Below the pieces are notes generated by a model. That model was given only the letters and a program-made list of their open reading frames with translations. It was not told the DNA's origin and searched no databases. DNA of 64,000 nucleotides. Source: Natronolimnohabitans innermongolicus JCM 12255 (GTDB lineage: Archaea; Halobacteriota; Halobacteria; Halobacteriales; Natrialbaceae). Of the stretch, positions 1 through 64,000 are shown piece after piece. The stretch lies in NCBI RefSeq assembly GCF_000337215.1, contig NZ_AOHZ01000052.1, positions 1 through 64,000 on the forward strand, written 5' to 3'. Each line of letters opens with the position of its first letter. Within the stretch, counting starts at the first letter, position 1. The translations under genes and the position numbers were made by a program.

Positions 1-834
1 GACCGGTACGGTGACTCGGCCGGTATGGTCGGTCAAATCGACGAAGAGGGCGACGACAGTCCCGCCGACCTCTTTTACACGCAAGATTCGGGAACGCTGG
101 GTCAACTGAAAGAGCGCGGTCGAACCGCCGAACTGACCGACGACGTTCTCGAGACCGTACCGGAGTCCTACCGCGATCCGGACGGAACCTGGACCGGAGT
201 TTCCGGGCGAACGCGATCGGTGGCTTACAACACCGACGAATGGGACGCCGAAGATATTCCAAACGATATCCTCGAGTTCGAGGACGACGAGCAGTTCGAA
301 GACGAACTCGGCTGGCGGACCGACTCGGGCTCGTTCCTCTCGTTCATCCGCGCGATGATGATCGAATACGGAGCGGACCGAACCGAAGAGTGGATCGAGG
401 GCCTCCAGGAACTCGGTATCAACAACTACGAGGGCGGCTCGACGACGCCCCAGGCCGTCGCCGACGGCGAAGTGACTGTCGGCCTCGTCAACCACTACTA
501 CGTCGGTCGGCTACTCGAGGACGACGAGGACGCACCGATCAACGTGACGTTCACCGAGGGCGACGTCGGTTCGCTGTTTAACGTCTCCGGCGTAGCCGTC
601 GTCGACACCGCCGACGACGTGGATCTCGCTCAGGAGTTCGTTGAGACTGTGATCAGCGAGGACGTCCAAGAGATGTTCGTCGATCTCAACGCCGAGTACG
701 CCGTCATCGACGATGTCGAATACGTCGGCGACATGCCCCAGCTCGACGAACTCAATCCGCCGGAGTTCGATCTGAACGATCTCGCCGACGTTGAACCCGC
801 CCAGGATCTGCTCCGAGACGTCGGCATCCTCTGA
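1..834 (+). CDS. Iron-type ABC transporter substrate-binding protein, 3' part only
   Basis: The reading frame is open from the first base, so the gene starts upstream of the window; 277 C-terminal residues are visible. They look like the C-terminal lobe of a periplasmic-type binding protein of the Fe(III)/FbpA-AfuA class: the pattern around residues 60-75 (SGRTRSVAYNTD), a GGSTTPQAVADGEVTVGLVNHYY stretch in pieces near residue 145-170, and a closing segment in which the protein is scored by 'AQEFVETVISEDVQEMFVD', are typical of this family. In haloarchaea such proteins are lipid-anchored outside the cell. The permease gene follows 188 bp downstream on the same strand. Substrate (iron versus another cation or thiamine-like solute) is inferred from family only. 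Confidence 0.8.
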   Translation, partial: DRYGDSAGMVGQIDEEGDDSPADLFYTQDSGTLGQLKERGRTAELTDDVLETVPESYRDPDGTWTGVSGRTRSVAYNTDEWDAEDIPNDILEFEDDEQFEDELGWRTDSGSFLSFIRAMMIEYGADRTEEWIEGLQELGINNYEGGSTTPQAVADGEVTVGLVNHYYVGRLLEDDEDAPINVTFTEGDVGSLFNVSGVAVVDTADDVDLAQEFVETVISEDVQEMFVDLNAEYAVIDDVEYVGDMPQLDELNPPEFDLNDLADVEPAQDLLRDVGIL

Positions 835-991
835 GAGGACTGTCGTACCGGTGTGCCGGCACAACCGCGGAACAGTCGGGGTTGCGCCGGAACTGATGGA
901 GTAGTTCGTCTGAACTTCGCCGCGACGAATCGATCCACTGATCGGACCGCGACTGAACCTGTTCCGTCGCCCGCATCGGGGAGTTAGGAAG

Positions 992-999
992 CCATAAAC
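992..999 (+). promoter_or_regulatory. Putative TATA box of the ABC permease gene
   Basis: The motif CATAAACC is centred about 27 bp ahead of the GTG at 1023, the spacing expected for a leaderless haloarchaeal transcript. The permease may therefore have its own promoter in addition to read-through from the binding-protein gene. Confidence 0.4.
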
Positions 1000-1022
1000 C
1001 AATCCACTAGTAACGATCACCC

Positions 1023-2627
1023 GTGAGTGACCGCGTTTCAACGTCCGAAAGCTCTTCGTCGCTCTTCGATCGGAGAGACCATGCGCTGGGTTTGACGCTG
1101 CTCAGCGGAGCCGTCGCCGCGCTAATGGTCTTTCCGCTCTCGTGGATCTTTCTCCGAGCGTTCGAGGTCGATTTCGGCCGCGCGACCGACATTCTCCTGC
1201 GGCCTCGGTCGCTCGAGATCGTCCTCAACAGCGTTCTTCTGATGGCCGGCGTGACGGTTCTGTCCGTTCTCATCGGCGTTCCGTGCGCGTGGCTGACCGT
1301 CCGGACTGATCTCCCATTCAAACGGTTCTGGACGGTCGTCATCGCACTGCCGCTAGCGATTCCCAGCTATCTGGGTGCGCTCGCGTACATCTCTGCGTTC
1401 GGCCCTCGCGGGGAACTCCAGTCGATACTCGAACCACTAGGTGTCGAACGACTTCCCGAGATATACGGGCTTCACGGCGCGATTCTCGTCATTACGCTCT
1501 ATACGTACCCCTACGTCTTTTTGACGACCCGCGCAGCCCTGAAAACCTTCGATACGACGCTGGTCGACGCCGCACGCACCCTGGAACACGACTACCGCGA
1601 GACGTTGCGCCGCGTGACGCTGCCACAGATCTGGCCGGCGATCACCGCCGGCGCCCTGCTGGTCGCGCTGTACGCCGTCTCCGACTTCGGGACGCCCGCA
1701 TTCATGCAACTGGACGTTTTCACTCGCCAGATTTACGTCGAGTACCGCGGCTGGAACTTGGACTACGCCGCGATGCTCTCGATCCAGTTGATCGTCCTCA
1801 CCATCTTCATCCTCGCCCTCGAGTCGAAAGTCCGCGGCCGCGAAAAGATCTACACCGACTCGAGTGGCGGTCAAGGGTTTACGGTCGAACTCGGATCATG
1901 GCGGTGGCCGGCGGCGGGCGCGTGCGCGCTCCTGTTTACCGCGACGATCCTCCTCCCCGTGGCCGTCTTCTCCTCGTGGTACCTCGGCGGCGCGACGAGC
2001 GACGTGCAGGCCTACCAGTTCCAGTGGGAGTACGCGTTCAACTCGGCGACCGTCTCGGCCGCCGCGGCCGGCATTGCCGCCCTCGCCGCACTGCCTGTGG
2101 CGTACCTCGCCGCCCGGTACGACACCCGACTCGGAGAACTGTTCGAGCGCGCGACGTACGTCGGCTACGCCGTTCCCGGCATCGTCATCGGACTCGCGCT
2201 CGTGTTCTTCGGCGCCAACTACGCCGGTATCGTCTACCAGGCACTGCCGCTGTTGATCTTTGCCTACGTCGTTCGCTTCATGCCCCAGTCCGTCGGCTCG
2301 ACTAGAACCGCAATCCTTCAGGTGAATCCGAAGCTCACTGAGGCATCGCGAACGCTGGGGAAGAACAACCTCGAGACGTTTCGAAAGGTGACGCTACCGC
2401 TGATCGCGCCGGGAATCGTCGCCGGCGCGGCGCTGGTCTTCCTGACGACGATGAAGGAGTTGCCGGCGACGCTGTTGCTCCGACCGACCGGCTTCGACAC
2501 GCTGGTTACGCACATCTGGCGCGCCGAGGAGGCCGCCTACATGAGCCACGCGGCCATCCCCGCGTTCGTGATTCTGCTCGTTTCCGGCCTCTCGATGGTG
2601 ATTATCCTCCGACAAGAGGACGCCTAA
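1023..2627 (+). CDS. Iron-type ABC transporter permease (fused two-domain)
   Basis: A 534-residue polytopic membrane protein with two homologous permease halves, as in FbpB/AfuB-type iron permeases. Each half carries the cytoplasmic EAA loop that docks the ATPase: DAARTLEHDYRETLRR near residue 180 and EASRTLGKNNLETFRK near residue 438. The start is GTG at 1023, supported by a TATA-like box 27 bp upstream. It pairs with the binding protein just upstream. No ABC ATPase gene follows: the next gene at 2706 is unrelated, so the ATPase must lie upstream of the window or elsewhere. Function as the membrane channel of an iron or similar uptake system is inferred from family. Confidence 0.88.
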   Translation: MSDRVSTSESSSSLFDRRDHALGLTLLSGAVAALMVFPLSWIFLRAFEVDFGRATDILLRPRSLEIVLNSVLLMAGVTVLSVLIGVPCAWLTVRTDLPFKRFWTVVIALPLAIPSYLGALAYISAFGPRGELQSILEPLGVERLPEIYGLHGAILVITLYTYPYVFLTTRAALKTFDTTLVDAARTLEHDYRETLRRVTLPQIWPAITAGALLVALYAVSDFGTPAFMQLDVFTRQIYVEYRGWNLDYAAMLSIQLIVLTIFILALESKVRGREKIYTDSSGGQGFTVELGSWRWPAAGACALLFTATILLPVAVFSSWYLGGATSDVQAYQFQWEYAFNSATVSAAAAGIAALAALPVAYLAARYDTRLGELFERATYVGYAVPGIVIGLALVFFGANYAGIVYQALPLLIFAYVVRFMPQSVGSTRTAILQVNPKLTEASRTLGKNNLETFRKVTLPLIAPGIVAGAALVFLTTMKELPATLLLRPTGFDTLVTHIWRAEEAAYMSHAAIPAFVILLVSGLSMVIILRQEDA

Positions 2628-2669
2628 CACGGGTTCGGTTGCGGGCTCGGTCGCGGCGACCGCAGCGGG

Positions 2670-2678
2670 ACTATTAAG
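2670..2678 (+). promoter_or_regulatory. Putative TATA box
   Basis: The motif ACTATTAAG lies about 31 bp before the ATG at 2706 in the 78-bp gap after the permease gene, and would give a nearly leaderless transcript. Confidence 0.35.
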
Positions 2679-2705
2679 TCGGTGCCGCAAGTTGTTCACG
2701 CCAGT

Positions 2706-3284
2706 ATGGAGTACTCGCTTGAAATCGACGGCACGCCGGAGACGATACCGGGCGGGACCGGCGTCCTGCTGTTGCATCCGAGCACGGGCGAAACGGACCG
2801 CATCGACACCGACTTTCTGAAGACCGACACCGACAACTTCCTCGTCATTTCCACGCGAACCACGGCCCGCGAAGTCAAACAAAAACTCGAGTACTACGAC
2901 GTCGACGAAGACTGCGCCGAAATCCTCGACACCCTCTCGATCGAACGCGGCTACTCGCGGCGCCGGAGCGACACCGTCCACTACGTCGCCGCCCCCGACG
3001 ACGTCGACGGCATCGTCGAACACATCGACGGCTTCCTCGAGGCCCACGACGGCAAGCTCCGCCTGAGTTTCGACTCCGTCACCGAACTCGCCTACTACGC
3101 CGGCGACGAGGAGGCCATCGAGACGGTCGAACGCATCCTGGAACTGCTCGAGGAACACGACGCCGTCGGGCTCTTTCACGTCTCCGAAGAGCCACACAGC
3201 GAGGCCGTCGTCGACCGCTTTCGCGACCTGTTTACCGGTATCATCGACCTCGACGAGGACGGCAGCATCGACGCCGAGTTCTGA
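2706..3284 (+). CDS. Conserved haloarchaeal protein (DUF7090-like)
   Basis: A 192-residue acidic, soluble protein starting MEYSLEIDG. I chose the ATG at 2706 over one 24 bp upstream because a TATA-like box lies 31 bp before it and MEYSLEID reads as a natural N-terminus. The text looks like a single alpha/beta domain: a GGTGVLLLHPSTGETDRID segment near residues 15-35, 'DNFLVISTRTTAREV' near residues 45-60, then helix-rich stretches ending in EDGSIDAEF. This pattern resembles haloarchaeal proteins of the DUF7090 type that may be degenerate RecA/KaiC-like folds, but no Walker motif is present. Molecular function is unknown. Confidence 0.7.
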   Translation: MEYSLEIDGTPETIPGGTGVLLLHPSTGETDRIDTDFLKTDTDNFLVISTRTTAREVKQKLEYYDVDEDCAEILDTLSIERGYSRRRSDTVHYVAAPDDVDGIVEHIDGFLEAHDGKLRLSFDSVTELAYYAGDEEAIETVERILELLEEHDAVGLFHVSEEPHSEAVVDRFRDLFTGIIDLDEDGSIDAEF

Positions 3285-3398
3285 GTTCCGGATACCGTCG
3301 CGGCCGACGGTTGGGTCTGCAGCGTGAGCGTTTTATTTTCCTCACCGGGGTAGGCGCGGTCGTCGTCGGGGCCGTAACCCCGTCGACGGAGGCTATCG

Positions 3399-3833
3399 AT
3401 GCCACAAATCAGAACAATCGTCCGCGAAGAGGTCGTCTCCGCGGCGCCGGACGAACCGCTCACCGAACTGGCCGACCGCATGGACGAAAAGCGGGTCGGA
3501 AGCGTCGTGATCGTCGAAAACGACGAACCGCGAGGGATCGTTACGGATCGTGATATCACGCTCGAGGTCGTCTCTCGCGGCGAAGATCCCGCGTCGGTGA
3601 CCGCCGACGACGTGATGAGCGACGACCTCGTCACCGTCGACGCCGACAGCGGGATCTTCGACGTGCTCCGTGCGATGGAAGACGCGAGCGTTCGACGCGT
3701 TCCGGCGATCGACACGGACGGGACGCTCGCCGGAATCGTGACCTTCGACGACTTCGTCGTGCTGTTGAGTCGAGAGCTGGGCCTGCTGGGCGAGATCGTC
3801 GAAGCCGAGATACCACCGTACGAACACACCTGA
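3399..3833 (+). CDS. CBS-domain protein
   Basis: A 144-residue protein made of two consecutive CBS motifs (about residues 8-60 and 70-130), each with the usual 'V.V.D......GIVTD.DI' pattern (GIVTDRDITLEV near residue 47; LAGIVTFDDFVVLL near residue 110). Tandem CBS domains form a Bateman module that binds adenine nucleotides and senses energy state or regulates a partner. No effector domain is fused to it, so its partner cannot be named. A TATA-like TTTTATTT run at 3331-3338 probably drives it. Confidence 0.85.
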   Translation: MPQIRTIVREEVVSAAPDEPLTELADRMDEKRVGSVVIVENDEPRGIVTDRDITLEVVSRGEDPASVTADDVMSDDLVTVDADSGIFDVLRAMEDASVRRVPAIDTDGTLAGIVTFDDFVVLLSRELGLLGEIVEAEIPPYEHT

Positions 3834-3971
3834 AACGGCGGGGCAGTAGTCGACCGGTCGTTTCGGTTCGACGGCGGTCGCGGCCGGATCGACCGCGATT
3901 CGAGTTCGGATCCGACCGATCGCCGACGCAAACGAGCGAAATCCGGCCCGATCAGCCCGAGCGCCGGACGC

Positions 3972-4805
3972 TCACTCCGCGAGCGCGTCGAACGTCTTCT
4001 CGGCCCACCGAATCGCGTACTCGGGTCCGTGGTCGCGGTAGGCCTCCGTATCGAGCGCCGCGAACGGCGCCGGCAGTTCGATCGCGTGCTTGATCGACGC
4101 ACAGGCCAACTCCGTCGCGTCCGCAAAATCAGTCTCGCCGCGAGCGACCGCCCGCGAGAGCCCCGACACGCGGTCCTCGAGCCGGTTGCCCGCGTCCTGC
4201 CAGGCGTCGGCGAGTTCCGGGTGGGCGCCGGCGTCCGCGTCTGTAGCTGTATCTGTATCCGTGTCTGCGTCGGTGCCCGCGTGCCAATCGGCGAAAACTT
4301 CGCGCGTCTGGAGGCCGACCCAGCCGTCGTACAGCGCCGCCGCGACCTGGTACGTTCCGTTCGAATCGAGCGCGACGGTTTCGTCGAGTTCGAGGTAGCG
4401 GTCCTCGAAGAACCCGAGGAAGTGTTCGGGGACGTCGAGTCCGACCTCGACGAACGCTTCGGCGAGCAGAAAGTCGACGAACGCTTCGGGCGAGCCTTCG
4501 ACTCGCGGCTTGACGATGACGACCGGCGGCTCGGTCTGGCGCGTCCAGGCGACGCTGCCGTCGCCGGGCATGCCGATCGTCAGATCCGAACTCGCGTAGC
4601 GAGCCAGCAGCTGTGGGGCGTCGGCCGGGAGCCAGTCGGCCGGATAGCTCGCCGGCTCGAGCGCGTCGACGACCAGTCCCAGCTCCTCGGCCTGGGCCGG
4701 CGGAAGCGTTTCGAAGTCGCGGTCGCAGTCGTACACCTGTGCGTCGGCTGCGTGCTCGTCTCGAACCGCCGCGACCGGACTCGAGAGGTCACGCGCTTCG
4801 AACAT
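3972..4805 (-). CDS. Conserved haloarchaeal protein (DUF7089-like)
   Basis: A 277-residue acidic soluble protein without transmembrane segments. It contains a low-complexity run of alternating Thr/Ala/Asp (TDADTDTDTATDADAG, near residue 180) that separates an N-terminal domain from a helical C-terminal part (residues about 200-277). The region around residues 80-110 (MPGDGSVAWTRQTEPPVVIVKPR) looks conserved. I recognise it only as a haloarchaea-restricted family and cannot assign a function. Its ATG overlaps by one base the stop of a 29-codon membrane microprotein gene immediately upstream, which suggests coupled translation. Confidence 0.65.
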   Translation of the reverse strand: MFEARDLSSPVAAVRDEHAADAQVYDCDRDFETLPPAQAEELGLVVDALEPASYPADWLPADAPQLLARYASSDLTIGMPGDGSVAWTRQTEPPVVIVKPRVEGSPEAFVDFLLAEAFVEVGLDVPEHFLGFFEDRYLELDETVALDSNGTYQVAAALYDGWVGLQTREVFADWHAGTDADTDTDTATDADAGAHPELADAWQDAGNRLEDRVSGLSRAVARGETDFADATELACASIKHAIELPAPFAALDTEAYRDHGPEYAIRWAEKTFDALAE

Positions 4806-4894
4806 CAGACGAGGACGTTCTGGGCGACGGCCAGCAGTGAGAGTACCACCGCGACGGCGACCGTGGCGAGGACGACCTTGGTTGGAGTGCTCAT
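4805..4894 (-). CDS. 29-residue single-pass membrane microprotein
   Basis: A short ORF beginning MSTPTKVVLATVAVAV and ending AQNVLV. After a short polar N-terminus it is almost entirely hydrophobic, consistent with one membrane helix. Its stop codon overlaps the start codon of the following minus-strand gene (TGATG junction), the arrangement of a translationally coupled operon. Small hydrophobic genes of this kind occur in haloarchaeal genomes and are often left unannotated. Function unknown. Confidence 0.55.
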   Translation of the reverse strand: MSTPTKVVLATVAVAVVLSLLAVAQNVLV

Positions 4895-5237
4895 ACGTGA
4901 ACGCAATCAGTCGTCTCGCTTAAATCCATCTTTCTCAGACGGACTGACTGTCGGTAGGCCGTCTCCCTGCCAGCAGACCGTAGCGGTGACATCGCGTCGG
5001 TCGATCGGGTCGTGCGTTTCGCTGCCATACCAATTGTTCGGGTGGAATCGAATTCAGGAGTCAACTCGAGAATAGATCGTTCTCTGTGGTGTTTGCATTC
5101 GAAATAGAGGGGTGGGTAGAAGGACGCAGTTACGGGACACGGTTCGACTCGAGCAGCCGCGAGCCGCTCGGAGCACACCGAGTATCGTCGGAATTCCTGC
5201 AGACGGATCGCCGAGACGACTCTCCCGACCTGGGTGG
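4895..5237. other. Intergenic region with a degenerate ORB-like box
   Basis: This 343-bp gap upstream of the microprotein gene and downstream of oapC holds no convincing gene. At 5094-5117 the sequence reads GCATTCGAAATAGAGGGGTG and continues GGT; the GAAA core and the GGGGTGGG tail match the origin's ORB boxes, with three changes between them. The promoter of the 4894 to 3972 gene pair must lie in the left part, which has a TTAAATCC-like stretch near 4920. Confidence 0.4.
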
Positions 5238-6353
5238 TTACGGCTCTTCCTCGTCCGATCGCCACGTATCCGGGACGTCGATCACGTACCGACCGTCTTC
5301 CTGCAGCGAGATGATGTACTCCTCACGGTTGTAGAGTTCCATCAGGTTGAGTTCGTACTGTCCCGGGCTGACGATCCTGATGCTCTCGAACTGCTCGTTG
5401 AGTTCTTCGCGGAGTTCTTCGATCGAGGGCTGCTCACCCGAGGGTTCGCTGACGACGCGCCCGCGGTCGGACGGCGGTACGTCGTCGTCGGCGTTCGGTG
5501 TAGCTGCTACATCGTCGGCGGGGGCCTCAGCAGGAAGGTCGTCCGATTGGACGACCGCGCTCCGAGCGTCTGCCTGCGCCGAATCCTCGCTGTCGGCCAT
5601 GATCGACTCGGTGCCACTCGGGTGCGACTCCGGTTCCGTCCCCGCCTCCGTCTTCAGTTCCGTCTCCGTCCCTGTACCGGACGGTGACCGATCTGGCTCG
5701 ACGGGATCCGTCGATTGCGATCGAGCGGTCGACGCCGCGTGGTCGGCGTCGGTCCCGGCTCCGGTCTGTGCGGTCGACCGATCTTCCGGCCGTTTGGCGG
5801 TATCGGGCCAAGCCGCGAACTCGCTCGTTTCGCCACCCGAATGACGGTCGCCGTCCGATCGGCCACCGCTCGCGTCGACGGACGACTGGTCGGTGCTGTC
5901 GGCCGGCGACTGCCCAGCGGCGTCGGTCGTGGCTCGACCACTCGAGCGCTGTCTCGTCGCGGCGTCGCCGTCCGCGTGTTGAGCGGTCTCGGCCTCACCC
6001 GCTCGGTCGCGCGCGTCTGTGGGCCAGGATCGACTGTCGTCAGTCGTCTCGGTCCCTTCGTTTCCGGTCGAGTCGGAACTCGAGGACACCCAACCGCGAA
6101 CGGTTTCTGCGGCGCGGCCGACGGTTCCAGTCGTCTCGGACTCCTCGTCTGCGTTCGAGGCGGCCGAAGCGCTCGCGTCAGCTCCGTCCCGTTCGGTCGC
6201 CGTCGACGCCTGAGACGTCTGAGCCGATCCGCCGGACGCTCGGCCGGCGGGTGCAAACTGGAACTTGTTGCCGCCACAGTCCGGACAGCCCGACAGCATC
6301 TCCTTCGAACCGTCGGGGAACGTCCGGCCGCAGGTCGTACATTCGTGTGGCAT
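5238..6353 (-). CDS. oapC: OapC/ArvC-family zinc-ribbon protein, origin-associated
   Basis: A 371-residue protein. The N-terminus carries a zinc ribbon with Cys5-x2-Cys8 and Cys23-x2-Cys26 (HECTTCGR ... SGCPDCGGNKF). A long Ser/Thr/Asp/Glu-rich, probably disordered linker (about residues 40-290) leads to a conserved C-terminal domain (IEELREELNEQFESIRIVSPGQYELNLMEL). This is the pattern of OapC/ArvC proteins, encoded with OapA and OapB beside haloarchaeal and other archaeal replication origins. It is the last gene of a leftward oapA-oapB-oapC operon, 12 bp after oapB. Molecular function is not settled in the family. An ORB-like sequence lies inside its linker-coding part at 6051-6070. Confidence 0.88.
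   Translation of the reverse strand: MPHECTTCGRTFPDGSKEMLSGCPDCGGNKFQFAPAGRASGGSAQTSQASTATERDGADASASAASNADEESETTGTVGRAAETVRGWVSSSSDSTGNEGTETTDDSRSWPTDARDRAGEAETAQHADGDAATRQRSSGRATTDAAGQSPADSTDQSSVDASGGRSDGDRHSGGETSEFAAWPDTAKRPEDRSTAQTGAGTDADHAASTARSQSTDPVEPDRSPSGTGTETELKTEAGTEPESHPSGTESIMADSEDSAQADARSAVVQSDDLPAEAPADDVAATPNADDDVPPSDRGRVVSEPSGEQPSIEELREELNEQFESIRIVSPGQYELNLMELYNREEYIISLQEDGRYVIDVPDTWRSDEEEP
6051..6070 (-). other. ORB-like sequence inside oapC
   Basis: Read on the minus strand the site is CGACCGGAAACGAAGGGACC. It matches the GGAAACGAAGGGG core of haloarchaeal ORB boxes except that the G-run is interrupted by A after three G. It lies in the DNA coding for the disordered linker, where protein constraint is weak. 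Confidence 0.4.
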
Positions 6354-6365
6354 TAGTTGTCAGTC

Positions 6366-6767
6366 TCAGTCTCGAGAGACGAGTGCGCTGATGAGCGTTT
6401 CGTCCTTGTGGAGCGTTTCGATCTGGTTGGCCGGGCCGATGACCGTCAGCTTCGCCGTCGATTCGTCGTTACCCATGATCCGGCCGAGCAGCGAGGAGTC
6501 GTTCGCCTTGGACTTCGGGTACGTCTCGATTTCGATGCCGTTGAACTCGTCAGGGCTGATCTCGGACATCGTCACCTCGATGAGACGGCTCTCCTCGTCG
6601 GGCGACAGACCCTCCTCGAGGATGACGATGTTGCCGTCGTGGACGCCGTCTAAGATCATCCTGATCTTCTCCATCGTCGCCATGTTCTCCATGCGCTCGC
6701 CGCTGATCAGGTCGATCTGAACGCCGTCGGAACCGTCCGAATCGTCCGCGTTGGTTGCTTTTGGCAT
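6366..6767 (-). CDS. oapB: OapB/ArvB-family protein (DUF2073), origin-associated
   Basis: A 133-residue protein starting MPKATNADDSDG. A GTG nine bases upstream is possible, but a GGGTGA Shine-Dalgarno-like run sits just ahead of the ATG at 6767, which favours the ATG. After an acidic tail, the body (GVQIDLISGERMENMATMEKIRMILDG ... in two conserved stretches, and EVTMSEISPDEFNGIEIET) is the DUF2073 domain of the OapB/ArvB family, found next to Era-like GTPases and Orc1 in archaea. The gene follows oapA directly (start context overlaps the oapA stop) and precedes oapC, so the three are very likely co-transcribed. Biochemical role is unknown; partnership with the GTPase is inferred from gene order. 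Confidence 0.88.
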   Translation of the reverse strand: MPKATNADDSDGSDGVQIDLISGERMENMATMEKIRMILDGVHDGNIVILEEGLSPDEESRLIEVTMSEISPDEFNGIEIETYPKSKANDSSLLGRIMGNDESTAKLTVIGPANQIETLHKDETLISALVSRD

Positions 6768-6772
6768 CGTGA

Positions 6773-7411
6773 TCACCCGAAGTACTCCGCGATGTTGTCG
6801 TAGACTTCGTCCATGTTGTCGCCTTCCTTCGCGGAGAGCGGGATCGTCTTGTGTTGCGGGAAGGCGTCTTCGATCCGCTTGACACTCGAGTCGTCGAGGT
6901 CGATCTTGTTCGCGAAGATGAGAACGGGGAGATCGCGGGATTCGATGATCCCGATCAGCATGGTGTTGACCTGCGTGATCGGATCTTCGGCGCTATCGAG
7001 AACGTAAATGACGCCGTCGACGTCTTCGCGCAGCCAGTGCATCGCCTCGGCGACGCCTTCGGTCGCCTCGCGGGAGCGACGGATGGCGTCGTCGTGTTCC
7101 ATCTCGTCGGTGAACTCCTCGTAGTCGACTTTCGTCGTCACGCCGGGCGTGTCGACGATGTCGATGGTCACCGACTTGCCGTTGCGTTCGATCTGAACGT
7201 CTTCTTTCCTGCGTGCGCGTCGCGTCTCGTGCGGGATGTGACTCTCCGCGCCGATCGCGTCGCCCGTCCAGTCACGAGCGATTCGGTTGGCAAGCGTCGT
7301 CTTTCCAGCGTTCGGCGGACCGTAAATACCGATTCGTTTGGGTTCCTGTTCCGAAAACAGGCGATCCGTAACCCGAGAGATACTATCTTTGAGTTCTGTG
7401 AACAGTCCCAT
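6773..7411 (-). CDS. oapA: Era-like GTP-binding protein OapA/ArvA, origin-associated
   Basis: A 212-residue small GTPase. G1 P-loop GPPNAGKT is at residues 31-38, G3 is DTPG in 'IDIVDTPGVTTK', and G4 is NKID in 'IFANKIDLDD'. I start it at the ATG 7411 (MGLFTELKDS) rather than further upstream because a GGAGG Shine-Dalgarno run lies 11 bases before it and the extra N-terminal codons look non-coding. The protein belongs to the Era-like GTPases that sit beside archaeal oriC/orc1 with OapB and OapC. It runs leftward from the origin, co-directional with the left replication fork. Target and GAP are unknown. Confidence 0.9.
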   Translation of the reverse strand: MGLFTELKDSISRVTDRLFSEQEPKRIGIYGPPNAGKTTLANRIARDWTGDAIGAESHIPHETRRARRKEDVQIERNGKSVTIDIVDTPGVTTKVDYEEFTDEMEHDDAIRRSREATEGVAEAMHWLREDVDGVIYVLDSAEDPITQVNTMLIGIIESRDLPVLIFANKIDLDDSSVKRIEDAFPQHKTIPLSAKEGDNMDEVYDNIAEYFG

Positions 7412-7825
7412 CCTAGGGGGCCTCCAGCACCGCGGGGTGCATCTGCGCGTACTACAAACTGAATCCACTTAAGCCTACGTCAGACGTGTAGACAATTCAA
7501 CGACTGTGAGTTGTCATCAGGTATAAAGAACTCATATGTGCAGTTATCGAGCGCTGACACCACCCCCGTTTCGAGTCCGATTGACCCGAATCCAATCGAC
7601 CTGAGTCAGTCGACCGCAGTCCATCCCCGGTTCGTTACAGATATCGGAGTTCTGTGACGATTGCGGCTGTGGACTTCCTCCTTGTTTCTCCGTGACCAAG
7701 CCCATCGATCCATGATGGTCGAGTTATCAATATATCGATCGATAGGGTGAGTTACCAATAGTCGTGGCTTTTGGTACCGTATCCCTCGAAAGTGATTTCG
7801 TTTCGCTGTTGGACGACCTCGAGAC

Positions 7826-7853
7826 ACCCCCCACCCCTTCGTTTCAACTGGAG
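7826..7853 (-). other. ORB1, extended Orc1-binding box
   Basis: On the minus strand the core is CTCCAGTTGAAACGAAGGGG, followed by TGGGGGGT, the long G string characteristic of extended haloarchaeal ORB elements. It is in inverted orientation relative to ORB2 across the AT-rich core. Confidence 0.85.
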
Positions 7854-7979
7854 ACGACTGTCGGTGGGGGAGGGGGTTTCGTCGAATACGACGGAGATCG
7901 TCACCGAGAGAACGTCTATTTTGGCGATATTGGAGGATACGAGACCTGTCTCGCCTATCGAGCTGCTAAGAATTGGCTC

Positions 7980-8075
7980 TAGTAACTCGAGCTGCTGAGA
8001 GAGGCTGTTCTAGCAGTCTCTAGTAACTAGAAACAACATTCCTAGTAAAATAACTGATTTGCTAGTGCTACGGAC
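7980..8075. other. AT-rich core with repeated CTAGTAA motifs (candidate unwinding element)
   Basis: The motif CTAGTAA occurs at about 7980, 8022 and 8041, with a related GCTAGTGCT near 8063, inside one of the most AT-rich stretches of the origin (AACTAGAAACAACATTCC, then TAGTAAAATAACTG). It lies between the inverted ORB1 and ORB2, where the duplex-unwinding element is expected. Whether CTAGTAA is a protein site or simply part of an easily melted region cannot be told. Confidence 0.55.
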
Positions 8076-8148
8076 CGTGTTCGATGCCGTAGGTAATAAA
8101 GGTTCCCGTTCTAGAAACCACCCCTCCCCCCCTCCCCTCCTTCAGCGT

Positions 8149-8177
8149 GTTCCACCTGAAACGAAGGGGTGGGGGGC
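8149..8177 (+). other. ORB2, extended Orc1-binding box
   Basis: Forward-strand box GTTCCACCTGAAACGAAGGG followed by GTGGGGGGC. Its GAAACGAAGGGGTGGGGGG part is identical to ORB1 read on the opposite strand. A C-rich run (8118-8140) lies immediately on its inner side. Confidence 0.85.
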
Positions 8178-8641
8178 TAGATCAGTCTGCAATTAAACGC
8201 CATTATATCTCACTAGGCTCGACTCGGTGACTCGACTCGTCATCGTCAGTATATTCTCTCGATTTTCCTCACCTACTCCACGATCCGGTCGGAGTGACAA
8301 CCCACTGATCTGAAGATCCGTTCGACCCGAAACGATCGCGACAATCCGCGGGGCGATCGTTCGTTGACTGAGACCACCCGTTAACGCAGCAGTGACCCAA
8401 TCGTGGGCGTCGAGCCGACATCAACTGGGACCGGCTGAAATACCACTACACTGGCCGCTGAGCTCGCCAAACGGCTGGATTTCGACGATAATACTCGATA
8501 CGACCGAGGGAAGGGACAAATTTAATATCGTGGTTTTCCTCTGTTTCGTTTGCATCAACTGGACTCGGACCGGGCACGCGAAATAGTGGAGCTGTCGATT
8601 TAGGCACTCTCACACGCGATATACCTGCGTTCGCGTCCGGA

Positions 8642-8668
8642 TTTCCACTCGAAACGAGGGGGTGCGTG
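8642..8668 (+). other. ORB3 overlapping the orc1 promoter/start region
   Basis: Forward box TTTCCACTCGAAACGAGGGG followed by GTGCGTG. It ends nine bases before the chosen orc1 ATG (8677). A TATA-like GATATAC at 8618-8624 would place the transcription start near 8648, inside this box, so Orc1 binding here could repress its own gene. Confidence 0.75.
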
Positions 8669-8676
8669 TACGACGA

Positions 8677-10461
8677 ATGTCAGACGACGATCCAGAAACC
8701 ACGGGTTCGGACGCGATCGACAGCGACGAGAAACCCGGCTTCTCGAGTTTCGAAAGCGCCGACCTCGCCGACGAAGAGTCGAGTCAGGGGTTGTTCGACG
8801 ACCTGCTGAGCGGAGAACCTATCTTCGAGAACAAGGAGGTGTTGCGGCCGTCCTATACGCCACACGAACTCCCGCATCGAAGCGATCAGATCAACAAGAT
8901 GGCGACGATCCTCGTCGCAGCGCTGCGCGGCGAGACACCGTCGAACATCCTGATCTACGGGAAAACCGGGACGGGAAAGACCGCGAGCGCCAAGTTCGTC
9001 AGCAAGGAACTCGAGAGCACCTCCCAGAAGTACAGCGTTCCCTGTGACGTCGAATACATCAACTGCGAGGTTACGGACACGCAGTATCGCGTCCTCGCAC
9101 AGCTGGCCAACAAGTTCATCGAGAAGAACAAGGCCCGGATCGACGACCGAATCGAGGGTCTCGAGGCGACACTTACTGCCCTCGACGAGTACGAAGCGGC
9201 CGCCGAGACCGAATCGGAAGCCGACGCCGATCAGTCCGGCCTCTTCGACGGAATCGACGACCTCGAGACGAGTGAGGCTTCCGTCGGTACTGGTAGTTCG
9301 ACTGGAGATGAAAACCACCAGCAGACGAACGAATCTCCAGATGAAATGGAGGGGTCGTCTTCTGCCGACATCGAACGGATGCCACCAACTGCGCCCGGAA
9401 CGGCCGAGACCGACGACGAACGCCTCGACGCTGACACCGAGCGCAGCGAGGCCGGCGACGGGATCGAATCGGACGACGAACTCCCGGTCGAGCATCCGCT
9501 CGCATCGACGCCCTTCGATTCCCGCGAGGACGTTCGCGACCGGATCGCGGAACTTGAGGACGACCGAGACTCCTTCGAAGAGGTTCCGATGACCGGGTGG
9601 CCGACGGACCGCGTCTACAGCGTCTTCTTCGACGCCGTCGACTACGACGAGCGAGTCGTCGTGATCATGCTAGACGAGATCGACAAACTCGTCGAGAAAA
9701 GCGGCGACGACACGCTCTATAACCTCTCGCGGATGAACTCCGAACTCGAGAACTCCCGGGTGTCGATCATCGGCATCTCGAACGACCTGAAGTTCACTGA
9801 TTTCCTCGATCCTCGTGTCAAATCCTCACTCGGCGAGGAGGAAATCGTCTTCCCGCCGTACGACGCCAACCAGCTGCGCGACATCCTCGAGCACCGTTCG
9901 GACGTCGCGTTCAAAGGCGGCGCGCTCTCCGACGACGTGATCCCGCTGTGTGCCGCCTTCGCGGCCCAGGAACACGGCGACGCGCGACGCGCGTTAGACC
10001 TCTTACGAACCGCAGGCGAACTCGCCGAACGCTCCCAGTCGGAGACCATCGTCGAGAAACACGTCCGCGAGGCCCAGGACAAGATCGAACTCGACCGCGT
10101 CGTCGAGGTCGTCCGTACCCTCCCTACCCAGTCGAAGCTCGTCCTCTTCGCGATTATCCTCCTCGAGAAAAACGGCGTACACAGCATCAACACGGGCGAG
10201 GTGTTCAACATCTACAAACGCCTCTGTGAAGAGATCGACGCCGACGTCCTGACCCAGCGTCGGGTGACGGACCTCATCAGCGAACTCGACATGCTCGGCA
10301 TCGTCAACGCGGTCGTCGTCTCCAAGGGCCGATACGGTCGCACCAAGGAGATCAGCCTCTCGGTGCCGATCGACGAAACCGAGGCCGTCCTCCTCTCGGA
10401 CTCGCGGCTCTCGGATATCGACGATGTCCAGCCGTTCGTTCAGGCCCGTTTCGAGAACTGA
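8677..10461 (+). CDS. orc1: Orc1/Cdc6 replication initiator
   Basis: A 594-residue AAA+ initiator. Walker A GKTGTGKT is at residues 95-102, Walker B is VIMLDEID near residue 330, sensor-like 'IIGISNDLKFTDFLDPRVKSSL' follows, and a winged-helix domain that contacts ORB DNA occupies the C-terminus (about 500-594). I start at ATG 8677 (MSDDDPETTG); a GTG at 8662 is in frame but lies within ORB3. Between the early AAA+ strands and Walker B (about residues 170-300) there is a long acidic, low-complexity insert, absent from crenarchaeal Orc1 but common in haloarchaeal ones. Its position beside an ORB-flanked origin identifies it as the oriC1 initiator; it binds ORBs and loads MCM. Confidence 0.95.
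   Translation: MSDDDPETTGSDAIDSDEKPGFSSFESADLADEESSQGLFDDLLSGEPIFENKEVLRPSYTPHELPHRSDQINKMATILVAALRGETPSNILIYGKTGTGKTASAKFVSKELESTSQKYSVPCDVEYINCEVTDTQYRVLAQLANKFIEKNKARIDDRIEGLEATLTALDEYEAAAETESEADADQSGLFDGIDDLETSEASVGTGSSTGDENHQQTNESPDEMEGSSSADIERMPPTAPGTAETDDERLDADTERSEAGDGIESDDELPVEHPLASTPFDSREDVRDRIAELEDDRDSFEEVPMTGWPTDRVYSVFFDAVDYDERVVVIMLDEIDKLVEKSGDDTLYNLSRMNSELENSRVSIIGISNDLKFTDFLDPRVKSSLGEEEIVFPPYDANQLRDILEHRSDVAFKGGALSDDVIPLCAAFAAQEHGDARRALDLLRTAGELAERSQSETIVEKHVREAQDKIELDRVVEVVRTLPTQSKLVLFAIILLEKNGVHSINTGEVFNIYKRLCEEIDADVLTQRRVTDLISELDMLGIVNAVVVSKGRYGRTKEISLSVPIDETEAVLLSDSRLSDIDDVQPFVQARFEN
9334..9356 (+). other. Degenerate ORB-like sequence inside orc1
   Basis: The site TCTCCAGATGAAATGGAGGG followed by GTC resembles ORB1 (TCTCCAGTTGAAACGAAGGG) with about three changes. 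It lies in the DNA for the acidic insert of Orc1, a region with weak protein constraint. Confidence 0.3.
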
Positions 10462-10542
10462 ACCACCATTTCGAGAACTGTACCACTGATTTTCCGGCTC
10501 TAAGCCGACGGGCTGATAACCCTCGAGTTGATTCGATTCGAC

Positions 10543-11082
10543 ATGAACCGACGGGCAGTACTCGCCAGCACGGCGGGACTCGTTTCGATGGCCGGCTGTC
10601 TCTTTGCCGACGACGGCCCGGATCACGAGTACGAACGCGGCGACATCGAAATCCGTATCGACGGCGACGAGTTCGACCTCTCGGCTGACCGATTTCAGGC
10701 CGAACACGCCGACGACTACTCGATGAACTTCCACCTCCACGAGAGCGACGATCACTGGTACAACGACCACCCTGAGAGCGGCGAACGGGTTTCCTTCGCG
10801 GAGGGAATCGATCTCCTCCCGGAGTTCGTCTACGACGACGCGGACGGCGAACACGCTGTCATCATCGACGACACCGAATACGACGGCCGCGAACCCGACA
10901 CGGAACTCTCGTTTTTCGTCGACGACGAGCAGGTGGATCCGACCCAACACACCGTTCGGGAGGGGGATTCGCTTCGACTCGAGATCGATACCGACGCCGA
11001 TGACACCGAGTCGGACGCAGACGACGAGGACGGATCGGACGCCGACGGCGGGGACGAGTCAGATACCAACACCGACGAGTAA
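10543..11082 (+). CDS. Predicted secreted lipoprotein, haloarchaeal hypothetical
   Basis: A 179-residue protein beginning MNRRAVLASTAGLVSMAGC: an Arg-Arg Tat-type motif at residues 3-4 followed by a hydrophobic stretch and a lipobox (MAGC), so it is probably exported folded and anchored by a lipid on Cys19. The mature part is very acidic, with a 'DIEIRIDGDEFDLSADRFQ' start and a terminal Asp/Glu/Ser-rich tail (about residues 150-179) likely to be disordered. A related pattern of 'HLHESDDHWYNDHP' near residue 65 is histidine-rich. I start at ATG 10543; ATG 10528 would add five residues before the RR motif. It is downstream of orc1 but does not look like a replication gene. Function unknown. 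Confidence 0.75.
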   Translation: MNRRAVLASTAGLVSMAGCLFADDGPDHEYERGDIEIRIDGDEFDLSADRFQAEHADDYSMNFHLHESDDHWYNDHPESGERVSFAEGIDLLPEFVYDDADGEHAVIIDDTEYDGREPDTELSFFVDDEQVDPTQHTVREGDSLRLEIDTDADDTESDADDEDGSDADGGDESDTNTDE

Positions 11083-11322
11083 CCGCCAACAGCGACACGA
11101 AATCTGCCAGCGACGTCGACACGAACGCAAATCGGTACGGTTTCGACTCGAACCGAACTGTCCCGTGACCCGTTCCCGCTCGCGTCGACGGCTAGTTCGA
11201 GTCGAACCGACGGGGTTGGTTCGGAACGACACGATTCCCGACACTGGCCGCTCGTGGAGTCGGTCAGTCGTACGAAGGAGGCAAACACATACTCGAGTCG
11301 CAACCGCGGGCGACTCGTCGAT

Positions 11323-12291
11323 TCAGGGTCGCCGACGGCCTGCCGCCATCGCGACGCCGGCACCGACGCCGGCGAATCCAGTTGCACCGGTGAGGCCTGC
11401 CTGCACGGTGGCATCGTCGAGTGGAATCGGCGCGGTGTCGATCACCGGCGCGGGGGCGAGCATGCCGCCGAGGAGTTCGTCGAACATGAGTCGAACGTGA
11501 CCGAGCCACGGCACGCGGAAACTCGCCTTGCCGGTGACCCACTCGGGTTTGACGACGTCGATCGGATCTCGTTGTCCGATCTGGTCGTAGCCGTTGTTCG
11601 CGTCGCCTTTCGTGATGAAGCCGTCGTGCGGTGCGGGACAGGTCGGCACGTCGTCGCAGGTCGCGCCGCCGACGATCTCGTCGTCGGCTCTGGTGTCGAC
11701 CCAGTTTTCGTCCTCCTCGACCCAGAAATGGGCCCGGTGTATGATCGGGACGCGACTGTCGTCGCCGTTCGGGCGGAAGACGATCACGTCACCCTCGTTG
11801 CCGAACTTCTCGTGGCCGTTATCCTGGCCGTTCTCGAGCGTGACGACTCCGGTTCCGTCGACGGGGTCGTCACCGACGAATCGGTCGTCGTCGACGACGA
11901 AGATCAGGTCACCTCGTTCCATGTTCGGCTCCATGCTGCCGCTCTCGACGGCGACCAGTGGTGGCCAGACGCCGCTGATGCCGAACAGAATCAGGCCGAT
12001 CACCGCGACGATCGCAATGCTGCTCAGAACGTCGCGAGCGAAGACGACGTTGCCGCTCTCGGACTTGAGGAACCAGCGAACGACGCCGTCGTCTTCGATC
12101 GTGACGGCGTCCGGGTTCGAATTTCGGCGTTGCGGTGATCTGTCGGCAGTTCGCGGTGATTCCGCGTCCCCAGATGGTTGCCCGTCGTCGGCGTCGGCTC
12201 GATCCCCGTCACGCGGGTGCCGATCGCGGCTGCGGCCGGAATCGGCGTCGTCGGGATCGTCGGGAGCGCCACCGGGGTTAGACCCACTCAT
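11323..12291 (-). CDS. Signal peptidase I (archaeal type, S26)
   Basis: A 322-residue membrane-bound protease that removes Sec signal peptides. After a long acidic, disordered N-terminus (1-65), a transmembrane segment (about 88-107, SSIAIVAVIGLILFGISGVW) precedes the catalytic motif VESGSMEPN with Ser119. His185 in 'VPIIHRAHFW' replaces the bacterial lysine, as in the archaeal/ER enzymes, and a downstream Asp-rich region supplies the third residue. A C-terminal hydrophobic stretch (LAPAPVIDTAPIP ... GFAGVGAGVAMAAG) may be a second membrane segment. The start at 12291 (MSGSNPGG) is chosen; an ATG at 12318 adds nine unlikely residues. It converges with the lipoprotein gene and is divergent from the PolD gene, a neighbour order known in haloarchaea. 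Confidence 0.92.
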   Translation of the reverse strand: MSGSNPGGAPDDPDDADSGRSRDRHPRDGDRADADDGQPSGDAESPRTADRSPQRRNSNPDAVTIEDDGVVRWFLKSESGNVVFARDVLSSIAIVAVIGLILFGISGVWPPLVAVESGSMEPNMERGDLIFVVDDDRFVGDDPVDGTGVVTLENGQDNGHEKFGNEGDVIVFRPNGDDSRVPIIHRAHFWVEEDENWVDTRADDEIVGGATCDDVPTCPAPHDGFITKGDANNGYDQIGQRDPIDVVKPEWVTGKASFRVPWLGHVRLMFDELLGGMLAPAPVIDTAPIPLDDATVQAGLTGATGFAGVGAGVAMAAGRRRP

Positions 12292-12645
12292 CGTCACTCG
12301 TTTTGCCGGGATGTCCAATCAACCTTCTGCTCCGATGGCCGCCGGCGTCAGTCGGTTCCGGCCGATTCTCGAGGGGTACCCATCCAAACAGGGGCGCTCG
12401 AGCGTCGCCTCTACAGACGCTCCGAGAGTCGATCCCGTCGCAGCCAGTCATTGTCTCTGCTATTCCGAACGCGGAAATAACTCTGCTGGTACCGGTTGCC
12501 TCTAGCGGCGACGTTGCAAGTCGAGTACGAGTACGGCGACGCTCGAGCGAAGCGCGGCGAGGATCGCGGGCGCGCCAGTCCCGGAGCAACCTCGCCGGAT
12601 TGCGATTACGGTACTCTTTTCTCTTCGCTCGCGAATGCGAGTCGT

Positions 12646-14316
12646 GTGCCACTCGAGGCGCCGGCCCGGATCGTCAGCGAACTCACCAGCCGCGGCTACA
12701 ACGCCGAGCGCGAGGCCGTAACCAAACTCTCGTCGGCCGAGAACCCGCGGGTCGCCCTCGAGTGCGTCGTCGAAACGCTTCCCGAGGACGCGCTGGTCGT
12801 CACGACCGACCACGTCGAGCGGGCCCTCGAGACCGCGGCGTCCTCACCAGTAGCGGACGATCCCGCGGCGACGGACGGCTCTGCGCCGACGGACGATTCT
12901 CCCCCGACGCCGGACGCTGCGACCGAGGGGACTTCCGACTCGCCGACACCTTCTGACCCCTCTGTTTCGACTGGAGCCGACGCCTCGAATCCGCCGGCCG
13001 CGGACGGGGCCGCTCCAGTTGAAACGAAGGGGGGAAGAGAAACGGAAACGGAAACTGCAACGGGAACGACAACGGAAACGGACCGCATCGAACGCTCGGT
13101 CGATCCCGAACTGCGCGACCTCGAGATCGCCGGCGACATGACCGGCGAGAGTACGGGGACGGGCGAGTACGAGGACTTCGTCGCCGTCTTTCGGGACCGG
13201 CTCGAGCGACTCGGCGGCAAGCTACGAGGACGGATCAACCACCGTCCGGCGTCGGCGATCGGCAATATGGGCGGCGGCACCGACGTCGCGATGGTTGGTC
13301 TGGTCAACGACATCCGGTCGACGGCCAGCGGCCACTGGCTGATCGAACTCGAGGACGCGACGGGGACGTTCCCGTGGCTCGTGATGAAAGACCGCGAGTT
13401 CGCGGGGCTGGTCGATCAGTTGCTCTGCGACGAGGTGCTGGCGATGGAGGGCACCCTCTCGGACGACGCGGGGATCGCCTTCGTCGACTCGATGTACTTC
13501 CCAGACGTGCCCCGGACCCACGAGCCGTCGACGGCCGACCGCCACGTGCAGGCGGCGCTGATCAGCGACGTCCACGTCGGCAGCCAGGAGTTCATGGCCG
13601 ACGCCTGGAACCGCTTTGCCGACTGGCTCCACACCGCGGAGGCCCAGCACGTCGAGTACCTGCTCATCGCCGGCGACATGGTCGAGGGCGTCGGCGTCTA
13701 CCCCGACCAGGACGAGGAACTCGACATCGTCGACATTTACGAGCAGTACGAGGCCTTCAACGAGCGGCTCAAGCAGGTGCCGGGCGATCTGGAGATCGTC
13801 ATGATCCCGGGCAACCACGACGCCGTTCGCCTCGCGGAGCCCCAGCCTGGCTTCGACGAGGAACTCCGCGAGATCATGTCCGCCCACGATCCACAAATCG
13901 TGAGCAATCCCTCAACCGTGACCCTCGAGGGCGTCTCGGTGTTGATGTACCACGGCGTCAGCCTCGACGAAGTCATCGCGGAACTCCCCGAGGAGAAGGC
14001 GAACTACGACGAGCCCCACAAGGCGATGTACCAGCTCCTGAAGAAGCGCCACGTCGCGCCGCAGTTCGGGGGGCACACCCGCCTCGCACCGGAAGAGGAG
14101 GACTTCCTCATCATGGAGGAGGTGCCCGACATCTTCCACACCGGTCACGTCCACAAGCTCGGCTTCGGGAAGTACCACAACGTGCTCGCGATCAACTCGG
14201 GGTGCTGGCAGGCCCAGACCGACTTCCAGAAGAGCGTCAACATCGATCCTGACTCGGGGTACGCGCCGATCGTCGATCTGGACACGCTCGACGTGACCGT
14301 CCAGAAGTTCAGTTGA
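12646..14316 (+). CDS. polB: DNA polymerase D small subunit (DP1), 3'-5' exonuclease
   Basis: A 556-residue protein of the family-D replicative polymerase. The N-terminal segment (VPLEAPARIVSELTSRGYNAE) is the usual start of haloarchaeal DP1, so I use the GTG at 12646 rather than an ATG 150 bp upstream whose codons look non-coding. A disordered acidic linker follows (about 65-150), then an OB-fold region (TDVAMVGLVNDIRST near 215) and the calcineurin-like phosphoesterase domain with metal-binding motifs SDVHVGS, GDMVEG, PGNHD and HTGHVHKLG. These supply the Mre11-like proofreading nuclease. The large subunit is not in the window. An inverted pair of ORB-like boxes lies in the linker-coding DNA (12954-13034). 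Confidence 0.93.
   Translation: MPLEAPARIVSELTSRGYNAEREAVTKLSSAENPRVALECVVETLPEDALVVTTDHVERALETAASSPVADDPAATDGSAPTDDSPPTPDAATEGTSDSPTPSDPSVSTGADASNPPAADGAAPVETKGGRETETETATGTTTETDRIERSVDPELRDLEIAGDMTGESTGTGEYEDFVAVFRDRLERLGGKLRGRINHRPASAIGNMGGGTDVAMVGLVNDIRSTASGHWLIELEDATGTFPWLVMKDREFAGLVDQLLCDEVLAMEGTLSDDAGIAFVDSMYFPDVPRTHEPSTADRHVQAALISDVHVGSQEFMADAWNRFADWLHTAEAQHVEYLLIAGDMVEGVGVYPDQDEELDIVDIYEQYEAFNERLKQVPGDLEIVMIPGNHDAVRLAEPQPGFDEELREIMSAHDPQIVSNPSTVTLEGVSVLMYHGVSLDEVIAELPEEKANYDEPHKAMYQLLKKRHVAPQFGGHTRLAPEEEDFLIMEEVPDIFHTGHVHKLGFGKYHNVLAINSGCWQAQTDFQKSVNIDPDSGYAPIVDLDTLDVTVQKFS
12954..13034. other. Inverted pair of ORB-like boxes inside the PolD small-subunit gene
   Basis: Right box, forward, 13013-13032: CTCCAGTTGAAACGAAGGGG, a 20 of 20 match to the ORB1 core of the origin, followed by GG. 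Left box, minus strand, 12954-12977: GGCTCCAGTCGAAACAGAGG followed by GGTCA, with about three changes. The two are inverted, about 35 bp apart, in the DNA coding for the acidic linker (residues about 103-129). The sites lie about 5 kb from the origin. Confidence 0.6.
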
Positions 14317-14750
14317 CGGTGTTGTTTTCGCCCGTCACAAGCCATTGTCCGGTCCGCGCCGATCGAGTCTCGCCGCTCGTGCCGTCGGCGTACCGGAGGT
14401 GTTTTACCATAGGGGCAGAGAATGGGGTGTAGACGGCACGGTCGGACGGCTACCTTTCAGCGCGTGGTTTCCACGCGTGTTCACCTGTCCGCCCTACCCC
14501 GTCGTTCTAACACTCACGAGCGGCTGCGCTCGCGGTCTAGGGAGTGCATCTTAGTTGCCGTTGAGTCGCCAGATTTGTCTCTCGAGCGTGTCGGCCGGAG
14601 CGAGTTCGGCGATCTCGTTTTCGCCAATCAGATCGGGTATCGGCGGCCGAGACGTCGTAGCGATCGTCGCGAATTCCTCGCCGCTGCCGGTATCTCTATG
14701 GCGCTGATCGTGGTACGACCGATGAACGCACCGAACGCTCCCCCGTTTCG
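14317..14750. other. Intergenic region with hairpins; possible gene remnant
   Basis: This 434-bp gap follows the PolD gene. A perfect seven-bp hairpin CGCGTGG-TTT-CCACGCG lies at 14461-14477, and a second imperfect one (CGAGCGGCTGCGCTCG) near 14518-14533; either could end transcription of the PolD gene. A minus-strand ORF ends at 14551 (14757-14551) with a plausible-looking C-terminus (ENEIAELAPADTLERQIWRL), but its first half looks non-coding and no family is recognised, so it could be the remnant of a lost gene. Confidence 0.35.
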
Positions 14751-15656
14751 ATGGCACCCAGTCCCCCTCCGTCGATGCTCGACGACCGACCGAACGTCTT
14801 CCGTCCCGCGATCGACGCCCACACTCACCTGTTGCCCGAGCGTCTGCTCCGAGCGATCCGTCGATCGCTCAGTGCTGAGACCGGCTGGGAGTTCCCGACG
14901 CCGACGGCTCGAACCGATATCGAGGCTGTCCTCCGATCGGCGGGCGTCGAGGCCGCCGTCGCCCTCCCGTACGCTCACGAGGCGGGGCTCGCACGCGAGT
15001 TGAACTCGTGGCTGCTCGAGCGGGCCGCGTCCTCGGATCTCCTCATCCCGTTCGCGACGGTCCACCCCGACGACGAGGCCGGCGCGACCATCGCGCGTGA
15101 GGCGTTCGAGGCCGGCGCTTGCGGTCTGAAGATCCACTGTCCGGTCCAGGAGTGTCGGCCCGCCGATCCGCGCCTCGAGCCCGCCCTCGAGGTCGCCGTC
15201 GACTACGGCCGGCCGGTCACCTACCACGGCGGAACGGCGCCGATGTTCGAGGACAGCCCCTACGTCGGCGCGGCCCCCTTTCGTGACCTACTCGAGTCCT
15301 ATCCGAAGCTGCGGGTCTGCTGTGCCCACATGGGAACGTACGAGGTCGATCGATTTCTGGAGTTCGCGCGTGAGTACGATACCGCTTACCTGGACACGAC
15401 GTTCGCGATGTCGACCGCTGCACCGGAAACGATGGGATTCGAGCCGTCGTCGATTCCGGACGCAACGCTGATCGAACTCTCGGACTCGATCATGTACGGA
15501 TCCGATTTCCCGAACATCCCGTATCCGTACCGGGAGGAGCGAGCGCATCTGCTCGAGCGGGAGTTGCCACAAGAGGTGGCGCGGGACGTTTTCTATCGGA
15601 CCGCACTCGAGTATCTGGACCTCGATGACGACCTCGAGTCGAATTCGACGGGCTGA
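14751..15656 (+). CDS. Amidohydrolase-2 family metal-dependent hydrolase
   Basis: A 301-residue TIM-barrel hydrolase/decarboxylase-type protein. The N-terminal metal motif is DAHTHLLPERL (His-x-His near residues 24-26). Further ligands appear as GLKIHCPVQ near 125, a 'VCCAHMGTYE' histidine near 190 and 'IMYGSDFPNIPYP' with the catalytic aspartate near 247. Family members (PF04909) act on varied substrates, from acyl-amides to aromatic beta-keto acids, so the substrate is open. ATG 14775 (MLDDRPN) is an alternative start. It converges with the minus-strand catabolic island downstream and could contribute to it, but it is on the opposite strand and could equally be independent. Confidence 0.8.
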   Translation: MAPSPPPSMLDDRPNVFRPAIDAHTHLLPERLLRAIRRSLSAETGWEFPTPTARTDIEAVLRSAGVEAAVALPYAHEAGLARELNSWLLERAASSDLLIPFATVHPDDEAGATIAREAFEAGACGLKIHCPVQECRPADPRLEPALEVAVDYGRPVTYHGGTAPMFEDSPYVGAAPFRDLLESYPKLRVCCAHMGTYEVDRFLEFAREYDTAYLDTTFAMSTAAPETMGFEPSSIPDATLIELSDSIMYGSDFPNIPYPYREERAHLLERELPQEVARDVFYRTALEYLDLDDDLESNSTG

Positions 15657-15735
15657 TTCACTCTCGAGGTCGTTTCGTGGCTCATCCTCCGTCCCTCGCG
15701 GCGGAAGGAAAGCCGACACCTCCCGCACCGGCCGT

Positions 15736-16134
15736 TCAGTCGGACGATTCTCGCCAGATCAGTCCCTCGATCGTTCCGTCCAGGACGGTCTCACCGGCCT
15801 CGTTTTCACAGCCCACGTTGACGGCGACCTCGTAGCGATCGTCTCGCTCTGTGACGGCGTCGAAGATCCACGTGCAACTGATCCGGTCGCCCGTGTAGAC
15901 CGGTCGGACGAACTCGAATGCCATCGCCGTCGCCAGCACCTCGAGGTCGCCGCCGATCTTCGTCGGGAGGGTCGCGGTCAGCAGTCCGTGGACCAGTAAC
16001 TGACCGTCGTCGGGTTCGGTGTGTCGATCCTGTGTATCACCCGATACCTCGGCGAACCGCTCGACCTCGTCGGTCGTGAACGTCCGTGCGAACGTATGGG
16101 TTTCACCGACGGTTGGACGACACACACTAGCCAC
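15736..16134 (-). CDS. MaoC-like hot-dog protein
   Basis: A 132-residue single hot-dog domain. The hydratase motif region reads SGDTQDRHTEPDDGQLLVHGLL; the family's D-x4-H pair is kept (Asp and His at about residues 33 and 38) although the usual N-P between them is replaced by Q-D. The segment 'FVRPVYTGDRISC' is the standard conserved strand of MaoC dehydratases. The gene's start overlaps the end of the upstream livF-type gene by eight bases, so it is the last gene of the transporter operon. A role in hydrating the enoyl-CoA product of the imported substrate is possible; the changed motif leaves room for a non-hydratase role. Confidence 0.78.
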   Translation of the reverse strand: MASVCRPTVGETHTFARTFTTDEVERFAEVSGDTQDRHTEPDDGQLLVHGLLTATLPTKIGGDLEVLATAMAFEFVRPVYTGDRISCTWIFDAVTERDDRYEVAVNVGCENEAGETVLDGTIEGLIWRESSD

Positions 16135-16855
16135 CTTCGAAGATCCGTTCGATCTCTTCGTTTTCCGTGATCGGTTCGTCGCGGCCGATCTCGGTCACGA
16201 TCTCGCCCCGTTCGATGACGTATGCCCGATCGGCGATCTCTGCCGCGTGGCGGACGTTCGATTCCGCCACGACGATCGAGATTCCGAGGTCTTTGATGCG
16301 CGTGACGCCGTCGCGGAACTGCTCTCTCACGGAGGGTGCGAGTCCCTCGAACGGCTCGTCGAGCAACACGATGTCGGGATCCGAAGTGAGCGCCCGCCCG
16401 ACGGTGACCATCTTCTGCTGGCCGCCGCTCAGTTGACCGGCCGGTCGGTCGAGGAACGCTTCCATCTCGGGGTAGATCTCGAGTACTCGGTCTCGACGTT
16501 CTCGGAACCCGTCTTCGTCGGTGTCGGCTTTTCCCCACGTGGACATCCGCAGGTTATCTTCGACGGAGAGCGTGGTGAACAACCGTCGGTCCTCAGGTGC
16601 GAACCCGACGCCGTGACGAATCCGTTCCCTCGACGGGCGGTCCGTGAGATCGGTTCCGTTCACCCGAATCGAACCGTTCCGAATCGAGGTCTGGCCCATC
16701 ACCGATCGGAACGTCGTCGTCTTGCCCGCCCCGTTGCGACCGATCAGCGCGACGGTCTCGCCCGCCTCGACCCGAATCGAAACGTCCTCGAGAACCGTCG
16801 CTCGGTCGATACTGACGGTGAGGTCGTCGACGTCGAGTAGCGACTGGTGGCTCAT
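16127..16855 (-). CDS. livF: Branched-chain amino acid-type ABC transporter ATPase (LivF-like)
   Basis: A 242-residue ABC ATPase. Walker A is GRNGAGKTT near residue 39, the signature is LSGGQQKMV near 141, and Walker B is IVLLDEPFEGLAP near 160, the last phrase typical of LivF. It begins three bases after the end of the livG-like gene and belongs to a five-gene HAAT-family transporter operon on the minus strand (binding protein, two permeases, two ATPases). It powers uptake together with the LivG homologue. Transporters of this family carry branched-chain amino acids, amides, urea or aromatic acids, so the substrate cannot be read from this gene. Confidence 0.92.
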   Translation of the reverse strand: MSHQSLLDVDDLTVSIDRATVLEDVSIRVEAGETVALIGRNGAGKTTTFRSVMGQTSIRNGSIRVNGTDLTDRPSRERIRHGVGFAPEDRRLFTTLSVEDNLRMSTWGKADTDEDGFRERRDRVLEIYPEMEAFLDRPAGQLSGGQQKMVTVGRALTSDPDIVLLDEPFEGLAPSVREQFRDGVTRIKDLGISIVVAESNVRHAAEIADRAYVIERGEIVTEIGRDEPITENEEIERIFEGG

Positions 16856-16857
16856 CG

Positions 16858-17658
16858 TCAGACACCCCCCTCGAGGATGAACTGGTTGACCGCTTCGGAG
16901 TTCATCACGGCCGCCGGATCGTCGTCGTCGAGCACGCGCCCCTCGTGGAGGGCGACGATTCGATCGGAGTACGAGCGGATGAGTTCCATGTCGTGTTCGA
17001 TGAAGATGAGGCCGATGTTCCGCTCGACCGCCGCGTCGGTGATGGTCTCCATCACCGCGTTTTTCTCTCGAGAGCCGACGCCGCTCGTCGGTTCGTCGAG
17101 CACCATGAGTTTCGGCCGGAGCGCGAACGACATCGCCACGTCGAGGATCTTGCGTACCCCGTGTGGCAGGTGTTCGGTGTGTTCGTCCGCGTGTGACTCG
17201 AGGTTGAACATCTCGAGCAGTCGCTCGGTCTCCTCGATGGAGGCGGTGTCGCGATGGGTGAGCGAGAACAGCCGATTGTTCTCTTGCTTTCGGGAGAGAA
17301 CGCTCGACTGGACGTTTTCGAACACGGTGAGCTCGTCGTAGATCTGTGGGATCTGGAACGAGCGGACGAGGCCCCGTCGAACGCGCTTGTACTTGCGCAG
17401 ATCGGAGATGTCGTCGCCGTCGAAGACGATCGTCCCGTCAGTCAGTGAGAGCGCACCCGAAATGAGGTTCGTGTACGTCGTCTTTCCGGCGCCGTTCGGG
17501 CCGATGATACCGACGATCTCGTCGTCGTAGAACTCGAGGCTCACACCGTCGACGGCGACGAGGTTACCGAACTCCTTGCGGACGTTTTCGGTTCTGAGGA
17601 TCGGTTCCGTCGATGCGTTCTGCGTCGTGGACGTGGAGTCCGTTTCTCGCGTGCTCAT
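16858..17658 (-). CDS. livG: Branched-chain amino acid-type ABC transporter ATPase (LivG-like)
   Basis: A 266-residue ABC ATPase. Walker A is GPNGAGKTT near residue 53, then the LivG-typical 'RRGLVRSFQIPQIYDELTVFENV', and Walker B MVLDEPTSGVGSREK. The signature is less standard, with 'LPHGVRKILDVAMSFA' in place of LSGG(Q), the form usual for LivG. A C-terminal extension (VALHEGRVLDDDDPAAVMNSEAVNQFILEGGV) fits the LivG C-terminal lid. Its start overlaps the end of the upstream livM-like gene by four bases. It forms a heterodimer with LivF under the LivHM channel. Confidence 0.92.
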   Translation of the reverse strand: MSTRETDSTSTTQNASTEPILRTENVRKEFGNLVAVDGVSLEFYDDEIVGIIGPNGAGKTTYTNLISGALSLTDGTIVFDGDDISDLRKYKRVRRGLVRSFQIPQIYDELTVFENVQSSVLSRKQENNRLFSLTHRDTASIEETERLLEMFNLESHADEHTEHLPHGVRKILDVAMSFALRPKLMVLDEPTSGVGSREKNAVMETITDAAVERNIGLIFIEHDMELIRSYSDRIVALHEGRVLDDDDPAAVMNSEAVNQFILEGGV

Positions 17659-18692
17659 GAGTCGTCCCTCCGTTCGTTGAGATCGTCGACAAGCGCCTTT
17701 GCACCGCCCCAGATGCCCTTCTCACGGAGCGTCAGCACCACCACGAACAACACGAGACCCATGGTGAAGTGCCAGTAGGTCGTAACGCCGAGTGCTACCT
17801 CCTGGAGGATGATGAAGCCGCTGGCGCCGATGATGGGGCCGAGGAAGGTACCGATACCACCGAGCAGTGCCATGAAGACGATCTCGCCGGACATCGTCCA
17901 GTCGAGGTACTCCGGCGTGACGTGTCCGACCACGACAGCGTAGAGGGCACCGGCGAGTCCGACGATCATCGCCGAGAGGACCATCGAATACAACCGATAC
18001 CGAAGTATCGGGACGCCGCTCATCTCGGCTCGCGTCTCGTTCTCACGGATCATCTTCAGCGTGAGCCCGAACGGCGAGCGGAGGACGAGCCAGAGCACCG
18101 CGATCGTCGCGAACAGACACACGAGAATCACGTGGTAGTAAAAGCCCATCAGGTAGATATGGGCCGGCGCCTCGCTGATCGGGATACCCAGGAAATCGGG
18201 ACGACTGAGCCCGATACCGTCCGTTCCGCGGGTGAGTCCGCCGACGTCTCGAGCCGCGAGGACGTAGAGGAGCTGTGCCAGCGCCAGCGTCAACAGCGCA
18301 AAGTAGATCTCGTGGGTCTTGACCGAGAGCGCGCCGATGACCGCGCCAACGACGCCGGCCGCCAGCATCGCCAGCACGAGCAAAACGATGAGGTCGGTGA
18401 TTCCGGCGCTCTCCATCGCGATCACCACGGTGTACATCCCGGTTCCGAAGAACGCGGCGTGGCCGAACGACAGCAGTCCAGTGTAGCCGAGGACGATGTT
18501 GAACCCGAGCGCAGCGATAGCGAAACACATGATCCACGCCAGCAGCCGGGTGTGGTACGCGTTCATCGTCAGCCCGGGGTACAGCGCGAGGGCAGCGAAC
18601 AGAACGCCCCCTCCGAGCAGGCGCTTATCCAGGAGAAGCCCCTTCAGCTCCTGGGCTTTCATGTCGCCGAACGTCGGCAAGCGAGTGCTCAT
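17655..18692 (-). CDS. livM: Branched-chain amino acid-type ABC permease (LivM-like)
   Basis: A 345-residue polytopic membrane protein. I start at ATG 18692 (MSTRLPTFGDMKAQELKG), which overlaps the livH stop by four bases, instead of a much longer frame whose extra 139 codons are the antisense of livH. Typical LivM features: 'ALGFNIVLGYTGLLSFGHAAFFGTGMYT' with the GLLSFGHAAF motif near residue 65-80, and the cytoplasmic coupling loop 'MIRENETRAEMSGVPILRYRLYSMVLSA' near 220. It forms the transmembrane channel with LivH. Confidence 0.92.
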   Translation of the reverse strand: MSTRLPTFGDMKAQELKGLLLDKRLLGGGVLFAALALYPGLTMNAYHTRLLAWIMCFAIAALGFNIVLGYTGLLSFGHAAFFGTGMYTVVIAMESAGITDLIVLLVLAMLAAGVVGAVIGALSVKTHEIYFALLTLALAQLLYVLAARDVGGLTRGTDGIGLSRPDFLGIPISEAPAHIYLMGFYYHVILVCLFATIAVLWLVLRSPFGLTLKMIRENETRAEMSGVPILRYRLYSMVLSAMIVGLAGALYAVVVGHVTPEYLDWTMSGEIVFMALLGGIGTFLGPIIGASGFIILQEVALGVTTYWHFTMGLVLFVVVLTLREKGIWGGAKALVDDLNERRDDS

Positions 18693-19597
18693 TCTACCAC
18701 CCCCTCGTCGCCGAACAGTCCCTCGGGTTTGAAGATGATGACGAGCGCCATTAACCCGAAGACGATCGCCAGCTCCAGTGCCGGGAAGTACGCGATCCCG
18801 AAGCTCCGGACCATGCCGATGACGAGCGCAGCGACCACGACGCCCTTGAGGCTCCCGAGTCCACCGATGACGATCACGGCGAACGAGAGCAGGACATACT
18901 CGAGTGTCACCGCCGGCGTCGCCGTCGCGAAGGGAACGAACAGTGCACCGCCGAGGGCGGCGATGGCGACCGAGATGCTGAATATCAGGACGCGAACGCG
19001 GTTGACGTTGATACCGAGCATCTGAACCATCTCGTAGTCCTCCGACATCGCCTGGGAGATCTTCCCGAGTTTCGTCTTGACGAACATGAGGTAGAGCCCG
19101 ACCGCACATGCGACGGCGATCAGGATGACGAACGACCGGTAGGCGGACACCGAGACGCCCATCAGGTCGATCGCCCCCAGTTGCCGGGACGGATCGGTGG
19201 CTCCGTCGACCGTAATCGGGGACGCACCCCAGATGAACTTGATCACGTCGTCGAGCATCAGGATCACGCCGAACGTCGCCAACAGCTGGTAGACGTGCTC
19301 GATCTCGTACAGCGGGGCGAAGACCGTCTTATCGAGTACTGCCGACAGGACGAACACGACGAGCGGGATCACGAGGACGAGCATCGCCAGGAGGACGACC
19401 GTCGACGTCGTGACGTCGCCCGCGTTGTTCAGCGTCCAGACGGCCACGTAGGCTCCGAGACCGTAGAACGCGGCGTGTGCCATGTTCAGCAGGTTGAGGA
19501 TACCGAACACGAGCGTCAGTCCCACCGACGCGAAGAACAACAGGGCCGCAAAGTAGAGCCCGTTGAACGTGTTTACCAGGAGTGATTCGATCGGCAT
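18689..19597 (-). CDS. livH: Branched-chain amino acid-type ABC permease (LivH-like)
   Basis: A 302-residue polytopic membrane protein with the LivH hallmarks: N-terminal 'LFFASVGLTLVFGILNLLNMAHAAFYGLGAYVAV' (the GLTLVFG and N-AH-F-LGAY patterns), a coupling loop 'SQAMSEDYEMVQMLGINVNRVRVLIFSISVAIAALGGAL', and a C-terminal 'SFAVIVIGGLGSLKGVVVAALVIG' segment. It follows the binding-protein gene by six bases and overlaps livM by four, so all transporter genes are one transcription unit. Confidence 0.93.
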   Translation of the reverse strand: MPIESLLVNTFNGLYFAALLFFASVGLTLVFGILNLLNMAHAAFYGLGAYVAVWTLNNAGDVTTSTVVLLAMLVLVIPLVVFVLSAVLDKTVFAPLYEIEHVYQLLATFGVILMLDDVIKFIWGASPITVDGATDPSRQLGAIDLMGVSVSAYRSFVILIAVACAVGLYLMFVKTKLGKISQAMSEDYEMVQMLGINVNRVRVLIFSISVAIAALGGALFVPFATATPAVTLEYVLLSFAVIVIGGLGSLKGVVVAALVIGMVRSFGIAYFPALELAIVFGLMALVIIFKPEGLFGDEGVVE

Positions 19598-19603
19598 TCG
19601 TTC

Positions 19604-20941
19604 TCACCCCGTCACCGGCTCGAGTTCGTCGACCCAGTCCATCGTCGGATCGTCCTCCGGTGGATTGACCTCTGCCGCCTCGATGAACTCGAACTCTCCG
19701 AGGAGCGGATGGTCGACGGGAAGGTCGTGGTCGTCGGTCGGGCGTCCGAAGACGGCCGGTGCGGCCGCCTGTGGCCCGTACATCGTATGCTGTCCGTGGG
19801 GCGATTCGAACGCGATGTTGTTCATCGCCGCCGTGAGCTGCTCGCCGGTCGGCCAGTCACCGATGATCGATACCGCGCGTTCGACGCCCTCCTGGAGCGC
19901 CTGGAAGCCCATCCATTCGTGGTAGGCTCCCCACCCCGGCAACTGATCGTATCGCTCGTAGTACTCATCGACGAACTCCCTGTGGGCCTCGTCCTCGTCG
20001 TAGCGGTAGTTCGGCTGGTAGCCGCCCCGACCACCAAGCCAGACATTCTCTGGCATAGACCCGCCCAGAGAGCTGAGCAGGGGCGCACCGGTGTCGCCGA
20101 TCAACAGGGACTGGTCGACCGCCTCGAACATCCCGCCGTCGACGCCCTGGGAGACGAACGTCGCGATATCGCCGCCCCACAGGCTCGAGAACAGGAGGTC
20201 CGGTTCCGCGTCGGCGATCGCGGAGACGTGGGCGCTGTAGTCGGTCTCACCCAGTTCCGGATACCGCGATTCGACGATCTCGACGTCCGCGCCGACGGCC
20301 TCGAGGCCGGCTTCGAACATCTCCTGGTGATCGTGTCCCCAGGCGTAGTCGGGATCGATCGTGATCACCGTCTCGACGTCGTCCATCTGTTCGACCATCC
20401 GAACGGCGCCGACCGCACCGGCGGCGTTCGACCCCGCCGTTCGGACGACGTACTCCATGTCCGGATTCTCCTCGAACAGCTGGTAGGTTCCGGGCATCGT
20501 TACCAGAAACGGGAACTGCTGGTCGTTCGCTGCCGGCGCCACCGCGAGCGAGTGGGCACTCGAGACGATCCCCATGAGCATGTCTACCTCGCCTTCCTGT
20601 GCCATTGCCTGTACGTCACTGATCAGCGAGTCCGGTCCCGCGTCCTCGTCGAGTCGGTCGACGATCTCGATCTCGCGCTCGCCGATCAGTCCGCCCTCGT
20701 CGTTGATTCGATCGACCAGCATATCGCTCGCGTTCATCGCTTCTTCGCCGTAGAACGCCGGCGGGCCGGATTCGAAGATCATCTGGACGATACGGAACGG
20801 TTCGTCCGGGATGCCGTCGATTTCGTCCGTGCCGAAGTCCTCCTGGAGGAGAGCACAACCCGCCAGTGATCCGAGTGCCGTTACCGCGGCGGACCCCTTC
20901 AGGAAGTGCCGTCGGGAGATTCGTGAGTTGTCTTTCGTCAT
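19604..20941 (-). CDS. Branched-chain amino acid-type ABC binding protein, Tat lipoprotein (LivJ-like)
   Basis: A 445-residue periplasmic-binding protein type I. The N-terminus SRRHFLKGSAAVTALGSLAGC is a Tat motif (RRHFLK) with a lipobox; Cys29 should be lipid-modified and hold the protein on the outer membrane face. The body has the Leu/Ile/Val-binding fold ('GEEAMNASDMLVDRINDEGGLIGEREIEIVDRLDE...', 'MLMGIVSSAHSLAVAPAAND', and a 'VETVITIDPDYAWGHDHQEMF' region). A GTTTAT motif at 20961-20966, read as ATAAAC on the coding strand, lies about 24 bp ahead of the ATG and is a likely TATA box. It captures the substrate of the LivHMGF transporter; neighbouring catabolic genes suggest an organic acid rather than an amino acid. 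Confidence 0.88.
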   Translation of the reverse strand: MTKDNSRISRRHFLKGSAAVTALGSLAGCALLQEDFGTDEIDGIPDEPFRIVQMIFESGPPAFYGEEAMNASDMLVDRINDEGGLIGEREIEIVDRLDEDAGPDSLISDVQAMAQEGEVDMLMGIVSSAHSLAVAPAANDQQFPFLVTMPGTYQLFEENPDMEYVVRTAGSNAAGAVGAVRMVEQMDDVETVITIDPDYAWGHDHQEMFEAGLEAVGADVEIVESRYPELGETDYSAHVSAIADAEPDLLFSSLWGGDIATFVSQGVDGGMFEAVDQSLLIGDTGAPLLSSLGGSMPENVWLGGRGGYQPNYRYDEDEAHREFVDEYYERYDQLPGWGAYHEWMGFQALQEGVERAVSIIGDWPTGEQLTAAMNNIAFESPHGQHTMYGPQAAAPAVFGRPTDDHDLPVDHPLLGEFEFIEAAEVNPPEDDPTMDWVDELEPVTG

Positions 20942-21097
20942 CTTTCGTGTATTTGTTTGAGTTTATCTGCCATGCTATCGGTCGAGGAGTCGGTCCCTCG
21001 GACCGGTTTCTACATCGTAATTCACTTCCAGCGCACTGCCACCGCGGGGTTCGCTCGCTCGAACCCCTCCGCGACTACCGTCGACGAGTCGCCCCGA

Positions 21098-21565
21098 TTA
21101 CGCGTTCCGGTGATCACCTCGCAGTGAGAGTACGGTCCGGTCGAACTCACAGACCAACGGCTCCTCGGGCTCGTTTACTTTGAAGACCTCGACGTGCATG
21201 GTGACGATGCCGCGCTCGTCGTCGCTGGTCTCGCGTTTGTCCGTCACCGTCGACTGGACGCGGATCGTATCGCCGTGGAACACCGGCTCGGGATGCTCGA
21301 CGTCGTCGTAGGAGAGGTTCGCGACGATGGTCCCGTCGGTCGTTTCCGGGATGGTGATCCCGACGGCGAGGCTCATCGTGTAGAGCCCGTTGACCAGCCG
21401 CCGGCCGAAGTCGGTGTCGTCGGCGAAGTCGGCGTCGAGATGCAAGGGCTGCTGATTCATCGTCATATCGCAAAAGCGCTGGTTGTCGCTCTCGCTGATC
21501 GTGCGCCGTCGTTCGTGTTCGATGGTCTGTCCGACCTCGAACTCCTCGTAGTACAGTCCTGTCAT
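21098..21565 (-). CDS. MaoC-family dehydratase (enoyl-CoA hydratase type)
   Basis: A 155-residue hot-dog hydratase. The motif 'FCDMTMNQQPLHLDADFA' provides the catalytic pair (Asp34, His43 or nearby) in the D-x4-NxxPxH form of R-specific enoyl-CoA hydratases, and 'RRLVNGLYTMSLAVGI' is the conserved helix that follows. It begins 58 bp downstream of the carboxyltransferase gene and ends 156 bp before the transporter operon's start. Place in the pathway: hydration of the enoyl- or carboxy-enoyl-CoA made by the neighbouring dehydrogenase and carboxylase. Assignment to a particular CoA ester is not possible from sequence. Confidence 0.85.
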   Translation of the reverse strand: MTGLYYEEFEVGQTIEHERRRTISESDNQRFCDMTMNQQPLHLDADFADDTDFGRRLVNGLYTMSLAVGITIPETTDGTIVANLSYDDVEHPEPVFHGDTIRVQSTVTDKRETSDDERGIVTMHVEVFKVNEPEEPLVCEFDRTVLSLRGDHRNA

Positions 21566-21623
21566 GGGTCGTGTGTCGTGGAATCGGGATCTCGTTTCAC
21601 AGGCGATACCTCGAGCGTCCGTC

Positions 21624-23420
21624 TCACAGGATCGTTCCGTGTTTCTTGCTCGGAAGATCTTTCTCGAGGCCCTCGTAGAACGCGAACCTGGCCTCGAGTT
21701 CGTCCCGAAGCTCGCTTGGCGGCACGATCTCGTCGATGACGACCTCGCTGGCCATCCGGTGGACGTCGATGTCCTCGCGGTACTCCGCGCGCAGTTCGGC
21801 CTCCTTCTGGGCGCGCTCCTCGGGGTCGTCGATCGCGGCCAGCTTGTTCGCGTAGACGGCGTTGATCGCGGCTTCGGGACCCATGATTGCGATCTCGCCG
21901 CTGGGCAATCCGAGCACGCTCTCGGGGTCGTAGGCCGGCCCCGACATCGCGTAGATGCCGGCGCCGTAGGCCTTCCGGACGACGACCGACTGTTTCGGGA
22001 CGGTCGCCGAGGAAGTCGCGTAGATCATCCGCTTGCCCTGCTCTAAGATCCCCTCCTTTTCGACCTGCGAGCCGGCCATGAAGCCGGGGGTGTCACACAG
22101 GTAGAGCAGCGGAATCTCGTAGGCGTCGCAGGTCCAGATGAACTGGGCGGCCTTCTCGGCGGCGTCGGGGAAGATCGCGCCGGCGCGCTGTTTCGGCTGG
22201 TTCGCGACGATGCCGACCGGCCGGCCGTCGATGCGGGCGAAGGCCGTGATGATCTCGGGTCCGTATTCCGGGCGGAGCTCGAGTACGGAATCGGCGTCGA
22301 CGACGCGCTCGATGACGTCGAACATGTCGTAGCCCTTGTTCGGCTCCTGGGGGACGATGGAATCGACCTCGGCGGGCGAGCGCTCCGGCGCCCGACCCTC
22401 CGTCTGCGGGGGCTTCTCGTCGGCGTTGTCGGGCAGGTAGCCGATGAGTTTCGCGACGAGTTCGCGCGCGTGTTCTTCGTCCTCGGCGATCAGATCCGCG
22501 CTGCCGGAGTGGCGGGCGTGAACGTCCGGGCCACCCAGGTCGTCGAGATCGATCTCTTCGCCGGTGACCATCTCGACCATCCGCGGGGAGGCGATGGCCA
22601 TCGCGGAGACGTCCCGGACCATGACGGTGAAGTCGGCGAAGACGGGCGTGTAGGCGGCGCCGGCGATGCAGGGGCCGTAGAGCACGCAGATCTGCGGGAC
22701 GCGCCCGGAGAGCATCGAGTGGTTGTAGTAGTACTTTCCGATGCCCTCGCGGTTGGCGAAAAAGCCCGTCTGCTGGTCGATTCGGCCACCCGAGGAGTCC
22801 ATCAGGTAGAGCACGGGTTTCCCCGTCTTCAGGGCGCGTTGTTGCATCCGGAGGAACTTCTCGACGCCCTTCTCGGCCATCGAGCCCGCCTTGACGGTGA
22901 AGTCGTTGGCCATGAAGTGGACGTCTCGGCCTTCGAACTCGGCGGCGCCGGTGATGAGCCCGTCCGCCGGGATGCGGTTTCCGGAGTCAGCCTCGCCGGC
23001 CTGTCCGTCGGGGTGCCACTCGTCGAAGTTGGCGAACCGGCCGTCCTCGAACTGCAGGCCGTCGTCGCCGAACCAGAGGTCCAGTCGGTCGCGGACGAAC
23101 AGCTTCCCCTGGTCGGCGAGTCGCTCGCGGTACTTCTCGGGGCCGCCCTCGAGGATATCCTCGATCTCGTCGCGAAGCTTGTGCTCGCGGTCGGTCGGGC
23201 CGAGGTCGTCGGCCGGCGGAGCGCTCGAGGTGCCGCCGTCCCCGGTCGCGGATGCGTCCTTCCCGGACGGGGTACCGGCCGACGCCGGTGACGCGGTCGC
23301 GAGCAGTTCGCCGTCGGTCTCGGCGTACAGCTCTACGTCGTCGCCGAGATGAGACGCGAGGGCCTTTGCAATCGCCTGTGCTTCCTGATCCGTCGTCGCG
23401 TCGGTGATTTTCACTTCCAT
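21624..23420 (-). CDS. Biotin-dependent acyl-CoA carboxylase, carboxyltransferase subunit
   Basis: A 598-residue carboxyltransferase of the PccB/MccB family. An N-terminal leader of about 85 residues (MEVKITDATTDQEAQAIAKALASHLGDD followed by a Ser/Ala-rich linker) precedes the crotonase-fold core. The acyl-CoA-binding N lobe has 'YLMDSSGGRIDQQTG' near residue 210-225 and 'LSGRVPQICVLYGPCIAGAAYTP'; the C lobe has 'ADSVLELRPEYGPEIITAFARIDGRPVGIVANQP' and 'LCDTPGFMAGSQVEKEGI', the oxyanion-hole region. It directly follows the biotin-carboxylase gene by two bases, so the two form one carboxylase. SSGGR-D-QQ is closer to methylcrotonyl/geranyl-CoA carboxylase text than to propionyl-CoA carboxylase, but I cannot settle the substrate. 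Confidence 0.9.
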   Translation of the reverse strand: MEVKITDATTDQEAQAIAKALASHLGDDVELYAETDGELLATASPASAGTPSGKDASATGDGGTSSAPPADDLGPTDREHKLRDEIEDILEGGPEKYRERLADQGKLFVRDRLDLWFGDDGLQFEDGRFANFDEWHPDGQAGEADSGNRIPADGLITGAAEFEGRDVHFMANDFTVKAGSMAEKGVEKFLRMQQRALKTGKPVLYLMDSSGGRIDQQTGFFANREGIGKYYYNHSMLSGRVPQICVLYGPCIAGAAYTPVFADFTVMVRDVSAMAIASPRMVEMVTGEEIDLDDLGGPDVHARHSGSADLIAEDEEHARELVAKLIGYLPDNADEKPPQTEGRAPERSPAEVDSIVPQEPNKGYDMFDVIERVVDADSVLELRPEYGPEIITAFARIDGRPVGIVANQPKQRAGAIFPDAAEKAAQFIWTCDAYEIPLLYLCDTPGFMAGSQVEKEGILEQGKRMIYATSSATVPKQSVVVRKAYGAGIYAMSGPAYDPESVLGLPSGEIAIMGPEAAINAVYANKLAAIDDPEERAQKEAELRAEYREDIDVHRMASEVVIDEIVPPSELRDELEARFAFYEGLEKDLPSKKHGTIL

Positions 23421-23422
23421 TC

Positions 23423-25225
23423 TTACTCCAGTATCACGAGTGGGTCGCCCATGTCAACTGTGTCTCCGTTCGACACGGCGACGTCCGCGATGGTCCCGGC
23501 CGCCGCCGCCACCACCTCGTTCTCCATCTTCATCGCCTCGAGGACGCAGACCACGTCGCCGGGCGCGATGTCGTCGCCGGGCGCGACGTCGACCGAGAGC
23601 ACGGTTCCTTGCATCTCGGCTGTGATCGCATCGCTCGCGGCGACCTGCTCGGCGCCGACGGCGCCGCTGCTTTCGGTGCTCGAGGACGGCTGCTCGGCGT
23701 TCCCTGCATCGGTGTCGCCGTCGGCGCCGTTGGCCTCGATCGCCACACCCGAGAGGCCGCCCGTGACGGCGACGTCGAACCGCCGGCCGTCGACCTCGAC
23801 GATGAGGTCGTTCGTCGTGGTATCGGTCGTCCCGCACTCGTCGTCGACCGCCGTACTCCAACGGGCGACGGCGGCCTCGAGGTCGTCGTCCTCGACCGAC
23901 TGATCGAGGTAGGACGTCGTGTGGCCGCCGGCGCGGAACGTCTCGTCCGCGAGCATCAGTCGGTGGAACGGCACCGTCGTCTCGACGCCGACGTCGAACT
24001 GCGAGAGCGCCCGCCGGGAGCGCTCGAGGCAGCGTTCCCGCGTCGGCGCGCGAACGATCAGTTTCGCGATCATCGAGTCGTAGTCGCCGGCGATCTCGTC
24101 GCCCCGTGCGATCGCGTCGTCGATCCGAACGCCGAGACCGCCCGGCGGATCGTACGCGGTGAGCGTTCCGGGCGTCGGTGCGAACCCGGCGGCGGGGTTC
24201 TCGGCGTTGATCCGGAACTCCATCGCGTGGCCGTCGATCTCGACGTCGGCCTGTGCGAACGGTAGTTCCGCGCCGGCCGCGATGCGGATCTGCTCGCGAA
24301 CGATGTCGATCCCCGTCACCTCCTCGGTGACGGTGTGTTCGACCTGGATCCGGGTGTTGACCTCCATGAAGTAGAACTGACTGTCCTCCACGAGGAACTC
24401 CACGGTACCGGCGTTCGTGTAGCCGGCTTCGCGGACGCCGCGGCGGGCCGCGTCGCCGATCGAATCGCGGAGCCCCGCGTCGAGCGCCGGGCTCGGCGCC
24501 TCCTCGATGACTTTCTGGTGGCGTCGCTGGAGCGAGCAGTCGCGTTCCCCGAGGTGGAGGGCCGTTCCGTGTTCGTCGGCGAGGATCTGTACCTCGACGT
24601 GCTTCGGATCCTCGAGGAACTTCTCGACGTAGACGGAGTCGTTGCCGAAGTAGGCCTCGCCCTCTCGTTTGGCGCTCGTCAGGGCGTCGTCGACCTCGTC
24701 GTCGCTGCGGACGATCTTCATCCCGCGGCCGCCGCCGCCGCCCTCAGCCTTGATGGCGATCGGATAGCCGAACTCCGCACCGAGGTCCCGAACCTCGGCG
24801 GCCGTTTCGACGGGTTCCGTCGTCCCGGGAACGACCGGGACGTCGGCGCGCTGCATGATCCGACGCGCGTTCGTCTTCTCGCCGAGGGCCGTCATGGCGT
24901 CGCTCGAGGGACCGACCCAGGTGATCCCCTCGGCCGCTTCGACCCGTTCGGCGAACGCGGCGTTCTCCGCGAGGAAGCCGTAGCCGGGGTGGATCGCGTC
25001 CGCCCCCGCGCGGTCGGCGACCTCGAGGATCGCGTCGCCGTCGAGGTACGACTCGTTCGCCGGCGCGGGTCCGATGTTGTACGCCTCGTCGGCGTAGGCG
25101 ACGTGACCGGCCGATCGGTCGGCGTCGCTGTAGACGGCGACGGTCTCGATCCCGAGTTCCTCACAGGCCTGCATCACGCGAACGGCGATTTCGCCGCGAT
25201 TAGCCACTAGTAGTGTTTCGAACAT
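23423..25225 (-). CDS. Biotin carboxylase with fused biotin carrier domain (acyl-CoA carboxylase alpha subunit)
   Basis: A 600-residue subunit starting [20 protein letters not shown]. The ATP-grasp biotin carboxylase occupies about residues 1-445 (glycine-rich loop '[13 protein letters not shown]', '[25 protein letters not shown]'). The C-terminal biotin carrier domain ends in the standard EAMKMENE motif; the biotinylated lysine is Lys566. A longer upstream frame is the antisense of the neighbouring dehydrogenase and was rejected. The gene starts two bases after the acyl-CoA dehydrogenase gene. Together with the carboxyltransferase gene it should form an acyl-CoA carboxylase using ATP and bicarbonate. 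Confidence 0.93.
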
Positions 25226-25227
25226 TG

Positions 25228-26394
25228 TCAGTAGGACTTGGGGAAGCCGAGTTGCTGACCGATGTGGTTGTACGCCATCTGCTGGGAGACCGGTGCGAGT
25301 CGGGTGAGGTTGATCTCGCGCCACCAGCGTTCGACGTCGTACTCCGTCGCGTAGCCCCAGCCGCCGAAGGCCTGCATGGCGTGTCTGACCGCCTCGATGC
25401 CAGCCTCGACGGCCGTCGCCTTGGCCACGTTCGTCTCGTAGCCGCAGTCGTCGCCGCGATCGTAGAGCCACGCGGCCTTCTCGCGCATGAGCGTGGCCGT
25501 CTCCATTTTCGCGTACGCCTCGGTGATCGGGAACGAGACGGCCTGGTGGGTGCCGATCGGCGAGCCGAAAACCTCGCGCTCGTTCGCGTACTCGATGGCC
25601 GCGTCGGCCGCGAGTTTGCCGATCCCCGTACCGGCGGCCGCGAAGCCGATCCGTTCGGGGTTGAGCATGTCCACGAGCACCCACCAGCCGTCGTCGACCT
25701 CGCCGAGCAGGTCCTCCTCGGGGACGCGGACGTCCTCGAGGAAGACCTCACAGGAGTTCGAGTAGTTCATCGCGTGTTTGGGGATCGGTGCGACGTCGAC
25801 GTTCGGATCGTCCATATCGACGACGAAGAGGCTGATACCGTCGGTACCGCGGTCGACCTCCTCGCGGGGCGTCGTCCGCGTCACGAGGATCATGTTATCT
25901 GCGCGGTCGGCGAAGGTGATCCAGGCCTTCTGTCCGTTCAGGACGTACTCGTCGCCGTCTCGCTCGGCGCGGGTGGCGACGTTCAACGTGTTCGTTCCCG
26001 CCTCGGGTTCGGTGATCCCGATCGAGAAGTTACGGGTTCCGGTGGCGATATCGGTCAGGTAGCGCTCTTTCTGCTCGGCCGTCCCGTGTTCGCGGAGCCC
26101 CACCGCGGCCATTCCGGCGGTCAGGACCAGATACCAGGTGCCGGCCATGCCACACCCCTCGGCACAGAGGGTCTCCATCGCCAGCCCCATCTCCTGCATT
26201 CCCATGCCGGCGCCGTCGTACTCTTCGGGGATCAGCAGGCCGTGAAAGCCCGCCTCGGCGAGTTCATCCCAGAACCCGTTCGAGAACTCGCCGTTCTCTT
26301 CTTTTTCGCGCCAGTGTTCGGGACCGAACCGGTCGGCAATCTCGGTCGCCGTCTGGCGGATCAGTTCGCGTTCTTGCGTGTCTTCGAAGTTCAT
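25228..26394 (-). CDS. Acyl-CoA dehydrogenase
   Basis: A 388-residue FAD-dependent acyl-CoA dehydrogenase. The FAD/acyl region '[12 protein letters not shown]' is near residue 124 and '[22 protein letters not shown]' near 153. The usual YEGT glutamate of medium-chain enzymes is absent near the C-terminus ('[21 protein letters not shown]'), but Glu247 in '[13 protein letters not shown]' lies where isovaleryl- and long-chain acyl-CoA dehydrogenases carry their catalytic base (L.ERL). This suggests a branched or long acyl-CoA. It sits between the CoA-ligase and biotin-carboxylase genes in one minus-strand operon. Confidence 0.9.
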
Positions 26395-26521
26395 TATCGC
26401 TGTTTCGTACCGTCTTGTCGCGTCAGTCGCGGTCGATTCGGACCGTCCCGGAACGGGACGCGTCCGGCCGTTGCCCTCGCGGTTCGGAGAGTGGGCCGGA
26501 CCCGCCCCGGTGCCAGACTGC

Positions 26522-28204
26522 TCAGGCCGCTTCGGCTTCCTCTTCGACCTCGTCTTGCAGCTCCGTGCGACGAATCTTCCCGGTGACCGTCTTCGGCAGT
26601 TCCTCGCGGAACTCGATCGCGCGGGGATACTCGTGAGCCGATAGTTCGTCTCGCACGTGGGCCTTGATCTCCTCTTTGAGGTCTTCGGACGTCGTCGTGT
26701 CCTCGCTGGGCACGATGTAGGCCTTCACGATATTCCCCCGTTCGCGGTGGGGCTTTGGCACGACGGCGGCCTCGGCGACGGCCTCGTGTTCCCCGAGCGA
26801 ACTCTCGACTTCGAAGGGGCCGATTCGGTAGCCCGAAGAGAGGATGACGTCGTCGGCCCGCCCCTCGAACCAGATGTAGCCGTCTTCGTCTTTGTGGGCG
26901 AGGTCCCCCGAGAGGTACCACTCGCCGTCGGGACCGTCGACGAAACAGTCGGCGGTCTTCTCGGGCTTTTCCCAGTACTCCGCGAAGAAACACGGATAGT
27001 CCCCGCGCTGGGCGATTTCGCCCGTCTCGCCGGGCTCGAGCACCTCGCCCGTTTCGGGATCGACGATATCGGCCTCGATTCCGGGCAGCGGCTTGCCCAT
27101 CGATCCCGGCCGGATCTCCATCGTCGGGTAGTTATTGACGATCATGTTGCCCGTCTCGGTCTGACCGTAGGTGTCGTGGATCGTCACACCGAGCGTCTCC
27201 TCGCCCCATTCGACGACGCCCGCCGAGAGCGGTTCGCCGATCGACAGGGCGTGGCGCAGGTCCAGCGAGACGTCCTCGAGGACCTCCTGGTGTTCGCGAA
27301 GCATGCGGTAAGCGGTGGGAACCGAGAACAGCACGGTGACGGGGTAGGTATCGAGGAGGTCGGCCCACGTCTCGGGGTCGAACTCGCCCTCGTAGGTGAA
27401 CAGCGCGGTGCCCCAGAACCAGGCGCCGAGCGTGTTGATCGGCCCGGTCAGCCAGCCCAGGTCACCGGTCGACCAGTAACAGTCGCCCTCCTGCAGGTCG
27501 ACGGCGTACTTTTGCGTGGCGGCGACGCCCGTGACCCACCGGTGCTTGTGACGGACGCCCTTCGCCAGCCCGGTCGTCCCGCTGGTGTAGTAGAGCAGGG
27601 CGTCGTCTTCGCCGCTCGTCGCCGCCGGCTCGTACTCGCGGCTCGCGGTCTCCATCTCGCCGCGGTAGCTGACGTCTCCAGTACGAATGCCCGTTCCGTC
27701 GTCGCTGACAACGATGACGTGTTCGACCGTCGGCGCATCCTCCAGCGCGTCCGCGACGGTATCGCGGTTCTCGGGAGTCGTCACGATCGCTTTCGCGTCG
27801 CAGTCGGCCAGCCGGTAGGAGATTCCGTCGGGACCGAACCGCTCGTTGACGCCGCCGAAGACGGCGCCGCGCTTGAGCGTTCCCACGAGCGCGACGTAGT
27901 GCTCGGGGATTCGCGGCATGTACGAGAAGACGCGGTCTCCCTGTTCGATCCCGAGCGACTCGAGAACGTTCGCGAATCGGTTCGTTGCCTCGGCGAGCTC
28001 CCAGAACGTCATCGTCGTCAGCTCGCCGTCCTCGCCGACCTGATAGAGTGCGACTTTCTCCTTGTTCTCGGCGTGGCGGTCACAGACCTCGTGTGCGATG
28101 TTCAGTTCGTCCGGTGCGTTCCAGTCGGCGGCCTCGTAGAGCTCGTCCCACGTGAATTCCTCGTGTACGTTCTCGTACTCCGGCAGATTGTGGCTGGATG
28201 GCAT
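26522..28204 (-). CDS. AMP-forming acyl-CoA synthetase
   Basis: A 560-residue adenylate-forming ligase of the medium-chain/benzoate-type family: P-loop 'YYTSGTTGLAKGVRHKHRW' near residue 185, the 'YGQTETGNM' A5 motif near 340, 'YLSGDLAHKDEDGYIWFEGRADDVILSSGYRIGP' and the C-terminal catalytic lysine in 'LPKTVTGKIRRTEL'. It would activate a carboxylic acid to its CoA ester, the entry step of the following dehydrogenase and carboxylase. Family similarity favours ATG 28204 (MPSSHNLPEYENV). A GTG at 28255 is in frame and lies 27 bp from a good TATA box (28276-28285), so a leaderless start there, adding 17 residues with three cysteines, is also possible. C-terminal 73 residues of the tail are ordinary. 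Confidence 0.88.
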   Translation of the reverse strand: MPSSHNLPEYENVHEEFTWDELYEAADWNAPDELNIAHEVCDRHAENKEKVALYQVGEDGELTTMTFWELAEATNRFANVLESLGIEQGDRVFSYMPRIPEHYVALVGTLKRGAVFGGVNERFGPDGISYRLADCDAKAIVTTPENRDTVADALEDAPTVEHVIVVSDDGTGIRTGDVSYRGEMETASREYEPAATSGEDDALLYYTSGTTGLAKGVRHKHRWVTGVAATQKYAVDLQEGDCYWSTGDLGWLTGPINTLGAWFWGTALFTYEGEFDPETWADLLDTYPVTVLFSVPTAYRMLREHQEVLEDVSLDLRHALSIGEPLSAGVVEWGEETLGVTIHDTYGQTETGNMIVNNYPTMEIRPGSMGKPLPGIEADIVDPETGEVLEPGETGEIAQRGDYPCFFAEYWEKPEKTADCFVDGPDGEWYLSGDLAHKDEDGYIWFEGRADDVILSSGYRIGPFEVESSLGEHEAVAEAAVVPKPHRERGNIVKAYIVPSEDTTTSEDLKEEIKAHVRDELSAHEYPRAIEFREELPKTVTGKIRRTELQDEVEEEAEAA

Positions 28205-28275
28205 ACACAGCCGCTGGTTCCGTTCTCCGCAATAACTGCATCGGATAGTTTCCACCCTTACATTAGAAATATGAA

Positions 28276-28285
28276 TTTAAATAAA
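28276..28285 (-). promoter_or_regulatory. Putative TATA box of the acyl-CoA synthetase operon
   Basis: Read on the minus strand the site is TTTATTTAAA, a strong archaeal TATA element, in an unusually AT-rich stretch. Its centre is about 27 bp before the GTG at 28255 and 77 bp before the ATG at 28204. It probably drives the ligase-dehydrogenase-carboxylase-MaoC operon. Confidence 0.6.
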
Positions 28286-28586
28286 CGTCTATTATTACTG
28301 AAACCCCGACGCAGGCTTGCGTAAACGGTTTCGAAAACGCCAGTGGGCCGATGAAGGGAGTATCACGAATTCGTACGACCTGCCGATACCCGGTCGCTCG
28401 GAGCGGTTCGTCGCTTCTCACACGAACGTCCGTCCCGTCTCGGAGCGGTCGATGCTCGCGAGCGCGTTGGAGTTCGTTTCCGAAGCGCTCTTGGAGCGTA
28501 CAGCACGTCACCGGTGGAACGGAGAAACGGATCGACCGGCCGCTGGCAGGACTCATACGAATGGCTGTAACGATGTACTGTCGATC

Positions 28587-28710
28587 GTCAGAACGGGACC
28601 GGCAATCGGCGGTAATCGTCAGAACGGGACCGGCAATCGGCGGTAATCGTCAGAACGGGACCGGCAATCGGCGGTAATCGTCAGAACGGGACCGGCAATC
28701 GGCGGTAATT
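28587..28710. repeat. Four tandem copies of a 31-bp repeat
   Basis: The unit begins GTCAGAACGGGACCGGCAAT and continues CGGCGGTAATC. Copies start at 28587, 28618, 28649 and 28680. The first three are identical; the last differs only at its final base (T for C). There are no spacers, so this is not a CRISPR array. The unit length is not a multiple of three and the repeat lies between the divided ends of two transcription units (UbiD operon end at 28728, ligase promoter near 28280). Confidence 0.95.
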
Positions 28711-28727
28711 GACTCCAGCAAACCGTC

Positions 28728-30116
28728 TCAGGGCGAGTCCGGATCGGTGTCGAACCCGAATTCGGCCCACGAGCCGCGGATCGCCGCTCGGAGGTTTGGG
28801 GGGTACGACTCGGTAAGCGAGACGCGTGGCGCGATGTATTCTTCGTCCCACCGCGGATCCCACGTCGCGTTCACGTAGAGGCGGGCCCCGGTCTCGCCCC
28901 GACCGTACGTCGGTAAGCGAGCGACCGGCGCGTCGGCTTCGCTGAACAGCCAGTCTCGAGACGGATGCGCTTTGACCCAGACGTCGGCGAAGACCTGTCC
29001 GAGGTCACGGGGACTGGCTTCGTCGTCGACGACGACGACCGTATCGTAACAGTCCGAGAAGGAAAACAGGAAGTTCGAGAGCTGCCACTCGAAGCCAGCG
29101 TACAGCATCTCCGTCGAGACCACGCAGAGTCCGAGCCGTCCCGCCGCCGGCAACAGGAGCCACTCGACCGGAGCGACGCCCCAGTAGCTGTTCGCTCGGT
29201 CGTAGAGGGTTGCCGCCAGCGCCAGTCCGACGAGTTGCAGGTCGTCGGTCAGCGGGACGTCGAGCGGCGTGAACGGGACGACCGCGTCGTCGCGGACGAA
29301 CACGCTATTTACGTCGAGTGTCAGGGTCGTTGCGTCGACGAGTCGCTCCCAGAATTCCCGCTTCTCAGCACGCGTATCGGGCTGGGGGTCCGAGATTTCG
29401 GCCTCGAAGACGATCTCTGCCGAGCTGGGGACGACGCCACCGCCGGTCGGGATCACCGGGACCGTCGAGCCGACGTCGCGATCCTCGATCGGCGTCGAGA
29501 GGCGGTCGGTGATCGTCAGGAAATACGCCGCTGCGAGCGCTTCGGACGGAACCCCGAGCGCGACGCTCACGACGTCGCCTCGGTCGAACCGGTCGGTTAT
29601 CGCTTCGGGAACGCGAGCTCGAACCGTGTTGTCGTCGATGACCGTTCCGTGGATTGGTGCCCAGTACGAGCCGTCGTTGGCGCCGACCGAGATGAGCCCG
29701 AGCGTGACGCGAGGCCAGGTCTCGTCCGGCGGTGTCGGGAACCCGAGTTCGCGAACGGTTCGATCGGTGGCGGTTGCCGCTCGCTCGACGTACGTAACGT
29801 CGCGCGTCTCGATGCGGTCGCCGAGTCGAGCGATCCGCTCGAGGACGTCGACGTAGTCGGGGTCTCGATCGATGCCCAGTCCGAGCCCGAGGCGGCTCCA
29901 GGGATAGCGGTCTCCCCGACTCGACTGGTCGACGCCGCCGTAAGCCCCGTTGACGAGTTCGATACGCGAGTCGTCGGTCGAAAACCGTACCGCCGAACAG
30001 TCGGCGCGGAGTCCCTCGCCGGCGATCACCTGCGGCGACGGCGTCTCGGGACGCTCGAGCGAGCGGAGATCGTCGGTTTTCCGGAGGAACTCGAGGTGGC
30101 TTCGAAACGCTGTCAT
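28728..30116 (-). CDS. UbiD-like protein lacking the decarboxylase active-site motifs
   Basis: A 462-residue protein related to the UbiD neighbour by shared segments: an N-terminal 'YGGVDQSSRGDRYPWSRLGLGLGI' corresponding to the UbiD 'DPYRGPQQRPWEWFGRAFGF', and 'CVVSTEMLYAGFEWQLSNFLFSFSDCYDTVVVVDDEASPRDLGQVF' corresponding to its 'VIATDRSYPGVLHELANFIFTTWGMLHIDFFVFVDSD'. The catalytic UbiD motifs are missing: where the neighbour has R-x-x-I-H-D this protein has 'YWAPIHGTVIDD' with no Arg, and the EGPFG-D motif is replaced by 'AEKREFWERLVDATT'. It is therefore probably a non-catalytic partner or a protein with a new activity. Its start overlaps the UbiD stop by four bases, which implies coupled expression. 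Confidence 0.75.
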   Translation of the reverse strand: MTAFRSHLEFLRKTDDLRSLERPETPSPQVIAGEGLRADCSAVRFSTDDSRIELVNGAYGGVDQSSRGDRYPWSRLGLGLGIDRDPDYVDVLERIARLGDRIETRDVTYVERAATATDRTVRELGFPTPPDETWPRVTLGLISVGANDGSYWAPIHGTVIDDNTVRARVPEAITDRFDRGDVVSVALGVPSEALAAAYFLTITDRLSTPIEDRDVGSTVPVIPTGGGVVPSSAEIVFEAEISDPQPDTRAEKREFWERLVDATTLTLDVNSVFVRDDAVVPFTPLDVPLTDDLQLVGLALAATLYDRANSYWGVAPVEWLLLPAAGRLGLCVVSTEMLYAGFEWQLSNFLFSFSDCYDTVVVVDDEASPRDLGQVFADVWVKAHPSRDWLFSEADAPVARLPTYGRGETGARLYVNATWDPRWDEEYIAPRVSLTESYPPNLRAAIRGSWAEFGFDTDPDSP

Positions 30117-31621
30117 CGTCCCGATTCGATCGTATGAGGTGGTTCGAACGCCTGTTCGGGAACGCCCGCCTGAGTGAGCAGTTCGCGGGCCCGCCGTCGC
30201 GCGTCGCGGTCACCGATCGACTGTGGTGGCCGACTGTCGTCGGAGCAGGCATCGATGTACGCCTTCGACGTCTTCGTTCGCGAGGTCCCGACGTCTACGC
30301 TCCCCTTCTCGTCTGGTGTCTGATAAATATTGAGCGGGACTTTCGGCATTCGCTCGACGCCGAACTGGTGAAAGTCTGTGGCGGGATCGGCGTGGAGCGC
30401 GATCGCTTCGATCACCGCCCGAGGGGAGAGTGGATTGACGTCGCTGTCGACGAAGACGAAGAAATCGATGTGGAGCATTCCCCAGGTAGTGAAGATGAAG
30501 TTCGCGAGTTCGTGGAGGACGCCGGGATAGGACCGATCGGTCGCGATGACCCAGACTGTCCGAGAGGTGTAGGGCCACGGCGCCGCCAGTTCGACGTCGA
30601 AGCCGGCGATTCGCAACCCGAGCGTGGCGTCCGGTCCGCCGGCAGCGGTCGCGAAGGTGCTCGTGGAGTTTTCCCCGTATCCGACGCCCGTCCCCTCGAC
30701 ACAGAAGGGAACGTACGGCTCGCTACGGTGGGTGATCGCGTCGACCTCGAGCACCGGCATCGATCGACGGGGGCCGTTCATGTACCCGAAATAATCGCCG
30801 AACGGACCCTCGTCGAGCCGCTCGTTCGGTAGCACTCGTCCCTCGATCACGACCTCGGCCGACGCAGGGACGCGGAGATCGTTCGTCTCGCACTCGACGA
30901 GTTCGGCCGGCGACGTCCGGAGTCCGCCGGCGAAAGAGACCTCGCTCCGTCCGACCGGAATCCACATCTCCGCGGTGGACTCGATCGCCGGTCCGGCACC
31001 GATCGTCAGGGCGACGGGCATCGGTTTGTCGGCGGGCTCGTACTCGAAGTAGTAGCGGTTTGGAACCTGTTCGCCCGCCAGGAGGAGCAGACTCGCTTGC
31101 GACGAGTCGTGGATCATCGCCCGGTGGCGCGACCAGCTTCCCCACTCGCTGTTCGGGTCCGGTGCGACGAGCGTCGCGAGCGTCGCGTACCGACCACCGT
31201 CTCCCCGATGAATGTACGGCCAGGGGAACTCGAGCAGACTCGCGTCGGCGCCCGTTCGGACGACGTCCTTGCAGGGTGCCTCGTTGGCGGGAACGGTCCG
31301 AGGCTCGATCGGATCGCGCAGTCGCTCGATGACCCCTTCGTAGTAGACCGGGCCGGAGTCGATCGGAAAACCGAACGCACGACCGAACCACTCCCAGGGT
31401 CGCTGCTGTGGCCCGCGATAGGGATCTCCGACGAGACGAGCGTCGACCGCCGACTCCCGGGTTCGGACGGATTCGAAGATCGGAACCCGGCCGTCCGTCT
31501 CGTTGGCCTGCATCGTGACGGCGCTCGCCTCGAGGTCCCACGACACGTCGTCGGTGATCCGCGTGACCGCGTCGTTGTTTTCGAGGACGTCGAGAAACGC
31601 CCGGAACGAGTCGACCGACAT
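30113..31621 (-). CDS. ubiD: UbiD-family decarboxylase (prFMN-type)
   Basis: A 502-residue UbiD-fold protein. It keeps the acid-base triad of the family: Arg167 in 'SWSRHRAMIHD', Glu271 and Asp276 in 'LDEGPFGDYFGY' (equivalent to Glu277/Glu282 of fungal Fdc1), and the 'AELVECETNDLRVPASAEVVIEG' strand that precedes them. Such enzymes use prenylated FMN for reversible decarboxylation of aromatic or unsaturated acids. No UbiX flavin prenyltransferase gene is present in the window, so the cofactor must come from elsewhere. Its start adjoins the stop of a 160-residue protein gene and its end overlaps the gene of a degenerate UbiD. Substrate unknown; the neighbouring ligase, dehydrogenase and carboxylase suggest an aromatic or branched unsaturated acid. 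Confidence 0.88.
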   Translation of the reverse strand: MSVDSFRAFLDVLENNDAVTRITDDVSWDLEASAVTMQANETDGRVPIFESVRTRESAVDARLVGDPYRGPQQRPWEWFGRAFGFPIDSGPVYYEGVIERLRDPIEPRTVPANEAPCKDVVRTGADASLLEFPWPYIHRGDGGRYATLATLVAPDPNSEWGSWSRHRAMIHDSSQASLLLLAGEQVPNRYYFEYEPADKPMPVALTIGAGPAIESTAEMWIPVGRSEVSFAGGLRTSPAELVECETNDLRVPASAEVVIEGRVLPNERLDEGPFGDYFGYMNGPRRSMPVLEVDAITHRSEPYVPFCVEGTGVGYGENSTSTFATAAGGPDATLGLRIAGFDVELAAPWPYTSRTVWVIATDRSYPGVLHELANFIFTTWGMLHIDFFVFVDSDVNPLSPRAVIEAIALHADPATDFHQFGVERMPKVPLNIYQTPDEKGSVDVGTSRTKTSKAYIDACSDDSRPPQSIGDRDARRRARELLTQAGVPEQAFEPPHTIESGR

Positions 31622-32104
31622 CTATCGATCCTCGAGGACCTCCCGGAGCGGGTCGGACTCGTACTCGCTCTCGACCGCCGCGTACGTTTCGAGCAGCGAC
31701 GGGTGTTCCTCGGCGAGTCCCTCGAACAGGAGCTCCCGGGCCGCCTGCGCCGCCGATTCGTACTCCCCGGCCTCGGCGAGATACCGGAGCAAGACGTTCA
31801 GGTCCTTCGACCTCGTGTTGATGACGTTCGACCGATCTCCCTGCTCGTCGAGCAGTCGCTCGAGTTGTTCCTCGATCGTCTTCGTCTCGCCGACGAACTC
31901 GATGTACCACTGCTCGCTCGTGGTCTCGTGGGGGCCCTTGACGACTGAGAGCGGTTTCGGTCGCTCGAGTCGTGCCGGATCCCTCGCGATGCGCGCCCGC
32001 GAGTGGAAGATCTCTTTCGTCTCGGCGTCGCGCACCTGGAGGTCCGTTTCCGTCCCCTCGGCGTCCGGAAGTTGCGCTTCGGAAGTGATGTATTCATCTG
32101 ACAT
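31622..32104 (-). CDS. Uncharacterised 160-residue protein, first gene of the UbiD operon
   Basis: An acidic, helical-looking protein starting MSDEYITSEAQ. The N-terminal half (residues 1-75) has beta-rich text with a 'SVVKGPHETTSEQWYIEFVGETK' stretch; the C-terminal half is helical, with 'LLRYLAEAGEYESAAQAARELLFEGLAEEHPSLLETYAAVES', which has the spacing of a short tetratricopeptide-like helix pair. I do not recognise a family. It is not the small VdcD/ShdD-type subunit of phenolic-acid decarboxylases, which is about half its size and differs in text. The UbiD gene follows with no gap. The start is ATG 32104, preceded by a palindromic operator candidate; a GTG-type upstream extension looks non-coding. 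Confidence 0.6.
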   Translation of the reverse strand: MSDEYITSEAQLPDAEGTETDLQVRDAETKEIFHSRARIARDPARLERPKPLSVVKGPHETTSEQWYIEFVGETKTIEEQLERLLDEQGDRSNVINTRSKDLNVLLRYLAEAGEYESAAQAARELLFEGLAEEHPSLLETYAAVESEYESDPLREVLEDR

Positions 32105-32142
32105 GCTCTCGAGTACGGCGACCAGTGGTGGATCGGCTCTCG

Positions 32143-32163
32143 GTACCGTCGATCGCACGGTAC
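32143..32163. promoter_or_regulatory. Perfect inverted repeat upstream of the UbiD operon (operator candidate)
   Basis: Arms GTACCGT and ACGGTAC are exact inverse complements, separated by seven bases (CGATCGC). The centre lies about 49 bp before the first gene's ATG. TATA-like motifs on the minus strand (AGATATTA at 32207-32214, or TGATAT near 32194) would put transcription start just upstream of the repeat, so a bound repressor would block transcription. No regulator gene adjoins it. Confidence 0.5.
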
Positions 32164-32381
32164 ATGTTCACGGTTTGTCTGCGTGAGTAACCCATATCAG
32201 GGACCGTAATATCTTTTGTCACCGGCCGTACTCGATGCGGACGAGACGATTCGCCTCCGTAACCCGGAATCGGTCGGAGACAGCCGGCTCGAGGCGGATG
32301 ACTTCCCGTTCGCGACGATCGCGCCGCTGATCGACACGCGTCCGGAGCGGAGACGCTACCGCTGTCCGAAGCGCAAGCGGG

Positions 32382-32819
32382 TCAGGGCTCGAGTCGAAAC
32401 CGAACCGTCGGCGAGCCGTCGAACCGGGGGCCCTGACCGCGCCGTTCGAAGCCGAGTTCCTCGGCGGCGTCCTCGATGGTCTCCGTGTTGGGGGGTGCGA
32501 GCACCTCGACGGCCATCGATTCGCGCTCGGCGAACCGGACCGGTTCGGCGAGTAACTGCTTGCAGGCTTCGCCGGTGCCGTCGAGTTGGGTGACGTGAAC
32601 CGTCTCCCCCTGGGCGTCGAAGCTGATGAAGCCGAGCAGATCTTCGGGGTCGGAGGCGCCGTACTGCGAACCCGAGACGTCCGCGTTCGGGTCGTGACTG
32701 CCGTCTTCGGCCACGCGGACGGTACGGTCGTGGACGAGATTTCGCATCACGTCGGTCGGCGAATCGGCGATCGACGCCAGCGCGTCCGCGTCGGCCTCGA
32801 GAGCGTCACGTACGTTCAT
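32382..32819 (-). CDS. Haloarchaeal hypothetical protein, GNAT-like
   Basis: A 145-residue protein: N-terminal MNVRDALEADADALASIADSPTDVMRNLVHDRTVRVAED resembles the opening of a GNAT acetyltransferase (R-A-x-x-x-D helix and strand), followed by 'DLLGFISFDAQGETVHVTQLDGTGEACKQLLAEPVRFAERE' and 'VEVLAPPNTETIEDAAEELGFERRGQGPRF', which is the pattern of the C-terminal GNAT strand with an 'A..LGF...G' motif. The acetyl-CoA-binding R/Q-x-x-G-x-G/A loop is not clearly present, so it may be a divergent or non-enzymatic relative. Confidence 0.6.
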   Translation of the reverse strand: MNVRDALEADADALASIADSPTDVMRNLVHDRTVRVAEDGSHDPNADVSGSQYGASDPEDLLGFISFDAQGETVHVTQLDGTGEACKQLLAEPVRFAERESMAVEVLAPPNTETIEDAAEELGFERRGQGPRFDGSPTVRFRLEP

Positions 32820-32974
32820 TGCCGTGTGGTAATGTTACGCACGAACATAAATCCCGCCGCGACCGAAGAGGTCGTCGCCGATCGACCGCGAGACGTGACA
32901 GCGATGTGCAACGATAGACAAAAACGCGGCCGATGGGACACAGTTATCTGCCCGCTCTGGTAACGGTCTGGCAT

Positions 32975-33028
32975 ATGAGCGAAGCGATCGTCACTCGAGT
33001 CGCGGACGAGGTGGCAGTATGCGCGTAG
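32975..33028 (+). CDS. 17-residue upstream ORF overlapping the aspartate kinase start
   Basis: The ORF reads MSEAIVTRVADEVAVCA and stops 10 bases inside lysC (its TAG lies at 33026-33028, while the lysC ATG is at 33019-33021) in a different frame. A TATA-like GTTATCTG near 32943-32950 is about 28 bp before its ATG, so the transcript would begin at the ORF itself. lysC is preceded by a good Shine-Dalgarno run (GAGGTGG, 33008-33014), consistent with translational re-initiation or coupling. It could be a leader peptide, or only a chance ORF. Confidence 0.35.
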   Translation: MSEAIVTRVADEVAVCA

Positions 33029-34197
33029 TAGCCAAATTCGGCGGGACGAGTCTCGGCAGCGGGGATCGGATCAACCGCGCGGCCGACTCGATCGCGGCCG
33101 CCGTCGAGGACGGACACGAGATCGCTGTCGTCGCTAGCGCGATGGGGTCGACCACGGACGACCTCCTCGACGACATCACCTTCGAGACCGCCGAAGAAGA
33201 CCGCGCCCAGATCGTCAGTATGGGCGAGCGAACGTCGGTTCGAATGCTCAAAGCCGCCCTCTCCTCGCGCGGGATCGGCGCCTGTTTCCTCGAGCCCGGC
33301 AGCGAGAACTGGCCGGTCATCACCGACGAGTACGGCGAGGTCGACGTCGAGGAGACGAAAAGCCGGGCCCTCGAGGTCGCCGACGAGATGGACGAAACCG
33401 TCCCGGTCATCACCGGCTTCCTCGCGGAGGGTCCCGACGGCTCGGTCACGACGCTCGGTCGCGGCGGCAGCGACACGACGGCCGTCATGCTGGGCAAGTA
33501 CATGGACGCCGACGAGGTCGTCATCGTCACCGACGTCGAAGGCGTCATGACCGGCGACCCCCACGTCGTCGAGGGCGCGCGAAACGTCGGCGAAATTTCG
33601 GTCGACGAACTGCGGAACCTCTCGTTCCGCGGGGCCGAGGTCGTCGCGCCGTCGGCGCTGTCCTACAAGGACGGCACGCTGGACGTCCGCGTCGTCCACT
33701 ACCAGCACGGCGACCTGCTCTCGGGCGGGACCAGCATCGAAGGCGAGTTCAAGAACCTCGTCGACCTGCGCGAGCGACCGCTGGCCTGTCTCACCGTCGC
33801 CGGCCGCGCGATTCGCAACCAGCCGGGGATCTTCAACCACCTCTCCGAGGCCCTCTCCGAGAGCGACGTCAACATCGACGCCGTCGCCAGCGGGATGGAC
33901 ACCGTCACGTTCTACATCGACGAGGAAGAGGCCGAACGCGCCGAGAACATCCTCCACCGCGAGGTCATCGCCCGCGACGAACTCTCGAGTGTCACCGTCG
34001 ACTCCCCGGTTGCCGTCGTTCGCGTCACCGGCGGCGAACTCCCCAACCAGCCGGGCATCGTCAGCGAGATCGTCAACCCGCTGGCCGAGGAGCGCATCCA
34101 CCTGAACGACATCATCACGAGCGCGACCAGCGTCGCCCTGTTCGTCGACTGGGACGACCGCGAGAAGACCCTCGAGCTGACCCAGGACCTCTTCTGA
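33019..34197 (+). CDS. lysC: Aspartate kinase
   Basis: A 392-residue aspartokinase, first step from aspartate to lysine, threonine and methionine. The N-terminal amino-acid kinase domain starts MRVVAKFGGTSLG with the phosphate-binding KFGGTS motif and contains 'TLGRGGSDTTAVMLGK' and 'VEGVMTGDPHVV'. Two C-terminal ACT domains (about 270-330, with 'GRAIRNQPGIFNHLSEALSESDVNID', and 340-390, 'GELPNQPGIVSEIVNPLAEERIHLNDI') bind allosteric amino-acid effectors. Start codon ATG 33019 has a GAGGTGG Shine-Dalgarno run. A 17-codon ORF overlaps the start. Confidence 0.95.
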   Translation: MRVVAKFGGTSLGSGDRINRAADSIAAAVEDGHEIAVVASAMGSTTDDLLDDITFETAEEDRAQIVSMGERTSVRMLKAALSSRGIGACFLEPGSENWPVITDEYGEVDVEETKSRALEVADEMDETVPVITGFLAEGPDGSVTTLGRGGSDTTAVMLGKYMDADEVVIVTDVEGVMTGDPHVVEGARNVGEISVDELRNLSFRGAEVVAPSALSYKDGTLDVRVVHYQHGDLLSGGTSIEGEFKNLVDLRERPLACLTVAGRAIRNQPGIFNHLSEALSESDVNIDAVASGMDTVTFYIDEEEAERAENILHREVIARDELSSVTVDSPVAVVRVTGGELPNQPGIVSEIVNPLAEERIHLNDIITSATSVALFVDWDDREKTLELTQDLF

Positions 34198-34361
34198 GTC
34201 CGCTCTAGGCGCCGCTTTCCGATCGTTCGTTCGGATTCTTACCCGCCGTTCTGCCCGTTATGATAGTCGCAAATACATGACTCTTTTCGGTCCGAGTATG
34301 ACGACGCTGAAAACCGGGTAACAGGCTCGTAACGAAGGGTAAACGGAGAAAAGGACGGGGT

Positions 34362-35141
34362 ATGAGCACCGATTCGACCGGGAGAGAAGTGTTCGCCGAC
34401 GTCGACCCCGACCCCGACGCCGTACTGGCCGAGTTCGGCGTGGAATCGCCGGCCGACCTCGTCGACGGCGAAACTGCGGGCGCCCACGACGCGATTCCGG
34501 ACGACCGGATCGACGCCGACGACGAGACGGCTACCGAACTGTTCGCCGGCCTCGAGGACGCCGTCGACGACACCGACGCTGCGGTCGCTGGCGATACCGA
34601 CGACGACGCCGACGACGCAACGGCGACTGCCAGCACCAACTCGGAAGTAACCGACGAGCCGACCGATGCCGTGCCGTTTTCCGACTCGCCGGACGCGTTC
34701 TTCGAGACGCTCGAGGGCGTCTTCGTCGGCTCGCCGACGACGACCCTCTCCCGCGACGGCGACGCGATCGACTCGTCGGCCGCGGAGCTGTCGGCCGTCG
34801 AAGCCGCGACGTCGTTGGGATCACTCGAGACAGCATCCGCCGACCGTAACGAGTCGACCGACGGCGGCGACTCGAGCGAGAACGGAAGCGAACGAAGGCG
34901 CGAACGCGAGCGCACGGCCGAGAGCGAACTCGACGCTGCACCCGAGACTGGGAGCGACGCGACCGGGGACGCTACGACGACGAACGTCGAACCGACGAAC
35001 GCCGCGCCGACGAACCCCCCATCGGGCGGACCGGACACCTCGCTCACGGTACCCGACTCGAGTGCGGGATTAGAACTCGTCGGCGAACCGACGCGGACGC
35101 GGATCTCCGACGACGCGTTCGGCGCGGTGACGCCGCACTAA
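34362..35141 (+). CDS. Acidic haloarchaeal hypothetical protein
   Basis: A 259-residue protein rich in Asp, Glu, Thr and Ser, with no transmembrane helix. The opening 'REVFADVDPDPDAVLAEFGVESPADLVDGE' looks conserved, as does the mid segment 'PFSDSPDAFFETLEGVFVGSPTTTL', which may be short interaction motifs. The long stretches between them (about residues 80-115 and 150-235) are low-complexity and likely disordered. The last residues 'GLELVGEPTRTRISDDAFGAVTPH' read as another conserved piece. The pattern of short conserved islands in a disordered chain suggests an adaptor; no enzyme domain is visible and no family was recognised. Confidence 0.6.
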   Translation: MSTDSTGREVFADVDPDPDAVLAEFGVESPADLVDGETAGAHDAIPDDRIDADDETATELFAGLEDAVDDTDAAVAGDTDDDADDATATASTNSEVTDEPTDAVPFSDSPDAFFETLEGVFVGSPTTTLSRDGDAIDSSAAELSAVEAATSLGSLETASADRNESTDGGDSSENGSERRRERERTAESELDAAPETGSDATGDATTTNVEPTNAAPTNPPSGGPDTSLTVPDSSAGLELVGEPTRTRISDDAFGAVTPH

Positions 35142-35290
35142 GTGCTGGCACCTCGCTGAGACGACCTGCTGTCCGGCGAGTCGATCGAGCACCCGACCCC
35201 GTCCACTGACGCACCGATCCGTCCGTCAGCGGACGCCTCGAGTCGCCGGCGAACGTTCGGCACCGACAGTCGACACGAGCCGTCAGCTAG

Positions 35291-35297
35291 GATAATC
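35291..35297 (+). promoter_or_regulatory. Putative TATA box of the tryptophanase gene
   Basis: GATAATC is centred about 27 bp before the ATG at 35321, indicating a leaderless transcript. Confidence 0.4.
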
Positions 35298-35320
35298 ACG
35301 CGCGGTGACGTTATGCCGGT

Positions 35321-36667
35321 ATGGTCGCCTACAGGTCGAAGGTCGTCGAACGGATCGAGTTACCCGCCAGAGAGCGCCGGGAACGCGCGCTCGAGGAGGC
35401 CGGCTACAACGTCTTCGAACTCCCCTCCGAGGACGTCTATATCGATCTGCTGACCGACAGCGGAACCGGCGCGATGAGTGACGCCCAGTGGGCCGCTCTC
35501 ATGCGCGGCGACGAGTCCTACGCCGGCTCGCGTAGCTTCGACGAACTCGAGTCGGCAGTCGCGGAGGTGATGGGCTTTTCCCGGGTCGTTCCAACTCACC
35601 AGGGTCGGGGCGCGGAGAACGTCCTGTACGGCGCCCTCCTTTCGGACGGTGACGTCGTCCCGAACAACACCCACTTCGACACCACCCGTGCCCACGTCGC
35701 GAATCAAGGCGCGGATCCGGTCGATTGTCCGGTCGCCGGGGCGCGCGACCCGACGGCCGACGGTGAGTTCAAGGGCAACTTCTCGCTCGAGCGCGCCCGC
35801 GAGGTCGTCGACGACGTCGGCGCCGAACGCGTCCCGCTGGTGATCCAGACGATCACGAACAATTCGGCGGCGGGGCAGCCGGTTTCGGTCGAGAACACGC
35901 GGCAGGTGCGTGAGTTTGCCGATCGGATCGACGCGACGTTCGTCATCGACGCCTGTCGGTTCGCCGAGAACGCGGCGTTCGTCCGCCGCCGCGAGGACGA
36001 GTTCGCTGATTACGCCATCGACGAAATCGCCCGCGAACAGTTGCGCCACGCCGACGCCGTCGTCATGAGCGGCAAGAAAGACGGGCTGGCCAACGCGGGC
36101 GGCTTCGTCGCGACCGACGACGCGGACCTCTTCGAGCGGTGCAAGCAGCGAGCGATCCTCTACGAGGGCTTTCCCACCTACGGCGGGATGTCCGGCCGCG
36201 ACGTCGCCGCGATGGCCGTCGGCCTCCGCGAGGCCGTCGAGGAGGGGTACGTTACCGATCGCCTCGAGGAGATTCAGGCCTTCGCCGACCTGCTCGAAGA
36301 CGCCGGCGTGCCGGTCTACACGCCGCCCGGCGGCCACGCGGTCTACCTCGACGCTGGGGCCGCGCTGCCCCACCTCGACGCCGCCGACTTCCCGGGCCAG
36401 GCGCTGGTCTGTGAACTCTACCGCGAGGGCGGCGTCCGCGGCGTCGAACTCGGGAGCTTCGCGTTCCCGGACACTGACCGACCGGAACTCGTCCGGCTGG
36501 CCGTACCGCGGCGAACCTACCACGGCGAACACTTCGAACACGTCGCCGACACCGCCGCGGCGGTCCTCGAGAAGCGGGAGTCGGTCTCGGGACTCGAGGT
36601 CGTCTCCGAACCCGCGAATCCCGAACTGCGTCACTTCACGGCGGCGCTCGCGCCGCTGTCCGACTGA
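35321..36667 (+). CDS. tnaA: Tryptophanase
   Basis: A 448-residue PLP enzyme of the tryptophanase/tyrosine phenol-lyase family; tryptophanase breaks tryptophan into indole, pyruvate and ammonia. The Schiff-base lysine is in 'VVMSGKKDGLANAGG' (second Lys of the pair, Lys253), with 'FVIDACRFAENAAFVRRRE' (the PLP-binding Asp and Arg) upstream and a 'PTHQGRGAENVLYG' start region as in TnaA. The predicted promoter gives a leaderless transcript. There is no tnaC-like leader and no tryptophan permease next to it. Specificity for tryptophan over tyrosine is inferred from family and not proven. Confidence 0.9.
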   Translation: MVAYRSKVVERIELPARERRERALEEAGYNVFELPSEDVYIDLLTDSGTGAMSDAQWAALMRGDESYAGSRSFDELESAVAEVMGFSRVVPTHQGRGAENVLYGALLSDGDVVPNNTHFDTTRAHVANQGADPVDCPVAGARDPTADGEFKGNFSLERAREVVDDVGAERVPLVIQTITNNSAAGQPVSVENTRQVREFADRIDATFVIDACRFAENAAFVRRREDEFADYAIDEIAREQLRHADAVVMSGKKDGLANAGGFVATDDADLFERCKQRAILYEGFPTYGGMSGRDVAAMAVGLREAVEEGYVTDRLEEIQAFADLLEDAGVPVYTPPGGHAVYLDAGAALPHLDAADFPGQALVCELYREGGVRGVELGSFAFPDTDRPELVRLAVPRRTYHGEHFEHVADTAAAVLEKRESVSGLEVVSEPANPELRHFTAALAPLSD

Positions 36668-36709
36668 GCGGACCGGAGAAAACGCTCGCAAAACGGCGTC
36701 GGCCGGCGC

Positions 36710-37075
36710 TCACCTCGAGACGACGTTTTTCGCCTTGCCGCGCAGTCCCGACTCCTGTTCCGGCTCGGGCTCGCCGCCGAGCTGTCGCTTGGCGAAGCTG
36801 CGGACGCCCTGCTGGGCCGGCGGCGAGGTCGCCGCGCGGATCGCCCAGTCGGGGACGGTCTCCTCGATCTCGGCGCGTTTCTCCTCTTTGAGCTGGCTGT
36901 ACTGGCGCAGCGCGAGCCCGACGCCGATGAACAGGCCGGCGTCGACGAGTTCGCGACGGAACCGGGTCTGGTCCTTGCGGAGCGCGATCGCCTTGACGAG
37001 CGAGACGGCGCCGATCGCGAGGTAGATCTTCGAGTTTCGTGACGGGTCGCCGCTGAGTAACCCTCTAAGTGGCAT
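36710..37075 (-). CDS. Haloarchaeal conserved membrane-associated protein
   Basis: A 121-residue basic protein: after MPLRGLLSGDPSRNSK comes a hydrophobic stretch (IYLAIGAVSLVKAIAL), a charged loop with Lys/Arg, a second hydrophobic stretch (LVDAGLFIGVGLALRQY) and a charged, basic C-terminal tail ending KAKNVVSR. Two short membrane helices or one hairpin are likely. The text looks restricted to haloarchaea. Function unknown. It converges with the tryptophanase gene. Confidence 0.6.
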   Translation of the reverse strand: MPLRGLLSGDPSRNSKIYLAIGAVSLVKAIALRKDQTRFRRELVDAGLFIGVGLALRQYSQLKEEKRAEIEETVPDWAIRAATSPPAQQGVRSFAKRQLGGEPEPEQESGLRGKAKNVVSR

Positions 37076-37187
37076 GCGACGCCACGTACCACGGTAAACG
37101 TGTTAAACCTCCGCCGGAACACGCCGGCACGGGCGGTCGCCGTCGGCGACTCGAGGGCGAACGACGCTCCACCGGGTGGACGAGCCG

Positions 37188-37634
37188 TCAGTCGGCCCCG
37201 GTCTCGGAGACGACGCCCCGGTACCGCCGGTCGTCGACCGGCTCGATCGAGAACTCGAGCGACTCGTAGAACGGACGGACGCCCTCGTCGAACCGGGCCG
37301 TCAGTCGGCCCTCCCGCTCGAGGGCGTGCTGGATCAGCGCTCGGCCGATGCCGCGCCCGCGGTGGCGTCGACGGACGCCGATCGCCGCGACGTGGGCGCC
37401 TCCGTAGTCGTTCGCCGTGCCGGACTCGAGGACGATGGTGCCGAGGATCCGTTCGGCGTCGGCGTCGGCGCCGCCGCGTCCGCCGCGGTCGTCGCCGGCG
37501 ACGAGCACGTTTCCCTCCTCGATCCGGATCTCGACGTCGCCCGGCTCGAGCATGGCGGCGTCGAGAATTCGGCGGACCTCGAGGTGGTCGGCGGCGGTGG
37601 CGGTCCGGACGTGGCCGTCTATCGGCGTCGACAT
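37188..37634 (-). CDS. GNAT N-acetyltransferase
   Basis: A 148-residue GNAT-fold acetyltransferase: motif A is 'VHVAAIGVRRRHRGRGIGRALIQHAL' form, specifically 'AAIGVRRRHRGRGIGRALIQ', with the R-x-x-G-x-G/A acetyl-CoA loop RHRGRGIG. The preceding strand 'ILGTIVLESGTANDYGGAHV' and the C-terminal 'GVRPFYESLEFSIEPVDDR' (F-Y-x-x-x-x-F motif B) complete the fold. The closest families acetylate alpha-amino groups of proteins or small amines; the substrate cannot be read. Confidence 0.85.
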   Translation of the reverse strand: MSTPIDGHVRTATAADHLEVRRILDAAMLEPGDVEIRIEEGNVLVAGDDRGGRGGADADAERILGTIVLESGTANDYGGAHVAAIGVRRRHRGRGIGRALIQHALEREGRLTARFDEGVRPFYESLEFSIEPVDDRRYRGVVSETGAD

Positions 37635-37643
37635 CGGTCGTCG

Positions 37644-38186
37644 TCAGGTGTGTCGGTCGACCGCGGTCAACAGGTCGTCGATTTCGGGTCGGTCCATGTT
37701 CGATCGGCCGCGATGGGCGTCGACGACCGAGAGGTCGCCGTCCTCGTCGACGGCCAGGACGATCGCCGTCGGCATGCGTCCGATGAGGTCGAAGTGGCGC
37801 CCGATCGGCCCGAGTCGAACCGGCTGCTCGAACGCCTCGCCCGCGGTCGCGTCGGGATCGGCACAGAGCGGAAACGGGAGGTCGTAGCGATCCTGCCACT
37901 CGCCGACGCGCTCGCGGGGTTCCGGCACGACGGAGACGACCTGACAGCCCCGCTCGCGGAACTCGTCGTAGCGATCGGCGACGGCTCGAACCTGACGGCG
38001 ACACTGTCCCGCGTGGTGGTCGCGGTGGAGCAACAGGAGGACGGCGTCGTGGGCCGGCTCGGCGTCCTCGGTGGTCGTGGGATCGGCCGGCGCGACCGGG
38101 TCGATCAGTTCACCGAGCGTGAGCGGATCCGGCCCCGGACCGACGTTCGGGAGCGTCACCTCGCTCGCGCGGGTCTCGCCAGACAT
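37644..38186 (-). CDS. Redoxin/peroxiredoxin-family protein with one remaining cysteine at the active site
   Basis: A 180-residue thioredoxin-fold protein of the AhpC/TSA superfamily. The active-site strand 'AVLLLLHRDHHAGQCRRQVRAVADRYDEF' corresponds to the usual C-x-x-C motif of the redoxin group, with the first cysteine changed to Ala/Gly (A-G-Q-C). A second cysteine lies further on in 'LPFPLCADPDA'. The strands 'CQVVSVVPEPRERVGEWQDRYDLPF' and 'GRMPTAIVLAVDEDGDLSVVDAHRGRSN' complete the fold. Start is ATG 38186 (MSGETRASE). Activity as a peroxidase cannot be assumed; a one-cysteine mechanism or a loss of activity is possible. It precedes the GNAT gene by nine bases, so the two are probably co-transcribed. 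Confidence 0.75.
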   Translation of the reverse strand: MSGETRASEVTLPNVGPGPDPLTLGELIDPVAPADPTTTEDAEPAHDAVLLLLHRDHHAGQCRRQVRAVADRYDEFRERGCQVVSVVPEPRERVGEWQDRYDLPFPLCADPDATAGEAFEQPVRLGPIGRHFDLIGRMPTAIVLAVDEDGDLSVVDAHRGRSNMDRPEIDDLLTAVDRHT

Positions 38187-38328
38187 GACTCGAGGTACGA
38201 CGGAGGCACGCAAAACGGTCGGGCTTTCAGTGACGTGTTCTCCGAGCCGAAATGCCGCCGACGATCGTCCCGGTCGGCGTATCGACCCGGTCGACGTATT
38301 GATACTCGAGGACGTAGAACGGCGGGGT

Positions 38329-38832
38329 ATGGCCAGTTCCCGGATCGGTGACTACGAGACACGGATCCGCGCGGAACTGCAACGCGCGTTCGACGAAGAG
38401 CACACGCCTCGAGAAACCGCTCGAAGCTTTGCAGTGGGGACGTTTATCACGATGTTGCCGACGTTCGGCGTCGGCCTGGTCGCCTTTCTCGTCCTCGTGT
38501 CCGTCTTCGATTCGATCAGCAAGATCGCGCTGTTCGCGTCGCTGCTCGTGTTCAATCCGGTCGTCAAGTGGGGCGTCTACGCCTCGAGTTTCGCACTCGG
38601 CGTCTTTCTGCTCGGTCCCGTCGAGGGCGCCACCGTGGCCGACGCGTCGCTGCAGGCCGGCCCGGCGATCGTTACTCGGCTGGTCGTCGGCAATCTGATT
38701 CTTGCGGTGATCGCGACGGCGCTCGGGTACGTTGCGATCCACCGACTCGCCACCCGCTACGACGCGACCGAACTCGGCGACGCGCTCGAGACGTTCGTCG
38801 ACGACACGCTCGAGGCGAGTTCGGATCGCTAA
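38329..38832 (+). CDS. DUF2062 membrane protein
   Basis: A 167-residue protein with the DUF2062 text 'SFAVGTFITMLPTFGVGLVAFLVLVSVFDSISKIALFASLLVFNPVVKWGVYASSFALGVFLLG' and a further C-terminal hydrophobic segment 'IVTRLVVGNLILAVIATALGYVAIHRLATRYD', so three to four membrane helices. DUF2062 proteins are widespread but of unknown role; some are fused to glycosyltransferases. I chose ATG 38329 (MASSRIGDYE). Its last four bases overlap the end of the convergent SAMP2-like gene. Confidence 0.8.
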   Translation: MASSRIGDYETRIRAELQRAFDEEHTPRETARSFAVGTFITMLPTFGVGLVAFLVLVSVFDSISKIALFASLLVFNPVVKWGVYASSFALGVFLLGPVEGATVADASLQAGPAIVTRLVVGNLILAVIATALGYVAIHRLATRYDATELGDALETFVDDTLEASSDR

Positions 38833-39068
38833 CCACCGGCGCTAGGCGACCCGCCCTTGATCAGTCGCAACACCGTCAACTCCGCGCTGTCGACGGGCTG
38901 GTCCTCCGGCACGGGTCGACCGTCGACGAGCACGCTCACTTCGTGGGGACTGAGTTCGATCTCGCACAGCAGATCCTGGTAGGTCGGCTCGGCGTCGCCG
39001 TCGGTCGGTACCGACTCGAGATCGATCTCGTGGGTGTCCTCGCCCTTGACGTCGACGGTCACGCGCAT
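38829..39068 (-). CDS. samp2: SAMP2-like ubiquitin-like small archaeal modifier protein
   Basis: A 79-residue beta-grasp protein: 'MRVTVDVKGEDTHEIDLESV ... TYQDLLCEIELSPHEVSVLVDGRPVPEDQPVDSAELTVLRLIKGG' is the SAMP2 pattern, a ubiquitin-like protein used for lysine conjugation and sulfur transfer (tRNA thiolation) through an E1-like UbaA. In known SAMP2 the conserved RLIKGG ends the protein. Here it is followed by SPSAGG, so the protein still ends in Gly-Gly but six residues later. Whether the last GG is used directly or the tail is first cut to expose RLIKGG is open. No UbaA or JAMM protease gene lies nearby. Confidence 0.82.
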   Translation of the reverse strand: MRVTVDVKGEDTHEIDLESVPTDGDAEPTYQDLLCEIELSPHEVSVLVDGRPVPEDQPVDSAELTVLRLIKGGSPSAGG

Positions 39069-39112
39069 GGTCGGGGTTGGGCGAGCGCGGACTTGAGCGC
39101 GTCGCTCTCCCG

Positions 39113-40204
39113 TTAGCTCGCCGGCCCGCCGGCGCCGACCTCGCCGCGGGCCTCGCGGTCGCGCTCGCGGGCGGCCTTTCGGTGGGCGTACAGCGCGATC
39201 CCGAGAGCCCCGAGTCCGAGCAGGAAGACGACGAAATTGAGGAGGCCGCCGAGGTAGGGGATCTGCGTGAGGGCCGCTCCGGCGATCATCCCCACCACCA
39301 GGGCGAGCCAGCGGTTGGTGACGTCGACGAGCGAGAGCAGCCACGCCGCGACGGCGAACCGCCCGTAGACGATCCCCACCCAGACGACGAACGCGAACGC
39401 GAAGCCGCCGATCACCGCGAACGGAATGCCGATCACCGTGATCGCCGTCGCGACCAGGAGGATCGGGACGCCGACGAGCAGTCCGAGACCCGCCAGCCCC
39501 GTCCGGACGGGATCGGTCGCCACCCGACTCGCGACGCGCCCCGAGAACCGCGGGAACAACCAGAGCAACGCGGCGCCGAGCAACAGGTTCAACACGAGCG
39601 TGTAGAGGGCGAACAGGGCCGACGCGACCGACGGGACCGTCGGCGCGATATCGACGCCGATCGACGAGTCCTCCGTGATTTCGCCCGCAACCGCGTCGGT
39701 GTTCCCCTCGAGCGTCCCGTCGTAGCGCAGATCGCCGGCGATCTCGGCGTCGTCGCCGAGCTGGATCGTCTCGGCGCCGATGCCGGCGTCGCCCGCGACG
39801 GTGCCGTCGATCGCGACGCTGGCGGCGCCGACCAGTAGGTCGCCGCCGACGTCCCCGCCGTCGGCGATCGTCACGCTTCCGCCGGCGGCCTCGAGGTCGC
39901 CCTCGACGGTCCCCTCGATCGTCACGCTCCCGGCGGCGATCTCGGCGTCGCCGCCGACCTCGCCTTCGATTCGGACGTCACCGGCGACCGCCGAGAGGTC
40001 GCCCGTTACGGTTCCCTCGACGACGACCGTTCCCGCGAACGCCTCGAGTTCGTCGACCGTCTCGCCCTCCTCGACGACGACCGTTCCTCCGGAGTCGGCG
40101 ACCGACTGGGCGGCGACCGTCGCCGGCAGCGCCCCGACGACGAGCACGACGAGCACGACGAGCGCGACGAGCAACGCCGTTCGACGAGTATTGCTACTTC
40201 TCAT
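39113..40204 (-). CDS. Membrane-anchored polymer-forming (bactofilin-like) repeat protein
   Basis: A 363-residue protein. A signal-anchor segment (residues 9-33, [23 protein letters not shown]) is followed by a repetitive stretch (about 35-180) of the type '[52 protein letters not shown]', the right-handed beta-helix repeat of polymer-forming (DUF583/bactofilin) domains. Several transmembrane helices follow (about 190-345) and a charged tail. The beta-helix thus probably lies outside the cell with the tail inside. Role in cell shape or envelope structure is suggested by family only. Confidence 0.78.
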
Positions 40205-40401
40205 AGTGGTAACTTCGCCACCGGCGGTGAAAAACGTGTTATGTTGTTGTCAGGAATGGATAGACTCACGGTCCCGTGATCGTTCACAGTCGAAGTTTTG
40301 TCGCGAGCACCCGCCGATTCAGACTCGTGCGACTCGCAGCGGTCGTCGTCCAACCGGCCGCTGCCCGAATCGATATACGGCTTCGCGCCAATGTCTCACA
40401 T

Positions 40402-40824
40402 ATGTATACGATCCTGATGCCGGTCAAGAGCGAACGGAGTCTCGAGGCGGCCGACTACGTCGCCGCGCTCCCGAACAGCACGGAGACGGTCGAGGTCGTC
40501 GTCTTGAGCGTCTTCGAAGAATTCGAGGCGGCGGACGAAGCGGGCGTCGTCCGGTCGGCGGACCTCTACGACGAGGTCGACCTCCCCTCGGAGGTCACCG
40601 ACGTCGCCCGCGCGCTCGAGGACCGCGGCATCGACGTCACGGTCCGTCGCGAGCACGGCGACCCCGTCGCCGAGATCCTCCGCGTCGCCGAGGAGGTAGA
40701 CGCCGACACGATCGCCATGGCCGGGCAGGATCGCTCCCCGACGGGGAAGGTGCTGTTCGGCAGCGTCATCCAGAGCGTCCTGCTCGAGTCCGACCGCCCG
40801 GTGACGGTGCTTCGCCGGGAGTAG
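40402..40824 (+). CDS. UspA-family universal stress protein
   Basis: A 140-residue UspA-like Rossmann-type protein starting [13 protein letters not shown] (beta strand 1). The ATP-binding C-terminal motif G-x2-G-x9-G(S/T) is present in '[35 protein letters not shown]' (G-x-x-x-x-x-T-G... GSV). The mid-region '[40 protein letters not shown]' is the family strand pair. The start ATG 40402 is preceded by a CACATATG context; a TATA-like stretch is not clear. Role: general stress or small-molecule sensing, unknown in detail. Confidence 0.88.
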
Positions 40825-40984
40825 CGAGTCGGGAACGAGGCTCGAACCTCGAGACTCGCAACTCGCGGTTCGAACTCGGCCGCAATCGGTCGGACTCGAG
40901 GGGGTTCGAACGGACTCGATGTAGCGATGCGCGCCGACTCGAGGGCGAGCGCGAGCGATGCGCGGCCGACGCAGCCTTCGGTCG

Positions 40985-40991
40985 TTTTATC
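40985..40991 (+). promoter_or_regulatory. Putative TATA box of the RFC small-subunit gene
   Basis: The element GTTTTATC is centred about 28 bp before the ATG at 41016, predicting a leaderless transcript. Confidence 0.5.
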
Positions 40992-41015
40992 TTCCGGCCG
41001 CCCCTTGCGAGCGGT

Positions 41016-42008
41016 ATGAGCGAGGCCGACGCCGAGGCGGCGGAGCCGACACCGGGCAAGACCGAGGTCTGGATCGAGAAGTACCGGCCGGAACGGCTCG
41101 ACGAGATCAAAGGTCACGAAAATATCATCCCACGGCTCAAGAACTACGTCGAGCAGGACGACCTGCCCCACATCATGTTCGCAGGGCCGGCCGGCGTCGG
41201 GAAAACTGCCAGCTCACAGGCCATCGCCCGCGAAATCTACGGCGACGACTGGCGCGAGAACTTCCTCGAGCTAAACGCCTCCGATCAGCGGGGCATCGAC
41301 GTCGTCCGCGACCGGATCAAGGACTTTGCGCGCTCCTCGTTCGGCGGCTACAACTACCGCATCATCTTCTTGGACGAGGCCGACGCCCTCACGTCCGACG
41401 CCCAGTCGGCGCTGCGCCGGACGATGGAGCAGTTCTCGAACAACACGCGATTCATCCTCTCGTGTAACTACTCGAGTCAGATCATCGACCCGATCCAGTC
41501 TCGGTGCGCCGTCTTCCGCTTTACCGAACTCACCGACGACGCGATCGAGGCCCAGGTCCGCGAGATCGCCGACACCGAGGGGATCGCCGTGACCGACGAC
41601 GGCGTCGACGCCCTGGTCTACGCGGCCGACGGCGACATGCGAAAGGCGATCAACGGGCTCCAGGCCGCCGCCGTGATGGGCGAGACGGTCGATGAGGAGA
41701 CCGTCTTCGCGATCACCTCCACCGCCCGTCCCGAGGAGGTCGAGGCCATGGTCGACCACGCCATCGCCGGCGACTTCACGGCCGCCCGCGCCGCCCTCGA
41801 GGACCTCCTGATGGAGCGCGGCCTCGCCGGCGGCGACGTCATCGACCAGCTCCACCGCTCCGCCTGGGAGTTCGACATTCCGGAACAAGCGACGGTTCGG
41901 CTGCTCGAGCGACTCGGCGAAGTCGACTACCGGATCACGGAAGGGGCGAACGAGCGCCTCCAGCTCGAGGCGCTGCTGGCGGCGCTGGCCCTCGAGAACG
42001 ACGAGTAG
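41016..42008 (+). CDS. rfcS: Replication factor C small subunit (clamp loader)
   Basis: A 330-residue clamp-loader AAA+ protein. The N-terminal RFC box '[28 protein letters not shown]' leads to Walker A '[11 protein letters not shown]', Walker B '[11 protein letters not shown]' and the SRC motif in '[11 protein letters not shown]', followed by the sensor-2/collar region. It loads PCNA with the RFC large subunit, which is not in the window. The gene is uninterrupted: no intein is inserted at Walker A, although many haloarchaeal RFC small subunits carry one there. It lies about 31 kb from oriC1. Confidence 0.96.
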
Positions 42009-42102
42009 CGCGCCGTCGCGGTCTTTTGGTGGTCGTTTTCGACCGGCTGATCTCACCGACCGTTTCGTCGGTTTCGGCGGTCGTCACCCGTCGAACCGCG
42101 TT

Positions 42103-44760
42103 CTACCGCACCCACTCGAGCGGCCGCAACGCGATCGGCCGGTAGTCCTCGTGGGGGTCGTACGTGGCGAACGAGAGGCTGTTCGTCATCACGCTCACGC
42201 TCGAGGCGGCCATCGCCAACCCGGCCAGCGCGGGGTTGAGCAGGCCGAGCGAGGCGATGGGGATCAGCGTCGCGTTGTAGATGAAGGCCCAGAACAGGTT
42301 CTGTCGGACCTTCGAGATGGTCGCCTCGGAGATGCGGACGGCCTTGAGGACGTCCGCGGGATCGTCGCGCATCAGGGTGACGTCGGCCGACTCGATGGCG
42401 ACGTCGGTCCCCGAGCCGATGGCGACGCCGACCTGCGCGGTGGTGAGCGCGGGGGCGTCGTTGACGCCGTCGCCGACCATCATGACTCGAGCGCCGTCTT
42501 TCTGCAGGTCCTCGACGTGGTCGGCCTTGTCCTCTGGTAGCACCTCGGCGCGGACGTTCTCGGGGTCGATCCCGACCTGCTCGGCGACCGCCCTCGCGGT
42601 CCGGCCGTTGTCGCCGGTGAGCATCACGACCTCCGTTCCGCGCTCGTGGAGGGCGGCGACCGTCTCTTTCGCGCTCTCGCGGACCTCGTCGGCCACCGCG
42701 AGCACGCCAAGCAACGGGACGTCGAACTCGCCGTTCGTCGAGGATCGCTCACCGCCGTCCACCGCGACCAGAACCGCCGTCTTCCCCTCGCGCTCGAGTC
42801 GCGAGAGCGTCTCCTCGGCGGGTTCGGTATCGATCCCCGCGTCCTCGAGGAGCTTTCGGCGGCCGACCAGGACGCTCCCGCGGTCGGTTTCGGCGCGGAT
42901 GCCGTGGCCGGGGACGTTCTCGAACTCGCTGACGTCACCGACCTCGACGCCGCGGTCCTCGGCGCCGTCGACGATCGCCCGCGCGATGGGATGTTCGGAG
43001 CCGGATTCGGCGGTTGCGGCGGCGCCCAGGACGTGCGACGCGAGGTCCTCCTCGCGGTCGGTCAGGAGACCGCCGTCCGCTGCGGTATCGCCGCCGTCCG
43101 TCGCCGTCCGCTCCCCGACGAGTTCGACGTCCGTCAGCGTCATCTCGCCGTGGGTCAGCGTTCCCGTCTTGTCGAAGACGACGGTGTCGACGCCGCGGAC
43201 CTGCTCGAGCACGTCGCCGCCCTTGAACAGGACGCCGTTGGTCGCGGAGAGCGTCGAGCCGACCATCGTCGCCGCGGGCGTCGCCAGCCCCAGCGCGCAG
43301 GGACAGGCGATCAACAGTGCGGAGGCGAGGACGACGACGGCGAACTCGAGGACGGGTACGCCGCCGACGACGGGGCCGCCGCCGACGGGCTCGAGGATCG
43401 GGATCCAGCTTCCGAGCGCGGCGGACGCGCCGTAGAGTGTCTCGGGGAAGAGAAACCAGAGGAGCGACCAGAGGGCGGCGTTGATGATCACCGCGGGGAC
43501 GAAGTAGGCGCTGACCGTGTCGACCAGCCGCTGGATCTCGGGCTGGCGCGACTGGGCCTCCTTAACTCGGTCGACGATCTGCTGGATCGCCGTCTCGGAG
43601 CCGACCTTCGTCGCCTCGACGAGGAGGACGCCGTTCTCGTTGATCGTCGAGCCGACGACCTCGTCGCCTTCCCCTTTCTCGACGGGGACGGACTCGCCGG
43701 TCAGCATCGACTCGTCGACCGCGCTCTGGCCCTTGAGGACGACGCCGTCGGTCGGGATCCGCTCGCCCGGCCGGACCTTCATCACGTCGCCGACGGCGAC
43801 GTCCTCGAGCGGCACCTGTTTCTCGTCTCCGTCTTCGATGATCGTGGCCTCGTCGGCCTCCATCTGGAGGAGTTCGCGCAGGGCGTTGCCGGCCCGGGCC
43901 TTCGAGCGGACCTCGAGCCAGTTGCCGAGCGTGATGAACCACAGGATGAACGCGACGGCCTCGAAGTAGAGCCCGCCGGTGACGGCGTCTGCGAGCACCG
44001 CCGTACTGTAGACGTAGCCCGCGGACGTACCGACGGCCACGAGCGTGTCCATGTTCGCGGTGCGGTTGCGCGAGAACGCCCGCCAGGCGCCGACGATGAA
44101 CTCCCTGCCGAGCGTCGCCATCAGGACCGTCGCGAGGACGAACTCGAGCCAGCCCGGCGGGTGGGCGATCGCCGCGGGAATCGGCGAGGCGACGCCCGCG
44201 AGGTCGAACAGCATCTCGACCATCATCGGGACGAACGGCAGCGTGAGCAGTCCGCCGCCGAGGACCAGTCGCCACTGACGCCGCAGTTCCGTCTCGACGG
44301 CGCGTTCGCGCTGGCTCGCGCCTTGCGTTTCCTCGCCCTCGTCGCGGACGGGATCGTAGCCGGCCTCCTCGACGGCCGCGTGGATCTCGGCCAGCGAGAC
44401 GTCGTTCGGGTTGTACTCGACGCGGGCCTCGTCGGACGCGAAGTTGACGTCCGCGCGGATCACACCCGGGAGGTCGGTGACCGCGTCCTCGACGGTCCCC
44501 GAGCACGTCGAACACGACATTCCCATGATCGTCAGCGTCTCGGTCACCGAGGCGGCCTCGTAGCCGGCGTCGTCGATGGCGTCGTAAATCGCCGCCAGCG
44601 AGACGGTTTCGGGGTCGTACTCGACCGTCCCCTCGTCGGTCGCGTAGTTCGCGCTCGCCGACTCGACGCCCTCGAGATCCGCCGCCGCGTCCTCGACGGT
44701 CCCCGAACACGTCGAACACGACATGCCGGTGATCTCGAGGTGCGCTCGTCTCGTAGTCAT
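42103..44760 (-). CDS. copA: Copper-translocating P1B-type ATPase (CPC class, CopA)
   Basis: An 885-residue P1B ATPase that exports Cu+. Two N-terminal heavy-metal-associated domains each with GMSCSTCSG (about residues 12 and 80), then a hydrophobic core with the metal-binding CPC motif in '[19 protein letters not shown]', phosphorylation site '[11 protein letters not shown]' and hinge '[12 protein letters not shown]'. Start is ATG 44760 ([12 protein letters not shown]); ATG 44787 adds nine residues. The divergent copB-like gene begins 641 bp away. No copper regulator adjoins it. Confidence 0.95.
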
Positions 44761-45401
44761 GTGTGTAGATACGGGATACACGTTCAAGCGGGTTGTGGCT
44801 TTGAAAGGTGGAACGTCTCAGGGAGAGACCTTTGAAACCAAAGTGGGTGGAGAGATTCTTGCGACGTATCCGAACCGAGGCTCGAATCGCGGCGGAACAC
44901 CGTCCCGCTTCCCAGGAATTTCATATAAATTATCGCTCTCACTACAGCGGTGCGATTCGGCTCTCGCGGCAGGCGCTCCGGAGGGACCGGTCGCCGGTCG
45001 AAACCGGATCGTCGTTAGCAGCCGCGATCGCCGACACCGTGGTCGGTGTCGTCGCGGTCACCGGTGTAGTGCTCTCCGGTGGCGGACGGCGTGACCGTGG
45101 TCACCGTCGTGGTGGCCGGTATGGGCTCTCTGGATCCGACTCGAGCGGGTCGAACCACCGGCGCGCTGGAACTGTGGGTGAGTACTATGACGGTACGGAA
45201 ACAATTGACACGCGATGACAACCGTCGACTCGATCCAGCGAACGAATCCGCTCGCAGCGGCGACGCTCGTGTATCGGGCGCTTTGCAGGCCCACGGGACG
45301 GCGGGCGGATCCCCCGCTCGAGGCGCGACGCGTCTCGTTTACCGCTCGAGCGAAGCGGTCGAGAAACGACGACGGCGATTCGGACGAGGTGAGCGGGATC
45401 G
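44761..45401. other. Divergent intergenic region between copA and copB-like genes
   Basis: This 641-bp region holds no convincing gene on either strand (the open frames here have non-coding-like composition). A minus-strand TATA-like motif TTTATAT (rev, 44926-44932) and the forward TATAAAT-like stretch 44925-44936 can serve the two divergent genes. A near-direct repeat CTTTGAAA occurs at about 44801 and 44831, close to the copA start, and could be a regulator site. The long distance before copB leaves room for an unannotated small RNA or 5' leader. Confidence 0.35.
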
Positions 45402-47645
45402 ATGAGCGAGTCTGAACACCGCCACGGCGACGACGGCGCGGAATCACGCGACGACGGCGCGAAGCCGACGGACGGCTACTGCTCGTGTTGTCGGGTGTGC
45501 GACTGCTATCGAGACGCGCCGGAGCCAGACGAGAAGCCGGACGAACGGCGCGAGGAGTCCAACCGCGCCGAGCACGAAGCGGCGCACGACCACGGCGATC
45601 ACGTCGATCACTCCGACCACGAGGACATGTTCAGACGACGGTTTTTCGTCTGTCTCGTGCTCTCGGTACCGGTGTTGTACTACAGTCCGATGCTGCAGGA
45701 CTGGTTCGGCTTCACCGCCGTGACGTTCCCGGGAAGCGAGTTCGTCGGACCCGTCCTCGGCGTCGTCGTCTTCGCCTACGGGGGGATCCCGTTCCTCCGG
45801 ATGGGTGCGGTCGAAGCCAGAAACCGCGAGCCCGGGATGATGTTGTTGATCTCGCTCGCAATCACCGTCGCGTTCGTCTACAGCGTCGCGGCGGCCGCCT
45901 TCGACGTCGGCGAGCCGTTCTTCTGGGAACTCGTCACGCTGATCGTCATCTTCCTGCTGGGTCACTGGATCGAGATGCGCAGCGTCAGGCGCGCGTCGGG
46001 CGCGCTCGACGAACTCGCCGAGTTGCTGCCCGAAACGGCCGAGCGGATCACGGAGGCCGGTGATACCGAGGCCGTTCCGATCGACGACCTCGAGGCGGAC
46101 GACCTCGTCCTCGTCCGACCCGGTTCGAACGTTCCGGCCGACGGCGTCGTCGAGGAGGGCGAGTCGAACGTCACCGAGGCGATGATCACGGGCGAGTCCG
46201 CGCCGGTCAAAAAAGCGCCCGGCGACGAGGTGATCGGCGGGACGACCAACCGCGACGGGAGCCTGCGCGTCCGCGTCGCAGCAACCGGCGAGGAGACGAC
46301 GCTCTCGGGGATCATGCGGCTGGTCGAGGAGGCCCAGGAGAGCCGCTCGCGGACGCAGGTGCTGGCCGATCGGGCCGCGGGCTGGCTCTTCTACGCCGCG
46401 CTCGGCGTCGCGGCCGTGACCGCCGTCGCCTGGACCGTCGCCGTGGGTTTCGGCCTTCCCGTCGTCGAGCGCGTCGTCACCGTACTCGTCATCGCCTGCC
46501 CGCACGCGCTGGGACTCGCCGTCCCGCTCGTGGTCGCGATCAACACGTCGATGGCCGCTCGCAACGGCATGCTCGTTCGCGACCGAATCGCCATGGAACA
46601 GGCCCGCAATCTCGACACCGTCGTCTTCGACAAGACCGGGACGCTCACCGAGGGCGAGCAGGGCGTCGTCGAAATCGCGGCCACCGACGACTGGGACGAG
46701 GGCGACGTCCTGACGCTCGCGGCCGCCGTCGAGGGCGACTCCGAACACATGATCGCCCAGGCCATCCGCGAGGAGGCCGCCGAACGCGGGCTCTCGGTCC
46801 CCGACGTCCGCGAGTTCGAGGCGCTCGAGGGACGGGGGGTCCGGGCGACGATCGAACGCGACGCGACGCCGGCCGTGATCGGCACCGACGCCGGCGGATC
46901 GGACGGCGCCGACCCGAGCGACCGCGACGGCCACACCGCCTCCGTCGGCGGCCCGAATCTGTTGCGCCACCTCGAGATCGACCCCGGCGCCGACCTCGAG
47001 CGTTTCGCCGACGCGGCCGGCGAGCGCGGCGACGGCGTCGTCTACGTGCTCTGTGACGAGTCGGTCGTCGGCGCGGTCGCGCTGGCGGACGTGATCCGCG
47101 ACGAGAGCGTCGAGGCCATCGACGCGCTCCACGGGATGGGCGTCGAGGTAGCGATGCTGACCGGCGACGACGCCGACGTGGCTCACAGCGTCGCCGACGA
47201 ACTCGGTATCGACACCGTCTTCGCGGAGGTACTACCTGAGGACAAAGACGAGAAGATCGTGGAACTGCAGGATCGTGGTCACCTCGTCGGGATGGTCGGC
47301 GACGGGGTCAACGACGCCCCCGCGCTGACGCGTTCGGACGTCGGCATCGCCATCGGCTCGGGGACCGACGTCGCCGTCGAGTCGGCCGACGTGGTGCTGG
47401 TCGAGAACGATCCGCGGGACGTCGCGAGCCTCGTCCGACTCAGCAAGAAGAGCTACCGCAAGATGCAGGAGAACATCGTCTGGGCCGCGGGGTACAACGT
47501 CTTCGCCCTCCCGCTCGCAGCGGGGATCCTCGCGCCGGTCGGACTCTTGCTTTCGCCCGCGGTCGGAGCAGTGCTCATGTCCGCGAGCACGGTGATCGTG
47601 GCGGTCAACGCCCAGCTACTCCGGCGCGCTGAGCTATCGGTCTGA
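45402..47645 (+). CDS. copB: Heavy-metal P1B ATPase (CPH class, CopB-like)
   Basis: A 747-residue P1B ATPase. The membrane metal site is CPH in '[16 protein letters not shown]', the P1B-3 signature; these pumps move Cu2+/Cu+ or related ions. It lacks HMA domains. Instead its N-terminus is Cys-rich ([16 protein letters not shown], residues about 25-40) and His-rich ([18 protein letters not shown], about 58-75). The phosphorylation site is [11 protein letters not shown] and the hinge '[12 protein letters not shown]'. It is divergent from copA, so the cell has a CPC and a CPH pump next to each other. The two N-terminal metal clusters are unlike the usual His-only CopB tail. Confidence 0.92.
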
Positions 47646-47698
47646 ACGGTCCGCCCGCCCCGAGCACCCGCGACCACGACCACGACCACGACCGCGGC

Positions 47699-49669
<1,971 letters not shown>

Positions 49670-49787
49670 CGGTTCGACCGTACGACGAGGGGTTACCTGA
49701 AGATTGTGCCTTTTGTGTCCACGTGACACACCCTGACGAGTTGCGAGAGATGAAAAGACAATTCCCCACCGATGCTCAACTGAAACC

Positions 49788-50681
49788 ATGCGAATCGCCG
49801 TTCCCAATAAGGGCCGCCTGCACGAGCCGACGATCGACCTCTTAGAGCGGGCGGGGCTCCATCTCGAGAACGGTGCCGACCGGAAACTCTACGCCGACAC
49901 CGTCGATCCGGACGTCTCCGTCCTGTTCGCCCGCGCGGCGGACATTCCCGAGTACGTCGCCGACGGCGCCGCGGATCTGGGCATCACGGGCTACGATCAG
50001 GTCTGCGAGGCCGGCGTCGACGCCGTCGAAGAACTGCTCGACCTCGAGTTCGGGCGCTGTCGCCTCGTGCTCGCGGCGCCCGAGGACGGCGACATCGAGG
50101 GGATCGACGACCTCGAGGGCGGAACGATCGCCACGGAGTTTCCGAACATTACGCGGAACTTCTTCGCCGACACCGGCGTGTCGCCGGACATCGTCGAGGT
50201 GTCGGGTGCGACGGAACTCACCCCGCACGTCGAGATGGCCGACGCGATCGTCGACATCACGAGTACGGGGACGACGCTGAAAATGAACCGCCTCGCGGTC
50301 GTCGACGACGTTCTGTCGAGTTCCGTCCGCCTGTTCGGTCGCGAGGACGTCCTCGACGATCCGAAGGTCGACGAGGTCCGGACCGCACTGGCTTCGGTCA
50401 AGCAGGCCGAGGGGAAACGCTACCTGATGATGAACGTGCCCCAGTCGAAACTCGACGACGTTCGCGACGTCATCCCTGGAATGGGCGGGCCGACGGTGAT
50501 GGACATCGCTGGTGGGGGCGAGGGCGAGGGTGAAGGTGAGAGCGAGGACACCGACGAAGACGGCATGGTAGCCGTCCACGCCGTCGTCGACGAACGCGAC
50601 GTTTTCGAGACGATCACCGAGGTCAAACGCGCCGGCGCGAGCGATATTCTCGTGACCGAGATCGAACGACTCGTCGAGTAA
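49788..50681 (+). CDS. hisG: ATP phosphoribosyltransferase, long form
   Basis: A 297-residue HisG, first step of histidine synthesis (ATP plus PRPP). The start '[19 protein letters not shown]' and the '[15 protein letters not shown]' and '[29 protein letters not shown]' motifs are HisG; the last includes the PRPP-binding segment. The C-terminal regulatory domain of the long form is present ('[35 protein letters not shown]'), with an acidic glycine-rich insert ([15 protein letters not shown], near residues 243-258) between its strands. It lies divergent from the acs-like gene. No other his gene is adjacent, as often in haloarchaea. Confidence 0.95.
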
Positions 50682-50710
50682 CATTCGATTTCCCGCTCGG
50701 ACGCGTTCCG

Positions 50711-51121
50711 TCACTCGAGTCCGTCGAGATCGACCTCGAGCAGCGAGCCGACCGCCGAGAGCCGCGCACCCGGTGTGACGCGGCCGTTTTCGGGATCGTA
50801 GTCGACGACGCGGTGATTTTCGAGCAGCGGCAGGTGAGTCCGACACAGCGACACGTGGATGCGCTGGCGGAGTTCGTGCAGCGACGTCACTGCGGTCGCG
50901 TCGTGTTCCGCGTCGGCGAGTCTCGCGACCAGCTGATGGATCGCGAGCGGTTCGTCGGTCTCGAGCAGGGCGTCCACGACCGCCCGACGGCGCTCGTTCG
51001 AAAGCAGCCGGCGGACGGCCGCCGTCGGAATGGAATCGTCGACGAACGTCGCAGGCAGGTCGGTTCCGCGGCGACCCCGACGGTCGGACGCGTTCGTCAG
51101 CCGATCGGTGTGGATCGTCAT
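50711..51121 (-). CDS. Winged-helix DNA-binding protein (DUF7344-like)
   Basis: A 136-residue protein with an N-terminal helical segment and a winged-helix-like domain: 'LLSNERRRAVVDALLETDEPLAIHQLVARLADAEHD' and 'QRIHVSLCRTHLPLLENHRVVDYDPENGRV' give the recognition helix and wing typical of haloarchaeal DUF7344 regulators. I start at ATG 51121 (MTIHTDRLTN) since the upstream codons look non-coding. It converges with hisG; nothing shows which genes it controls. Confidence 0.75.
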   Translation of the reverse strand: MTIHTDRLTNASDRRGRRGTDLPATFVDDSIPTAAVRRLLSNERRRAVVDALLETDEPLAIHQLVARLADAEHDATAVTSLHELRQRIHVSLCRTHLPLLENHRVVDYDPENGRVTPGARLSAVGSLLEVDLDGLE

Positions 51122-51499
51122 GGATACCTGACTCTCAGTGAAGCTATCGAATAAACCGGGGCAGTCGTTCCGAACGCTCGAGTACAATTTAGCCCACTCA
51201 AGATCGTTCACCCGGCGATAAACGATTCAGAATCCGGTGCAAGCGACGCTCGACGGGCGTGAACGATTCGGGACCGTTCTCGGCGAGCGGCCGCGACCTC
51301 GCCGTCGTCGACGGAGCGTCGCCGTCGCTGCACACGCGAGACGCTCAGATCGGACGCGCAGAGAAGCGGAGAACTGTTGCTCTTGCTACCGCACGAAACC
51401 GTCAGCGTCGGGGTGACCGTCCACTCGACGGCGGCGACGAACGCGAGACCGAGTCACGGCCCCGAAGCCGGTACCGCGGCGCGGTCGAAACGGGTGGCG
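51122..51499. other. Intergenic region without a recognisable gene
   Basis: This 378-bp stretch upstream of the winged-helix gene and downstream of tbp has only arginine-rich frames that look like shadows. A minus-strand promoter for the winged-helix gene must lie near 51150-51200, where an AT-richer patch (AGTACAATTTAGCCC) is present at 51180-51194. I see no hairpin or repeat of note. Confidence 0.4.
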
Positions 51500-52060
51500 C
51501 TACTCGAGCAGGCCGAGATCCTCGAGCCGAGAGACGATCTTGTCGACGGCGTGTTCGGCGTCCTCGGGCTTCTTGCCGCCGGTAATAACGAGTTTCCCGG
51601 AGCCGAACAGCAGCGCGACGACCTCGGGTTCGTCGAGACGGTAGACGAGGCCGGGGAACTGTTCTGGCTCGTACTCGATGTTCTCTAGGCCAAGTCCGAT
51701 CGCGATCGCGTTGAGGTTGAGGTTGCGACCGAGGTCGGCGGAGGTGACGATGTTCTGGACGACGATCTCCGGGTCTTCGTTGACCTGGATCTGCAGTTCG
51801 CGGAGTTTGTCGAAGACGATGCGCAGGCTCTCGTGGACGTCGTCGGTGCTCTTTGCGCCGGTGCAGACGATCTTCCCCGAACGGAAGATCAGTGCGGCCG
51901 ACTTGGGGTTCTGGGTGCGGTAGACGAGACCGGGGAACTGCTCCGGATCGTAGTCCGCGCCCTCGAGGTCCATCGCGACGCTCTGAAGATCGAGTTCCTG
52001 CCCGATGCCGGTCGACGCCACCACGTTTTCGATGTTGATGGTGTCCTTGGGATCCGTCAT
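51500..52060 (-). CDS. tbp: TATA-box-binding protein
   Basis: A 186-residue TBP, the archaeal general transcription factor. It consists of two direct repeats of about 90 residues, each containing 'YDPEQFPGLVYR' (repeat 1, near 37-48) and 'YEPEQFPGLVYR' (repeat 2, near 128-139), which form the saddle. The acidic tail is short. Start ATG 52060 (MTDPKDTINIENVV). Haloarchaea often hold several tbp paralogues; which class this is cannot be told here. TATA element upstream; see the promoter entry. Confidence 0.97.
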   Translation of the reverse strand: MTDPKDTINIENVVASTGIGQELDLQSVAMDLEGADYDPEQFPGLVYRTQNPKSAALIFRSGKIVCTGAKSTDDVHESLRIVFDKLRELQIQVNEDPEIVVQNIVTSADLGRNLNLNAIAIGLGLENIEYEPEQFPGLVYRLDEPEVVALLFGSGKLVITGGKKPEDAEHAVDKIVSRLEDLGLLE

Positions 52061-52087
52061 AAGTCGCTTAAAAAGACGTATTTAAGG

Positions 52088-52095
52088 TTTATAAA
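52088..52095 (-). promoter_or_regulatory. TATA box of tbp
   Basis: TTTATAAA, read on the minus strand, is centred about 31 bp before the ATG at 52060. A second AT run (TTTTTAAG) lies between it and the start, and a palindromic-looking GATATATCCGGTATATAC is further upstream at 52113-52130. Several TATA-like elements around a tbp gene could allow autoregulation. Confidence 0.55.
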
Positions 52096-52287
52096 GGTTA
52101 GTACCGCCACCTGATATATCCGGTATATACGATGGCTCCGGAAGATTGGTATCGGTTGGTTCGTCGGGGGTTACAGGCTGACTGCTGGTTTTAAACGAAT
52201 CGGGGATCGCCTGACGATAAGCGAACGGACGGCGATCGCGACGCCGAAGCGGTAGGCTCATAGCCGCTCCGGCGATGAGCTACGAGC

Positions 52288-53439
52288 GTGTACCTGCTCG
52301 AGCTAGGCGGCGAGGACGACGCGTTCGCGGCTCGCGAGGCGGCGAGCGCCGCGACCGGCGTCGAACGGATCGCCCCCGGCGTCGCCGTGGCGGACGCCAT
52401 CGCCCCCGAGCGCGTCCGCGGACTCGCCTACACCCACCGCGCGAGCGAACTCCTCGGACGTACCGACGCCGACGTCGCGAGCGCGCGAGCGCTCCTCGCG
52501 GCCGCCGCCCTCGAGCGCGACCCCGACGGAACCGTGGCCGTGCGCGCGACCGACGTCCACGGATCGAGCGGCGTCAGCACCGGGACGGCCGAGCGTGAAC
52601 TGGGTCAGATCCTGGTAGATCAGGGCTTTTCGGTCGACCTCGACGACCCCGACCACGTGCTGCGCGCGGTGTTTTCCGAGGGAGCGCTCGAAACCGGCGG
52701 CGCCCTCGAGGCCGACGCGGCGACGGGCGACCTCTTCGCCGCCCCGGCGGGCGACGAAGGCGACGAGGGACTCGAGGAACGGGTTTCGGTCTGTGCGCTC
52801 GGCTGGCTCGAGGCAGAGAGCGTCCGGGATTTCGGCGACCGCGCGCCGACGGACAAACCGTTCTTCCAGCCCGGCAGCATGGATCCGCTGCTCGCCCGCG
52901 CGGCCGCGAACGTCGCTGGTGCCCGCCCCGGCGCGACGATTCTGGATCCGATGTGTGGCACCGGCGGCGGCCTCGTCGAGGCCGGTCTCGTCGGCGCGGA
53001 CGTGATCGGGACGGACGCCCAGCGGAAGATGGTCGCGGGCGCACGCGAGAACCTCGCGCACTTTCTCGACCCCGACGAGCCGTCGCCTACCGGCGTCGCC
53101 CGCGGGGACTGGCACGTCGCCCGCGGCGACGGAACGCGGTTGCCCCTCCCCGACGACGCCGTCGACGGCGTCGTCTTCGACGCGCCCTACGGCCGCCAGT
53201 CGAAGATCGAGACCCACCGCCTCGAGGATCTGGTGTCCGGAGCGTTAGCGGAGGCCCGCCGCGTCGCCCCGCGAGCGGTCGTGATCGCCGATCGATCGTG
53301 GGCCGCCGAGGCCAGGGCCGCCGGCTGGGAACTCGCGGCCGCGTTCGAACGTCGAGTGCACCGCTCGTTGACGCGGTACGTGCTGGTCCTCGAGCGACGA
53401 CAGTCCGGGACGGCAGTCGGCGACGGCGTCCTCGAGTAG
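52288..53439 (+). CDS. tRNA (guanine-N2-)-methyltransferase, Trm11/TrmG10 type
   Basis: A 383-residue methyltransferase starting GTG (MYLLELGGEDDAF). The N-terminal half (about 1-170) is a THUMP-like RNA-binding region; the C-terminal Rossmann domain has SAM motif 'ILDPMCGTGGGLVEAGLVGADVIGTDAQRKM' and catalytic motif 'VFDAPYG' (D-A-P-Y, the form for exocyclic amino methylation). This matches archaeal tRNA m2G10/m22G10 methyltransferases. No tRNA gene is nearby. Confidence 0.88.
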   Translation: MYLLELGGEDDAFAAREAASAATGVERIAPGVAVADAIAPERVRGLAYTHRASELLGRTDADVASARALLAAAALERDPDGTVAVRATDVHGSSGVSTGTAERELGQILVDQGFSVDLDDPDHVLRAVFSEGALETGGALEADAATGDLFAAPAGDEGDEGLEERVSVCALGWLEAESVRDFGDRAPTDKPFFQPGSMDPLLARAAANVAGARPGATILDPMCGTGGGLVEAGLVGADVIGTDAQRKMVAGARENLAHFLDPDEPSPTGVARGDWHVARGDGTRLPLPDDAVDGVVFDAPYGRQSKIETHRLEDLVSGALAEARRVAPRAVVIADRSWAAEARAAGWELAAAFERRVHRSLTRYVLVLERRQSGTAVGDGVLE

Positions 53440-53543
53440 GCTCGAGGCGCGCTCGTCAGACGCCGACCCCCGATCGACGGACGGTGCGCTCGAGTGCACC
53501 CCGGACAGAAACGCTCATTGTACCGCTGCTACAGGAATCCGGC

Positions 53544-53966
53544 ATGGACATCTACTTCGCCGGCTCGATTCGGGGTGGCCGCGACGACGCCGCGCTGTAC
53601 GCCGACCTGATCGACGCCCTCGAGCGCCACGGAACGGTTCTCACCGAACACGTCGGCACCGCAGACGTCGAAGAGCGGGAGGAAGCGGTCGACCTCAGCG
53701 ACCGCGAGATCCACGATCAGGACCTCGAGTGGCTTCGCCGGGCCGACGTCGTGGTCGCCGAGGTGACCACGCCCAGCCTGGGCGTCGGCTACGAGGTCGG
53801 CCGCGCGGTCGCCTGGGAGAAACCCGTCTGCTGTCTCTACCGGCCCGACTCGGCCCACGACCTCTCCGCGATGATCCGGGGCAACGCCGCCGTCGACGTC
53901 CTCGAGTACCAGACGCCGTCGGGCGTCGAGTCGGAACTCGAGGCGTTCCTCGAGTCCCATCATTGA
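53544..53966 (+). CDS. 2'-deoxynucleoside 5'-phosphate N-hydrolase-like protein (DNPH1/Rcl family)
   Basis: A 140-residue nucleoside 2-deoxyribosyltransferase-fold protein. It starts MDIYFAGSIRGGRDD (phosphate-binding strand) and has 'VLTEHVG', 'DLEWLRRADVVVAEVTTPSLGVGYEVGRAVAWEKPVCCLYRP', where Glu in 'AEVTTPSLGVGYEVGRA' supplies the catalytic and binding residues seen in DNPH1. The family cleaves the N-glycosidic bond of deoxynucleoside monophosphates. It is next to the tRNA methyltransferase but independent in function. Confidence 0.8.
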   Translation: MDIYFAGSIRGGRDDAALYADLIDALERHGTVLTEHVGTADVEEREEAVDLSDREIHDQDLEWLRRADVVVAEVTTPSLGVGYEVGRAVAWEKPVCCLYRPDSAHDLSAMIRGNAAVDVLEYQTPSGVESELEAFLESHH

Positions 53967-54356
53967 ACGCGATTCACCAACGGCTCGCTCGGCGACTGAT
54001 ACGGTTTCCTGTCCGTCGTTTCCGGCGCAACCGCCGCCGGGTCGCGGTTGCGCCGGGACATCGGTACCGCACTCCGTATGACTCGAGGCCGTCTTACCGT
54101 GGCCGACTGTTTCGCTCGAGTCATCGGTCTCTCCGTCGTACTCGGGACTGCGGTCGTCGGCTCCGAGGACTGCGCTGGCTTCTGTCGGCGTTGATACTGC
54201 CAGACAGCACTATTCGACGATCGGTCGCTCGAATTCGGCCGTCGCCTTCTGAGACGGCTGGACGTTCGCGACCGACGTCGCACTGACTGCTGTCCGACAG
54301 TATGAAAAGCAGTGCGTCGGTCGCAAAACCGCGTACGACCGTTCGGAATGGCGGTT
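53967..54356. other. Intergenic region with a terminator-like hairpin
   Basis: This 390-bp gap has no convincing gene. At its right end, 54325-54358, AAAACCGC and GCGGTTTT are perfect inverse arms separated by 18 bases; the right arm overlaps the stop codon of the minus-strand gene at 54357. On the minus strand the stem ends in TTTT, the form of an intrinsic terminator. Confidence 0.4.
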
Positions 54357-54358
54357 TT
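54325..54358 (-). terminator. Putative terminator hairpin
   Basis: Eight-bp inverted arms (AAAACCGC ... GCGGTTTT, minus strand reading) with an 18-base loop, directly after the stop codon of the gene ending at 54357. Confidence 0.4.
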
Positions 54359-55091
54359 AGGCCGTCGGTCTCCGCTCGACCATCGACTGCAACTCGCTTG
54401 CGACCTCCGGCGGGACGACGATCCGCCGCGGGCCGGCGACGTACTGGCCGTCGGGCTGGGCGTACTCGAGTTTCAGGATCGTCGCGTCGCCGAGCCGGCG
54501 CGCCGAAACGTCTCGCACGACGCGCAGGTCGATCGCCTGATCGGGATCGTAGAGGTAGATCGCACCCTCCTCGCGGTCGAGCGCGCCGACCGATCGCAGG
54601 AACGACGAGAGCACGAGCGCGACGAGCGCGAGCGGGATCAACAGCGCGGCCAGGCCGGTAAACGGCCCGGCGCCGACCTCGAGGAGTTCTCGCTGCGAGA
54701 CGTATCGGCCGACGGCCATCAGGGAGCCCATGACCGCCATCATCGCGATCGTCCCGAGCGCGGCGTCCGTCACGCGCTCTGCGACGTTGTCGGACGGTTC
54801 GCTGATGGGCAGGCGCTGGGCGAGCGCCGTTAGCTGAGCCTCGGTGGTGCCGGTTATCGCCACCGCGAAGATGGTCGCGATAGCCGCGGCGAAGAAGGCC
54901 ACGACGACGATGCCGAGATCACCCTGTGCGGCGAAATCGTACAGCCGCCAGAAGACGATGATCGTGATCGCGGCGAAGAAGGTGCCGACGCCGAGCGACC
55001 ACAGGAGCCGAACGGTCCGAGACGTCGAGGCGTCGCGGCGCCACTGAATCGTCTCCGAACCAGGTGTGTCCGCGGGCGCGTCCTCGTCCAT
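54357..55091 (-). CDS. Haloarchaeal membrane protein
   Basis: A 244-residue protein. Four or more membrane helices are visible: LWSLGVGTFFAAITIIVFW (about 30-50), LGIVVVAFFAAAIATIFAV (about 60-80), TIAMMAVMGSLMAVGR (about 115-130) and LAALLIPLALVALVLSSFL (about 150-170). The C-terminal part (about 175-244), 'GAIYLYDPDQAIDLRVVRDVSARRLGDATILKLEYAQPDGQYVAGPRRIVVPPEVASELQSMV', is a soluble domain that looks like a PH/immunoglobulin-like beta fold. I start at ATG 55091. No family was recognised. It lies downstream of the phosphate permease gene on the same strand. Confidence 0.65.
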   Translation of the reverse strand: MDEDAPADTPGSETIQWRRDASTSRTVRLLWSLGVGTFFAAITIIVFWRLYDFAAQGDLGIVVVAFFAAAIATIFAVAITGTTEAQLTALAQRLPISEPSDNVAERVTDAALGTIAMMAVMGSLMAVGRYVSQRELLEVGAGPFTGLAALLIPLALVALVLSSFLRSVGALDREEGAIYLYDPDQAIDLRVVRDVSARRLGDATILKLEYAQPDGQYVAGPRRIVVPPEVASELQSMVERRPTA

Positions 55092-55173
55092 ACTGAATCT
55101 GGCCACCGATCGTGTAAAGCCTGTTCGGTGTTCGTCCGTCGGACGACTCGCAGGTGTTCGGCTCCTGGCTCGC

Positions 55174-56367
55174 TCAGAAGAGCAGCGTATCGAAAAGCCA
55201 GAAGCCCGAGAAAGCGATGACGATCGAGCCGGCGAGCGAGAGCACCCACGCGAGGACGGTAAAGCCCATCTTGCGGGCGCTGACGCCGCCGCCGGCGCCC
55301 GCCGCGGCGTAGCCGCTGCCGATGATCGAACTGACGATGATCTCGTTGAACGAGACCGGAATGCCGTAGAGGACGGCCGTCTGGGCGATCATGAACGACG
55401 GGATGAGCGCGGCGATCGAGCGCCGCGGCCCGAGCGAGGAGTAGTCCTGCGAGATCGCTTTGATCATCCGCGGTGCGCCGGTCCACGAGCCGAGCAGCAG
55501 GCCGAAGCCGCCGCCGACGAGCAAGGCGAGCAGCGGCAGGCCGACGTCACCCGAGAGGGGAATCAGCGGTCCGACGGCCAGCCCGACCTGGCTGCCGCCC
55601 GCCGAGAAGGCGACCAGGCCGCCCAGGATGAGCAGGAAGTGTCGCTCGCCGCGCTCGATACCGATCCGTAGATCGGCGCCGACGACGATCGCCCAGAGCG
55701 CGGCGATCAGCGCCGTCATCACGACGATTCCGACGAGTTCGGGACCGGGAATCCAGCCGCTCGTCGCGCCGGCGATCGAGTCGCCGCCGGCGTCCTCGCC
55801 GCCGAGGATCGCGAACTCGATGTTGGCGACCAGCACGCCGACGAACGCCGCAAGCGCGATGATCAGATACTCTTCGGCGACCGGTTCCGCCCTGAGCAGT
55901 CGTGCGATGGCGTAGGCGAGGCCGCCGCCGACGAACGGCGTCAGAATCCACAGCGTCGCGATTTCGACGTACTTCGGCCACGCCGGATCGCCGCCCATCG
56001 CCAGCCCGACGCCGACGACCGCCCCCGTGACCGTAAACGCCGTCGCTATCGGATACCCTGCGAAGACGCCGATCGCGACCAGCCCGGCTGCGATCACCAG
56101 CGCGATCGTCGCCGCCATCGGCGACAGGGTCACGCCGCCGATCAGGTCCGCCCCGACCGCCTCGGAGACGTTCGCCCCCTGTAAGACCGCGCCGGCGAAG
56201 CCGAGAATGCCGACCAGAAAGCCCGCTCGCATCACCGAAATGGCGTTCGCGCCGACCGCGGGAGCGAACGGCGTCGATCCGCTCGAGCCGGCGCCGATCG
56301 CCCAGGCCATAAACAGACTGGCGACTGCGGCAACCAGAAACGTCGCAATCGTCGCAATCTCCACCAT
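55174..56367 (-). CDS. Inorganic phosphate transporter (Pit family)
   Basis: A 397-residue polytopic transporter of the PiT family. The N-terminal 'AWAIGAGSSGSTPFAPAVGANAISVMRAGFLVGILGFAGAVLQGANVSEAVGADLI' contains the repeated GANA-type motif and the C-terminal half repeats it with 'GFGLLLGSWTGAPRMIKAISQDYSSLGPRRSIAALIPSFMIAQTAVLYGIPVSFNEIIVSSIIGSGYAAAGAGG', the second PiT-like motif. It carries phosphate, driven by H+ or Na+. No PhoU-like regulator gene adjoins it. Confidence 0.9.
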   Translation of the reverse strand: MVEIATIATFLVAAVASLFMAWAIGAGSSGSTPFAPAVGANAISVMRAGFLVGILGFAGAVLQGANVSEAVGADLIGGVTLSPMAATIALVIAAGLVAIGVFAGYPIATAFTVTGAVVGVGLAMGGDPAWPKYVEIATLWILTPFVGGGLAYAIARLLRAEPVAEEYLIIALAAFVGVLVANIEFAILGGEDAGGDSIAGATSGWIPGPELVGIVVMTALIAALWAIVVGADLRIGIERGERHFLLILGGLVAFSAGGSQVGLAVGPLIPLSGDVGLPLLALLVGGGFGLLLGSWTGAPRMIKAISQDYSSLGPRRSIAALIPSFMIAQTAVLYGIPVSFNEIIVSSIIGSGYAAAGAGGGVSARKMGFTVLAWVLSLAGSIVIAFSGFWLFDTLLF

Positions 56368-56474
56368 CTCTCTGTCTCTATCCCGGCTTACCAGCTAGCC
56401 CTACAAGTGTGTGCCGCCTTCGACGCTCGACTCGAGCGCCGACAGCGGTCGACGGCTCGTCGAATCGACGCTCG

Positions 56475-57197
56475 TCAGTTCGTCGTCGACTTCGAATTGT
56501 CCTCGGGCTCCGGCGGCGGTTCGGCGCCCTCGATCGCTTCGGCCGCGTCGGTGTCCTTCTCGACGCCGACGTGCCAGCGGTCGATCTCGTCTTCGTACTC
56601 CGAGAGCAACTCCGAGACGTCGTCTTTCAGGACGTCGTCGTTGACGTTGACCTCGAAGACGAACTGCTCGCCGTTGTCGCCGTTGCGCGCGGCCTGCTGG
56701 ACGTTGGCGCTGATGAGTTCGTTGTCGAAGTAGTACGGCGCCAGCTGCGTCATCACGTTCTGGTAGACCGTGTCCTCGACCCGTCGCAGCGCCTTTCGAC
56801 CCGCTGAGTCGGCCGCGCGCGCGACGTAGTCGATCGACTCCTTCCAGTTGTCCATCGCCGCGCCGGCGTCGTCCTCCTCGAGTCGTTCGTAGGACTCGGA
56901 GAGCTTTTCGCCGGCGGTTTTGATGTCCTCGTCGGGGTTTTTGCCGGCTTTCTCGCCTTTGCCTTCCTCGACGCTCGCCTGGTCGGCAGTCTTTTCGCTG
57001 ACGTCCGTCTCGAGGGTCTCGTGGGCCTTCGGCCGCCACTCTTCCCACTCCTCGAAGGCGCGGGTGAATCGGGCGTCGGCCGACGATTCGGGGTCGTGGA
57101 CGCCGGCGTCTCGGAGGGCGCGCGTGATGCGCTCGCCGTGTTCGACGATGTCGCCCCAGTCGCCGCGGACCTTGAATCCCGAAATGCTCTCTTCCAT
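56475..57197 (-). CDS. Haloarchaeal hypothetical protein (DUF5828)
   Basis: A 240-residue acidic, soluble protein starting MEESISGFKVRGDWGDIVEHGERITRAL. The text matches the DUF5828 family: a long helix-rich region (about 30-150), a 'YVARAADSAGRKALRRVEDTVYQNVMTQLAPYYFDNELISANVQQAARN' stretch, and a C-terminal conserved 'FVFEVNVNDDVLKDDVSELLSEYEDEIDRWHVGVEKDTDAAEA'. Function unknown; the long helical runs suggest a coiled-coil structural or adaptor protein. Confidence 0.75.
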   Translation of the reverse strand: MEESISGFKVRGDWGDIVEHGERITRALRDAGVHDPESSADARFTRAFEEWEEWRPKAHETLETDVSEKTADQASVEEGKGEKAGKNPDEDIKTAGEKLSESYERLEEDDAGAAMDNWKESIDYVARAADSAGRKALRRVEDTVYQNVMTQLAPYYFDNELISANVQQAARNGDNGEQFVFEVNVNDDVLKDDVSELLSEYEDEIDRWHVGVEKDTDAAEAIEGAEPPPEPEDNSKSTTN

Positions 57198-57425
57198 TCG
57201 GCTGGCCGGATGGTAGGAGGGCGATTGCTATAAACTTCTCCGCCATCCACCGCAGGCCGTTTCGAGGGGGCGGATCGACCGGATTCGACCGCTTCCGGTC
57301 GGGTTCGACCGTCCTCGTCGTCCTCGAGTCTCGGCGTCGTCGAGTGTGACTGGGTGGCTCGGTTGTCCGCCCCGCACTCGCGGCTGATCGATACTGTGAA
57401 CTATCCGGCGACGGCCAGTAGGAGT

Positions 57426-58103
57426 ATGCCGATCGAAAACCGGGACGAAGCCTATCTCGTCACCCACGCGCTGGCAAAGGACACGCTCTCGCGGCTGCGG
57501 GACGTCGAAACCGAGCAGGTCAGCTTCCGGAAAGGGCTGGTGAAACTCGGCCGCATCTGCGGCTACGAGATCATCGACGGCCGGATGGAGACCGAGTACG
57601 TCGAGATCGAGACGCCCCTCGAGCCCACGATGGGCGAGCGCGTCCGCGGGCTCGACGACGTCGTCATCATCAACGTGCTTCGTGCGGCGACGCCGTTCGT
57701 CGAGGGACTGCTGAAGGCGTTCCCCCGCGCTCGACAGGGCGTCATCAGCGCCAGCCGCGACGAGGAGGCCGGCCGCGACGACGACGGCTCGTTCCCGATC
57801 ACCGTCGACTACGTCAAACTCCCCGAGATCCACGAGGAAGACACCGTGATCGTCGCCGATCCGATGCTCGCGACGGGGAGTACGATGTGTACCGTCCTCG
57901 ATCACGTCATCGAGAACTCGCCCGAGCCGGAGAACCTGATCGTCCTCTCGGCGGTCTCCGCGCCCGAAGGGCTGCTCCGCGTCGACGACGAGTGCCCCGA
58001 GGCCGACCTGCTGACGGTCTCGATCGACGACCGCCTCGACGACGACGGCTTCATCGTCCCCGGGCTGGGCGACGCCGGCGACCGGGCGTTCCGGACGACC
58101 TGA
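57426..58103 (+). CDS. upp: Uracil phosphoribosyltransferase
   Basis: A 225-residue enzyme that turns uracil and PRPP into UMP. The PRPP-binding motif is '[22 protein letters not shown]' (D-P-M-L-A-T-G-x-T), and the uracil-binding segment near the C-terminus is '[17 protein letters not shown]'. Start ATG 57426, with an AGGAG-type run just before it. A cupin gene follows 56 bp downstream; both may be co-transcribed though unrelated in role. Confidence 0.94.
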
Positions 58104-58159
58104 ACCGGTCCCCGATTCGTTCCCGTCGACTTTTTGCCGATCCGCGCAGACGCGACGGT

Positions 58160-58537
58160 ATGGACTACAGCGTCGTCGATCCCGACGAACTCGAGGCGGT
58201 CGAGAACCGACCCTGTGATCTCCGCCGGCTGAGCGACGCCGCCGGATTGGAACACGTTGCGATCAACCGGTTCCGCGCGGAGCCGGGCGAGCAGTTGCCG
58301 CTGGCGTATCACTACCACGAGCAACAGGAGGAGGCGTTCGTCGTCACCGCCGGAACCCTCCACGTGGAGACGCCTGACGGCGAATTCGAGGTCGGCGAGG
58401 GCGAACTGTTCGCGGCCCAGCCCGAGTCGGCACACCGGGCGTACAACCCCGACGACGCCGACGAGACGCTCGAGGTCATCGCCGTCGGCGCGCCGCCAGC
58501 CGAAGACGATGCCGTGGCGTACGACCCGGACGAGTAG
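58160..58537 (+). CDS. Cupin-domain protein
   Basis: A 125-residue single cupin. The metal-binding motif 1 is 'HYHEQQEEAFVVTAGTLHVE' (H-x-H ... E ... G) near residues 50-70, and motif 2 includes 'ESAHRAYNP' with the histidine near residue 95. No partner gene identifies the substrate; roles range from sugar isomerases to dioxygenases. A conserved N-terminal 'DELEAVENRPCDLRRLSDAAGLEHVAINRFRAEPGEQLPLAYHYHEQ' is shared by haloarchaeal relatives. Confidence 0.82.
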   Translation: MDYSVVDPDELEAVENRPCDLRRLSDAAGLEHVAINRFRAEPGEQLPLAYHYHEQQEEAFVVTAGTLHVETPDGEFEVGEGELFAAQPESAHRAYNPDDADETLEVIAVGAPPAEDDAVAYDPDE

Positions 58538-58575
58538 TCGCCACAGCGTTGGCGACTCGAGCAGTAGTCGGAACA

Positions 58576-58584
58576 CATATTTTT
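58576..58584 (+). promoter_or_regulatory. Putative TATA box
   Basis: CATATTTTT is centred about 27 bp before the ATG at 58607, predicting a leaderless transcript of the membrane protein gene. Confidence 0.45.
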
Positions 58585-58606
58585 CTCGAGAACGTGTCAG
58601 ATCGCT

Positions 58607-59113
58607 ATGGGCCTTCGGCTGTGGGTCGCCGAGGAGACACCCGAACACCAATCGCGGACCGACCACGACACGTGGCGGGAGTACTTCCTGAATCCAACCG
58701 ACGTGGCCGGACTCTTCACCAGAGCGACGCTCCTGTCCGTTCTCGCCGCTACGCTCTCCATCGTCGCTGCAATCGTCGAAATTGCCGTCGTTCAGCCGAC
58801 GGCGAACGCGATCAGCGTCTGGGCGCTGCTGTGCTCGCTCGCCGCCGCATCGCTGTCGATGTTCGGATACGCGCTCTGGTCCGTCGGCCAACAGCGGCGG
58901 CTGAAACGCCACCGAGCGGCCGACGACGAACCACCCCTGCTCGAGCGGCCGGTCCGCGCGCTCCAGATCGCGTTCACGGATGGGGACGAACTCGACGAGT
59001 ACGAAGCCCGCGTCCAACGAACCGTTCTCGGACTCCTCCTGAGTCTGCTCCTCGGCGCGCTGCCCCTCAGGATATTCGGCGGTGCGCTCGTCCACTCTTT
59101 GCCCGTCGCGTAG
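58607..59113 (+). CDS. Small membrane protein, haloarchaeal hypothetical
   Basis: A 168-residue protein with three or more membrane segments: TLLSVLAATLSIVAAIVEIAVV (about 40-60), VWALLCSLAAASLSMFGYALW (about 70-90) and LGLLLSLLLGALPLRIFGGAL (about 142-162). The N-terminal segment 'MGLRLWVAEETPEHQSRTDHDTWREYFLNPTDVAG' and the loop 'ALQIAFTDGDELDEYEARVQRTV' are likely cytoplasmic. Not recognised. It has its own leaderless promoter. Confidence 0.6.
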   Translation: MGLRLWVAEETPEHQSRTDHDTWREYFLNPTDVAGLFTRATLLSVLAATLSIVAAIVEIAVVQPTANAISVWALLCSLAAASLSMFGYALWSVGQQRRLKRHRAADDEPPLLERPVRALQIAFTDGDELDEYEARVQRTVLGLLLSLLLGALPLRIFGGALVHSLPVA

Positions 59114-59219
59114 CGCGGAGCACAGTCTTCGAGCGCTACAACTCCAGGCGGGTACGCTCGTCGAACGACTCTACTCGTCGAACGAGAATGTAACCGGGCG
59201 CGCGGGTGACGAGGGCGCG

Positions 59220-59429
59220 CTAATCCTCGCCCTCGACGCCACAGGTGTTGATCCCGAACAGCGCGTTTAGCGGACAGCGCTGGATGACCGCGGTCGCGAA
59301 GACGTCGCTGCCGGCGACGAACGCGAGCGTGCCGACCGTTCGATCCCGGTTCCGGTAGCCGTAGACGAGCAGCGCCACTCCGGCGACGATCCGCCAGATG
59401 CGATCGATTCCGCCGACGTTCCTGTCCAT
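59220..59429 (-). CDS. DUF2892 (YgaP-like) membrane protein
   Basis: A 69-residue protein: 'MDRNVGGIDRIWRIVAGVALLVYGYRNRDRTVGTLAFVAGSDVFATAVIQRCPLNALFGINTC' carries the DUF2892 pattern (N-x-G-x-x-D-R-x-x-R membrane helix and the 'RCPLNALFGINT' C-terminal motif). Such small proteins occur alone or fused to rhodaneses. I start at ATG 59429 since the upstream extension looks non-coding. It lies downstream of the S9 peptidase gene on the same strand, across an intergenic gap holding ORB-like sequences. Confidence 0.8.
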   Translation of the reverse strand: MDRNVGGIDRIWRIVAGVALLVYGYRNRDRTVGTLAFVAGSDVFATAVIQRCPLNALFGINTCGVEGED

Positions 59430-59501
59430 GCCGTCGCGAACGGTCGGGAGCCACGTATCGGTTTCCCTGCACCGATCACGTTCGGTCGCTCCGTCCGGCC
59501 C

Positions 59502-59577
59502 GAACCCCTTCGTTTCCGGTCGAACTCGAGTCACCCCATCCCTCTCGGCGCTGACTGACCCCTTCGCTTCCACTCGA
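59502..59577 (-). other. Tandem pair of ORB-like boxes between the DUF2892 and S9 peptidase genes
   Basis: On the minus strand the first box (59503-59522) reads GACCGGAAACGAAGGGGTT and the second (59558-59577) TCGAGTGGAAGCGAAGGGGT. Both have the same orientation and are 55 bp apart. The GGAAACGAAGGGG core of the first matches an ORB core base for base; the second has one change (GAAGCG). Confidence 0.5.
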
Positions 59578-59583
59578 GCGCGG

Positions 59584-61740
59584 TTACTCGTCGCCGTCTG
59601 CGTCGCCACCGTCGCGTCCCCGCTCGCCCGCACTCGAGAGCCCCGCCCCGCGGTCGCGCTCGAGTGCGGGTGCCACGTCCCGATACTCAGAATAGCCGTC
59701 GAACCAGCGCACGATTCGCTCGAGGCGGTCGACGACGTGGGCGGGTTCGCCGGAGCGCGAGAGTTCGTGGCCCTCCCGTGGATACCGTACCAGCCGGGTG
59801 TCGACGCGGTGTTTCCGCAGGCCGCGGTAGAACAATTCGACCGTGTTCGCGGGCGTTCGGTAGTCCCGGTCGGCGTGGACGAGCAGCGTCGGGGTGTCGA
59901 CGCTCTCGACGTGGGCGGCGGGGGACTGCTCCCAGAGGGCTTCGGGATCGTCCCACGGCGTCGTTCCGTAGTCGCCCTCGAGTAGCTGAAAGGCGTCGCT
60001 CGAGCCGTAGAAGCTGGTGAAGTCGTAGAGGCCGCGCTGGGCGACGGCCGCCTCGAACCGATCGGTCTGCGTGACCGCCCAGGCGGTCATGAAGCCGCCG
60101 AAGCTGCCGCCGGTGACGAACGCCGACTCGTCGTCGACGTACTCGCGCTCGCAGACGGTCTCGAGGCCGGCGAGAACGTCGGTCAGCGTGACCGCGCCCC
60201 AGTCGCCTTCGATGGCGGTCGCGTGCTCTTCGCCGTAACCCGTCGATCCCCGCGGATTGCACCAGAAGACGACGTAGCCGGCCGCGGCGAGCGTCTGGAA
60301 CTCGTGCCACATCGTCCCCGCGGTCGTCCAGTGGGCGTGCGGGCCGCCGTGGATCTCGACGATCAGGGGGTACGTCTCGCCGGGCGAGGCGTCGGCGTCG
60401 AACTCCGGCGGCGTCAGGAGCCAGCCCTGGATCTCGGTGGTCTCCTCGTCGGCTCCGCGTTCGCCGTCGTCGCCGGCTCCGGCGCCACCCGCCCCGGCGT
60501 CGACCTCGAACCACACCTCCTCGGGCCGGCGAACGGGGCGATCCGCGAGGTAATCGCCGTTGACGCGCGTCAGTCGGTGGGGTTCGTTCCCGCCGCGGGT
60601 GGTCACGACCACGTCGCCGGGGTGGTCCCACTCGCTTTCGACGTACGCGACGGCGTTTTCGCCGACGTCGAACTCGGCGATCGTTCCGCCCTCTCCGTAG
60701 ATCCGCGTTGGTTCGGCGCTTGCGTCGGCGGGAACCGTCCAGCAGACGCGCGAGCCCTCGTCGGGGGTCGTAAAGTAGATCGTCTCGCCGTCTGGCGCCC
60801 ACCGGAACTGACAGCGGCCACCGATCGTCCGATCGAGCGGTTCGGTCGGGGTCCGAACCTCGCCCGTTTCGGGCTCGAGAACGCGGATCTCGGTCTGGCG
60901 AAGCGACGCCCGCTCCTCGGGCGTGTACTCGAAGGCGACGCGGTTGTCGGCGGTGGCGTCGATCGATCCCGAGCCGAGCCAGCCCGACGTTTCCGCGACG
61001 GGCGCGGCGCGATCCGACTCGAGGTCGTGCTCGAGCACCTCGTAGCGCAGCGAGTCGTCCGGATCCGCGCCGGTCTTCGTCGCGTAGTAAAGCGTCTCGC
61101 CGTCACCCCACGTCGGGCTCACGTAATCGGCGTCGCCGTCGGTGACGCGAGCGAGCGCGTCGGTATCACCGTTTGACTCCGCTGAATCCGACAGCGCCGC
61201 CTCGAACTCGAGGACGTAGACGTGGCGCCGCTGGCCGTCGAAGTACTCCGTCTCGGCGCGGTAGACCGTGCGATCGATCACGCGCGGATCGGGCTCCTCG
61301 CGCTCGTAGTCGGGGTCGACGGACAGGTCACGCTCGTTCTCGCGGTCCGCGGCCGTCACCCGCTGTGAGAAACACAGCCGCGAGCCGTCAGGGCTCCACT
61401 CGAGGTCGTCGATCCCGCCGACGACGGCCGTGAGTCGGCGCGCCTCGCCGCCGTCGGTCGGAAGGGCCCAGAGCTGTTCGCGGTCGCCTTCCCCGCGGGT
61501 GCTGGCGAACGCGAGCCAGTCGCCGTCGGGGCTCCAGCGGGGCTGGCCGTCGACACCTGCGCTCGCGGTGAACTGCGTCGCTTCGTCGCCGCCGACTGGG
61601 ACGACGTGGATCGTCGCGCCGTAGGACTCGTCGTCCTCGGCCGTCTTCCTGACGAACGCCACGCGCTCGCCGTCCGGCGAGAGTCGCGGCGCGCCGGCGA
61701 CGACGAGGTCGCGGTAGTCGGCCGCTTCGATTCGGTTCAT
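59584..61740 (-). CDS. S9-family prolyl oligopeptidase-like serine peptidase
   Basis: A 718-residue S9C-type (acylaminoacyl-peptidase-like) enzyme. An N-terminal beta-propeller region (about 1-440) contains repeated W-S-P-D-G-style motifs ('RWSPDGDWLAFAST', 'EWSPDGSRLCFSQ'). The C-terminal alpha/beta hydrolase has the nucleophile elbow 'GGSFGGFMTAW' with the catalytic serine, the acid in 'LLVHADRDYRTPANT' and the histidine in 'REGHELSRSGEP'. It probably acts on short peptides in the cytoplasm; no signal peptide is visible. Confidence 0.92.
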   Translation of the reverse strand: MNRIEAADYRDLVVAGAPRLSPDGERVAFVRKTAEDDESYGATIHVVPVGGDEATQFTASAGVDGQPRWSPDGDWLAFASTRGEGDREQLWALPTDGGEARRLTAVVGGIDDLEWSPDGSRLCFSQRVTAADRENERDLSVDPDYEREEPDPRVIDRTVYRAETEYFDGQRRHVYVLEFEAALSDSAESNGDTDALARVTDGDADYVSPTWGDGETLYYATKTGADPDDSLRYEVLEHDLESDRAAPVAETSGWLGSGSIDATADNRVAFEYTPEERASLRQTEIRVLEPETGEVRTPTEPLDRTIGGRCQFRWAPDGETIYFTTPDEGSRVCWTVPADASAEPTRIYGEGGTIAEFDVGENAVAYVESEWDHPGDVVVTTRGGNEPHRLTRVNGDYLADRPVRRPEEVWFEVDAGAGGAGAGDDGERGADEETTEIQGWLLTPPEFDADASPGETYPLIVEIHGGPHAHWTTAGTMWHEFQTLAAAGYVVFWCNPRGSTGYGEEHATAIEGDWGAVTLTDVLAGLETVCEREYVDDESAFVTGGSFGGFMTAWAVTQTDRFEAAVAQRGLYDFTSFYGSSDAFQLLEGDYGTTPWDDPEALWEQSPAAHVESVDTPTLLVHADRDYRTPANTVELFYRGLRKHRVDTRLVRYPREGHELSRSGEPAHVVDRLERIVRWFDGYSEYRDVAPALERDRGAGLSSAGERGRDGGDADGDE

Positions 61741-61857
61741 ACCTCGAGTCGGAGCCCCGACGCTATATAAGTCAGCGACGCGGAAGCCGCGACGCTCGTC
61801 CCGACGACGAACGATTCGCCGACGGACAGTACAGCTGCCTGTCGAGAACCCGTTAGG

Positions 61858-61864
61858 ATTTTAT
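61858..61864 (+). promoter_or_regulatory. Putative TATA box
   Basis: ATTTTAT is centred about 27 bp before the GTG at 61888, the spacing of a leaderless transcript; this supports the GTG start. Confidence 0.45.
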
Positions 61865-61887
61865 CAGTAGCGCGGGTATTTCCGCCC

Positions 61888-62751
61888 GTGTCACGCCGAA
61901 ACGCGGCGGACGCAGCGTCGCTCGAGGGCGACGATTCGGCGTCCGCGAACCAAGATTGGGCCTTCCCGCTCGTTGCTGCCGTCTACGGCGGCGTGTTGCT
62001 GGCTGGTCTCACGTCGGCGGTCGCGATTCCGCTCGACGGCGGGCCGCTGGGTCTGAGCGGGAGCTACGCGGCTGGTTTCATCGCCGGGTTCGTCGGCGGA
62101 TTCGTCCTGGCGCGAGTCGACGCGCGGCTCCCTGCCCGACTCGGACGGACGGGTGGTCACCGGCTCGGGACCGCCGCCCCGTCGCTTCCCTTCTTCGGAA
62201 TCTGGCTCGTCTCGTCCGATCCGGCCGCCGAAGCGGTCGCACTGGTATCGACGCTTCTCGTGTTCGCGACGGGACAACTGCTGTCTCAGGTGGCCAGCAA
62301 CCGGTACGTCGATTCGGTCACCGCCGGGGAACCGTCGGCGACGTGGCGGTGGGAGCCGCCCGGTTCGCTCCGTCTGGATCTGCTCGTCGGCGCGCTGTGG
62401 GGCGTTCTCGCCGCCGCCAACGCGGCCACCGGTAACTGGCAGTCGGCGCTTCTGTGGCTGACGCTCGGTGTGATGTGGCTCGCGAGCGGCCTCGCGGAAG
62501 GGCGGTGGTCGCTCGGCGCCGGGCGTGATCGCTGTGAAATACAGGTCTACGACTCCGGACTCGTCAAGCGACGCCCCTTCCTGCAGACGTTCGTCTCGTG
62601 GGACGAAATCAACCACGTTCGGCTCCGCGACGGCGAACTCGTCCTCGACCGCGGCTTCCGGGACGTCCGCCTCGAGCGCGACGCCCTCGAAGACGCCGAC
62701 GGCGTACTCGAGGCGATCGACGAACGGATCGCGGGCGCCGCGTTGCGCTGA
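61888..62751 (+). CDS. Haloarchaeal membrane protein
   Basis: A 287-residue protein starting with GTG. Hydrophobic segments (about 30-50 'PLVAAVYGGVLLAGLTSAVAIPL', 58-80, 103-130, 180-205) suggest four or more membrane helices. The C-terminal part (about 215-287) 'CEIQVYDSGLVKRRPFLQTFVSWDEINHVRLRDGELVLDRGFRDVRLERDALEDADGVLEAIDERI' looks like a small PH-like cytoplasmic domain. Not recognised beyond a haloarchaeal membrane family. It converges with the IMPACT/YigZ gene. Confidence 0.65.
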   Translation: MSRRNAADAASLEGDDSASANQDWAFPLVAAVYGGVLLAGLTSAVAIPLDGGPLGLSGSYAAGFIAGFVGGFVLARVDARLPARLGRTGGHRLGTAAPSLPFFGIWLVSSDPAAEAVALVSTLLVFATGQLLSQVASNRYVDSVTAGEPSATWRWEPPGSLRLDLLVGALWGVLAAANAATGNWQSALLWLTLGVMWLASGLAEGRWSLGAGRDRCEIQVYDSGLVKRRPFLQTFVSWDEINHVRLRDGELVLDRGFRDVRLERDALEDADGVLEAIDERIAGAALR

Positions 62752-62781
62752 CGGTGCCTATCGTCGCCGCCGGCCGCTCGA

Positions 62782-63441
62782 TCACTCGAGGTCGACCCGC
62801 CCGCTCGTCGCGCTGCGCAGTCGGTCTCGTAACGCGTCGGCCTCCTCGAGGGGGACCCGGACGTCGAAGGAGACTTCGGCCTCGTAGGCGGCGTCGAACT
62901 CGTGGCCCGCGCTCTCGAGGATGCCCCGGACGGTGCCGGAGTCGTCGTACTCGACGGTGATCGAGACCGTTTCGTGGGGTCGTTCTTCGACGACGCCGGC
63001 TTTTTCGACGGCTTCGTTGACCGCCCGGGAGTAGGCCCGGACGAGGCCACCAACGCCGAGGTTGGTCCCGCCGTAGTACCGCGTGACGACGACCGCGCAG
63101 TTCTCGAGATCCTGCTGTGTGAGGACGTTCAGCGCCGGCTTTCCGGCCGAACCGGAGGGTTCGCCCTCGTCGCTCGAGTACTCGCGGAGGAATCGACCGC
63201 CGGCGCTGGCTCCCGGACCGTCGCCGCACGCTCCATCGTCCGCGGCGCCGCCGCTTCCGACGCGAACCCGATACGCCGGCACGTTGTGGGTGGCGTCGGC
63301 GTACTCCGTTTGGACGGCGTCGACGAACGCCTCGGCCTCGTCGACGGATTCGACCGGCCGGATTCGGCCGACGAACTCCGAGCCCTGCACGACGAACTCC
63401 GCGGTGGCCGGCCCGGCAATGGTCAGGTACGTGTCGTTCAC
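62782..63441 (-). CDS. IMPACT/YigZ-family protein
   Basis: A 219-residue protein. The N-terminal UPF0029/IMPACT domain (about 1-140) has 'FVVQGSEFVGRIRPVESVDEAEAFVDAVQTEYADATHNVPAYRV', 'SSDEGEPSGSAGKPALNVLTQQDLENCAVVVTRYYGGTNLGVGGLVRAYSRAV' - the conserved DDGEPS/GTAG and YFGG-LG-GGL-RAY-A motifs. A second domain (DUF1949-like, EF-G domain V fold) forms the C-terminal third. The family is thought to bind ribosomes or tRNA; role in archaea unknown. An acidic insert 'GSGGAADDGACGDGPGASAGG' separates strands. Confidence 0.86.
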   Translation of the reverse strand: MNDTYLTIAGPATAEFVVQGSEFVGRIRPVESVDEAEAFVDAVQTEYADATHNVPAYRVRVGSGGAADDGACGDGPGASAGGRFLREYSSDEGEPSGSAGKPALNVLTQQDLENCAVVVTRYYGGTNLGVGGLVRAYSRAVNEAVEKAGVVEERPHETVSITVEYDDSGTVRGILESAGHEFDAAYEAEVSFDVRVPLEEADALRDRLRSATSGRVDLE

Positions 63442-63572
63442 GGGGACTCTCCTCTCACGTGTCCACGGGTGTACGCGCGGTGGAAAAAAGAGCGCGTCGG
63501 TCCCGCCGCTACCGACGTATCGATTTCCGGATATCCAATACGTTCTTGAGCCCCGATGTGGTGCAGTGTGGT

Positions 63573-63995
63573 ATGGGCGATGAGAACGATCCGCAGACAG
63601 AAACTATCGACCGCTCGCTCGCCGAGGAGTTACTTAGCGTCAGCCGGACCGCCGTCGGCGACGAACTGCGAAGCATTACGTACTTCACCGACGACGAGGT
63701 CGAACAGATCTATCTCCGTTCGGACCTCGACCAGACGGCCGACCTCGTTGGATTCGCCGACCACGAGCGTCTCGGCTTTCACTCCCAGTCCGCCTACCGA
63801 AACACCCAGCTCGGCGAGTACCGGGCGACGGTTCGAATGTTCGAGAACGGCTACCTCTCGCGGGTTATTCGCGGCCCCCACGGCGTCTGGGTGACCACCG
63901 ACGGCATGTCGATGGACCGCTTCAAGGAGCTCACAACGGCGACTGCGACCGTTCTTGACGAGTACGCGGACGGGGTTCCGACCGACGACACCTGA
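63573..63995 (+). CDS. Haloarchaeal hypothetical protein (DUF7522-like)
   Basis: A 140-residue acidic protein: 'LLSVSRTAVGDELRSITYFTDDEVEQIYLRSDLDQTADLVGFADHERLGFHSQSAYRNTQLGEYRATVRMFENGYLSRVIRGPHGVWVTTDGMSMDRFKELTTATATVLDE' matches the DUF7522 pattern seen across haloarchaea. It has no membrane helix or known domain. ATG 63573 (MGDENDPQTE) is the natural start. It is divergent from the IMPACT gene. Confidence 0.7.
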   Translation: MGDENDPQTETIDRSLAEELLSVSRTAVGDELRSITYFTDDEVEQIYLRSDLDQTADLVGFADHERLGFHSQSAYRNTQLGEYRATVRMFENGYLSRVIRGPHGVWVTTDGMSMDRFKELTTATATVLDEYADGVPTDDT

Positions 63996-64000
63996 TCCGA

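Follow-up and report, generated by a model that had tools for sequence, protein, structure and literature searches.

A haloarchaeal UbiD encoded with a degenerate UbiD paralogue in genomes mostly lacking UbiX: a putative heteromeric (de)carboxylase

Known UbiD enzymes are dimers or hexamers (PMC8379154, PMC8988006), and in the published view UbiX is obligate for all of them (PMC8379154; PMC10865409). The enzymes of the PA0254/HudA, fungal Fdc1 and TtnD branch are each encoded by a single UbiD gene, depend on UbiX for their prFMN and have no pseudoenzyme partner. Vanillate decarboxylase (VdcBCD) and gallate decarboxylase (LpdBCD) combine a UbiD with a small partner protein and include a UbiX (VdcB or LpdB); VdcD is a zinc ribbon and LpdD is a Pba3-Pba4-like chaperone (PMC8379154, PMC10865409). 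Phenylphosphate carboxylase, PpcABCD, has two UbiD paralogues and small proteins in one operon, and its cluster encodes UbiX. Outside this family, enzyme-prozyme pairs such as trypanosome AdoMetDC-prozyme and deoxyhypusine synthase join an active enzyme to a conserved dead paralogue (PMC5201418, PMC3663545).

The locus described here lies in a window of 64,000 nucleotides, by which we mean the whole stretch of DNA analysed, and is made up as follows:

31622..32104, minus strand: P1, 160 aa, ATG at 32104
30113..31621, minus strand: catalytic UbiD-type subunit, 502 aa
28728..30116, minus strand: P3, pseudo-UbiD paralogue, 462 aa
30113..30116, minus strand: ATGA overlap of 4 nt between the UbiD stop and the P3 start, the same in 60/69 relatives

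The first-pass annotation had described three contiguous minus-strand genes joined by a zero gap and a four-base overlap, and both its coordinates and its genes were correct: P1 ends at 31622 and UbiD begins at 31621, while the ATGA overlap would couple the translation of UbiD and P3. An in-frame GTG upstream would extend P1 to 178 aa; we set the start at the ATG because the relatives align from there. The survey of haloarchaeal genomes suggested at that stage found the order P1-UbiD-P3 to be identical in 63/63 loci, and in all 49 loci with P3 the UbiD gene adjoined it on the same strand, so the three genes are indeed found together elsewhere. One genome, G085, carries a second, complete copy of the triad. 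In the tree, UbiD and P3 each formed one clade (100/100 each), their branching was mostly matched, and the distances in the two clades correlated at 0.94. Judged by gene order, UbiD adjacency, the overlap and the dN/dS of P3, the conservation of the triad far exceeds chance.

The catalytic subunit has the three-domain UbiD architecture (PF01977/PF20695/PF20696), above the curated cut-offs (1.6e-61, 5.2e-15 and 3.6e-8), and its best sequence relatives are the PA0254/HudA, Fdc1 and TtnD branch (3.6e-44), with which it shares the E-R-E/D triad. Arg167, Glu271 and Asp276, already read as retained in the middle gene, proved to be invariant in 70/70 relatives, and so did the metal Glu, E227. From its sequence, the subunit is most likely a (de)carboxylase with a Glu-Arg-Asp centre. 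By contrast, its metal/phosphate loop is unlike that of the branch just named. The invariant stretch 182-AGEQxPN-188 takes the place of a loop that in other UbiDs is variable or carries His, and D386 occupies a position that holds Lys/Arg in most UbiDs. In A. niger Fdc1, the ligands of the metal and the prFMN phosphate are Asn168, His191 and Glu233. The Glu233 equivalent is kept in 70/70 of the triad subunits, but the Asn168 equivalent is replaced by D/R/S/T/H and the His191 equivalent by T/V/L/A. We rejected the argument that these losses show a failure to bind prFMN: UbiDs encoded beside UbiX likewise vary at both sites, and the substitutions are therefore not decisive on prFMN.

P3 as a single sequence matched Pfam only in part, with UbiD_C at 6.5e-11 and a marginal UbiD middle domain. 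As a family, however, it matched all three UbiD domains and also full-length solved UbiDs, and its predicted fold is a complete UbiD (AlphaFold2 pLDDT 79.9, pTM 0.82; two structure predictions were run without rows from plasmid records). The best PDB match of the model in Foldseek was PA0254/HudA (E 2.4e-24), and the PA0254/HudA, Fdc1 and TtnD branch supplies the best fold relatives of P3. The first-pass annotation also held that P3 had lost both the catalytic Arg and the EGPFG-D motif. For the acids this was fully borne out: the motif E[AG]Pxx[ED] was retained in 0/70 P3 proteins, and P3 does not keep intact catalytic residues elsewhere in its sequence. For the Arg it applies to one P3 branch only, because the corresponding column in the 70 proteins holds His 34, Arg 27, Tyr 5 and other residues 4. 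The residue is lost in the branch of the window (His156) and kept in 27/31 of the other branch, and we rejected its loss as a general P3 trait. A degenerate UbiD paralogue paired with a catalytic UbiD, as first proposed, thus stands: P3 is conserved and under selection, and the pairing is invariable. This differs from PpcABCD, in which PpcA and PpcB both keep the Arg and the E..E acids and which has no homologue of P1 or P3. Near the triad we found no phenylphosphate carboxylase gamma or delta subunit and no UbiX, and on sequence grounds the triad would not be classed as a phenylphosphate carboxylase.

P1 consists of an N-terminal beta domain (residues ~1-72; invariant Y5, T7, E19, Q23 and G57-P58-H59-E60) and a C-terminal ribbon-helix-helix-like domain (~90-150; invariant R98, S117, A121 and R123). 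Its profile reached an hhalign probability of 95.9 against ribbon-helix-helix and picked up 59-aa archaeal proteins that are RHH_1 by Pfam, while P1 itself fell under the Pfam cut-offs for ribbon-helix-helix. In VIA-align, the C-terminal half gave middling values, with Z 6.0 over 73 residues for SegB and Z 6.2 for ParD. By profile and predicted fold, this half is most likely a DNA-binding domain of the ribbon-helix-helix (CopG/ParD/SegB) type, to which P1 adds the N-terminal beta domain. This makes a regulatory role likelier, and P1 is probably a regulator of the operon with predicted DNA binding; a conserved operator was sought upstream of P1 and none was found. The idea that P1 is a new accessory protein of the UbiD complex found no support, and it is unlikely that P1 represents a new UbiD subunit.

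Downstream of the triad, the operon runs on beyond the three genes of the first-pass annotation, and the window contains the following genes:

26522..28255, minus strand: AMP-forming acyl-CoA ligase, 577 aa, adjoining the triad in the branch of the window
25228..26394, minus strand: acyl-CoA dehydrogenase, 388 aa
23423..25153, minus strand: biotin carboxylase that includes a biotin carrier domain, start uncertain
21624..23420, minus strand: acyl-CoA carboxyltransferase subunit, 598 aa
21098..21565, minus strand: MaoC-type hydratase, 155 aa, nearest NCBIfam model RipB/Ich
16127..20941, minus strand: branched-chain-amino-acid/HAAT-type ABC transporter (binding protein, 2 permeases, 2 ATPases), from reading the translations

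The downstream genes differ between the branches. An acyl-CoA ligase is common to most triad contexts and a liv-type transporter to some; the second triad of G085 is followed by a transporter of the same kind as the branched-chain-amino-acid/HAAT-type one listed above. The carboxyltransferase was present in 121/125 genomes of Natrialbaceae (47 with the triad, 78 lacking it), most of them without the triad, which makes the triad an add-on to a core acyl-CoA pathway. As a parallel, the mycobacterial leucine operon comprises an acyl-CoA dehydrogenase, a carboxylase, a MaoC and a CitE-like lyase. For leucine, PMC6689899 supports an R-specific route and the lyase of that route, though not this operon layout.

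We put at roughly 0.6 the probability that the locus encodes a haloarchaeal heteromeric (de)carboxylase of a UbiD and a pseudo-UbiD, which feeds acyl-CoA catabolism and is free of canonical UbiX, with P1 as its probable regulator. UbiD and P3 would most likely assemble into a hetero-oligomer by way of their C-terminal oligomerisation domains, with P3 standing in for half of the homo-oligomer that UbiDs usually form. As an obligate non-catalytic partner, P3 would shape or regulate the active site; such activation is proven in the enzyme-prozyme pairs, whose fold and chemistry are unrelated to UbiD, and we infer it for the triad. At the Glu-Arg-Asp centre, an unsaturated or aromatic acid would be reversibly (de)carboxylated, and the adjacent CoA ligase would channel the product or the substrate into acyl-CoA catabolism. 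In the branch of the window it may then proceed through the acyl-CoA dehydrogenase, the biotin-dependent carboxylase and the MaoC hydratase, as happens when branched-chain acids are broken down.

Other readings of the two flanking proteins have to be weighed against the heteromer. The missing catalytic residues could mark P3 as the product of a decaying pseudogene, but its dN/dS of 0.05-0.24, similar to that of the catalytic subunit, indicates purifying selection; it has about 50 invariant residues, and internal stops were absent in every genome surveyed. We rejected this reading on the purifying selection and regard it as extremely improbable. P3 might instead be an independent protein co-transcribed with UbiD, for example one that binds a substrate or a CoA ester. 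Its own conserved motifs, which are not shared with UbiD (PVxW, LGxC, LYAGFEWQLAN, KAHPxxDW, WDPRW and IAPRV), and its very long stem branch would fit this. Nevertheless, P3 was never found without UbiD in the 49 loci, the two genes overlap and branch in parallel, and the best-kept domain of P3 is the one through which known UbiDs form dimers or hexamers (PMC8379154, PMC8988006); we consider an independent P3 quite unlikely. Only a little less doubtful is that P1, rather than being a regulator, activates the enzyme allosterically or serves as a chaperone that binds prFMN, in the manner of VdcD or LpdD. P1 always adjoins UbiD, and its dissimilarity to the known small UbiD partners is no bar because these share no sequence similarity among themselves (PMC8379154). 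Against it stands the resemblance of the C-terminal half to CopG/ParD/SegB; P1 also gave no sequence match to VdcD, LpdD or PpcG, and none of these was among the fold matches listed, so we did not favour them as its relatives.

The cofactor raises a separate choice. UbiX was absent from 78/80 triad genomes, that of the window included, unlike the VdcBCD and LpdBCD systems. The search was sensitive, since a CoaBC-type flavoprotein was detected in all 80. In Haloferax volcanii, the control searches detected no UbiD. Triad genomes whose only UbiDs are of the triad type had UbiX in 0/78 cases. Within Natrialbaceae, it was absent from 46/46 genomes with triad-type UbiDs only, while 6/6 that have another UbiD encode it; outside, it occurred in 1/33 triad genomes, that one with an extra UbiD. 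All surveyed genomes with any non-triad UbiD had it (7/7), and the pooled contrast of 0/78 with 7/7 gave a Fisher value of 2e-10, which is overstated because the genomes are related. The absence of UbiX, which lies outside the claims of the first-pass annotation, is the strongest and most surprising anomaly of the locus. With host cells lacking UbiX, the triad enzyme should be independent of prFMN from the known route: it would use either another cofactor or the usual one by an undescribed route. Tentatively, and at somewhat short of even odds, we suggest that this UbiD has abandoned prFMN, and that the heteromer works with another cofactor or none in a host without the known flavin prenyltransferase. 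A bolder and less likely variant would have prFMN made by one of the triad proteins, for instance P1. It is also possible, though we would not favour it, that we are dealing with an ordinary UbiD that depends on prFMN and receives it from an unrecognised flavin prenyltransferase unrelated to UbiX. The fully kept Glu-Arg-Asp triad leaves room for such a synthase, as do the invariant E227 and the fact that the nearest solved relatives are prFMN enzymes. But this route would serve the triad alone, because halophiles with other UbiDs have a normal UbiX; D386 and the AGEQxPN loop are unlike prFMN enzymes, and, P1 aside, the two branches have no triad-linked candidate synthase gene in common.

In the literature searched, we found nothing relevant on haloarchaeal UbiD operons, UbiX-less UbiDs or UbiD pseudoenzymes. 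We know of no pseudoenzyme partner described earlier for the UbiD family, and an invariably dead P3 would be the first. Such a partner would explain why the single-gene expression of annotated 'UbiD decarboxylases' may fail. The rule of an obligate UbiX becomes testable with this UbiD type, which is widespread in haloarchaea and occurs without UbiX: unless UbiD chemistry can do without prFMN made by UbiX, there must be a second way to obtain prFMN.

The first-pass annotation had reported three joined minus-strand genes, and this arrangement held: they follow one another without gaps, with a short overlap between the second and the third.

31622-32104, minus strand: P1 (160 residues), first gene of the gapless three-gene run
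30113-31621, minus strand: UbiD (502 residues), middle gene, catalytic
28728-30116, minus strand: P3 (462 residues), UbiD paralogue, third gene, with an ATGA overlap with UbiD

The host genome (4.59 Mb, 99.8% complete) is haloarchaeal and related to Natrialbaceae, and the closest named relative of its UbiD is from Natronolimnohabitans sp. A-GB9 (86%). We surveyed other genomes for the proposed gene order and found it retained at all 63 haloarchaeal loci where this UbiD was detected. Among 125 family genomes, 47 carried 49 P3 loci, every one with an adjoining same-strand UbiD (49/49); one genome, G085, contained a second complete triad. UbiD and P3 overlapped by 4 nt in 60/69 cases. Across a 393-genome phylum sample, P1 occurred in the same order only, apart from weak matches to short ribbon-helix-helix (RHH) proteins, and UbiD adjoined it at 10/10 P1 loci inspected. 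UbiD and P3 each formed one clade, with mostly matching branching, in a tree whose long joining branches leave the order of descent unsettled. At three Natrialba loci (L040, L042 and L048) all three predicted proteins were distinctly larger (UbiD reaching 562 aa), which may reflect insertions or start-codon uncertainty.

UbiX, the flavin prenyltransferase thought to make the UbiD cofactor prFMN, has been described as obligate for UbiDs (PMC8379154, PMC10865409). A genome search found no UbiX in the window's genome, which has one Pfam-strength UbiD and a CoaBC-type protein as its sole related flavoprotein. Two independent queries concurred on exactly six UbiX-bearing genomes among the 125 of the family: five have UbiDs without P3, and the sixth, G055, carries other UbiDs besides the triad. 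None of the 46 family genomes with only triad-type UbiDs contained UbiX. Of 33 other triad genomes, taken from beyond the family sample, only that of Halobellus rufus (G137) had UbiX; it was also the sole one with an additional UbiD, which shares a contig with that UbiX at a distance of about 6 kb. Pooled, UbiX occurred in 0/78 genomes with triad UbiDs only versus 7/7 with another UbiD (Fisher 2e-10, an overstated value because related genomes are not independent), and both mixed genomes conform to this rule. The search itself worked, since CoaBC was detected in 80/80 genomes. For haloarchaeal UbiDs outside the triad, it is common to find UbiX no more than a few kb away. In certain haloarchaea, two additional UbiDs of other types, unrelated to the triad, have UbiX nearby (L104 3474-7630; L105 5011-6498 and 11324-12862). 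Azoarcus sp. KH32C (L122 6265-13004) encodes, after its phenylphosphate carboxylase genes, a third UbiD together with UbiX, a DUF120 protein and a NUDIX hydrolase, a group that may serve in cofactor supply.

The catalytic UbiD exceeded the thresholds of all three Pfam UbiD models. Its Arg167, Glu271 and Asp276, already recognized as retained, proved invariant together with Glu227 in 70/70 aligned catalytic subunits. The Fdc1 metal ligands are Asn168, His191 and Glu233; at the equivalent positions, triad UbiDs have D/R/S/T/H and T/V/L/A for the first two and retain the Glu. An AGEQxPN loop is invariant and peculiar to the triad UbiD family, as is Asp386, where most other UbiDs have Lys or Arg. 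These substitutions would be compatible with an altered cofactor; they are no proof of one, because UbiX-linked UbiDs also vary at the Asn168- and His191-equivalent positions.

As a single sequence, P3 passed the Pfam threshold for UbiD_C only. As a family it matched all three UbiD domains and full-length solved UbiDs. AlphaFold2 modelled P3 as a complete UbiD (pLDDT 79.9; top fold match HudA, E 2.4e-24). The reported loss of catalytic residues stood in part: the acid motif (EGPFG-D) is missing from 70/70 P3 proteins, whereas at the Arg position the window and the majority of its branch have His, and 27/31 of the other branch keep Arg. A decaying gene is ruled out by dN/dS of 0.05-0.24 and about 50 invariant positions. 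In the best-known UbiD paralogue pair, PpcA and PpcB, both members retain catalytic residues; P3 is therefore a different sort of partner.

P1 had been left unassigned, and the whole protein indeed gave no convincing sequence match in Pfam, NCBIfam, PHROG or PDB. Its model combines a five-stranded N-terminal part with a helical C-terminal part. The C-terminal part aligned over 73/74 residues with SegB, an archaeal RHH protein (Z 6.0), and also with ParD (Z 6.2), values that are middling taken alone. The motif VxNTRSxDLxxLLxYLVETGxYxSxSEAxR follows the RHH pattern. P1 itself falls under Pfam cut-offs; its profile retrieved 59-aa archaeal proteins (hhalign probability 95.9) that Pfam places in RHH_1 at 3.6e-9. 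Rather than the new accessory protein first suggested, P1 probably regulates the operon, with its N-terminal part as the sensing domain and with putative DNA binding.

In the window branch, the triad is followed by genes for acyl-CoA ligase, acyl-CoA dehydrogenase, biotin carboxylase, carboxyltransferase and a RipB/Ich-like MaoC hydratase, with a RipC/CitE-like lyase close to the operon in relatives; in the window a liv/HAAT transporter comes after the acyl-CoA genes. This gene set resembles branched-chain acyl-CoA catabolism. Past the transporter genes lies an amidohydrolase gene (PF04909; 14751-15656, plus strand), and Haloarcula sinaiiensis (L101) also has one near the operon. Between P3 and the ligase gene, positions 28584-28709 hold a 31-bp unit repeated perfectly 4.1 times, with no other occurrence in the host genome at up to 3 mismatches and none found in the other loci compared. 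In the other branch, the neighbouring genes are MBL-fold, thiolase, enoyl-CoA hydratase and phenylacetyl-CoA-epoxidase-like, and those at the second triad of G085 encode a CoA ligase, a liv/HAAT transporter and a thiolase. An acyl-CoA ligase recurs in most contexts, suggesting that the triad works on a free acid ahead of its activation or on the CoA ester afterwards. Since 121/125 family genomes encode the carboxyltransferase, the triad is an add-on to a core pathway. Overall, the triad represents a genuine UbiD-system variant, both conserved and unusual: in cells that lack UbiX, a catalytic UbiD is accompanied by an obligate pseudo-UbiD, putatively as a heteromer, and by a probable RHH regulator.
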